From: a virus | Virus record (IMG/VR): IMGVR_UViG_3300047319_001604 | Coordinates: 1 to 31,556 of that record | Length of the DNA stretch: 31,556 bases | Reading direction: 5' to 3' (one strand) | In this document: positions 1 to 31,556 of the stretch, piece after piece | Numbering within the stretch: the stretch's first letter is position 1 | Layout of the letters: each line of letters begins with the position of its first letter | Notes under the pieces: model-generated | What the model was told of the DNA's origin: nothing | Seen by the model: the letters and a program-made list of their open reading frames with translations, nothing else | Database searches by the model: none | Made by a program: the position numbers and the translations under genes

Positions 1-2
1 TC

Positions 3-905
3 GGCGCCTCGACGATCGGGCTCGCCCGCGACGCGATCGGGTTGGCGATGGGCCAGTCGCAGCAGCAAAGCCGATGGGTCGGTAACGGCGCGCGGCCCTC
101 GGTCGTCCTAGAGGCCCCCTCGCTCCTTAGCGACGAGGCGGCAATGCGTCTGAAGAGTAGCTGGGAAGAATTCTCGGCCGGGATTCAGAATGTCGGGCGC
201 ACCGCGGTGCTCGAACAGGGCATCACCGCCAAGCCACTGCAGTTGACCTCCGTAGACCTCCAGTTCATCGACCAGTGCAATTTGACGGTGCAGGACATCG
301 CGCGGTTCTTCGGGGTGCCGACCCGAAAGCTGATGCAGCAGGACACCTCGCGTGGCTCGACCATCATCCAGGAAGACCAGAGCTACATCAACGAGACCGT
401 GTCGCCCGACCTCGAAATGCTCGAACAGAAGATCGCGCAGACCTTTGGTCTCACCGAAGAGGGGCTCGGCATTGACATCGACGAAAGCCCGCTCCTGCGC
501 GCCGACCCGCTGACCCGATACAACATCGGCCGGATCGGCATCCTCTCGGGGATGATCAGCCCCAACGAATGGCGCCGCGGCGAACGCCTTCCGCCGGCGG
601 TTGGCGGGGATGAAATCCGCGCCCCGGTCAACCTCGCGGCGTTGGGGTCCGACATGACCGGCGAGGCGCCTGACGGGGCCGGCCGGCCGCCGGCGGGGCA
701 GATGCCAAAGCCCGGAGTGCCGACTGGCGGATCGGACGTCGCCCAGGAGGGAGCGCACGAGCCCGAACTCACGCGGGGAGCGACGATCAACGTAGCGGTC
801 GATGCCCGGCGTGCCGCAACGACAAAACGCCGAGCCGTGCTGTCGCGCAACGAGGACGGCACGGTCGCCTTCGACATAACCGAAACCGAGGAGGAGGCCG
901 CGTGA
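3..905 (+). CDS. Phage portal protein, HK97 type (C-terminal part, cut by window edge)
   Basis: The portal is the dodecameric ring at the capsid vertex through which DNA is packaged and to which head-tail proteins attach. The reading frame is open from base 3, so the true start lies left of the window. The visible N-terminal part (S-T-I-G-L-A-R-D-A-I-G, then a stretch with F/W-x-G-N-G-A-R-P) and the central W-E-E-F, N-x-G-R and T-S-V-D-L-Q-F motifs are typical of HK97-family portals, as is the I-A-R-F-F-G-V-P segment. The C-terminal 90 residues are a Pro/Gly-rich low-complexity tail, common in this family. The next gene starts inside its stop codon (GTGA). Portal and prohead protease are usually adjacent; here about 5.5 kb of accessory genes separates them. 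Confidence 0.93.
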   Translation, partial: GASTIGLARDAIGLAMGQSQQQSRWVGNGARPSVVLEAPSLLSDEAAMRLKSSWEEFSAGIQNVGRTAVLEQGITAKPLQLTSVDLQFIDQCNLTVQDIARFFGVPTRKLMQQDTSRGSTIIQEDQSYINETVSPDLEMLEQKIAQTFGLTEEGLGIDIDESPLLRADPLTRYNIGRIGILSGMISPNEWRRGERLPPAVGGDEIRAPVNLAALGSDMTGEAPDGAGRPPAGQMPKPGVPTGGSDVAQEGAHEPELTRGATINVAVDARRAATTKRRAVLSRNEDGTVAFDITETEEEAA

Positions 906-1285
906 GATTTGCCCTGTCGGCTCGCGCGGAGCATGCCCTTCTCGGAGCAATCGCGGAGAGCATCCGCGACGGCACATTGCGGCTCTTCAATGGGGAGCCG
1001 CCGGGCAGCGCAAACGAGGTGACGACGCAAGAGCCTTTGGCGGCTTTGAGCTTTACGCGCGTCGCGGTCGCTGGCGGCCAGGTGTCGGCCGATATCGAAC
1101 AGGAGATCGCGGCCGCGAGCGGCCAGGCCTCATGGGCGAGGGTTTCCGACCGCGAGGGCAACCCGATCTTCGATTGCGACGTGGGTGGAGACCGGGAAGG
1201 CGCCGTGGTCACGCTCAACACGACGCAGATCAGGAAGGGCGGTCCGGTGACGATCCGCTCTTTCTCGGTGGGGCTGCGAAGGTGA
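902..1285 (+). CDS. Small phage virion-type protein, unknown function
   Basis: A 127-residue protein starting at a GTG that overlaps the portal stop. After a short helical N-terminus (residues 1-25) it appears beta-rich: L-R-L-F-N-G near 27-32, then W-A-R-V, a D-R-E-G-N-P-I-F-D segment, a D-V-G-G turn, L-N-T-T, and a closing I-R-S-F-S-V. This order (tag strand, W-x-R-V, G-N-x-x-F-D, D-V-G, L-N-T-T, S-F) recurs in small phage proteins annotated as hypothetical or fibre-like, so a structural role is likely, but I cannot name the function. No membrane segment or signal peptide is seen. Its stop overlaps the GTG of the downstream glycosyltransferase, indicating translational coupling. Confidence 0.75.
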   Translation: MRFALSARAEHALLGAIAESIRDGTLRLFNGEPPGSANEVTTQEPLAALSFTRVAVAGGQVSADIEQEIAAASGQASWARVSDREGNPIFDCDVGGDREGAVVTLNTTQIRKGGPVTIRSFSVGLRR

Positions 1286-2472
1286 GTTGGGCCTGCATTT
1301 CAAGATATGGCGGGGTCGGCGACAACCTGATCGCGTCATCCGTGCTGGCCCCGCTTCGCACGAAATACGGGCGCCTCGAGGTCATCACCCAGTGGCCGCA
1401 GCATGTTGTCTTCGAGAACAACCCGCACATCGACAAGCTGTCGGTCCACAAGCCCGGCGATATCCCGGGCGAGACCTTGGAGGCCTGGGCCCGGTGGCAT
1501 CGGGTCCGGGCGAAGGAATACGACTTCTTTGCCAACCTGTCGCACACCGTCGAGGTGTTGAAGGCGTTTCTTCCGGCACAGACGCAATTCGATTGGCCGG
1601 TCGCCTGGCGCCGCGAGTATTGCGCGGGCAGCTACATTGAGGCGGTTGCCAAAGTCTGCGGGGTCGATCCGGCCGATTGCGAACCGAGGTTTTTCCCGAC
1701 CGAGGAAGAGCACGCAAAGGCCAAGGCCACTTTCGGCGAACAGATCGGCAAGCGCCCGGTCATCGGCTGGGTCCTGTCGGGTTCTCGGGTCGACAAGATT
1801 CATCCGGCGGGAACTCTTATTGTCGCGCGTCTGATCGCGGAACTTGGCGCGCAGGTCGTGATGTTCGGAGCGCCGGGGCGGGACTATGACATGGCCGCGC
1901 GCATCCAGGAGCACGTCAAGCGGCAGAACGGCACGACCAATGGCCTCCATTCGATGTGCGACAGTTTTCAGCCGGATATGACGTTCGAGAACCAGAAGTT
2001 TCCGATTCGCCGCATCCTGACGCAACTTCGATATTGCGACCTGGTGATCAGCCCGGATACCGGACCCGCCTGGGCCGTGGCGATGGAGGACGTGCCGAAG
2101 ATCATCCTGGTGAGCCACGCCAGCGCCGAAAACATTACCGGCGGCTGGCGGAACACCGTGACACTGCATGCCGACCGGCATCGGGTCCCGTGCTGGCCCT
2201 GCCATCAGCTCCATGACACGCTCGATACCTGCACCCCGGACGAGACCAAGCAGGCCGCGGCGTGCATCTCGTCGATCTCGGTCGCGTCGATTATCGAAGA
2301 AGCGGCTAAAATACTAGCGCGGGCGGATGTCCATGCGTCTCATCATCAACGACTCGCTGCCGATCAAAGGGGCGCGACCAATGGAAGTCAGGGAACTCAA
2401 AGACGCACTCGCGGCGTTCAACCCGTCGGGAATGGTATCGGTGGCGATTCCCTCTCTGGGGCAGCCACATGA
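1282..2472 (+). CDS. GT9-like (heptosyltransferase-type) glycosyltransferase
   Basis: A 396-residue protein with the two-lobed layout of GT-B glycosyltransferases of the ADP-heptose:LPS heptosyltransferase group. The N-terminal lobe opens with a beta strand followed by G-G-V-G-D-N (residues 10-15), the family's loop after strand 1. The C-terminal lobe has V-I-G-W-V-L-S-G-S around 155-165 and the signature D-L-V-I-S-P-D-T-G-P-A near 253-263. A Cys pair (C-W-P-C) follows. It would transfer a sugar from a nucleotide donor to a glycan or protein; donor and acceptor cannot be told. I chose the GTG at 1282 because it overlaps the preceding stop and places the first strand at the N-terminus. The last 30-50 residues look unconstrained and overlap the next gene by 92 bases, so the functional protein probably ends near 2320. 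Confidence 0.85.
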   Translation: MSWACISRYGGVGDNLIASSVLAPLRTKYGRLEVITQWPQHVVFENNPHIDKLSVHKPGDIPGETLEAWARWHRVRAKEYDFFANLSHTVEVLKAFLPAQTQFDWPVAWRREYCAGSYIEAVAKVCGVDPADCEPRFFPTEEEHAKAKATFGEQIGKRPVIGWVLSGSRVDKIHPAGTLIVARLIAELGAQVVMFGAPGRDYDMAARIQEHVKRQNGTTNGLHSMCDSFQPDMTFENQKFPIRRILTQLRYCDLVISPDTGPAWAVAMEDVPKIILVSHASAENITGGWRNTVTLHADRHRVPCWPCHQLHDTLDTCTPDETKQAAACISSISVASIIEEAAKILARADVHASHHQRLAADQRGATNGSQGTQRRTRGVQPVGNGIGGDSLSGAAT

Positions 2473-2857
2473 GGTGCGGTCGATCCACCTCGTCGGACAC
2501 CTCGACCACCCCGGCGAGGTCAAGAACGACCCGGATCATCCCGGAGCTCTCGACATCGTCTGCGATTCCTGGGATGCGCCGACACTGGGCAGGCCGGCAC
2601 CGAAAATCGCCGCGCTACTGAAGATGATCGAGCCCTATCCGGACGGAATGCACGTTCGCGTCGCGGCCCCGGTGGTTCACGACAGCATGTCGCACCGGAT
2701 GCTCGATATCGTGATGATCGGCCACGCGGTCGGCACCGCGTCCGGGGTCCAGCTGGTCTGCGAAAACTGGGACAATCCCCACCAGGTCATCAAGGAAATT
2801 CCCGAGATGGCGGCTAAGCGGCTGGCTGAGGCTGCCACGGCGCAAGAGGGAGCGTAG
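2381..2857 (+). CDS. Unknown protein with tandemly duplicated domain
   Basis: A 158-residue protein of unknown function made of two copies of one domain, at about residues 5-67 and 75-133. Each copy runs: helix, P-x(1-2)-G-M, a beta strand V-x-V-A, H-x(6-8)-I then V/I-G-H, and a closing V-C-D/E-x-W-D-x-P (C61 to P67, C127 to P133). The helix then P-D/S-G-M-x-V pattern resembles small phage and plasmid proteins in which a helix is followed by a P-D-x-x-V strand. I chose the ATG at 2381 because AAAGGGG lies just upstream; ATGs at 2327 and 2333 are alternatives that increase the overlap with the glycosyltransferase. The C-terminus is Ala-rich and probably unstructured. It sits between the glycosyltransferase and a fibre-like gene. 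Confidence 0.75.
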   Translation: MEVRELKDALAAFNPSGMVSVAIPSLGQPHEVRSIHLVGHLDHPGEVKNDPDHPGALDIVCDSWDAPTLGRPAPKIAALLKMIEPYPDGMHVRVAAPVVHDSMSHRMLDIVMIGHAVGTASGVQLVCENWDNPHQVIKEIPEMAAKRLAEAATAQEGA

Positions 2858-2860
2858 GCC

Positions 2861-3262
2861 ATGGCAAATATGGGCACTTACGCCGAGAACTTCCTTCTTG
2901 CCTATTTGCTCCTCGGCGCGACGGCAACGCGCCCGGCCGCCTGGGGCATCGGGCTCTCGCTTGGTTCGCCGACATCCGTTTCCGGCAGCGAGATCGCGTC
3001 GGGCACGGGCATCGTGCGATCGAGCGGGCAATTCGTGTCGGTCAACGCCAACACCTTCAGCAACAGCGTCGCCAATACCTATGGCCCGGTCAATGCCGCC
3101 GGTAGCTATAGCGGGATTGTGATCATGGATTCGCTGCCCGCCAGCTACACGGCAGATCAAGGTCATTTGTTGATGGGCGGATTGCTCGCTACAGCACGAA
3201 CGGTCGGGTCCGGAGATTCACTTGTGCTCGCTGTGGGTGGTCTCACCGTCTCGTTGTCGTAA
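2861..3262 (+). CDS. Small tail-fibre-like virion protein, copy A
   Basis: A 133-residue protein of the small phage tail-fibre-like type. An N-terminal helix Y-A-E-N-F-L-L-x-Y-L-L is followed by G-A-T-A-T-R-P-x-A-W, the L-S-L-G-S-P strand, S-E-I-A-S-G-x-G and a C-terminal G-D-S-L-V-L-A-V-G-G-L strand. Related phage proteins begin with Y-x-E-N-x-L-L and carry T-R-P-x-A-W-Y-V-A-L-H. It is clearly paralogous to the gene at 4077-4451, which shares Y/F-A-E/Q-N-x-L-L, G-A-T-A-T-R, W-x-x-G-L-S-L-G-S-P and S-E-I-A. The two copies flank a methyltransferase gene. A virion surface or fibre role is inferred. The gene is 3 bases downstream of the previous stop. Confidence 0.8.
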   Translation: MANMGTYAENFLLAYLLLGATATRPAAWGIGLSLGSPTSVSGSEIASGTGIVRSSGQFVSVNANTFSNSVANTYGPVNAAGSYSGIVIMDSLPASYTADQGHLLMGGLLATARTVGSGDSLVLAVGGLTVSLS

Positions 3263-3265
3263 GCG

Positions 3266-4072
3266 ATGTCCGTCAAGGTCGCCAACTGCCGCCATGGGTC
3301 ACAAGTCTATCTCGATTCGGATATCTATTTCGGCCCGCTGATCGAGCGGTGCGGCGAGTACAACGAGGGAGAAGTCGATCTTTTCCGCCATCTGATCGGC
3401 GAGGGCAGCGTGGTGATCGATGCGGGCGCGAATATCGGCTGCCATACGGTACCGCTCGGGAAGATCGTCGGGCCAACGGGCATGGTGCTGGCCTTCGAGC
3501 CGCAGCGGCCGATTTATTACGCGCTTTGCGGAACACTGGCGCTCAACGAGCTTTGGCACGTCACCGCCTATCCCGTGGCCCTCGGCTCTGAGCGGGGAAC
3601 AACGAAAGTGGCCGCCATCAACTATTCGAAGCCGGCCAATTATGGCGGGGCTTCGATCGGCAACGAACTGCACGGGCATGATGTCCCCGTCGTCCGGCTG
3701 GATGATTTCGAGCTGCCGTCGCTCCGATTTATCAAAGCCGACGTCGAGGGTCACGAAACGGAATTGCTAATGGGCGCTCGAGAGACGATCCGCCGGCATC
3801 GGCCGATCCTCTACGTAGAGAACGATCGGATCGAGAACTCCGACCGGCTGATAGACACGATGCTCGGTCTTGAATACCGACTTTATCTGCACGCGCCGCC
3901 GCTGTTCAGTCCGAACAACTTCAGGGGATGCGACAAGAACCTGTTCCCCAATGTCGTGTCGGTTATGCTTCTGGGTATTCCAGCCGAAGCATCAACTTCT
4001 TTCTCGATCCACGGCATGCGGCCGATCGCCCGGCCGGAAGACATGGTGAAATTCGGCCAGTTGGTGATTTAG
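3266..4072 (+). CDS. FkbM-family SAM-dependent methyltransferase
   Basis: A 268-residue class I methyltransferase. S-adenosylmethionine-binding motif I is V-V-I-D-A-G-A-N-I-G at residues 49-58, followed by the acidic strand A-F-E-P (about 76-79) and V-x-L-D-D-F near 143-148. The FkbM-typical F-I-K-A-D-V-E-G-H-E is at 155-164 and R-P-I-L-Y-V-E-N lies at about 178-185. FkbM enzymes O-methylate sugars and polyketides, so a glycan hydroxyl is the likely target. The gene lies 3 bases after one fibre-like gene and 4 bases before its paralogue, in the same block as a glycosyltransferase. This suggests it modifies a sugar attached to, or recognised by, virion surface proteins; the substrate is inference. 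Confidence 0.9.
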   Translation: MSVKVANCRHGSQVYLDSDIYFGPLIERCGEYNEGEVDLFRHLIGEGSVVIDAGANIGCHTVPLGKIVGPTGMVLAFEPQRPIYYALCGTLALNELWHVTAYPVALGSERGTTKVAAINYSKPANYGGASIGNELHGHDVPVVRLDDFELPSLRFIKADVEGHETELLMGARETIRRHRPILYVENDRIENSDRLIDTMLGLEYRLYLHAPPLFSPNNFRGCDKNLFPNVVSVMLLGIPAEASTSFSIHGMRPIARPEDMVKFGQLVI

Positions 4073-4076
4073 GCCG

Positions 4077-4451
4077 ATGTCCGCGGGTTCCTTCGCCCAG
4101 AACCTTCTCCTCCAATATGGGCTCATCGGCGCTACGGCGACGAGGGTGACAGCCTGGAGCGTCGGGCTCTCCCTGGGATCGCCGAAAGAAGGGACACTGA
4201 GCGAGATCGCCGCCGGTTCCGGGTATGTGAGGCAGCCGATCGGGTTTGCTTCGAGCGTCGCCAACACGTTCACGAATTCGGCCGCGGTCAGTTTTGCGGC
4301 GTTCAGCTCCAATGCGACCGTCTCCGGGATCTTCGTCGTAAACAACGCCGGGAGCCTTTTGCTTTACGGCACGCTGTCCCCGGCGACGGCAATAGCGCGC
4401 GGCAGCATCGGGGTCATCGCTTCGGGGGCACTCAAGGTGGCATTGAACTGA
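4077..4451 (+). CDS. Small tail-fibre-like virion protein, copy B
   Basis: A 124-residue paralogue of the protein at 2861-3262. Shared elements in the same order are the helix F-A-Q-N-L-L-L, the segment I-G-A-T-A-T-R-V-T-A-W, the strand G-L-S-L-G-S-P, S-E-I-A-A-G-S-G-Y-V-R, an N-T-F-x-N-S segment, S-G-I-F/V and a C-terminal G-A-L-K-V strand. It conforms better than copy A to the usual family pattern (G-S-G-Y-x-R). It starts 4 bases after the methyltransferase stop. The duplication around the FkbM gene suggests either that the methyltransferase was inserted between duplicated fibre genes or that the three genes function together. Confidence 0.8.
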   Translation: MSAGSFAQNLLLQYGLIGATATRVTAWSVGLSLGSPKEGTLSEIAAGSGYVRQPIGFASSVANTFTNSAAVSFAAFSSNATVSGIFVVNNAGSLLLYGTLSPATAIARGSIGVIASGALKVALN

Positions 4452-4452
4452 G

Positions 4453-6159
4453 ATGGCAGCGGCAAATTTCGTAGCGACGCTGACGGTCGTCGGGGGCGAG
4501 ACCTCGAAAACGACCACTGTCGAAGCAGCGAGCGCTGTCCTGGCGCCCGCTGGCGCGATGGCGGCGCCACTGCTGCTCATCGATGTTCAGAGCCGGGCAC
4601 AATTTGCCGGCGCTGGGGCGATGACCTCCACGCCTTTAGCCATCGAGATGATCGTCGATGCTCTACAAACGAACAAGATCGACAACAACTCGATGCAGGG
4701 TGCGGTCGCCGGGTCTCCGGGGACAATGCCGACGCATTGGTCGGTTAATAATAGTCCAGGACTGACGCAGACAATATCGTTGAGCACGGTCAACGGTGTC
4801 GACGTAATTTCGCTCCGATTCAACGGGACGCCTACTTCTACCGGGGCGGTCCAACCGATCTTCATGTTGCCGGCGGGCGCTCTTGCGAGTTTTGGGCAAG
4901 ACTGGGATCTTTCAGCCTATCTAGCTATAATTGCGGGTAGCACGACAAACGTTACTTCTGTTAGGCTGAGTTACAACGAACAACCTCTTGGCGGCGGGTT
5001 TCTGGCCTTCCACAATGGACCCGATCTAACCTCAATTTTGACCTCGACGCTGACGCGATATTCCTATAGTGCGACTAATACCCAGGGCGCTACTGGAAGT
5101 GTCCGTCCAGTTTTTACTTTCAGTGTGACGATCGGCCAGCCGGTAGACATCACGTTTTCTATCGGGTGGCCGCAATTAGAGCTTGGCACGGCCGCGACTG
5201 CCGCCATCCGCACCACGGGTGCCGCCTCGGATGGTATGGCGCCTATGTTCCTGATGACGGCCGGCGTTCTACCGGAACAGTTCTTAGGCACCACCCTTGC
5301 TGGTGGCGGGGCCATCACAGCGGACGTCATCCCCGAGCAGTTCATTTCGGTCAGTCTCGCGGGTGCGGGATCAATAGCGGCCGGCCTGCGGGCGACCGAG
5401 CCGGTCCTCGGCGCCTTTGCGGGCGCGGGGGCCATCACAGCGGACGTCATCCCCGAGCAGTTCATTTCGGTCAGTCTCGCGGGTGCGGGATCGATAGCGG
5501 CCGGCCTGCGGGCGGCCGACGCAGTCACGGTCACCTTCGCCGCGGCCGGGTCTCTCGGCGGCGGAACGTTGACGAGAGAACAGGTCCTCGGCGCCTTTGT
5601 CGGCGCGGGTGCCATTACCGCCCCGGATATTCTGCCGCAGCAGTTTGTCACCAACGTCCTGGCTGGTGTGGGGTCGATGGCCGCCGCGCCCGAATCCGTG
5701 GATGTCGTCGTAAGCGCGTTGAACAGCGCGGGCTCGATCGCCGCCGCGGCAGGATCCGTGGGCGCCGCCATAAGCCTTTTGAGCGGTGCAGGCGCACTTG
5801 CCGCCGATTTCCTGCCGCAGCAATTCGCAAGCGCGGTCCTTGCTGGTTCGGGGTTGCTCTCGGCGAACTTAGCAGAGAAGGAACTCACGGCCGCGGCGTT
5901 CGTAGGTTTGGCGGCCTTGAGCGCCGATTTTGCCGAAAAGGATCTGGTAGCAGCGGCACTTGTGGGATCCGCGACGCTCGGCACCGATTTTGCGGCGGCT
6001 GGAACGGGGCGGGCCGTCGCAGCCGCAATGGCCGGCGCGGGTGCTCTTCGGGCGGATTTAGGCGTCATTTCGGCCGCGGCAGCCGGGGAACCCTCGATCC
6101 TCGGCGGTCATTCAGCAGGCGGCGCCGCGCCGTACGGGGCAACCTGGCCCTCTACCTGA
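4453..6159 (+). CDS. Repeat-rich adhesin- or fibre-like protein with a jelly-roll-like domain
   Basis: A 568-residue protein with three parts. Residues 1-60 are Ala/Thr-rich. Residues about 75-250 look like a beta-sandwich, carbohydrate-binding-type domain (P-T-H-W-S-V-N-N-S, G-V-D-V-I-S-L-R-F-N-G, D-L-S-A-Y-L, D-I-T-F-S-I-G-W-P-Q-L-E-L-G); the closing W-P-Q-L-E x G is typical of phage sugar-binding jelly-rolls. Residues about 265-550 are degenerate 20- and 40-residue repeats with cores such as L-A-G-A-G-S-I-A-A and A-I-T-A-D. The middle domain is encoded by noticeably AT-richer DNA than its flanks, suggesting acquisition as a module. Surface display and glycan binding are inferred; no enzyme motif is visible. 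The gene starts 1 base after the previous stop. Confidence 0.75.
   Translation: MAAANFVATLTVVGGETSKTTTVEAASAVLAPAGAMAAPLLLIDVQSRAQFAGAGAMTSTPLAIEMIVDALQTNKIDNNSMQGAVAGSPGTMPTHWSVNNSPGLTQTISLSTVNGVDVISLRFNGTPTSTGAVQPIFMLPAGALASFGQDWDLSAYLAIIAGSTTNVTSVRLSYNEQPLGGGFLAFHNGPDLTSILTSTLTRYSYSATNTQGATGSVRPVFTFSVTIGQPVDITFSIGWPQLELGTAATAAIRTTGAASDGMAPMFLMTAGVLPEQFLGTTLAGGGAITADVIPEQFISVSLAGAGSIAAGLRATEPVLGAFAGAGAITADVIPEQFISVSLAGAGSIAAGLRAADAVTVTFAAAGSLGGGTLTREQVLGAFVGAGAITAPDILPQQFVTNVLAGVGSMAAAPESVDVVVSALNSAGSIAAAAGSVGAAISLLSGAGALAADFLPQQFASAVLAGSGLLSANLAEKELTAAAFVGLAALSADFAEKDLVAAALVGSATLGTDFAAAGTGRAVAAAMAGAGALRADLGVISAAAAGEPSILGGHSAGGAAPYGATWPST
5311..5514 (+). repeat. Near-identical 84-base direct repeat, period 120 bases
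   Basis: Bases 5311-5394 and 5431-5514 are the same 84-base sequence with a single difference (A at 5373, G at 5493). The copies are spaced exactly 120 bases apart, equal to 40 codons, so the adhesin-like gene keeps its frame. A looser copy of the flanking unit (GGTCCTCGGCGCCTTTG) occurs at about 5403 and again at about 5583. Such recent in-frame duplication can expand or contract by recombination. Confidence 0.9.
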
Positions 6160-6440
6160 TGGCGTTCGGCGCGGAAGCCTCGGGCGAGGTCGAGGAGCCG
6201 AGAGAGGGCCGCGCGGCGGCTCTCTTCGGGTTCGCGGCTCGGGCGCGCGGAGCAGTCGGCGCAGCTGGGGCGCTCGAATGCCCGCTGCCGGAATTCAGTG
6301 TCGCGGTGCGCGGGGAAATCGCGCCCTGCGGCGAGATGCGAAGTTTCCTGGGTGTCGAAGCCCGGGCGGTCGGCAGGTTCGACCATTTCAGCGACGACGA
6401 AATTTCCGCGCTCTGGCCATGGCTGCTGCTGGCCGCTTAG
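6159..6440 (+). CDS. Small unknown protein between adhesin and protease
   Basis: A 93-residue protein whose ATG overlaps the adhesin stop by one base (TGATG), so it is translationally coupled. I do not recognise a family. It is Ala/Gly/Glu-rich with short alternating patterns (F-G-F-A-A-R-A-R-G, F-S-V-A-V-R-G-E) that recall the repeat units of the upstream gene, and ends with F-D-H-F-S-D-D-E-I-S-A-L-W-P-W-L-L. It could be a detached C-terminal module of the adhesin or an independent accessory. No signal peptide or membrane helix is convincing. Confidence 0.6.
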   Translation: MAFGAEASGEVEEPREGRAAALFGFAARARGAVGAAGALECPLPEFSVAVRGEIAPCGEMRSFLGVEARAVGRFDHFSDDEISALWPWLLLAA

Positions 6441-6448
6441 GGGGACGC

Positions 6449-7936
6449 ATGATCCGCACGATCTTCCCGGCGCAGGTTACCAGCCTCGGCGACGACGAGG
6501 TAGAGGTCGTCCTTTCGACCGGCCTCAAGGCGCGCGACGGTCACGTCCTCGTGCCCGAGGGCTGCGACCTCTCCGGCTACCGAAGCAACCCGATCGTCCT
6601 CTGGCAGCACTCGCCCGAAACCCCGGTCGGTCGCGCCTCGGAGATCCAGGTCAGCAACGACAAAATCATCGCGCGCATCACCTTTGCGCCCCTGGGGGTG
6701 TCGCCCAAGGCCGACGAGGTGCGCGGATTGGTCAAGGCGAACGTGATCTCGGCCGTCTCGGTGGGTTTCGACCCGGTCGACGGCGAACCGCTCGACCCGA
6801 AGCGCCCCAGAGGCGGGCAGCGCTTCACCCGCTGGGAATTGCTGGAATGCAGTTTCGTCAGCGTCCCAGCCGACCCTGGCGCGATCGTCACGGCACGTGC
6901 GAACGGAGAAATCGACATGGCGGACTGGAAAGTCGGCGCGGCGCGCAACCTCCCGGTCGAGGACAGCGACGCCTGGGACGGCCCGGCGGCCGAGAAGTCG
7001 ATCTTCGACCATGCCGGCGGCGACGAGTTCGACCCGGTGAAGGCTCGTGCGGGGTTCCTCGTCTACGACGCCGACGCGCCAAAGCTGCGCGGCTCCTACA
7101 AGCTGCCGATCGCGCACGTGGTTGACGGCGAACTGAAGGTGCCGAAGGGCGCCCTGCGCGCCGCGGCCTCGCGCCTCCCGCAGGCCGACATCGGCGACGC
7201 GAAGGACGAGGCGGAGAAGGTCCTCAAGGCCTACGAGAAAAAGGCCGGGATCGGTGATGATGCCGAGCGTGCCGTAAAACCGCGCCGGGCGCGCCGCGCG
7301 CCGCCGCCGGTGATCAGGCTGCGCGGCATGTCGGATCTTGGCCGGTTCGCCTATCTGCTCGATTGCCTCGCCGACCTCAAATGCTCAGCCGAGATCGAGG
7401 CGGCGCTTGAAGGCGACGAATCGCAGGTTCCGGCAATGATCGCCGCCGCGCTGCAGAGCGCCGGCACTGCGATGCTGGCGATGGCCGCCGAGGAGATCGC
7501 CGAGCTGATCGGCGGCGAAGAGGCCGACGACGACAGCGGCGAAGGCCTGGGCGACGACGACATGATGATGATCGTGGCCTCGACGACCCCGGCGCAGAAG
7601 CGGTTCCGCGTCGGGGCCGCTCGTGCAAGGGCGCTCCTCACCCGCAAGGGCAAGACCCTCTCGGCGGAGACCGCACGCTGCCTGCGCTCGGCCCTCGACA
7701 TGCACGACACGGCCATGGACCAGCATCGCTCGGCGATGCGGGCGCACCGCGCGGGGGCGCAATATATCCGCGACCTCATCGATCCCGAAGACGACACGGG
7801 AGACGAGAACGGCCAGGGCGCCGAAGGCGACAATTCGACAATCCAGAAGCCCAATGGCGTCGCCGAGGACGAAGGTTCGCGCAGCCTCGATTACCGCAAG
7901 CGCCAACTCGATGCGCTCCTCTTGGCAGGGGCGTAG
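6449..7936 (+). CDS. HK97-family prohead protease with long C-terminal extension
   Basis: The N-terminal 150 residues are a U35-type prohead protease, which cleaves capsid delta domains during head maturation. N-P-I-V-L-W-Q-H-S gives candidate catalytic His54, and the family signature W-E-L-L-E-C-S-F-V-S-V-P-A gives candidate catalytic Ser135. The start is the ATG at 6449 after GGGGA. Residues about 170-265 carry a second domain (D-A-W-D-G-x-A-A-E, G-F-L-V-Y-D-A-D, L-R-G-S-Y-K-L-P-I-A, R-A-A-A-S-R-L-P-Q) seen fused to or near proteases in other phages. Residues 265-495 are charged and helical (L-R-G-M-S-D-L-G-R-F-A-Y-L-L-D-C), possibly a scaffold part. At 495 residues it is well over twice the length of a plain prohead protease. 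A Dps gene follows after 5 bases. Confidence 0.92.
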   Translation: MIRTIFPAQVTSLGDDEVEVVLSTGLKARDGHVLVPEGCDLSGYRSNPIVLWQHSPETPVGRASEIQVSNDKIIARITFAPLGVSPKADEVRGLVKANVISAVSVGFDPVDGEPLDPKRPRGGQRFTRWELLECSFVSVPADPGAIVTARANGEIDMADWKVGAARNLPVEDSDAWDGPAAEKSIFDHAGGDEFDPVKARAGFLVYDADAPKLRGSYKLPIAHVVDGELKVPKGALRAAASRLPQADIGDAKDEAEKVLKAYEKKAGIGDDAERAVKPRRARRAPPPVIRLRGMSDLGRFAYLLDCLADLKCSAEIEAALEGDESQVPAMIAAALQSAGTAMLAMAAEEIAELIGGEEADDDSGEGLGDDDMMMIVASTTPAQKRFRVGAARARALLTRKGKTLSAETARCLRSALDMHDTAMDQHRSAMRAHRAGAQYIRDLIDPEDDTGDENGQGAEGDNSTIQKPNGVAEDEGSRSLDYRKRQLDALLLAGA

Positions 7937-7941
7937 TTTCA

Positions 7942-8457
7942 ATGGCGAGCCCAGCAGCCGCGCAACTCCGCCTGGCCTTGGCGGATACCTGGGCCTTCTA
8001 CTTCAAGTCGCATAGCTTCCACTGGAACGTCCAAGGGCTGCTGTTCCGCCAGTTGCATGAGTTTTTCGGCGACCTCTATTCAGATGCCAACGGCGCGGTC
8101 GATGACCTCGCCGAGCATCTTCGGGCCATCGGCGAATTGGCGCCGTCATCGCTGGTCGAGATCGATCAGCTTTCGCGCATCACGTTTGCGCCCTCGCCAC
8201 CCGACGCGATGCGGATGGTCGCAACGCTCAGCGCGGACAATGAGCTTGTCCTCGGCAGTCTTGGTGCCGCGCAGGCTGCCGCAGCAGCTTCCGGCGAGGA
8301 TGGCCTCGCGAATTTCCTGCAAGACCGGCTCGACCGGCACAAGAAATGGGGCTGGATGCTCCGAGCCACGCTCGGAACCGTCGAGGGTGAAGTTCTACGC
8401 GAAGCCGATTATAGACGGCGCGAGGTGGAGGCCTTAGCGCTCGCAGCGCCCATCTGA
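7942..8457 (+). CDS. dps: Dps-family mini-ferritin (ferroxidase site intact)
   Basis: A 171-residue ferritin-like four-helix protein of the Dps family, which oxidises Fe(II) with peroxide, stores iron in a 12-mer shell and in some cases binds DNA. The inter-subunit ferroxidase ligands are all present: His27 (in H-W-N-V-x-G), His39 (in L-H-E-F-F), Asp54 and Glu58 (D-D-L-A-E). Their spacing of 12, 15 and 4 residues is that of classical Dps proteins. R61-A-I-G completes the signature. It lacks a long Lys-rich N-terminal tail, so DNA binding through that tail is unlikely. It sits between the prohead protease and the major capsid gene, where scaffold or decoration genes usually lie. Encapsidation, protection of virion DNA or an early host effect are all possible; none is proved. 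Confidence 0.92.
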   Translation: MASPAAAQLRLALADTWAFYFKSHSFHWNVQGLLFRQLHEFFGDLYSDANGAVDDLAEHLRAIGELAPSSLVEIDQLSRITFAPSPPDAMRMVATLSADNELVLGSLGAAQAAAAASGEDGLANFLQDRLDRHKKWGWMLRATLGTVEGEVLREADYRRREVEALALAAPI

Positions 8458-8554
8458 AAATCCCCACGGGGATCGCCCAAATAAGTCGCCGCTTGGGCAA
8501 CGGCTTCCCGCAGCGTCGTGAGACGCCGCCTTCCTGATCATTGGAGCCTACTTG
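8458..8554 (+). promoter_or_regulatory. Major capsid gene leader with three stem-loops
   Basis: This 97-base gap has three consecutive inverted repeats. ATCCCC and GGGGAT are separated by 2 bases (8460-8473). GCCCAA and TTGGGC surround a 12-base loop (8475-8498). GCGTC and GACGC close a GTGA loop of the stable GNRA class (8513-8526). The ribosome-binding site is TTGGAG at 8541-8546, before ATG 8555. No T-run follows the stems, so a simple terminator is unlikely. Stabilising or translation-tuning structures for the abundantly needed capsid mRNA are the likeliest role. Confidence 0.5.
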
Positions 8555-9994
8555 ATGGAAAAGGTCAGCGACCTGATCAAGCGGCGCGCGACCGCTTACG
8601 ATGCTTTCGCGGCAATCGCCAACCTCGAAACCCTGGATGACCAGCAGAGGCGGGATTATCCGACGCTGAAGGACGCCGTCACCGACCTCGACGCGCAAAT
8701 CGTCCGGGCACGGGAGGCGCAGGAGTTGTCGGCCTCCACCGCTCGCCCGGTGGCCGGGCAGGAAAACGCCTACCGCGCGCCAGCCTCGCCGGAGAAAGAC
8801 CCCTACATCAGCGACGAGGCCGCCAAGGCGCGCGGCATCGGCACGAGCAAGGGTCTCGTCGTCGGCGGCATGATGAGGATGATCGGCCGGGCCGCGAGCG
8901 AGTTCACCTCGCCCTCGAAGATCGCGGAAGCGGTCTATGGTGCCAATCACCCGATCACCCGCGCGCTGATCACCGGCACAGGCCCGGCAGGCGGCTTTAT
9001 CGTGCCGCCCGATTACATCGCGGAGATCATCGAGCTTCTGCGACCGCTGGCGCAGGTCCGCGCCGCCGGCCCCCGCACGATCCCGATGCCCAGGGGGACG
9101 ATGAGGCTCCCCGGCCAGGCGAGCGCGGCGACGGCGTCCTACGGGGCGGAAAACACCGCTATCGCGCAGTCGCAGCAGACGCTCCGCACGATCGTCGCGA
9201 CCTACAAGAAGCTGACCGCCTTGGTGCCCGTGTCCAATGACATGATGCGGTACGCCGACCCGGCGGTTGACGCCTTCGTGCGCGACGACCTGGTGAAGGT
9301 CATCGCGCTTCGCGAGGATCTGGCATTCCTCCTCGGCGACGGTACGCAGGACACCCCGCGGGGTTATCTCAGCTTTGCCAACGGCTGGGTCGGGGCGAAC
9401 GCCGGAACGATCGGGGTGTGGTCGACGACCGCCAACTCCGTCTTCGCGGTCAACGGCACCGATCCGGCGAATACGACCGGCGGCAACTTCATTACCGCAA
9501 ACCAGACCTATACGCTGGCCACCGTCGCGGCCGAACTAGGCGGGGCCGTCAACCGGCTGGATACGGCAAACGTGCCGGACACGAAGCGCGTCTGGTTCAT
9601 GCACCCGCGCAGCTTCAACTACCTGAACAACGTCCAGAACAGCCTCGGCGTCTACGTCTACCGCGACGAATTGACCGACGGGACGCTGCTCGGCTACCCG
9701 TTCCGGAAGACCACGCAGATCGGCAACGGCTACTGGAACGCCAACGGCAGCAACAAGGACCTCTCGTTCATCTTCCTCGCGGAGATGGACGAATCGATGA
9801 TCCTCGATTCGATGCAGCTCGAACTCGCGGTCAGCCGCGAGGGAACCTACATCGATTCGACCGGCGCCACGATCTCGGCCTTCCAGAGCGACCAGACGAT
9901 CATCCGGGCAATCGCCGAGCACGACTTCCAGATGCGCCACGACCAGGCGGTCGCGGTCATCCAGGCCGTCAGGTACGCCCCGGCGATCTCGTAG
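8555..9994 (+). CDS. Major capsid protein, HK97 fold
   Basis: A 479-residue HK97-type major capsid protein forming the icosahedral shell. Residues 1-100 are charged and helical (L-I-K-R-R-A, L-D-A-Q-I-V-R-A-R-E) and fit the delta domain that scaffolds assembly and is removed by the upstream protease. From about residue 150 come G-G-F-I-V-P-P-D-Y-I-A-E-I-I-E-L-L-R, the R-x-x-G-P-R-T-I-P-M-P segment, the spine-helix-like D-D-L-V-K-V-I-A-L-R-E-D and L-A-F-L-L-G-D-G-T, and Q-S-D-Q-T-I-I-R-A-I-A-E-H-D-F near the C-terminus. All are family hallmarks. I chose ATG 8555 rather than the adjacent in-frame TTG at 8552. A candidate terminator follows the stop. Confidence 0.95.
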   Translation: MEKVSDLIKRRATAYDAFAAIANLETLDDQQRRDYPTLKDAVTDLDAQIVRAREAQELSASTARPVAGQENAYRAPASPEKDPYISDEAAKARGIGTSKGLVVGGMMRMIGRAASEFTSPSKIAEAVYGANHPITRALITGTGPAGGFIVPPDYIAEIIELLRPLAQVRAAGPRTIPMPRGTMRLPGQASAATASYGAENTAIAQSQQTLRTIVATYKKLTALVPVSNDMMRYADPAVDAFVRDDLVKVIALREDLAFLLGDGTQDTPRGYLSFANGWVGANAGTIGVWSTTANSVFAVNGTDPANTTGGNFITANQTYTLATVAAELGGAVNRLDTANVPDTKRVWFMHPRSFNYLNNVQNSLGVYVYRDELTDGTLLGYPFRKTTQIGNGYWNANGSNKDLSFIFLAEMDESMILDSMQLELAVSREGTYIDSTGATISAFQSDQTIIRAIAEHDFQMRHDQAVAVIQAVRYAPAIS

Positions 9995-10050
9995 GACGCC
10001 GCGCCCCTCCCGGGGCCGGCGCCGTCCGGCCCATCGTTTTCTTATTTTTC
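9994..10050 (+). terminator. Candidate Rho-independent terminator after capsid gene
   Basis: Directly after the capsid stop, GCCCC and GGGGC pair around a TCCC loop (10002-10015), embedded in a longer imperfect GC-rich inverted repeat whose outer arms read GGACG and CGTCC. A T-rich stretch (10037-10049) follows about 10 bases after the stem. The distance between stem and T-run is larger than ideal, so it may be a weak or partial terminator that lowers downstream expression relative to capsid. Confidence 0.4.
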
Positions 10051-10061
10051 GGAGAACTCCG

Positions 10062-10544
10062 ATGGACATGGTCATTCAGAAAGACATCGGCTCGGTCGTC
10101 GAAAACCGGGTCGCCTCAACTCCCCTGGTGTGGACCGCCGCCGGCACCGGCGACAACACGACCCTTACCGGCATCTCGATCGACCGGGAGGCCGTGCTTT
10201 CAGGGGGAGCGGGTTCGCCCGCGCTCTCGGCGAAGTTCACCGCGCTCTTCGGCACGACGCTGGCGAGCGGCGCGACGCTGAACATCGCCTGGACGATCCT
10301 CGATTCGGCCGACAACAGCACCTTCGCCACCTACGCGAGCGCCGCCGGGGTCACTGTCGCGACCGGAGTTTCGGGGGGCGGTGTCGTCAACTCGCACAGC
10401 TCGATCAACGTCAACCTCTCGTCGGCAAAGCGGTACATCCGGGCCGATATCGTGCCGAACCTCTCGGCCAGCGGTACCGACACGGCGGTAGCTATCATCG
10501 TCGCGACCCTGGCCGGGTTCGACCGGCTGCCCGCCCCGACCTGA
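10062..10544 (+). CDS. Beta-rich small virion protein, possible head decoration
   Basis: A 160-residue protein directly downstream of the capsid gene, a place often used by head decoration or stabilising proteins. It is Ser/Thr/Ala/Gly-rich with alternating hydrophobic residues that predict beta strands: T-L-T-G-I-S-I-D-R near 35, L-N-I-A-W-T-I-L-D-S-A-D-N near 79, I-N-V-N-L-S-S-A-K-R-Y-I-R-A-D near 118. The S-A-D-N-S-T-F then R-Y-I-R-A-D order recurs in phage proteins of unknown function. The GGAG ribosome-binding site lies inside the palindrome CGGAGAACTCCG immediately before the ATG. No enzyme motif or membrane segment is seen, and a decoration role is inference. Confidence 0.72.
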   Translation: MDMVIQKDIGSVVENRVASTPLVWTAAGTGDNTTLTGISIDREAVLSGGAGSPALSAKFTALFGTTLASGATLNIAWTILDSADNSTFATYASAAGVTVATGVSGGGVVNSHSSINVNLSSAKRYIRADIVPNLSASGTDTAVAIIVATLAGFDRLPAPT

Positions 10545-10563
10545 TCGGAGGACCCCTGCGCCC

Positions 10564-12021
10564 GTGTTCATCCTGCCTACCATGAACCGCCCGGAGCGGC
10601 TCCAACAGGTGCTCGACGCCTGCGTCGAGACCGGTATGACCTCGCCCGGGCTGGTTCTGATCAACGGCGCGGACCAGCGCGAGAAATACGCCGGCGTGCG
10701 GTATCCCTCGAACTGGTCCTCCCGGGTGTTGCCCAAAAATCTCGGCTTCAACGGGGCTTGCCAGGAATTCTTCGAAGATGTCCAGGCATCCCCGCGACCT
10801 CCCCTCTCTTCCTGGCTTGGGTGCATGGCCGACGACGCTATCCCCTCGACGCCGGGATGGGACCGACGGCTCCTCGCCGAACTGGAGGGCCGCATCAAGA
10901 TCGTCTCGGCAAACGACTGCTGGCAGAGCGATGCCGATCCGCTGCGATCCCGTCTTTCTCCGACCAGCGTCTTCGATCTCGGGCTCCTCGAGGCGATGGG
11001 GTTCTGGTTTCTCCCCGGGCTCTGGTCCTTCTACGCCGATAATATCATCGAGGACATCGGCCGGCGCTTCGGGTGCTGGAAGATCCTGATGGATGTCAAG
11101 GCCGAGCACAGCCACGTCCTCAACGGCAAGGCGCCCAATGACGCGACCTATGCCGCCAGCTATGCCTCGAAGAGTTCGATCGAGGCCGACGGCAGGCGGC
11201 TTCAGGAATGGGCGAAGGAGGACCGCCCGCACGTCTTCGCGCGGATCGCCGAATACTTGTGCCAGTTCACCCCGGAAGCCCCGGAGGATGCCGACGCAGC
11301 CGAGGGATTGCGGCGGCTGGAGCGCGCCCGCTCGCGCTCGGTGATGATCTGCACGCCGGTTCACCGCGACACGGCTTGGCAGTACACACGATCTCTCGTT
11401 GACACGAAGACGACGCTCGATCGCCTCGGCGTGCGCAACCGGACGCTCTTTCTCGCCGGCTGCTCGAACCTCCCCAAGGCGAGAAACGAACTGGCGGCAT
11501 GGTTTCTCGCGTCGGACTTCACCGACCTTCTTTATGTCGACGCCGACATGAGTTGGGAGCCTAACGGCGTCGCCCGGCTCCTCGCGTCCGACAAGGAGGT
11601 GATCGGCGCCGTCGGCCGGCGTAAGACCGAGGAGACGCAATGGTGCGCGCGACTCCTCCCGTCCTCGAACCACAAGATCAACCAGGACGCCATGGGCGCC
11701 GTCGAAGTTCATTCGATCGGCACCGGGTTCCTGAAGGTCGCCCGCGAGGCGCTGGACCAGATCGTTGCGGCCCGGCCCGACCTCAGAATCGACCTCCCCG
11801 GCCTCCCCGAAGAGCCGCGCTCTCGGTATCACCGCTTCTTCCGGTTTGGCGAGGACGACGGCGGCGAGGATTACCAGTTTTGCGAGCTCTGGCGTTCGGT
11901 CGGCGGGAAGGTCTGGGCCGACCCGGAGATCGAGCTCGGCCACTGCGGCGAGACCGAGTTCAGGGGCAAGTTCGCCGATGCCCTCACACCGGCACCGGCG
12001 CTTCAGGAAGCGGCCGATTAA
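10564..12021 (+). CDS. Two-domain GT2-like (GT-A fold) glycosyltransferase
   Basis: A 485-residue protein with two apparent GT-A glycosyltransferase domains. The first (about 1-230) begins F-I-L-P-T-M-N-R-P-E-R-L, the classic first strand, has K-N-L-G-F-N-G-A at 58-65 and a D-D pair at 90-91 as metal and nucleotide-binding candidate. The second (about 258-470) starts S-V-M-I-C-T-P-V-H and has L-L-Y-V-D-A-D-M at 322-329 as its DxD-type motif, then I-G-T-G-F-L, typical of GT2-like enzymes. The GTG at 10564 is chosen because it keeps the first strand, with GGAGG upstream. It follows the capsid and putative decoration genes, so glycosylation of virion proteins is plausible but unproved; a host glycan is the alternative. 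Confidence 0.85.
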   Translation: MFILPTMNRPERLQQVLDACVETGMTSPGLVLINGADQREKYAGVRYPSNWSSRVLPKNLGFNGACQEFFEDVQASPRPPLSSWLGCMADDAIPSTPGWDRRLLAELEGRIKIVSANDCWQSDADPLRSRLSPTSVFDLGLLEAMGFWFLPGLWSFYADNIIEDIGRRFGCWKILMDVKAEHSHVLNGKAPNDATYAASYASKSSIEADGRRLQEWAKEDRPHVFARIAEYLCQFTPEAPEDADAAEGLRRLERARSRSVMICTPVHRDTAWQYTRSLVDTKTTLDRLGVRNRTLFLAGCSNLPKARNELAAWFLASDFTDLLYVDADMSWEPNGVARLLASDKEVIGAVGRRKTEETQWCARLLPSSNHKINQDAMGAVEVHSIGTGFLKVAREALDQIVAARPDLRIDLPGLPEEPRSRYHRFFRFGEDDGGEDYQFCELWRSVGGKVWADPEIELGHCGETEFRGKFADALTPAPALQEAAD

Positions 12022-12039
12022 CCCCAGAGGCCAAAATCA

Positions 12040-12252
12040 ATGCGGCTCGTGACCTTCACCAAAGACATGGCGCCGCACAAGGCGGGGGAAACCCGCGTCC
12101 TCCCGGACGTCGTCGCCGCGCGTCTCGTTGAAGAGGACACCGCCAGAGATTCGGGCCCGTTCCCGGCGAAGGCGAAGACGCATGAAGACGCAGAACCGGT
12201 CGAGACGCGGCCGGGGAAGCGGTACATGACCCGAGGGGTTCACGATGTTTGA
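12040..12252 (+). CDS. Small unknown protein in head region
   Basis: A 70-residue protein beginning R-L-V-T-F-T-K-D-M-A-P-H-K-A-G-E-T-R-V-L-P. This resembles very short phage proteins that start with a beta hairpin and carry the V-L-P-x-x-V-A-x-x-L-V-E sequence. The rest is charged and probably flexible. It overlaps the next gene by 8 bases, implying coupled translation. I cannot assign a function. Confidence 0.6.
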   Translation: MRLVTFTKDMAPHKAGETRVLPDVVAARLVEEDTARDSGPFPAKAKTHEDAEPVETRPGKRYMTRGVHDV

Positions 12253-12715
12253 GCGCCTGCGAGCATTGATCCACGCGCGCGCCACCGAAATGGCGGAGGC
12301 CGACGGCGAACCCCTTGGGACGCTCTATCTCGACGCGGCCGTGCACGAGCTTTACGCATTGCTGCCGCAGGCGAAGACGGTTCTGAGAGAAACACACGCC
12401 GCATCACCCTCTACCGCCGGCGCCGAACACCAAAGGGCGTTGCGGGGGCTCCTGGCGGAACACCGCGGTCGACAGCCCGCGATCGAGGAGATGCTCGCGG
12501 CGCTCGACGGAATCGGCGCCCTGGAGGACCAGGATTTCGCGGCCGGCGAGAAGATCCCGATCAGGCCGGCGCTCTACGATGCGCTGGAAGCGGAAATCGC
12601 CGAACTCGGCATGGTGGCCGGTGTGTTCGAGGTCGAGAAGCCGCGGCAGATCACCCTCGACGTAGCAAGCGAGGTCGTGACGGTGCAGGCGGCGCCGACG
12701 GTGCCTGGACCATAG
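12245..12715 (+). CDS. Unknown helical protein sharing a C-terminal tail with the next gene
   Basis: A 156-residue, largely helical and acidic protein (F-E-R-L-R-A-L-I-H, L-Y-L-D-A-A-V-H-E-L-Y-A-L-L, P-A-I-E-E-M-L-A-A-L-D). Its last 21 residues, ending Q-A-A-P-T-V-P-G-P, match the end of the 12810-13175 protein at 18 of 21 positions although the rest of the two proteins is unrelated. The ATG overlaps the end of the preceding gene. No family is recognised; a virion or head-assembly role is inferred only from position. Confidence 0.65.
   Translation: MFERLRALIHARATEMAEADGEPLGTLYLDAAVHELYALLPQAKTVLRETHAASPSTAGAEHQRALRGLLAEHRGRQPAIEEMLAALDGIGALEDQDFAAGEKIPIRPALYDALEAEIAELGMVAGVFEVEKPRQITLDVASEVVTVQAAPTVPGP
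12650..12712 (+). repeat. C-terminal tail repeat, copy 1
   Basis: This 63-base coding segment, immediately before the stop codon, is repeated at 13110-13172 before the next gene's stop. The encoded tails share A-S-E-V-V-T and Q-A-A-P-T-V-P-G-P. DNA differences are mainly at third codon positions in the conserved part, which points to an older duplication kept by selection on the protein. Confidence 0.85.
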
Positions 12716-12738
12716 GCCGCCGCTTCCCCCTGTCCGGC

Positions 12739-12762
12739 CCCGCATTGGATGATCCCTGCGGG
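12739..12762 (+). other. Stem-loop in intergenic gap
   Basis: CCCGCA and TGCGGG form a perfect six-base stem around a 12-base loop in the 94-base gap before the 12810 gene. No T-run follows, so this is not a convincing terminator. It may stabilise or separate transcript segments. The downstream gene has its own GGAG site at about 12798. Confidence 0.35.
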
Positions 12763-12809
12763 CTTTCGGGGTGACTGAAATCCCCACACAAAACCCGGAG
12801 TAAGAAAAC

Positions 12810-13175
12810 ATGGACAAGATCGTTCTGACCCCGACCGACGTTCGTACTCGCCGCCTCGGGTTGAAGGCCGCCGACGGCACCGTCGAGGCAATCCCCGCCG
12901 GCGACGTGTTCAGCGTGGCGTCCACCATGCCCGCAGTGGTCCCGGGCGTCATTGGCACCGATGCGGACGGCAATCCGACCCTCACCTTTAATGCACTCAC
13001 CCAGCCGAGCGCGGCCACAATGGGCATGGTTCTGTCGGTCAGCGACAGCAACAACGACGTGGTTCTGGAGATCGGCGTCGATTACCCGGTCCTGGCGGTT
13101 CCGGGCGAGATCACCGCCGATGCCGCGAGCGAGGTCGTGACCACCCAGGCGGCGCCGACCGTCCCCGGCCCCTAA
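12810..13175 (+). CDS. Beta-rich small virion-type protein with shared C-terminal tail
   Basis: A 121-residue protein of unknown function. The body (residues 1-95) is predicted beta-rich: D-K-I-V-L-T-P-T at the N-terminus, G-T-V-E-A-I-P-A-G-D-V-F, D-A-D-G-N-P-T-L-T-F-N-A-L, and V-L-S-V-S-D-S-N-N-D-V-V-L-E. This is an Ig-like or decoration-like composition. The last 21 residues match the tail of the 12245 protein. A clear GGAG ribosome-binding site precedes the ATG. Position between capsid and head-tail connector suggests a virion component; exact role unknown. Confidence 0.7.
   Translation: MDKIVLTPTDVRTRRLGLKAADGTVEAIPAGDVFSVASTMPAVVPGVIGTDADGNPTLTFNALTQPSAATMGMVLSVSDSNNDVVLEIGVDYPVLAVPGEITADAASEVVTTQAAPTVPGP
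13110..13172 (+). repeat. C-terminal tail repeat, copy 2
   Basis: Second copy of the segment at 12650-12712, again ending exactly at a stop codon. The tail is Pro-rich and acidic upstream, so it is probably flexible and exposed. Confidence 0.85.
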
Positions 13176-13212
13176 CCGCAACCGCCGCTCCTGCAGGAAG
13201 AGGTAGCATCCC

Positions 13213-13725
13213 ATGGCGCTAGATCGCACGCAGACCGTCTCGGCGACCGGCGCCATGGGATATCCGGTGCCGGTCGTCCTTTCGGATGTCATCGACGAGG
13301 CGGTCGCGGACGCGGCCCTGGCGCCGACCGGGACAACCGCGACGGCCGCCGAACTCAACACGCTGCATTCCGTCACTCCCGGCACCACGGCGGCCTCGAA
13401 GGCTCTCGTCGTCGACGCGAACAAGGCGCTCGACGCGCTCAATGTGACGACATTCGGCGTCGGGGCAAACCGGCTCGTCAGTTCGGGTGCTGTGCGCGCG
13501 GCGCGGCACACGGTATCGGGTGGCGAGGCGGGGGCGCATACGCTCGACATCGTGACGGGCGCCACGACGGTTGTTGCGCAATTCGTGCAGATCCTGCGGT
13601 CGGGAGCTGTGGTCACGGCCGATGCGCATGTCAGCGTCTCCGGTGGCACCCTGACCGTCGCCGACGGCTCGACCTATGCCGTTACCACGGGCGACGTCGT
13701 CAACTGGATAGCGGTCGGCGCCTAG
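13213..13725 (+). CDS. Phage structural protein, unknown, with a T-A-x-E-L-N repeat motif
   Basis: A 170-residue protein. Residues 40-75 contain T-A-A-E-L-N-T-L followed by V-T-P-G-T-T-A-A-S-K-A-L-V-V-D-A-N-K, a motif common in phage virion and fibre proteins where it forms short beta-helical or hairpin turns. The C-terminal half is beta-rich (V-V-A-Q-F-V-Q-I-L-R-S-G, A-H-V-S-V-S-G-G-T-L-T-V). An AGGAAGAGG ribosome-binding site lies upstream. A virion component is likely; whether head or tail cannot be said. Confidence 0.72.
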   Translation: MALDRTQTVSATGAMGYPVPVVLSDVIDEAVADAALAPTGTTATAAELNTLHSVTPGTTAASKALVVDANKALDALNVTTFGVGANRLVSSGAVRAARHTVSGGEAGAHTLDIVTGATTVVAQFVQILRSGAVVTADAHVSVSGGTLTVADGSTYAVTTGDVVNWIAVGA

Positions 13726-13729
13726 AGGC

Positions 13730-14407
13730 ATGGCCCTTTCCGTCGTCACGACGATCCAGTCCCCGGCCGGGAACAGGGACCTCACCGATCTCGCAACGGT
13801 GAAGGACGAACTCGACATCGCCGCGGACGACGAGTCGAGCGATACCTTCCTGAAGCGGGCCATCAGCGAGGCGTCGGCGATCGCCGCGAGGTTCTGCAAC
13901 CGCGTCTCGCCCCGGAACACGTTCGCCGTCGAAACGGTGCAGGACATCATCTACCCGGAACGCGACGCCTATCCCTATCAGGTGCCGGGACAGCTCGACA
14001 CCCTGCAGCTCTCGCACTGGCCGATCGTCGGCATCGATTCCTTGACGGTGGTCGACCCGCCCGGCACGGCGACAGTCCTCGTCGACGGCATCGACTACAA
14101 GCTCATGGCCGAGAGCGGCCAGCTGGTCCGCCTCAGCAAGACGCTTCTGTACCCGACGACCTGGGACCCGAGCATGACGACGGTCGTCTACGAGGCGGGC
14201 TACCAGCCGATCCCGTTCGACGTCGCGCTCGCGGTCCTCAGAATGGTGACCTATCGCTTCTACCTGCGCGGCCGGGACCCGGCCGAGCGCCAGATCAACA
14301 TTCCCGGCGTCGTCGAGCGTCAATACGGCCCGGCCGCGACGGGAAGCAACATCCCCCCCGACATCGCACAGCTCCTCCTGCCCTACCGCGTCCCGGTTAC
14401 CGCATGA
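13730..14407 (+). CDS. Head-tail connector protein, HK97 gp6-like
   Basis: A 225-residue protein of the gp6-like connector family, which forms a ring under the portal. The N-terminus shows the family's pattern: D-L-A-T-V-K-D-E-L-D-I, D-T-F-L-K-R-A-I-S-E-A-S-A-I-A-A-R-F-C-N-R. The middle has beta strands including L-S-H-W-P-I-V-G-I-D-S-L and Y-K-L-M-A-E-S-G-Q-L-V-R-L; V-V-Y-E-A-G-Y near 160-166 and the helix A-L-A-V-L-R-M-V-T-Y-R-F-Y follow. It sits 4 bases after the preceding gene, and its stop overlaps the next start (ATGA), as expected of a head-completion operon. Confidence 0.88.
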   Translation: MALSVVTTIQSPAGNRDLTDLATVKDELDIAADDESSDTFLKRAISEASAIAARFCNRVSPRNTFAVETVQDIIYPERDAYPYQVPGQLDTLQLSHWPIVGIDSLTVVDPPGTATVLVDGIDYKLMAESGQLVRLSKTLLYPTTWDPSMTTVVYEAGYQPIPFDVALAVLRMVTYRFYLRGRDPAERQINIPGVVERQYGPAATGSNIPPDIAQLLLPYRVPVTA

Positions 14408-14778
14408 GCGAGGCGTCGAGGTGCATCGCCGATTTGGATCGTGAGTTGACACGCCTTGGCGACACGGTGCAACTCCAGCGCCTCATAGCGGACCCGGATA
14501 CCGGCAACCGGACGGTGTCGTTTTCGGCGGATTTTCGGGCCCGGGTCGATGCCCACCATCCGCAAGAGCTGGTTCCGATGAGCGGCGAGGCGCCGAACAC
14601 CCGGGTCATCCTCTCGCCGACCGGCCTCAGGAAAGCGAACTGGCCAGGCCTTCCGCAAAAGGACGACCGGCTGGTGATCGGCGGCAAGAACAACAACATC
14701 GAGATCGTCAGCCCGCTCTCGATCGGCGATGTGATCGTGCGCATCGAACTCGAATGCCGCGGCGATTTCAATCTATAG
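14404..14778 (+). CDS. Head-closure or head-tail adaptor protein
   Basis: A 124-residue protein directly after the connector, overlapping it by 4 bases. The layout (amphipathic N-terminus, L-Q-R-L-I-A-D-P-D-T-G-N-R-T, F-R-A-R-V-D, then K-D-D-R-L-V-I-G-G-K-N-N-N-I-E-I-V-S-P, and a final strand I-V-R-I-E-L-E-C-R-G) matches the small beta-barrel head-completion proteins of the SPP1 gp16/HK97 gp7 type. These close the connector channel and bind the tail. Assignment rests on gene order and the D-R-L-x-I-x-G barrel pattern, not on a strong signature. Confidence 0.72.
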   Translation: MSEASRCIADLDRELTRLGDTVQLQRLIADPDTGNRTVSFSADFRARVDAHHPQELVPMSGEAPNTRVILSPTGLRKANWPGLPQKDDRLVIGGKNNNIEIVSPLSIGDVIVRIELECRGDFNL

Positions 14779-14793
14779 GTCAGGGGGAGCCGC

Positions 14794-15282
14794 ATGGCGG
14801 ATAAATTGGTAGTCGTCCCCGAGACCGGCATAACCAAGCGCCTCAAGGACATGGGCGACGGCACCTGGGCCGAGGTCGTGCAGCTCGCGGACAACCCGGC
14901 GATCACGATCGGGGACGTAGCCATCTCCCAGACCACTCCGGGGACGACCAACAAGGTCTGGCTGACGGACATCAACGACGGCGAATATGAAACCGTCGCC
15001 GCCTCGCAGACCGACCAGATCCTCGGCGCGACCGGCGGTGTCGGCGACTATCTCTCCGGGGTCCTCATCGTGCCTGGAACGACCGCAGCGGGCGCCGTGT
15101 CGATCAAGGACGGCAACGGCTCGGCCATCTCGATCTTCGCCGGCGGGGGCACCACCCCTCTTTCTACGCTGATCTCCTTCTTCGTTCCGCTCGGGATCAG
15201 ATCACGTAATGCGACGACACCAGGCTGGAAGATCACGACTGGCGCCAACGTGACAGCGATCGGGGTGGGGAACTTCACCTGA
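14794..15282 (+). CDS. Beta-rich phage structural protein, unknown
   Basis: A 162-residue protein with a beta-sandwich-like pattern: Q-I-L-G-A-T-G-G-V-G-D-Y-L near 75-87, L-I-V-P-G-T-T-A-A-G-A-V-S-I-K-D-G-N-G near 91-109, F-F-V-P-L-G-I near 130 and W-K-I-T-T-G-A-N-V near the end. The series G-A-x-G-D-Y-L, P-x-T-x-x-G-A-V-S-I-x-D-G, P-L-G, W-x-x-T-T-G-A-N-V recurs in uncharacterised phage proteins near tail genes. AGGGGG precedes the ATG. Its stop overlaps the lectin-like gene, so the two are probably translated together. Confidence 0.72.
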   Translation: MADKLVVVPETGITKRLKDMGDGTWAEVVQLADNPAITIGDVAISQTTPGTTNKVWLTDINDGEYETVAASQTDQILGATGGVGDYLSGVLIVPGTTAAGAVSIKDGNGSAISIFAGGGTTPLSTLISFFVPLGIRSRNATTPGWKITTGANVTAIGVGNFT

Positions 15283-16073
15283 TGCTGCTGCCCGCGCACC
15301 GGGGGCTCGTAGCACCGGTCGCGGCGCTAAGCGCCGCGGGTGGCGGTGCTCCCTATGTCGCAAAGGCGGTGCATTTCGATGGTAGTCAGTTTCTAAATAT
15401 AAACAGTTTGACCGCGACGGACAGCGGGCTTCTCTCGGTATCATTTTGGTTTCGTCGTCATGTTATCGCGGCATCAGCGCAACTTTGGACTGTAGACCCC
15501 GCCGGAATTTATCTTTCCACTTGTGGATTTGGGCAGGCTGCCGGCCCATCTTCCCTGTTTACGCAGAATATTGCTAACGCGGCGAACACCGACAATGCTT
15601 CGATTGATACGACGGGCGTCGCAATCTCCCTAGACATCTGGCATCACGTGCTTTTGAGTATGGATGTCAGCGGAGCGGGAATTGCAAAACTATATCTCGA
15701 CCGAGTTGATGCCGGGACTGCGATCTTTAACGGTGCACCGTTTACGATAGCCTTCAATGGTTTGTCATTTATGGTCGGCGCGGATACTTTTGGGGGTGAT
15801 GAATTTATCGGAGATGTTGCTGATTTATGGATAGCTCCTGGTCAATCATTACTTATCGCGGGTGATATCCCATCTGCGACGCTCGATAAGTTCGTGACCG
15901 CTGGCATCAAACCCGTCGATCTTGGTGCGGACGGCTCGACGCCAACGGGAACAGCTCCAGCAATCTTTTTCTCCGACGACGCCTCGGCCTTCGGGCAGCC
16001 GAACCTCGGAACGGGCGGTGCTTTCACTCTAACCGGCTCTCTGACCAACGCGAGCACCAGCCCGAGCGACTAA
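15282..16073 (+). CDS. LamG-like (concanavalin-type) lectin-domain virion protein
   Basis: A 263-residue protein whose residues about 25-200 fit a concanavalin-like jelly-roll of the LamG type: A-V-H-F-D-G-S-Q-F-L, then L-S-V-S-F-W-F-R-R, W-H-H-V-L-L-S-M-D, A-K-L-Y-L-D-R-V-D-A-G and V-A-D-L-W-I-A-P-G-Q. These are the usual six strand landmarks, including the W-H-H-V core. Such domains bind sugars or mediate attachment. The N-terminal 22 residues are Ala/Gly-rich. Codons of the lectin part are markedly AT-richer than in neighbours, consistent with modular acquisition. The ATG overlaps the previous stop. A 125-base gap with no recognisable feature follows, apart from the next gene's GGGAG site. 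Confidence 0.82.
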   Translation: MLLPAHRGLVAPVAALSAAGGGAPYVAKAVHFDGSQFLNINSLTATDSGLLSVSFWFRRHVIAASAQLWTVDPAGIYLSTCGFGQAAGPSSLFTQNIANAANTDNASIDTTGVAISLDIWHHVLLSMDVSGAGIAKLYLDRVDAGTAIFNGAPFTIAFNGLSFMVGADTFGGDEFIGDVADLWIAPGQSLLIAGDIPSATLDKFVTAGIKPVDLGADGSTPTGTAPAIFFSDDASAFGQPNLGTGGAFTLTGSLTNASTSPSD

Positions 16074-16198
16074 AGCCCCCGGCAGCGTCTACCGCGCCAG
16101 GACCATCCGGCCACCTCACGCACCCTCTCCCGCATAAACGCCCTCGGCGGCGCAAACCCAAACACCCAGCAACCGCTTTTCCACAGGGAGCAAAAACC

Positions 16199-16591
16199 AT
16201 GGCACGCACCAACATCGTCGCAAATGCCGCCGGCGTCAGTCTCTTGACGTCCTACCCGACGCTGCCGATCGGGAGCGACGCGGCCACACCCTCCTTCACC
16301 TCGACAAGCGACGTCGCGATAAGCCGTCAGACCGCTCTGATCGATGGGAAGACGATGGTCCTCGCGTACAACAGCGGCACGATCGCGCACACGATCAGCT
16401 TCACCAGCATCGTGGATTCGCTGAACCGCGCCGGCGACATCGAGACCTACTCGGTTAAGCCCGCCTCCGCCGCGGTTCCTATCGCAATCTTCGGTCCCTT
16501 CAAGTCCCCTGGCTGGGCACAGACCGGGAATGTGCTCTTTATCGACTATTCCGACAAGGAGCTGCAGGTAGCGGTCCTCACGCTGCCGTAA
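16199..16591 (+). CDS. Small virion-type protein, unknown
   Basis: A 130-residue protein between the lectin-like gene and the tail terminator. It reads as alternating beta strands: T-S-D-V-A-I-S, G-K-T-M-V-L-A-Y-N-S-G-T, H-T-I-S-F-T-S-I-V-D, I-A-I-F-G-P-F, V-L-F-I-D-Y-S-D-K-E-L-Q-V-A-V-L-T-L-P. The T-M-V-L-A-Y-N, H-T-I-S-F-T-S, F-G-P-F and G-W order is typical of a class of small phage proteins of unknown function lying upstream of tail genes. A GGGAG ribosome-binding site is present. No membrane segment. Confidence 0.7.
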   Translation: MARTNIVANAAGVSLLTSYPTLPIGSDAATPSFTSTSDVAISRQTALIDGKTMVLAYNSGTIAHTISFTSIVDSLNRAGDIETYSVKPASAAVPIAIFGPFKSPGWAQTGNVLFIDYSDKELQVAVLTLP

Positions 16592-16597
16592 CTGCTG

Positions 16598-17059
16598 ATG
16601 GCCTCCGGTCGCGAGACGATCCTCGCCCGTCTCCTCCTCATCGCCCAGGGGACGTCGGGCATCAACGCGGCGGTACGCAATGCCGCCGACGCTGCGGGTC
16701 TTACCCGGCCGGCGATTATCATCCACGACGGGTCGGAGACGCGGCTCGACGGGCCCCTGAGCGAGCGTTTTTCGCGTCGGCAGAACCGGGAACTGACGCC
16801 GGAAATCTTCATCCTCGCCTACGCCTCGGAGCCGGATGTCGGGACGCTTTTGAACCAGTGCGCCGAGCGCTTTCTCTCGGCGCTGACGCAAGACACGGAA
16901 CTCCTCGCGGCCATCGGCGCCGACCCGTCGGGAACGACCGCCGACGGCGAAATCCGCTACGAGAGCTGCGTGCTGGAGCCGGCCGTGGCCGAGTCGAGGG
17001 AGAGGCGGATGCTGCTGACGATCGTCTTTACCTATCCCTACAAGGTAGCCGGCACCTAA
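16598..17059 (+). CDS. Tail terminator-like protein
   Basis: A 153-residue protein in the position of the tail terminator, which caps the tail tube and joins it to the head. It has the expected alpha/beta arrangement: helix R-E-T-I-L-A-R-L-L-L-I-A, strand P-A-I-I-I-H-D-G, strand E-I-F-I-L-A-Y-A, a long helix L-L-N-Q-C-A-E-R-F-L-S-A-L and two closing strands, the last being M-L-L-T-I-V-F-T-Y. Gene order (before the tail tube gene) supports the assignment; there is no decisive motif. AT 6-7 bases from the previous gene, probably coupled. Confidence 0.72.
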   Translation: MASGRETILARLLLIAQGTSGINAAVRNAADAAGLTRPAIIIHDGSETRLDGPLSERFSRRQNRELTPEIFILAYASEPDVGTLLNQCAERFLSALTQDTELLAAIGADPSGTTADGEIRYESCVLEPAVAESRERRMLLTIVFTYPYKVAGT

Positions 17060-17088
17060 GGGCCGCCCTTCAAAAAGGAGAGAATTTC

Positions 17089-17631
17089 ATGGCCACCTCA
17101 CCCAGCCCCCTCAATTACCGCATCGGCCGGGGCATTGTGAAATGGAAGGGCGCGCTCGACGTCAGCTACCGGTTTCTCGGCAATGCTCCCAGCCTGACGA
17201 CGACCCCGGCCGTCACGCGCCTCCCGCACTATAACGCGCAGGAGGGCATCCGCCGTCTCGACCTCAACCCGGTCGTGCAGCTCGGCATGGCGTTGAAGGT
17301 GCAGCTTGAAGAAATCACGCCGGAGAACCTGGCGCTGGCCTTCCTCGGCTCCCAGGCCGGCAGCATCGTCAACATCCTGGACGTCGGCAACGTCACCGGA
17401 GCGCTGCGCTTTATCGGCACCAACAGCACGGGCGACAAGGAGCAGGCCGATTTCCCGAACGTCACGATTGCGCCAGGCGGTGCGCTCGAATGGATCGGCC
17501 AGCAGTATTCAATCCTCGAAGTCGACGGCGAAGTCCTCGCGCTGACGACCGGCACCGGGATCGGCGGGCTGATGGTCGTCGGCAGTTTTGGCCTCATCAC
17601 CCACGGAATCACCGACGAGGTTGTGTACTGA
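17089..17631 (+). CDS. Major tail tube protein
   Basis: A 180-residue protein with a very strong ribosome-binding site (AAAAAGGAGAG), as expected of a highly expressed tail tube gene. It begins Y-R-I-G-R-G-I-V-K-W-K and is beta-rich with a central L-K-V-Q-L-E-E-I-T-P-E-N-L-A-L-A-F-L-G segment, a helix between strands as in tube proteins, and a terminal sequence G-S-F-G-L-I-T-H-G. It precedes the assembly chaperone by only one base. I chose ATG 17089 over any upstream in-frame start because of the ribosome-binding site and fit to the family length. Confidence 0.85.
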   Translation: MATSPSPLNYRIGRGIVKWKGALDVSYRFLGNAPSLTTTPAVTRLPHYNAQEGIRRLDLNPVVQLGMALKVQLEEITPENLALAFLGSQAGSIVNILDVGNVTGALRFIGTNSTGDKEQADFPNVTIAPGGALEWIGQQYSILEVDGEVLALTTGTGIGGLMVVGSFGLITHGITDEVVY

Positions 17632-17632
17632 C

Positions 17633-18046
17633 ATGCCGTCTCTTCTCGACATCATGCCGCTATCGAAGAAGGTGCGGCTCGGCGGCGGCCAGGAGGTCGA
17701 GTTCTTCGGTCTCAGCGCCCGGGAAATCGGCGCGCTGGTAAAGCGCTTTCCCGAGGCGCAGGTGCTATTGGGTGCCGGCTCCAGCCCGGCCACGATCGTC
17801 GACATATTCCCCGAGCTGGCCGCGGCCGCAATTGCGGCATCGGCGCACGCGGAGGGCGTCGAGGAGGAGGAAGCCGCTGCCAGATGGTCCGGGGCCGACC
17901 AGTCGCTTGCCCTCGCTGCCATCGCTGAAATGTCGTTGCCGGCCAGCATAGCCGGCCCTTTCGCCGCGGTGTTTCAGGGCGCGACACCGGCCCCGGACAG
18001 CCCCGCAGCCCCGGCGACGAGCTCGCCCGAGCGATCCACCGACTGA
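17633..18046 (+). CDS. Tail assembly chaperone, short form (gpG-like)
   Basis: A 137-residue protein in the place of lambda gpG / HK97 gp13, the chaperone that coats the tape measure protein during tail assembly. It starts P-S-L-L-D-I-M-P-L-S-K-K-V-R, followed by a beta strand Q-E-V-E-F-F-G-L-S and a helix A-R-E-I-G-A-L-V-K-R-F-P-E, a layout usual in this protein group. Residues 111-137 are Ala/Pro-rich and look like translation past a frameshift site. Downstream is a start-less open frame in -1 that continues with a well-ordered helical domain (see the next two entries). Confidence 0.82.
   Translation: MPSLLDIMPLSKKVRLGGGQEVEFFGLSAREIGALVKRFPEAQVLLGAGSSPATIVDIFPELAAAAIAASAHAEGVEEEEAAARWSGADQSLALAAIAEMSLPASIAGPFAAVFQGATPAPDSPAAPATSSPERSTD
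17956..17962 (+). promoter_or_regulatory. Candidate -1 programmed frameshift slip site CCCTTTC
   Basis: In the chaperone frame the codons read GGC CCT TTC, so CCCTTTC has the X-XXY-YYZ phasing for tandem -1 slippage. After the slip both tRNAs can re-pair with CCC and TTT. The -1 frame is open from 17929 to 18240 and has no ATG, GTG or TTG start before its conserved part, so frameshifting is the most economical way to express it. The 20-40 bases downstream are GC-rich, but I could not confirm a stimulating structure. Confidence 0.6.
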
Positions 18047-18240
18047 CAGTCCTCGGTTACGCCGAAGACGCCGTATGGGGAAAAACGCCGCGCCAGATAG
18101 CGGCGCTTTTGATGATAGAGGCAAGAGAGCACGCCCGGGCCCTCCGTGAAGCCCTCTCGATAGCGGCCCTCGCGGCAAGCGGCGACGGGGACGCGATCAA
18201 GCGCCAGCTGCGGATACTGGAACTGTCGAGCGAGGAGTGA
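17962..18240 (+). CDS. Tail assembly chaperone extension (gpGT-like, -1 frame)
   Basis: This 92-codon segment is read in frame -1 relative to the short chaperone. A fusion across 17956-17962 would give about 202 residues (110 from the first frame, 92 here). Its second half is ordered and helical: E-L-A-R-A-I-H-R-L-T-V-L-G-Y, W-G-K-T-P-R-Q-I-A-A-L-L, then A-L-R-E-A-L-S-I-A-A-L, A-I-K-R-Q-L-R-I-L-E. In lambda-like tails such T domains bind the tail tube protein. There is no standard start codon in the open segment upstream of it; the first TTG/ATG pair (about 18109) lies inside the conserved helix, so separate initiation is unlikely. The HK97 gp10-like gene starts 4 bases after the stop. Confidence 0.72.
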   Translation, partial: RRGVSGRDTGPGQPRSPGDELARAIHRLTVLGYAEDAVWGKTPRQIAALLMIEAREHARALREALSIAALAASGDGDAIKRQLRILELSSEE

Positions 18241-18244
18241 GGGG

Positions 18245-18727
18245 ATGGCGGCACCGATCACCTTGTCCTTCGATTTCAACGAGACCAAGGAGATTGCCCG
18301 GTTCACCGACCTCCCGCCAAACCTGCAAAAGGCCCTCCTCGTCCGGCTGCGGCCGATCGAGGAGAAGATGCTGTCGCGGGTGAAGGCGGCCGTACCGGTG
18401 CGGACGGGGAAACTCCTCAACGAGATCCAGGGGTTCCTCGACAGCGGCCCCGACTGGGTGCGCGCCCGGGTCCGGGTGATCATCGACAAGGGTGCCGGCA
18501 GCGGCAAAAGGGGCAATTACGACGCCGGGAAAGCCGCGGCCCTTGAATACGGCGCAACCGGCTCGGTTCAAGTGCAGGCTTTCAGGCGCCGGCGCGGAGA
18601 GGACGTAAGGTCCTACCAGCGGCGGGTAAACATTACCGCCCGGATGTTCCTGCGCGGCCCCTTCGCGGCGACGAGGCCGGAAGCGACGGAGGCGATCAAG
18701 GCGGCGATCGACGATGTGACGAAGTGA
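18245..18727 (+). CDS. HK97 gp10-like tail-completion protein
   Basis: A 160-residue protein of the HK97 gp10 type. The helix L-P-P-N-L-Q-K-A-L-L-V-R-L-R-P-I-E-E-K-M-L followed by A-A-V-P-V-R-T-G-K-L is the family signature (P-V-R-T-G-x-L), and A-A-L-E-Y-G-A-T and a terminal R-M-F-L-R-G-P-F-A complete it. These proteins act at the head-tail joint or tail completion. It more often lies before the tail terminator than after the chaperone, so this order is slightly unusual. It is the last plus-strand gene before the inverted cassette. Only 11 bases separate its stop from the HNH gene's stop on the other strand. Confidence 0.85.
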   Translation: MAAPITLSFDFNETKEIARFTDLPPNLQKALLVRLRPIEEKMLSRVKAAVPVRTGKLLNEIQGFLDSGPDWVRARVRVIIDKGAGSGKRGNYDAGKAAALEYGATGSVQVQAFRRRRGEDVRSYQRRVNITARMFLRGPFAATRPEATEAIKAAIDDVTK

Positions 18728-18738
18728 AAATGCGAGAT

Positions 18739-19626
18739 CTAGACGAGCAGACCTTGGCCGGTCCGCGGATTATAGCGTCTCGCCCCTTTGCTTGAGTTGC
18801 ACGATGCGCATGCGAGGACAAGGTTGTTCGGGTCATTCGATCCAAGGTGGCTGCTGATTGGCAGAACGTGATCTATTGTCAAGGGCCGCTTTCGCGTAAA
18901 GGGTTTTTTGCAGAAGTGGCATTTGCTTGAAGCGGCCATCATGCGCTTGATATCCTCAGCGGTGACTTCGCCAAGTATCGACCGCTTACGAGCGCGCCGC
19001 CGATGTTCTGCTGCCCGCTTCTTTTCTGGATTGGCTTTTTTCCAGGCCCGCGAGTTCGTAGCCACCCTTTCGCGATTGGCAGCATACCAAGCATTTCCCC
19101 ACGCACGCTTCTTTTCCGGATTGGCCTTATCCCAGGCGTTAGCCCACGCGCGCACCTTTTCTGGATTAGACTTTTTCCAGGAGCGTTTTGTCGCGTTATT
19201 CTTTTCTCGATTAGCCTCGTGCCAAGCACGGTTTGACGCTGCCCTCTTTTTCGGATTGGCCTTTGCCCACGCCGTCTTTAACGCTGCCACCTTTTCCGGA
19301 TTATCTGCTCGCCAAGCCCGGCCGCATTCAACGCATGCAGCCCCGGACACAAGACGTTCCGCGACGTGCTCGCGCTTACAGGGCTTTCCGGTGAAATAAT
19401 ATTTAAGACCTAGCGCCCTGGCGCTTGTGCGGGAGATGATGCGGGGATCGCTTAATCGCGGGATCGAGATTGCGGAAATATCGACGGACCGGCGTAGGTT
19501 CTCAGCCGCGCATAAGCGACCACAAAACCGCCTTTTGCGCCATTGCCGCTGCGAATAATCGCGCGGCCGTTCAAATGCGGCGCCGCACCTTTCGCATAGT
19601 TTCGTCTCAGGCGGTGACGCAGACAT
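18739..19626 (-). CDS. HNH endonuclease with zinc finger and seven spacer repeats
   Basis: A 295-residue protein on the minus strand, opposite to all structural genes. Residues 11-39 hold a C-x2-C...C-x3-C putative zinc finger. Residues about 80-105 have G-K-P-C-K-R-E-H-V-A-E-R and C-V-E-C, a second Cys motif common in phage HNH proteins. From residue 109 come seven starts of a 15-residue helical unit with consensus N-P-E-K-x-R-A-x-x-x-A-W-x-K-A. The nuclease domain at 236-280 has C236-x2-C239, the catalytic-type D252-H253, N268 and C273-x2-C276, all the expected HNH residues. It is probably a homing or free-standing nicking/cutting endonuclease. The gene begins 6 bases after the upstream membrane protein gene. 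Confidence 0.92.
   Translation of the reverse strand: MSASPPETKLCERCGAAFERPRDYSQRQWRKRRFCGRLCAAENLRRSVDISAISIPRLSDPRIISRTSARALGLKYYFTGKPCKREHVAERLVSGAACVECGRAWRADNPEKVAALKTAWAKANPKKRAASNRAWHEANREKNNATKRSWKKSNPEKVRAWANAWDKANPEKKRAWGNAWYAANRERVATNSRAWKKANPEKKRAAEHRRRARKRSILGEVTAEDIKRMMAASSKCHFCKKPFTRKRPLTIDHVLPISSHLGSNDPNNLVLACASCNSSKGARRYNPRTGQGLLV
19033..19302 (-). repeat. Six full 45-base repeats within the HNH gene
   Basis: Six consecutive 45-base units encode 15-residue repeats (residues 109-198); a seventh, degraded unit continues to about 19003. Each unit starts N-P/R-E/K-K/R and has a Trp near position 12. The units differ at the DNA level, so this is an older array, not a recent expansion. 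It probably forms an extended, basic helical linker that contacts DNA. Confidence 0.88.
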
Positions 19627-19632
19627 TTGGCT

Positions 19633-19950
19633 TCACCGCCGGGCGCGCGCGGTGCACGCATCGATCGTGTCCAGGCCGCGCGCAAGGCAGTTCTCGAACA
19701 CCTCTCGACGCTGGGCTTCCTTGACCCGCTCCACGGCGGTCACGGCATCCTTGAATTGATCGAATGAACGTTGTCGCGCCGCCTCGGCCTCGACCTCTTG
19801 AGTTGCCGCCGGCGCTGTTGCCGCTTTTTGCGCGGGGGTCTTTGGAATGCTGACCAAGCCGATAATCAGGCCCACAACGATCGCCGCGGCTATGCCGACA
19901 GCTACCTTTGCTGTCGTCGCCTTTTCCGTTTCCGTCATCGGTTTGATCAT
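19633..19950 (-). CDS. Small single-pass membrane protein, unknown (possible moron)
   Basis: A 105-residue protein with one strong membrane helix at about 15-35 (A-V-G-I-A-A-A-I-V-V-G-L-I-I-G-L-V), a Pro/Ala-rich linker and a charged helical C-terminal region. Lys residues before the helix and the lack of a cleavage motif suggest an N-in signal anchor with the C-terminal domain in the periplasm, where Cys88 and Cys99 could form a disulfide (inference). The ATG overlaps the stop of the ribbon-helix-helix gene; an in-frame ATG 12 bases on (19938) is an alternative. Its setting, between a regulator and an HNH gene and against the direction of the late genes, is that of a moron. Superinfection exclusion is one possible role; no family is recognised. 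Confidence 0.68.
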   Translation of the reverse strand: MIKPMTETEKATTAKVAVGIAAAIVVGLIIGLVSIPKTPAQKAATAPAATQEVEAEAARQRSFDQFKDAVTAVERVKEAQRREVFENCLARGLDTIDACTARARR

Positions 19951-20120
19951 TTCGGATTTTCCTTACCGGCATTGAGGCCCATCTCGATCAGCCGGCGGAT
20001 CGCTTCGTTCTCGGAGCTGAGGCGCCTTTCGTAGCGAAAGTCGCGAACGCGCTCCGCCAGTTCCGCTGTCAGAGGAACCAGCTTTTTGATCGGAAAGATG
20101 ACCTCGGTGAACCGCGCCAT
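19947..20120 (-). CDS. Ribbon-helix-helix (Arc/CopG-like) DNA-binding protein
   Basis: A 57-residue protein on the minus strand. Sequence landmarks are a short strand V-I-F-P-I-K-K-L-V, then L-T-A-E-L-A-E-R-V-R-D-F-R-Y (helix 1), a turn E-R-R-L-S-S, and E-N-E-A-I-R-R-L-I-E-M-G-L (helix 2). This matches the RHH pattern P-L-T-x-E-L-x-x-R-V, R-x-x-S-x-x-E-A-I-R-x-L-I-x-x-G-L. RHH proteins act as dimeric repressors, binding operators with the N-terminal strand. Its stop TGA overlaps the ATG of the membrane protein (ATGA), so the two are coupled and the repressor probably autoregulates the three-gene cassette. The start ATG at 20120 lies seven bases past the -10 hexamer, see promoter. Confidence 0.8.
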   Translation of the reverse strand: MARFTEVIFPIKKLVPLTAELAERVRDFRYERRLSSENEAIRRLIEMGLNAGKENPK

Positions 20121-20126
20121 CCGGCG

Positions 20127-20155
20127 AATATAGGCGATATCAACGATGCCGGCAA
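20127..20155 (-). promoter_or_regulatory. Candidate sigma-70 promoter for the inverted cassette, possibly leaderless
   Basis: Read on the minus strand, TTGCCG (20155-20150) and TATATT (20132-20127) are separated by 17 bases, matching 4 of 6 and 5 of 6 consensus positions. The A of the RHH start codon lies 7 bases beyond the -10 hexamer, at the expected transcription start, so the mRNA may be leaderless. A GATATC palindrome sits in the spacer and could be part of an operator. The promoter overlaps the plus-strand leader of the tape measure gene. Confidence 0.5.
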
Positions 20156-20169
20156 TGGGTTGAGAAAAT

Positions 20170-22686
20170 ATGGCCGATCAAAATTTAACGATCGGAATCA
20201 GAGCTGACGCGAGTCAGTTGCGGGCCGACCTTGCGCTTGCCCAGGCGCAGATGCGGCAGGCTGCGAGCGACCTGCGGGCCGTCGCAGTCGAAGCTGTGCG
20301 GACTGGGGATGCTTCGGCCGTCCGTCCACTTGCCGATGCGTTTGAACAGATACGCGGCAAGGTCTCGTCGATTCGGACCGAGCTTGCGGCAGTCGGTGGA
20401 GGAGGCGCCGGCGCCTTTGAGGGATTGCGATCTGCGGCCTCTGGTCTTAGTCGCGAACTCGGACCGATCGGCGCCCTCATAGAGGCGATGACGACTGGCC
20501 TCAGCGGGTTGGCAACTGCGGCCGGCCTCGCTGCCACGGCCCTCTTCGAGATGTCAAAGCACGCCGCCGAGAGCACGCGGCAAATCGAAAACACGGCCGC
20601 CGATCTGGGGCTTACGGCAGAAAAATATGAGAGCCTGAAATTCGCATTTACGCGGGCGGGTGCCTCAGCTGAGGGTTTCGACCGGAGCATGGAGCGGTTG
20701 AACGCCTCCATTGCCAAGGGTGCGGAAGAGCAACGCAAGGGAGTGGAGACCACACAAAAGGCAGCCGATCAGGTCGACAAACACCGCATCGAACTGATGA
20801 AGCTGGAGGACGCGCAGAAGAGACTGCAGGAAGCCGTGGGAACCTCGGCGAGCGCGATCGATAAGGCGAGGGACAGCTACGCAAATTCCACCGTCACGGC
20901 GCAAAAGGCGGCTGACACTTTTCGGGAATATGCCGCCTCCGGCAAAGCCACCTCCGATGCCGCAAGCGGTGTCGGCTCCGCCGTTCACAAATTGGGTGAG
21001 GAGCATATCGCCGCCCAAACCGCAGCGGGCGGTGCGACGAGAGCTTACGAGGGGATCAACACCGCGATCAACGCACATGCCCACGCGGTTGAGGCTGCCC
21101 GCATTGGCCACGAGGAATTGCTGCTGAAGCAGCGGGAGTCCAATGAGGAGGCCTACAAAGCCAAGACCGCCTGGGAAAAATTGGGCATCAGCCTCCTCGA
21201 CGCGACCGGCAAGACCAGGGAGTTGAAGGACGTCTTCCCGGAAATCGTTGACGGTCTCGCAAAGATGGAGAACGCCGCCGACAGGGCGCAGGTCTTACGT
21301 GAGTTAATCGGCAAGGGGTTTGCCGAAATGCTCCCGGGCCTGCGGCAAGGCAACGCAGAGATCGAGCGCCTCGGTAAAATGTTCGAGGAGTCCGGCGCGC
21401 TCGGAACCGCCGCCGAGAAGAAGATGGCCGAAGCGTTTAATTCGTCCTTCGCGACCTTCACCGCGATGACCGAAGGACTGGGGCGCGCGATTGGGAATAT
21501 AGCCGGGCAATTATTCACCGGCGCCCTCGATCGAATGGCGAAAGCGCTGATGGATAACGCGCAGCATATCAGGGATTTTGCCCAATCGGTCGTCAACGTG
21601 CTGACCCCGGCATTCAGCCTCATCGGTAGGGTTATCGAGGGCGTCTTGAAGCCGATCGGAGACCTATTTGCCATCTTCGGGAGCAATGCAGGCACGGTCG
21701 CCATATTTGGCGGTCTGATCCTGACGCTTGGTACGAGGATCGGTTTGATCATCGGCATTGTCGTGGCGGCTGAAAAGGCGCTGCGGACCCTGTTCGGCGA
21801 TGAAGCGACCGCTCGCGTCCTCTCCTGGGGGATCGAGATTGTCGGCGTCGTCAAGGCGCTGGGGATGCTCAGAGATGCGTTCGTTTTACTCAACGTTGCC
21901 GCAGCGCCATGGATCATCGCGATCGGTATCCTTGTCGCGTTGGGTGCTGCTCTCGTGTTGGCGTTCGGGCCGGTAAAGGAAATATCGGCCTTCCTCCACG
22001 AGCATTTCGGAGACACGCTCGGCAATGCCTTCGATGCGTTCGCCAAGGGCTTTGACGATGCTATCCTCCACATCGGCGAGTGGATGCACGAGAAGTTCGA
22101 CGCGCTGAAGCAATACCTGCTCGATCTTTTCGAGAGCGCCGTTCAGAAGATCACCGATTTCTTTCAGCCATTGATTGATGTGATCGCGGGCATCACTAAG
22201 GGGATCAACGATATCATCGGCAAGGGCGCTGCCGTAAAGGACGCGGTGACAGGCGGCAGCGCAGGCGCGGCGGCGGGGGGGTCGTCCGATAATTTTGCCG
22301 GTACCTTTGCCACTGGCGGCATCGTCAATGGGCCGAGCGGCAGGGACCGGGTCCCCATTTGGGCGACCGCCGGCGAAGCCGTCACCAGGGTTGCGGCCGT
22401 GCGCCATTATGGGGCCGACCTCTTCCACAGGCTCAACGACATGCAAATCCCGCGCTTCGAGATGGGCGGGTTTGTCGATGCGATAAACCCCGCTCCGCAG
22501 CACTTTTCCAACGGCGGCATAGTAGCGGCAGGCGGAGCAGGTTCGGTGCGTAGCGCCTTTACGATCGTCCTCGACGGTCAATCCTTCGACGCCCATAGCG
22601 ACAGCCGGACCGCCGACAGCCTGGAACGCACGGCGCGGCGCCGGCAGATGACGTCGGGCGGCCGCAAGCCGAGCTCCTATACCTGA
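20170..22686 (+). CDS. Tail tape measure protein
   Basis: An 838-residue protein that sets tail length and is ejected with the DNA. The N-terminal 350 residues are coiled-coil-rich and Ala-rich (A-D-A-S-Q-L-R-A-D-L-A-L-A-Q-A-Q-M). Several hydrophobic segments lie between about 515 and 610 (A-I-F-G-G-L-I-L-T-L-G, I-I-G-I-V-V-A, A-I-G-I-L-V-A-L-G-A-A-L-V-L), as in tape measures that insert in the membrane. The C-terminus has F-A-T-G-G-I-V, P-S-G-R-D-R-V-P-I-W, G-E-A-V-T-R and A-A-V-R-H-Y-G, the usual tape measure C-terminal signature. At 3 bases per residue the coil would suggest a tail of roughly 120 nm by the usual 1.5 angstrom per residue rule. Confidence 0.93.
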   Translation: MADQNLTIGIRADASQLRADLALAQAQMRQAASDLRAVAVEAVRTGDASAVRPLADAFEQIRGKVSSIRTELAAVGGGGAGAFEGLRSAASGLSRELGPIGALIEAMTTGLSGLATAAGLAATALFEMSKHAAESTRQIENTAADLGLTAEKYESLKFAFTRAGASAEGFDRSMERLNASIAKGAEEQRKGVETTQKAADQVDKHRIELMKLEDAQKRLQEAVGTSASAIDKARDSYANSTVTAQKAADTFREYAASGKATSDAASGVGSAVHKLGEEHIAAQTAAGGATRAYEGINTAINAHAHAVEAARIGHEELLLKQRESNEEAYKAKTAWEKLGISLLDATGKTRELKDVFPEIVDGLAKMENAADRAQVLRELIGKGFAEMLPGLRQGNAEIERLGKMFEESGALGTAAEKKMAEAFNSSFATFTAMTEGLGRAIGNIAGQLFTGALDRMAKALMDNAQHIRDFAQSVVNVLTPAFSLIGRVIEGVLKPIGDLFAIFGSNAGTVAIFGGLILTLGTRIGLIIGIVVAAEKALRTLFGDEATARVLSWGIEIVGVVKALGMLRDAFVLLNVAAAPWIIAIGILVALGAALVLAFGPVKEISAFLHEHFGDTLGNAFDAFAKGFDDAILHIGEWMHEKFDALKQYLLDLFESAVQKITDFFQPLIDVIAGITKGINDIIGKGAAVKDAVTGGSAGAAAGGSSDNFAGTFATGGIVNGPSGRDRVPIWATAGEAVTRVAAVRHYGADLFHRLNDMQIPRFEMGGFVDAINPAPQHFSNGGIVAAGGAGSVRSAFTIVLDGQSFDAHSDSRTADSLERTARRRQMTSGGRKPSSYT

Positions 22687-22689
22687 TGG

Positions 22690-23778
22690 ATGATTGCTAT
22701 CTCGACCCGCATTGAACACGGCGATTGCCTTGAGGTAATCCCGCGCCTCATCGCCGAGGGCGTGCAGGTCGACGCGGTCGTGACAGACCCGCCGTATCAC
22801 CTGATCCAGATCGCGCGAAGCCTACGCCTCGGAGACAGCGATGGTACGCGATCGGCAACGAGGCCGGTGCGGGACGCAGGCTTCATGGGTCAGCAATGGG
22901 ACGGCGGCGATATAGCCTTCCGCCCCGAGACGTGGGCCACGGTCGCCACGATCATGCGCCCCGGCGCGTTCCTGGTAGCCTTCGGCGGCACCCGCACCTA
23001 TCACCGCCTCGCCTGTGCGATCGAGGATGGCGGCTTTGTCATCCAGGACTGCATCATGTGGCTGTTCGCGACAGGCTTCCCCAAGCGCCGCGACATGCTG
23101 AAGCCCGCCTATGAGCCGATCGTCCTGGCCTACAAGCCAGGGGGCAAGCGGACAATGCAGGTGGACGAATGCCGGATTGCGATGGCGCGCGATGACGGCT
23201 GGGATGTACCGCGAATGTCATTCGACGGGGACGCGCGAGTATTCGGCTCGAACGGCCGCATCGACGATCGCAGCACACCACACACCGCAGGCCGCTGGCC
23301 TGCTAACATCTGCCACGACGGCTCTGACGAGGTGATAGCGGCGTTCCCCGATAGCGCGGGCGCGGTGAGCAATGGCCGATCTGGGGTTGCTGGCATTTAT
23401 GAAGATGGCGTGGGGCCCGCGCCGCAGCTTCCTTCGTTCGGTGATACTGGCTCTGCCGCCCGATTTTTCTTTTCGGCCAAGGCAGGCGTACCAGATCGTT
23501 GGGGCAGCCGCCATCCGACCGTGAAGCCGGTCGAGCTGATGAAATGGCTCGTCGCCCTTGTCACCCCGCCCGGCGCTACCCTGCTCGACCCCTTCGCCGG
23601 CAGCGGCTCCACGGGTGTTGCCGCCCTCGCGACCGGGCGCGACGCGATCCTGGTCGAGCGCGAGGACGCGTACATCGCCGACATCCGCGAGCGCATGGCG
23701 CATTACGCGGGCGACGGGCGCCATTCGCTGGCCAGCAAGGGACGGCATGCCGCCGATAAAGTGGGGACGCTGATCTGA
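22690..23778 (+). CDS. Site-specific DNA methyltransferase (beta-type, adenine-N6 or cytosine-N4)
   Basis: A 362-residue DNA methyltransferase. Catalytic motif IV D-P-P-Y is at 33-36 near the N-terminus, and the SAM-binding motif I D-P-F-A-G-S-G at 300-306 is near the C-terminus, giving the circularly permuted order of the beta group. A-Y-E-P-I-V-L-A-Y-K-P and H-P-T-V-K-P-V-E-L-M-K-W are also family hallmarks. No restriction enzyme gene is nearby, so it is an orphan. It would methylate phage DNA, probably to protect it from host restriction or to alter regulation. Its place between the tape measure gene and the next tail gene is uncommon. It begins 3 bases after the tape measure stop; a nine-codon ATG reading (22686) precedes it and is ignored. 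Confidence 0.9.
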   Translation: MIAISTRIEHGDCLEVIPRLIAEGVQVDAVVTDPPYHLIQIARSLRLGDSDGTRSATRPVRDAGFMGQQWDGGDIAFRPETWATVATIMRPGAFLVAFGGTRTYHRLACAIEDGGFVIQDCIMWLFATGFPKRRDMLKPAYEPIVLAYKPGGKRTMQVDECRIAMARDDGWDVPRMSFDGDARVFGSNGRIDDRSTPHTAGRWPANICHDGSDEVIAAFPDSAGAVSNGRSGVAGIYEDGVGPAPQLPSFGDTGSAARFFFSAKAGVPDRWGSRHPTVKPVELMKWLVALVTPPGATLLDPFAGSGSTGVAALATGRDAILVEREDAYIADIRERMAHYAGDGRHSLASKGRHAADKVGTLI

Positions 23779-23780
23779 CG

Positions 23781-24218
23781 ATGGCCGATTTCGACACGCT
23801 GCTCGTCCTCACGGGGATGGGCATTCCACCCTACTCGGCTCGCGGATTGAAGCAGCAGCTGATCCCAATCGCCGCCTCGGCGAATATCCGCCGCACCGTC
23901 AATGGTGGATTGATCAACCTAAGCCCCTCGCAGTTCCAGAAATATCGCACGGTCATCACCGGCAACGACCAGAGCCCGCCAGCCAATGACGGCGTCTGGC
24001 CGGGTCAGCTGGTGACCATAGATTGCGTGTCGGAGTTGGCCTACCTCACCGTGGGCGGAACACCTGAGAGGCCCGTCGTCGATGGCAGCTCGCGAGTTGT
24101 CGGCCCCTGGACCTTCTACCGGCCTCGCCTCTCGATGATGATGACAACGCCCCTCGACGCCACGATCGCGGAATGGGAAGCTGGCGTGGCATGGACCATG
24201 GAGTTCGAGGAGGTCTGA
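23781..24218 (+). CDS. Distal tail or minor tail protein, unknown
   Basis: A 145-residue protein two bases after the methyltransferase. The sequence is conserved-looking: G-I-P-P-Y-S-A-R-G-L-K-Q near 14-25, R-R-T-V-N-G-G-L near 37-44, F-Q-K-Y-R-T-V-I-T-G-N-D-Q near 52-64, P-P-A-N-D-G-V-W-P-G-Q near 66-76, then a beta-rich C-terminal half. The P-Y-S-A-R-G, R-R-T-V-N-G, W-P-G order recurs in phage tail operons of Alphaproteobacteria. Position after the tape measure and before the large hub protein suggests a distal tail or baseplate component; I cannot be more exact. Confidence 0.72.
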   Translation: MADFDTLLVLTGMGIPPYSARGLKQQLIPIAASANIRRTVNGGLINLSPSQFQKYRTVITGNDQSPPANDGVWPGQLVTIDCVSELAYLTVGGTPERPVVDGSSRVVGPWTFYRPRLSMMMTTPLDATIAEWEAGVAWTMEFEEV

Positions 24219-24376
24219 TGCCCGAGCCTGATCGCGACGACCGCGGCAGGTTTATCCGCAACCGGATGGGAGGGTGCATTTCGTCCGGCGAGCACTGCGC
24301 GAGAGGGCAGCGGCCGCTATGCCGCCGCGGCAGAGGCGGAGCCAGGCCGGCCCCTATTTCCTCGTCGTGCTTTTGA
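24218..24376 (+). CDS. Very small basic protein, unknown
   Basis: A 52-residue reading frame whose ATG overlaps the previous stop (TGATG). It begins P-E-P-D-R-D-D-R-G-R-F-I-R, a charged stretch like the D-x-x-G-R-F motif of several small phage proteins, then turns Cys/Arg/Gly-rich (5 Cys). The Arg/Gly-rich end is what a frame shadow of GC-rich DNA can look like, so the gene may be real only in its first part. It overlaps a hydrophobic small ORF in a different frame. Confidence 0.4.
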   Translation: MPEPDRDDRGRFIRNRMGGCISSGEHCARGQRPLCRRGRGGARPAPISSSCF

Positions 24377-24429
24377 CCTTCTTCGTCATCTCGGCTGTCG
24401 CCGGCGGCTGGTGGTTCGGAGGCCGGTAG
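24319..24429 (+). CDS. 36-residue single-pass membrane protein
   Basis: An ATG at 24319 begins a 36-residue frame: basic N-terminus (P-P-R-Q-R-R-S-Q), then one continuous hydrophobic helix (Y-F-L-V-V-L-L-T-F-F-V-I-S-A-V-A), ending G-G-W-W-F-G-G-R. Its stop is immediately before the ATG of the large hub gene at 24430, so it would be coupled to it. A GTG at 24274 could extend it. An N-in, short membrane protein of this size could be holin-like or a regulator of tail or lysis functions; nothing in the sequence decides. It overlaps the preceding small frame. Confidence 0.5.
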   Translation: MPPRQRRSQAGPYFLVVLLTFFVISAVAGGWWFGGR

Positions 24430-26598
24430 ATGTCGGGTCCGTACTATTTCGCCTGGTGTGACGAGGGAACCACATTCGGCGTCGGGGTGCAGGTCGAGGA
24501 CGAGGCGATATTCGAGCTTGAGGTCGCCCAGATCGAGGGCGATTTCGCGATGCTTACGATCGAGGTGGCCAACCCGCGCATCGGGCTTCTGGGGCCCGGC
24601 CGACATCAATGGTGCTGGGTCAGCTGGTTCGACGGTGTTTCGGTCGTCGCCCTCTTTCACGGGCGCCTTGTCGGGGTGCCGGAACGCCTGACGGACGAAG
24701 TCGTGCGGCTCCTCTTTATCGCGCGGCCGTCCGATTACCCGGCACGCAAGGAAGCTCTCGCGGCGACGCTTCGGGTGCTGCCGTGGTCGGACCCGGTCTT
24801 CCTGGTCGAGGGGGTCGGCGACCCCGATACCGTGATCGAGGCGCGCTCGGCGCTTTACCACATCGATCGCACGACGCTGGAAGTAACGGTCAGCGACGTT
24901 CTTGACGGCGAGGACGGCCTCATCGACGTATCCGAGGCCGAGCATTTCTACGACGCGGTCGAGGTCACCTTTGGCGCGACACCGCTGCGCCAGGTCGTCG
25001 GAACCGCAACCCTCACCTTCACCCAGGCGGCCACGGGAGAAGTCGACCTGACGGCCCCGCTTGTCGCGGTGTTCCAGGCGGCCGGCTCGCCCTACCCCTG
25101 GCCCCTGGTGTCGAGCTATACAGGCGACGGTTTGTTGAGCAGTTGGCCGGCGCCCAATACGTCGCTCTCGGGCGGCTGGTCGATGGCGCCCGATTCGACT
25201 GCCACCCTCGCGACCGCGATGCAGGCCGAGTCCTTTGCGGTGCGCTATATCGACAAGTCGGACAATACCGACGTCCTTGGCTTCGATCGTCCGGCTCAAG
25301 AGATCGGCGGCACCAGCGGACTCAACCTGGGGTTCCAGGGGTCGCCCCACGATTTCTTCATCAACTGGAAGAATTTCGACGTCGTCTTCACCTGCTCGCC
25401 GATCATCGCTGATTTCAAACTCAGCTATGCCGCGTCGAGGAAGCGCAGCGAGGTCGTCAGCTTCACCGTCTCGGCCGACGTCCAGTCGATCCTCACCGAC
25501 CCGGCCGGCGCTGAAATCGAGACGCTGACGCTCAATTCGACCCTTGTCGACCAGCCGGTCGACGAGGGCGGCGCAATACCGATCGGCGATCCGAGGCGCA
25601 ACGCCTATATCCCGACCGACCGCGGTCAGATGAGCCTCCAGTTCCTCCTCCTCTTGGCGCGGGCGAAGCTGCGGATGCGGGCGCGGGCGGTCAAGATCAA
25701 GTTCGAGGGCACCTGGGCCAAGTTCGCCGAGACGCTGAGCTGCAGGAAGAACCTCCTCCTCCATGACCGCCGGCTCCCGGCCGGAGAGGCCCTGGGGAAG
25801 ATCATCGGCTACCGCCTCGTCGCGAGCGGCACCGGCAACAATTTCTGCGAGGCGACAATCGGATGCAGCATCGGCCATGGGGCGGTTCTCCCCGCGGCGG
25901 ACGCGGGGACGGACGTCTACGCCACGGCGTATGCCGCGGGCTATACCGCGCGCACCGGGGCCAAGGTCGCGATCCTCGCTGGCGAACTCCATTACGACGA
26001 CCTGGCGGGGACCTATGTCGTCGACGACGACGCGGTCGAGCTCTTCAACATGACGCCGGAGACGGTGATCAACTCGCTGACCGTGGTTGACGGCCCCGCA
26101 GACCAGAGGGGCGAAATCCTGACGGCCGTCGAGCATCCCGGCCAGCAGGCGCCGGTCAGGATCACCACTCAATGCACGGTGACCGACGGCGTCCACATTA
26201 CGGAGATGACCAACGTCGCGGGCCTCCTCACCGGCGTCCAATATGTGGCGCTCGGCCCCGGCATCGGAAGCCAGGGCAGCAGCGAGCCGGTCCTCGGTTT
26301 CCTGCCGCCGGCGACCTTCTTTACCTTCGACGGCGCGCATGGCGGAACGCTCAGCCGCGCGATGCAGAACACCGTGACAGCGCAATCGAACAAGGGCCGC
26401 TTCCTGACGATCACCAACAGCGACCCCGCCGTCTCAATCGGGCTCGTCCCGGACCCGATCGGGACGCTGGGCAAGCATGCGACCGTCGTCAACCTCGACC
26501 TGGTGCCGGTAACCGGCGGCGACTTCCAGACCCTCTATACGGTCGCGGTCGACGAACTCGTTTTACCGAAGACAATCGATTTAGAGGCGGCAGCCTGA
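24430..26598 (+). CDS. Large baseplate hub / minor tail protein
   Basis: A 722-residue protein forming the likely tail-tip hub. The N-terminal 130 residues, with F-E-L-E-V-A-Q-I-E-G-D-F-A and I-E-V-A-N-P, followed by F-H-G-R-L-V-G-V-P, match the beta domain seen at the start of large phage hub proteins. The middle (about 330-480) has A-S-R-K-R-S-E-V-V-S-F-T-V and a long helix L-L-L-A-R-A-K-L-R-M-R-A-R-A; the C-terminal part is beta-rich. No lytic or peptidase motif is seen, so the enzymatic function, if any, is unknown. Its TGATG junction couples it to the next gene. Confidence 0.78.
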   Translation: MSGPYYFAWCDEGTTFGVGVQVEDEAIFELEVAQIEGDFAMLTIEVANPRIGLLGPGRHQWCWVSWFDGVSVVALFHGRLVGVPERLTDEVVRLLFIARPSDYPARKEALAATLRVLPWSDPVFLVEGVGDPDTVIEARSALYHIDRTTLEVTVSDVLDGEDGLIDVSEAEHFYDAVEVTFGATPLRQVVGTATLTFTQAATGEVDLTAPLVAVFQAAGSPYPWPLVSSYTGDGLLSSWPAPNTSLSGGWSMAPDSTATLATAMQAESFAVRYIDKSDNTDVLGFDRPAQEIGGTSGLNLGFQGSPHDFFINWKNFDVVFTCSPIIADFKLSYAASRKRSEVVSFTVSADVQSILTDPAGAEIETLTLNSTLVDQPVDEGGAIPIGDPRRNAYIPTDRGQMSLQFLLLLARAKLRMRARAVKIKFEGTWAKFAETLSCRKNLLLHDRRLPAGEALGKIIGYRLVASGTGNNFCEATIGCSIGHGAVLPAADAGTDVYATAYAAGYTARTGAKVAILAGELHYDDLAGTYVVDDDAVELFNMTPETVINSLTVVDGPADQRGEILTAVEHPGQQAPVRITTQCTVTDGVHITEMTNVAGLLTGVQYVALGPGIGSQGSSEPVLGFLPPATFFTFDGAHGGTLSRAMQNTVTAQSNKGRFLTITNSDPAVSIGLVPDPIGTLGKHATVVNLDLVPVTGGDFQTLYTVAVDELVLPKTIDLEAAA

Positions 26599-27167
26599 TG
26601 TCAGCGCTTGAACAGATTGTCCGCCCATTTGCGCCGCCACAGCCCTTTAACACGCAGCGCCTCGTAGCAACGTCGGTGAAGCAGCCGACCCAGACTGCGC
26701 ACGTCAGCTGGGGCGTTGCCGGCACGATGCCGACGGCAGTCGAATCCTCGCCCCTCGGCCCGGCCGCGGGGATAGGGTTCAACACAAAGAAATCCCCACA
26801 GGACCTCACTGAAACAAGTCGCCAGACCGAGAAGATCAAGGTCCAGCAGGACGGCAACCCGGACAATTTCGTGGTAATCGAGCGGATCAAGAAGATCACC
26901 TTCGGCCAGACTCCGAACACACCGCCGGCGCCGACGTTTTTGACAAAGCCCGACGGCGGCGTCACGCAGACGGTCGCGGCTGCTCCCCCGGTGTCGCAGG
27001 GCGCGGGCGGCGGGGACATTCCGGTCGTAAAGCAGGGCGGTACGGTATGGGCCAACCAGGCCGCCCTGCCGGGCGGCGGGACCGTCCCGGGCTACTTCCA
27101 GGTCGGCGACCGGATCTTCACGATGGTCAACCCGCCGCCGGGTCCCAATGAAACCCTGGTGCCGTGA
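26598..27167 (+). CDS. Minor tail protein, unknown
   Basis: A 189-residue protein with an ATG inside the preceding stop. It is Pro/Gly/Thr-rich and largely flexible (P-P-A-P-T-F-L-T-K-P-D-G-G) with short ordered segments (I-V-R-P-F-A-P-P-Q-P-F, V-V-I-E-R-I-K-K-I-T-F, Y-F-Q-V-G-D-R-I-F-T-M-V-N). Phage tail hubs are often followed by such a small linker or fibre-attachment protein; this is inference. The next gene begins with GTG inside its stop codon. No family is recognised. Confidence 0.65.
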   Translation: MSALEQIVRPFAPPQPFNTQRLVATSVKQPTQTAHVSWGVAGTMPTAVESSPLGPAAGIGFNTKKSPQDLTETSRQTEKIKVQQDGNPDNFVVIERIKKITFGQTPNTPPAPTFLTKPDGGVTQTVAAAPPVSQGAGGGDIPVVKQGGTVWANQAALPGGGTVPGYFQVGDRIFTMVNPPPGPNETLVP

Positions 27168-28183
27168 GCGACCCTGTCGACTCGGACGGATTGCCGATCG
27201 AGGGCCCACTCGCGCATCCCGTGCGGCTCGACCCCTTCCAGCGGATTGTCGAGGTGCATTTCGGCGGGAAAGCACCCATGGCTGTCGTCGAGATGGTGGG
27301 AATATCCGGCGCCGGCGAAACCGTGTCAGGCGGGGTCATCACGGCGGGACCGATTCCGTTCAGCCCGTTCGACGGCCCAAATCTGCGGTGTGCTCTCGTT
27401 GATTTTGCTCCGGCGCCTGCCCCGCCCTTCGACGGTGCGCAAGATGGCGGGCCCGATACCGTTGACCTGCCGTTGCCTCCGCCGAAAGCAGCGGTACCGC
27501 CGGCGCTTGTGGGGAAACCCTTTTATTCAGACGTCGCGATATGGACCTTCCCTGGCGCATTGCTAGCGCCGCGGGTTTTGGCGCGCACCTCATCGCTTAG
27601 CGGTGGTTTCTCCGTCACTTACAATCCGCTGACGGATCTGGGTATTGCTCCCGACCCCACTCAACCGGATGGCTTTAACGCCGAGGCGATTCTCGCCGCC
27701 GGGATCGCTAAATTTCAAGCAACATATCACGTCTACCCAAATGCTCAGCCGTGGGGCCTTCCAATGCCCCCCAACAATCCCTGGCAATTCCAGGCCGGCG
27801 GGGTTCTTTCCCTATCGTCCTCACCGCAAACCGACGCGGTGAATACCTACCGCGCCGTGGTGAGGCAGACCGCACTATTGAATTTTGCGCATATCTCAAA
27901 TCGCGCCGCTATCAGGTTCTTTCCACTGCCCGGCTGGCTTCCAATCGCATGCAGCGTATCGGTCAGAGCCTATTCCCGCGCGGTGCTCTTCTTCTCGCTG
28001 GGGTCAGACGGGAAATTGTCGGTCTTCACCGATGCGGAAAAGAAAAACGCGGGCCCAGTGGATTGGGCGGTTTCGATGGTCAAGAACCTCAACGACACTT
28101 CTCTGCTTGAAGTCAATCGAGAGATTTTCAATGCCGTCAGTGATTACCTCTTCGCCTTCAACAAGGCCGGGCTTGTAGCCTGA
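27164..28183 (+). CDS. Unknown tail-region protein (339 residues)
   Basis: I do not recognise this protein. It begins at GTG 27164 overlapping the previous stop. The N-terminal 140 residues are Gly/Pro-rich with few charges; residues about 140-335 are more globular, with N-P-L-T-D-L-G, F-Q-A-T-Y-H-V-Y-P, N-P-W-Q-F-Q, V-S-V-R-A-Y-S-R-A-V-L-F-F-S-L and a charged helix near the end (L-E-V-N-R-E-I-F-N-A). Its codons in the second half (about 27560-28080) are somewhat AT-richer than the surroundings. The protein lies among tail-tip genes, so a structural role at the tail end is likely. Confidence 0.65.
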   Translation: MSDPVDSDGLPIEGPLAHPVRLDPFQRIVEVHFGGKAPMAVVEMVGISGAGETVSGGVITAGPIPFSPFDGPNLRCALVDFAPAPAPPFDGAQDGGPDTVDLPLPPPKAAVPPALVGKPFYSDVAIWTFPGALLAPRVLARTSSLSGGFSVTYNPLTDLGIAPDPTQPDGFNAEAILAAGIAKFQATYHVYPNAQPWGLPMPPNNPWQFQAGGVLSLSSSPQTDAVNTYRAVVRQTALLNFAHISNRAAIRFFPLPGWLPIACSVSVRAYSRAVLFFSLGSDGKLSVFTDAEKKNAGPVDWAVSMVKNLNDTSLLEVNREIFNAVSDYLFAFNKAGLVA

Positions 28184-28941
28184 TGGTAGCAATAACCTAT
28201 CGCCGCGATCTCGGCACCGATCTCTCGGCCGACCAGGTTGACGACAACTTCCAGTCGGTCGTCGACGCGATCACCGCGTTGCAGAACGACCGGCCGAGCC
28301 CCAACGAAATCGTCTCGGTCACCAAGAACGGATTGGCGATCACGTTCAACCTGGCCAACGGCTCGACCCTGGGTCCGGTCGATCTGCCCGCGGTCACCTT
28401 TCATTTCTTCGACGCCTGGACGCCGTTCACGCTTTATGTCGAATTGGACACCTTCGTCGTCGATGGGATCGGCATCTTCACGACGATGGTCCCGCATACG
28501 ACGGGAGCGACCTTTGACCCGGCGCTGAGTGTGGGCGGGGTCGCGGCCTACCGGAAGCTGATGGGCTTTGCCCCGGACGGCGGCAGCTCGATCATCTACG
28601 ACCTCGAATTCCAATACCAGGGCCGGCTTTCCGACGCGGTTCTCCCGCCGGTCAATTTCATCGCGCCGCGCAAGATCCTCGTGCCCGCAGCGGGGAACCA
28701 GCACTCGGCCTATCTCGTCACCCCGGCATCGACCGCAACACAGGTGCTTCCGATCCTCCATGACGGGTCACAGTTCGGCACCGTCACCTTCGCGATCGGC
28801 GCCAACGAGGGGGCCGTGGTCATCAACGCCGACGAGACGATCCTCTTTCGCGAGCGGCTGACGATCGGGGTGCCGGGAGCGACGGATGCAACAGCGGCCG
28901 GGATGACGGTCGCACTGGCGGCGCAGCGGCTCATTGTATGA
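28183..28941 (+). CDS. Tail-tip or fibre-associated protein, unknown
   Basis: A 252-residue protein starting inside the previous stop (TGATG). Residues 1-40 contain L-S-A-D-Q-V-D-D-N-F-Q-S-V-V-D-A-I, the D-x-x-D-x-N-F segment often found at the N-terminus of phage tail-fibre and collar proteins. Residues 70-130 (V-E-L-D-T-F-V-V-D-G-I-G-I-F, G-A-T-F-D-P-A-L) and the C-terminal jelly-roll-like part (F-G-T-V-T-F-A-I-G-A-N-E-G) are beta-rich. The N-terminal motif suggests a fibre component that attaches to the tail; receptor and sugar specificity are unknown. Confidence 0.72.
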   Translation: MVAITYRRDLGTDLSADQVDDNFQSVVDAITALQNDRPSPNEIVSVTKNGLAITFNLANGSTLGPVDLPAVTFHFFDAWTPFTLYVELDTFVVDGIGIFTTMVPHTTGATFDPALSVGGVAAYRKLMGFAPDGGSSIIYDLEFQYQGRLSDAVLPPVNFIAPRKILVPAAGNQHSAYLVTPASTATQVLPILHDGSQFGTVTFAIGANEGAVVINADETILFRERLTIGVPGATDATAAGMTVALAAQRLIV

Positions 28942-29408
28942 CCGTCATTGTCTTCATTGTCCCGGAGCCGCCGCCGGTTGTCGTCCTCAACGAGTTCCAC
29001 CCGCGCACGATCGCCTGGCAATACCGGATACCCGGTAAGCAGCTCACCCAGGACGCCGCTCTCCAGGCGACCCTCGTAATCCGACCGTCGTTCTTTGGGG
29101 CGGCGCGGCTTGTGGCGAGCGCCTTCGCGGACGTGAGTCTCCTGCAGACGCGAGTGGTGCGGACGTCGAGCTTTGGGTCGCCCACCCTTGCCGAGGCTCT
29201 CCCGGACGAGATCCTGCGCGCGACGACCGTGGCGAGGACATCGAGCTTTGGCGCCCCCACGCTCGCCGAAGTGGTCCTTGTCCTGCTGCGCGCGACAGCG
29301 ATTACCGGGACGCGCAGCTTTGGCTCTCCTGTACTCAGCGAGATCATCCCGGAGGGTGACGATTTCGAGGCCATCGCATCGGGCGCGATTGCCGAAGCGC
29401 CGCTCTAG
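28938..29408 (+). CDS. Repeat protein with four S-F-G units
   Basis: A 156-residue protein starting at an ATGA overlap. Residues 45-140 hold four repeats of about 25 residues, each with an F-G (at 53-54, 79-80, 104-105 and 128-129); the consensus is T-S-S-F-G-S/A-P-T-L-A-E. Copies 2 and 3 are nearly identical. The repeat style recalls the adhesin-like gene at 4453. A Pro-rich N-terminus (P-E-P-P-P-V-V-V-L) precedes the repeats. A fibre or connector role is inferred. Confidence 0.68.
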   Translation: MTVIVFIVPEPPPVVVLNEFHPRTIAWQYRIPGKQLTQDAALQATLVIRPSFFGAARLVASAFADVSLLQTRVVRTSSFGSPTLAEALPDEILRATTVARTSSFGAPTLAEVVLVLLRATAITGTRSFGSPVLSEIIPEGDDFEAIASGAIAEAPL

Positions 29409-29417
29409 CGAGGAAGC

Positions 29418-30362
29418 ATGGCCTTTGTCTTAGCCGAGCGCGTCCGCGAGACCACCGTCACCACCGGCACGGGCACGCTCAACCTCGCGGGCGCCACACC
29501 GGCGATGCGCACCTTTGTCGCCGGTATCGGGAACGGCAACACGACCCGGTATTGCCTCGTCTCCGGGGACGGATCGAGCTGGGAAATCGGCACCGGGACG
29601 GTCACCGCCGGCACGCCCGACACGCTCGCGCGCAGTCCCTCGATTTCGACCAACGGCAACGCGGCGATCTCCCTGACGGGTACCAGCCGCGTCTTCTGCG
29701 TGGTGCCGGCGAGCGCGAGCTTATTGCTCGACGAGGCGTTCGGCTCGACCGAGGGCCAGATCCTGCAGCGCGGCGCGTCCGGATGGCAGGTTTTGGCACC
29801 CGGCACCGCGGGGCAGGCACTGATATCCGGGGGCGCAAGCGCGCTCAACAGCTGGGGCGCCGCCGGCGCCATGTCGCTGATCTCGACGCAGACCGCGACG
29901 TCCAGTGCAACGCTGGACTGGGCGGGGCTATCGGGGTTCACGACCTATCGCCTGGTTGGAAGGGTTCTCATCCCGGCGACCGACACGGCGCACCTCAACA
30001 TCCGGTTCGGCACCGGCGGCGGCCCTACTTACGCGACATCTGGTTATGCCTGGTCGGAATTTGTCACCGGCGCTTCGGGGAGTTCGGGGCGAAACAGCGC
30101 CAGCGACACCGCCGGCCGCGTCGTCTTCAACGTCCACAACGCCGCTCCCGGCGTGGCGGCGCTCGACATGCTGATCACCACGGACGGCACCTATGCCGCC
30201 TATTGCGGTACGGCAAGCTATCTTCTGACCGCCGGGCAGCCCGAGGCCCAATACTTCTCCGGCTATGTCTCGCTCGGCGCCGCATTGACCGCGGTGCGCC
30301 TCATTCCCAGCACTGGAGGCATCACCTCCGGCAACGCATCGCTTTACAGCGTAGGCTCATAA
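29418..30362 (+). CDS. Tail fibre protein
   Basis: A 314-residue tail fibre. The N-terminal 100 residues show the phage-fibre virion attachment pattern: A-E-R-V-R-E-T-T-V-T-T-G-T-G-T-L, then T-R-Y-C-L-V, W-E-I-G-T-G-T-V, D-T-L-A-R-S and V-F-C-V-V-P-A. This block (R-V-x-E-T-T, W-E-x-G-x-G-T, L-A-R) is widely shared. The C-terminal part (about 150-314) is a probable receptor-binding beta domain (L-D-W-A-G-L-S-G-F-T-T-Y, V-F-N-V-H-N). It is the most recognisable host-recognition protein in the window. The start follows AGCGAGGAAG. Confidence 0.85.
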   Translation: MAFVLAERVRETTVTTGTGTLNLAGATPAMRTFVAGIGNGNTTRYCLVSGDGSSWEIGTGTVTAGTPDTLARSPSISTNGNAAISLTGTSRVFCVVPASASLLLDEAFGSTEGQILQRGASGWQVLAPGTAGQALISGGASALNSWGAAGAMSLISTQTATSSATLDWAGLSGFTTYRLVGRVLIPATDTAHLNIRFGTGGGPTYATSGYAWSEFVTGASGSSGRNSASDTAGRVVFNVHNAAPGVAALDMLITTDGTYAAYCGTASYLLTAGQPEAQYFSGYVSLGAALTAVRLIPSTGGITSGNASLYSVGS

Positions 30363-30384
30363 ACCAAATACAGGGAAGACATAG

Positions 30385-30792
30385 ATGGCTAATGCGGTCT
30401 ATCCCAAATACATCAAAGCAACTAAGTCTGGCAGTGCCTCGATTGACCTCTTGGCTGGCACAGTCAAGTTCGTGCTGCTTGACACTGGAGCCTATACCTA
30501 TTCGGCGACGCACGAATTTCTCTCGGATATTCCAGGCGGCGCGCAGATCTCAATCACCGGTGCTCTGACCTCGAAGTCGGTTGGCGACGACGGCAGCTTC
30601 AAGAGCGCCAATCCCACCTTCACTTCGGTCACCAGCGTCAGCGTCGAGGCGATCGCCATGTTCGTCGACACCGGATCGCCATCGAGCTCGCGTCTTGTGT
30701 TTTTCCAGGACACCGGGGTCACCGGTCTGCCTGTCACGCCCGCCGGTGCGAGCTACAACCTGATCATGGATTCCGCCGGGTGGTTCATCTAG
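30385..30792 (+). CDS. Small phage virion protein
   Basis: A 135-residue protein with Y-P-K-Y at the N-terminus, followed by I-D-L-L-A-G-T-V-K-F-V-L-L-D-T, Y-S-A-T-H-E-F-L-S-D-I-P-G-G-A and A-M-F-V-D-T-G. Sequences starting N-x-V-Y-x-K-Y with V-K-x-x-L-L-D-T, H-E-F-L-S-D-I-P and D-T-G belong to a common family of phage structural proteins of unknown role, usually near tail genes. A GGGAAGA ribosome-binding site is present. Located directly after the tail fibre gene. Confidence 0.8.
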   Translation: MANAVYPKYIKATKSGSASIDLLAGTVKFVLLDTGAYTYSATHEFLSDIPGGAQISITGALTSKSVGDDGSFKSANPTFTSVTSVSVEAIAMFVDTGSPSSSRLVFFQDTGVTGLPVTPAGASYNLIMDSAGWFI

Positions 30793-30810
30793 CCGTCGAA
30801 CTTTGATAGG

Positions 30811-30842
30811 AGGCCGCTTCGACCGCGCCTTCCCTCTTTTTT
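30811..30842 (+). terminator. Weak candidate terminator
   Basis: AGG[C]CGC and GCGCCT form an interrupted six-pair stem (one bulged C) around a seven-base loop; TTTTTT follows at 30837-30842, after six intervening bases. The stem is weak and the T-run offset, so function is doubtful. It would separate the structural operon from the membrane protein gene. The whole gap 30793-30895 otherwise holds nothing clear. Confidence 0.25.
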
Positions 30843-30895
30843 GAAAGGGTTCTGCCCTGCCCGAAGAAGCTGCCTCTGCGCGGCCAGTCCTACCG

Positions 30896-31555
30896 GTGCC
30901 CGACCCGACGCTGCTGACGACCGAGCAGCTGAGCCGCGCGATACTGAATTTGCGCGAACTGTTCGACGCGGAATTGCGGGTTATCACGACGCGGCTCGCC
31001 GACATGGACCGCGCGGCCGAGTTGATGCACGCCAACCTCATTCAGCTGCCGACCACAAGCGATCGGCAAATCATCCATCTTCGTGAGTTGGTGACCGAGC
31101 AGTTTGCCTCGATTTCAAAACAGTTCGTCGAGCGCGACGTGCGTACCGAGCAGGCGGCGATCGCCACCAAAATCGCGGTTGATGCCGCGCTGCAGGCGCA
31201 GAAGGAAGCCGCTAACGCGCAAAACGACAGCAACACCAAGGCAGTCGAGAAATCGGAGACCGCCACAACCAAGCAGATTGACGGGATTTCCGCCCTCTTA
31301 CGCGCTACGGCGGACGCGCTCAACGACAAGATCACCGATTTGAAAGGGAGGCTCGATCGCGGCGAGGGCAGTACGCTCGGGGTCGGCGGCGCCAAGGTGG
31401 AGCGGCGCCTTGACGCCTCCCTGCTCGTCGCGATAGCGGCAGTCGGCATTGCCGCGCTGACGATCCTCGGCCCGTTGTTCCATTCGCCGGCGATCTCCCC
31501 CCAGGTGATCTACGCCCCAGCGCCGTCCGTCAACGCGACCGCGCCGCCGAGATAG
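30896..31555 (+). CDS. Coiled-coil protein with C-terminal membrane helix, unknown
   Basis: A 219-residue protein. Residues 1-150 are almost entirely charged helix and coiled coil (L-R-E-L-V-T-E-Q-F-A-S-I, R-T-E-Q-A-A-I-A-T-K, K-A-V-E-K-S-E-T-A-T-T-K-Q-I-D). The membrane helix is at about 172-195 (L-L-V-A-I-A-A-V-G-I-A-A-L-T-I-L). Similar proteins, with T-E-Q-A-A and K-S-E-x-A-T-T-K-Q-I-D motifs, occur near the lysis genes of phages of several hosts, so a membrane-anchored lysis or injection role is plausible. No ATG exists in the open frame; GTG 30896 is the first standard start, but the upstream codons read like protein and a CTG at 30857 lies 6 bases after AAAGGG. The stop is one base before the window edge. 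Confidence 0.75.
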   Translation: MPDPTLLTTEQLSRAILNLRELFDAELRVITTRLADMDRAAELMHANLIQLPTTSDRQIIHLRELVTEQFASISKQFVERDVRTEQAAIATKIAVDAALQAQKEAANAQNDSNTKAVEKSETATTKQIDGISALLRATADALNDKITDLKGRLDRGEGSTLGVGGAKVERRLDASLLVAIAAVGIAALTILGPLFHSPAISPQVIYAPAPSVNATAPPR

Positions 31556-31556
31556 G

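Follow-up and report, generated by a model that had tools for sequence, protein, structure and literature searches.

The 31,556-base sequence analyzed here, referred to as the window, is a virus record from IMG/VR. Its plus strand encodes, in this order, a portal protein cut by the window start (3–905; Phage_portal, E 2.4e-45), a prohead protease (6449–7936, with the start codon at 6449 chosen by eye) and a major capsid protein (MCP) with the HK97 fold (8552–9994), which together represent an HK97-type head module. The protease comprises a Peptidase_S78 domain (E 6.5e-8), a helical middle, a disordered linker and a C-terminal tail, SLDYRKRQLDALLLAGA, encoded with its stop codon at 7886–7936. 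The MCP was assigned by Phage_capsid (E 3.9e-37 over residues 147–471) and TIGR01554 (E 5.2e-48); its open reading frame (ORF) starts at 8552 (TTG) or 8555 (ATG), and the ~146 residues preceding the Phage_capsid match are delta-domain-like by position. Between protease and MCP, on the same strand, lies dps (7942–8457), encoding a 171-residue protein with a Dps core (about residues 6–147) and a C-terminal tail (residues 148–171). An earlier note on this DNA had reported a co-directional Dps mini-ferritin gene at this place, and the domain matches of its neighbors bear this out.

Several other genes were recorded in and beyond the module. The region from portal to protease (906–6159) contains a GT9-like glycosyltransferase, an FkbM methyltransferase, two small paralogous proteins (2861–3262 and 4077–4451; 43% identity), one of which weakly matches a head protein, and an Ala/Gly-rich 568-residue protein (4453–6159) lacking a PHROG match and containing near-identical stretches at 5294–5399 and 5414–5519. 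Shortly 3′ of the MCP gene, a glycosyltransferase-2-like protein (10564–12021) matches a PHROG moron glycosyltransferase (E 1.7e-15) and is also present in many relatives. An HNH/endonuclease VII-like gene with a 45-bp tandem repeat (19063–19167) is located on the minus strand (18739–19626) inside the plus-strand late operon, and an N6/N4 DNA methylase gene (22690–23778) directly follows the tape-measure gene.

The dps product is a member of the Dps family. It matched PF00210 (Ferritin) with an E value of 1.2e-19 (71.1 bits, cut-off 24.5) and PHROG 3636 with 9.2e-25, and its closest solved relative by sequence in the PDB was 8ff9 (E 2.7e-22). AlphaFold2 predicted helices at residues 4–29, 35–62, 71–77, 89–116 and 120–168 (mean pLDDT 96.2). 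All of the best 50 PDB matches to this model in Foldseek were Dps-family chains, with P. aeruginosa Dps PA0962 at the top (1.1 Å over 140 columns). The inter-subunit ferroxidase ligands His, His, Asp and Glu are present as H27, H39, D54 and E58, in agreement with the earlier note, and an alignment of 16 viral Dps shows no variation at these positions. Four positions after H39, where an acidic residue is expected and the three PDB sequences compared have Glu, the window protein has Gly43. Related viral Dps, too, most commonly have glycine here (in 48 of 71 motif-matching sequences, from 79 scanned) and, because this position is accessory, the family assignment is not withdrawn. Scores below the curated NCBIfam cut-offs for haloarchaeal DpsA (49.8 versus 170 bits), cyanobacterial DpsA (39.5 versus 300) and PRK09448 Dps (29.7 versus 114) showed that the protein belongs to none of these three named equivalogs. 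By analogy with its family, the window Dps would oxidize iron.

The arrangement of the locus suggests that dps shares the expression of its neighbors. The protease stop codon (7934–7936) is followed by 5 nt and the dps ATG at 7942, with a possible plus-strand ribosome-binding site read from the sequence, AGGGG (7927–7931), inside the end of the protease gene; ~95 nt separate dps from the MCP gene. Since consensus scans of 6200–10600 detected no sigma-70-like promoter on the plus strand and a single plus-strand terminator-like site, at 10013, co-expression of dps with protease and MCP is likely. These scans thus gave dps neither a promoter nor a terminator of its own, the features by which an autonomous accessory gene (moron) can be recognized. 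By eye, an inverted repeat, ATCCCC-AC-GGGGAT, was seen directly after the dps stop (8460–8473) and also after the protease stop of a sister phage introduced below.

The second property of a moron, presence in one strain and absence at the same junction in close relatives, was found. The identical gene (0 nt differences) occupies the same location in three other contigs, which we call siblings. These are 98.6–99.7% identical to the window over aligned stretches and, therefore, form one population with it; their identical dps indicates that the gene is no assembly accident. A sister phage, IMGVR_UViG_3300046463_000849 (loci L036 and L115), has an MCP 99.4% and a protease 97% identical to those of the window and lacks dps. 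In blastn comparisons, window 5981–7897 matched L036 669–2589 (97.0% over 1,921 columns) and window 8458–12024 matched L036 2643–6209 (95.4% over 3,567 columns). These breakpoints delimit a 560-nt plus-strand segment (7898–8457), covering the end of the protease gene and the whole of dps with its tail, that replaces 53 nt of L036 (2590–2642). In the sister, 94 nt lie between the protease stop and the MCP start. The four contigs and the precise empty site ruled out assembly artefact or contamination as the source of dps. Besides the window, we counted 109 distinct head modules containing both protease and MCP; dps was present in three of them, all siblings, and absent from 106. The gene was also absent from all 13 cellular-genome loci with a related MCP, 12 of which belong to Alphaproteobacteria and one to a gammaproteobacterial metagenome-assembled genome. 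Hence, dps is a recent gain by the window phage and not a normal part of the HK97-type head module of its relatives, as the earlier note had supposed without noticing the near-identical sister that lacks the gene. A search for relatives of the window Dps in host genomes, using a single sequence and exact 8-residue seeds, a setting that is too strict, returned none.

We then considered what normally occupies the space between protease and MCP, with duplicate loci left out by hand. Six annotated relatives opened from 58 matched records showed no annotated gene there. Among six wide-gap relatives inspected, three had a likely intervening gene, and none of these was a recognized scaffold: an Acb2/Tad1 hairpin-domain gene of the anti-CBASS type (L086:3784–4017; PF24729, E 1.5e-17), an ORF with a weak, sub-threshold ribbon-helix-helix match (L038) and a gene for an 88-residue unknown protein (L108). 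Together with the 94-nt gap of the sister, these data do not support a scaffold or decoration gene as the usual occupant, which the earlier note had assumed in proposing that the Dps associates with the capsid. Instead, accessory genes seem to insert in this gap, and those of relatives lack the tail of the window Dps.

This distribution speaks for the main rival explanation. As an ordinary moron, dps would encode a late cytosolic enzyme that stays outside the head and shields either the host cell during infection or the DNA under replication against iron and peroxide; its tail would be a by-product of recombination in the 3′ end of the protease gene. Its absence from the sister and from most head modules, and the anti-CBASS gene in the same gap of a relative, are in line with such an origin. 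Dps is also encoded by many viruses outside head modules: a Phage_capsid match was found in four of 104 Dps contigs tested (from a total of 112), namely the three siblings and the contig L197, and none of three annotated phage dps genes that we opened stands beside head genes. Furthermore, published phage Dps are interpreted as host-protection enzymes in the accounts given in PMC8008677 and PMC6669764. Because the accessory genes in the gap of relatives are tail-less, a moron with a passenger tail keeps a real share of the probability. We nevertheless consider it unlikely in view of the tail itself, which the earlier note had missed.

The tail, EGEVLREADYRRREVEALALAAPI, corresponds to codons 148–171 and the stop of dps (8383–8457, plus strand) and is extra to the Dps core. 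Both the protease and the Dps of the window thus end in a tail. Within this family, protease ends consist of an acidic, variable linker, a motif near [S]-A-D-[FY]-R-R-R-Q-A-[DE]-L-L-A-L and a few further residues. We built a profile from 78 of 88 distinct protease tails, setting aside the window (L034), the sister (L115) and eight distant proteases (L145, L146, L147, L148, L150, L151, L152 and L154) that by eye mostly lack the motif; accordingly, motif counts hold for the nearer family. There, a strict motif occurred in 36 of 78 tails and in none of the random internal segments, and a loose R-x-R pattern near the end in 70 of 78 tails versus a mean of 1.7 of 78 random internal segments. Inspection by eye revealed no evident motif in six named phages that are more distant.

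Searched against the C-terminal 60 residues of each of 8,804 distinct six-frame ORFs, this profile recovered the Dps with an E value of 9.2e-7 (27.5 bits). The other matches outside the listed proteases, L065 and L073, are ORFs that directly precede the MCP gene and are cut off by the contig start; they were read as truncated proteases. The next ORF belonging to neither group had an E value of 0.025. In six-fold cross-validation, the Dps scored 25.0–28.5 bits, similar to the protease tail of the window (25.4–27.8 bits); that of the sister scored 32.5–35.4 bits. The Dps lies above the median of held-out true protease tails, 19.9 bits. Of these 78 tails, 17 scored 27.5 bits or more and 14 scored below 10 bits, showing that the motif is not universal even here. 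Across 2,000 shuffles of the Dps tail, the maximum was 11.0 bits. When the set was extended to 386 loci with 20,433 ORFs, mostly within 5–6 kb of protease, MCP or Dps genes, 86 matches at E ≤ 0.05 were obtained, comprising 85 proteases identified by their bodies and the Dps, so that no further tail-bearing cargo of this phage family was found among these ORFs. At the level of sequence, these searches establish that the Dps tail is homologous to the prohead protease tail of the family.

Codon comparison suggests some age for the peptide. When 12 codons of the Dps tail are aligned with those of the sister protease tail, 11 of 12 amino acids are identical, compared with only 3 of 12 codons and 23 of 36 nucleotides, which argues that the peptide has been kept over a long time. 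This conservation may have acted on the protease or on the Dps, as the four identical dps copies fit both. A DNA pattern search for the tail donor yielded four stretches, from the sister protease and the three siblings only; as the pattern was built from these very tails, the informative result is the absence of other matches.

Comparison with other viral Dps showed the tail to be peculiar to the window population. It was present in none of 109 other viral Dps (30 from a first virus search and 79 from a second), with a best profile score of 1.0 bit among the latter 79, and plasmid Dps among the matches listed end at residue 146 or earlier. Two candidates for a second case of tail borrowing were rejected. 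In L006, L007 and L010, the Dps is extended at its C terminus by another sequence, about 35 residues long, which has a conserved EEVKTYFLNP at its end and no second copy in the three contigs. L171, encoding the nearest viral Dps (58%), has a short basic extension of its own (L171:6408–6471) and lacks a Phage_capsid match. Two further observations concern the search results: L206, a 4.6-kb virus contig, has two Dps-like matches on opposite strands, and OR850242, OR845009, OR847788 and OR848339, filed as ‘phage’ records of Staphylococcus and Listeria, are short or lack annotation, match Dps and may contain host DNA.

It is this evidence that weighs against a moron with a passenger tail. The Dps tail is complete and in frame, its end coincides exactly with the old boundary, and its score is that of a genuine protease tail, while the protease retains its own. 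A recombination by-product would require a duplication of the tail that happened to keep the frame, and none of the 109 other viral Dps bears such an end.

The reading that we prefer, at a probability of roughly 0.6, is that the Dps is a procapsid cargo that is loaded by its tail, works like the ferritin-like cargo of encapsulins, oxidizes iron and lowers peroxide damage in the head. The protease-type tail, combined with the report that green fluorescent protein (GFP) carrying a fused segment of the gp4 protease is taken into HK97 particles (PMC11626933, citing Woods 2023), makes cargo loading the best explanation. The capsid association guessed in the earlier note thereby gains support from a feature other than the one on which it had been based. 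That the tail acts as an encapsidation signal in the proteases of this family is suggested by analogy with HK97 gp4 and with SPN3US gp245, for which the C-terminal region of the protease is proposed to be a prohead-targeting signal in the text of PMC7411985. For T4, PMC9958956 describes an N-terminal capsid-targeting sequence of roughly ten residues that brings foreign proteins into the core. An AlphaFold2 model of the window protease (mean pLDDT 71.7, pTM 0.31), usable for its outline only at these values, predicted a disordered linker (residues 444–476, pLDDT < 50) and a last helix (479–493; numbered from 6452).

In the proposed mechanism, a recently acquired dps would be co-expressed with the head module of an HK97-type phage; prophages of the phage’s relatives lie mainly in Alphaproteobacteria. 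The C terminus of the dps product would be a copy of the docking tail that ends the prohead protease of the family. If the protease docks in the procapsid through this tail, a Dps with the same tail type may be co-packaged, being taken up, probably as a dodecamer, during assembly. Within the head, it would bind and oxidize iron, so that packaged or incoming DNA might suffer less peroxide damage. Loading, retention in the virion and iron chemistry are steps that we infer. For HK97 Prohead 1, PMC12749128 gives about 60 protease copies, 415 MCP copies and the gene order portal, protease, MCP. Dps shells are about 9 nm wide according to PMC11202242 and the head, therefore, has room for them. More tentatively, and with doubts outweighing confidence, the HK97-type protease tail might be a natural portable cargo tag in general, by which the Dps would be packaged in the virion, store iron in the head and perhaps be ejected with the DNA, making it the phage equivalent of the iron compartments of encapsulins, whose shells share this fold.

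Two other functions were considered for the tail. A Dps multimer might display protease-type tails that bind MCP, and so add to the internal scaffolding of the head, its iron chemistry being a secondary trait. The many tails that a 12-subunit shell would display, their position on the predicted long helix (residues 120–168) and the adjacency of dps to the protease and MCP genes would suit such an assembly aid, but the other relatives seen, including the sister phage, manage without Dps, and the metal ligands are conserved although a pure scaffold would not need them; we give this idea little credence. C-terminal tails of some mycobacterial Dps have been proposed to bind DNA, and a function of that kind, unrelated to capsids, is the least probable of all. 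The four Arg of the tail, and the presence of a single basic residue among the first 14 of the N terminus, would favor it; against it, the tail has more acidic than basic residues (six versus four) and its match to protease tails reaches 27.5 bits versus at most 11.0 for shuffles.

If the cargo reading is correct, the window phage would provide a natural case of an HK97-fold virus capsid that uses a short C-terminal peptide to load an enzyme of the ferritin family, following the encapsulin principle. Such a capsid would bear on the relationship between encapsulins and phage capsids and offer a mechanism for virion-borne enzymes as well as a natural tag for loading phage shells. The tail profile provides a sequence test for other virion cargo. 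At present, the tailed arrangement is known from one phage population, represented by four contigs with identical dps, and in the open-licence literature we found neither a phage Dps bearing the tail of its own prohead protease nor a Dps in phage heads.

Compared to known systems, the window Dps resembles bacterial Dps (nearest solved relatives P. aeruginosa PA0962 and 8ff9) in fold, core length and the His/His/Asp/Glu ligands and differs by its 24-residue protease-type tail, by Gly43 in place of the Glu of the PDB sequences compared and by its location in a phage head operon. Phage Dps are already in print: PMC8008677 and PMC6669764 describe them in gut Gratiaviridae, 36 other gut phage genomes and Lactobacillus plantarum phages, in the last of which dps is located near replication genes (PMC6669764). 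These and the phages of PHROG 3636 share with the window a dps in a tailed phage; however, the 109 viral Dps lack a capsid-type tail. The nearest parallel in gene order is L197 (IMGVR_UViG_3300026570_000264), with terminase, dps (L197:779–1219), an unknown gene, portal and a protease/MCP fusion, where dps likewise lies among HK97-type head genes but in another slot and without the protease-type tail. Encapsulins, as described in PMC11202242, combine ferritin-like cargo proteins (FLPs) of the ferritin superfamily, C-terminal targeting peptides and an HK97-fold shell, the same working principle as proposed here. In the window, by contrast, the shell is a DNA-packaging phage MCP (TIGR01554) accompanied by portal and protease, and the peptide is of the protease-tail type; moreover, encapsulated FLPs form no cages according to the same source, whereas Dps does. 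The window system, thus, works like an encapsulin FLP cargo system without being a member, since its shell is no encapsulin. Lastly, in the HK97-type protease and T4 capsid-targeting systems (PMC11626933 and PMC9958956), a short segment similarly carries proteins, foreign ones included, into the procapsid. Those fusions are man-made, whereas in the window a phage genome appears to have made one itself, on a ferritin.
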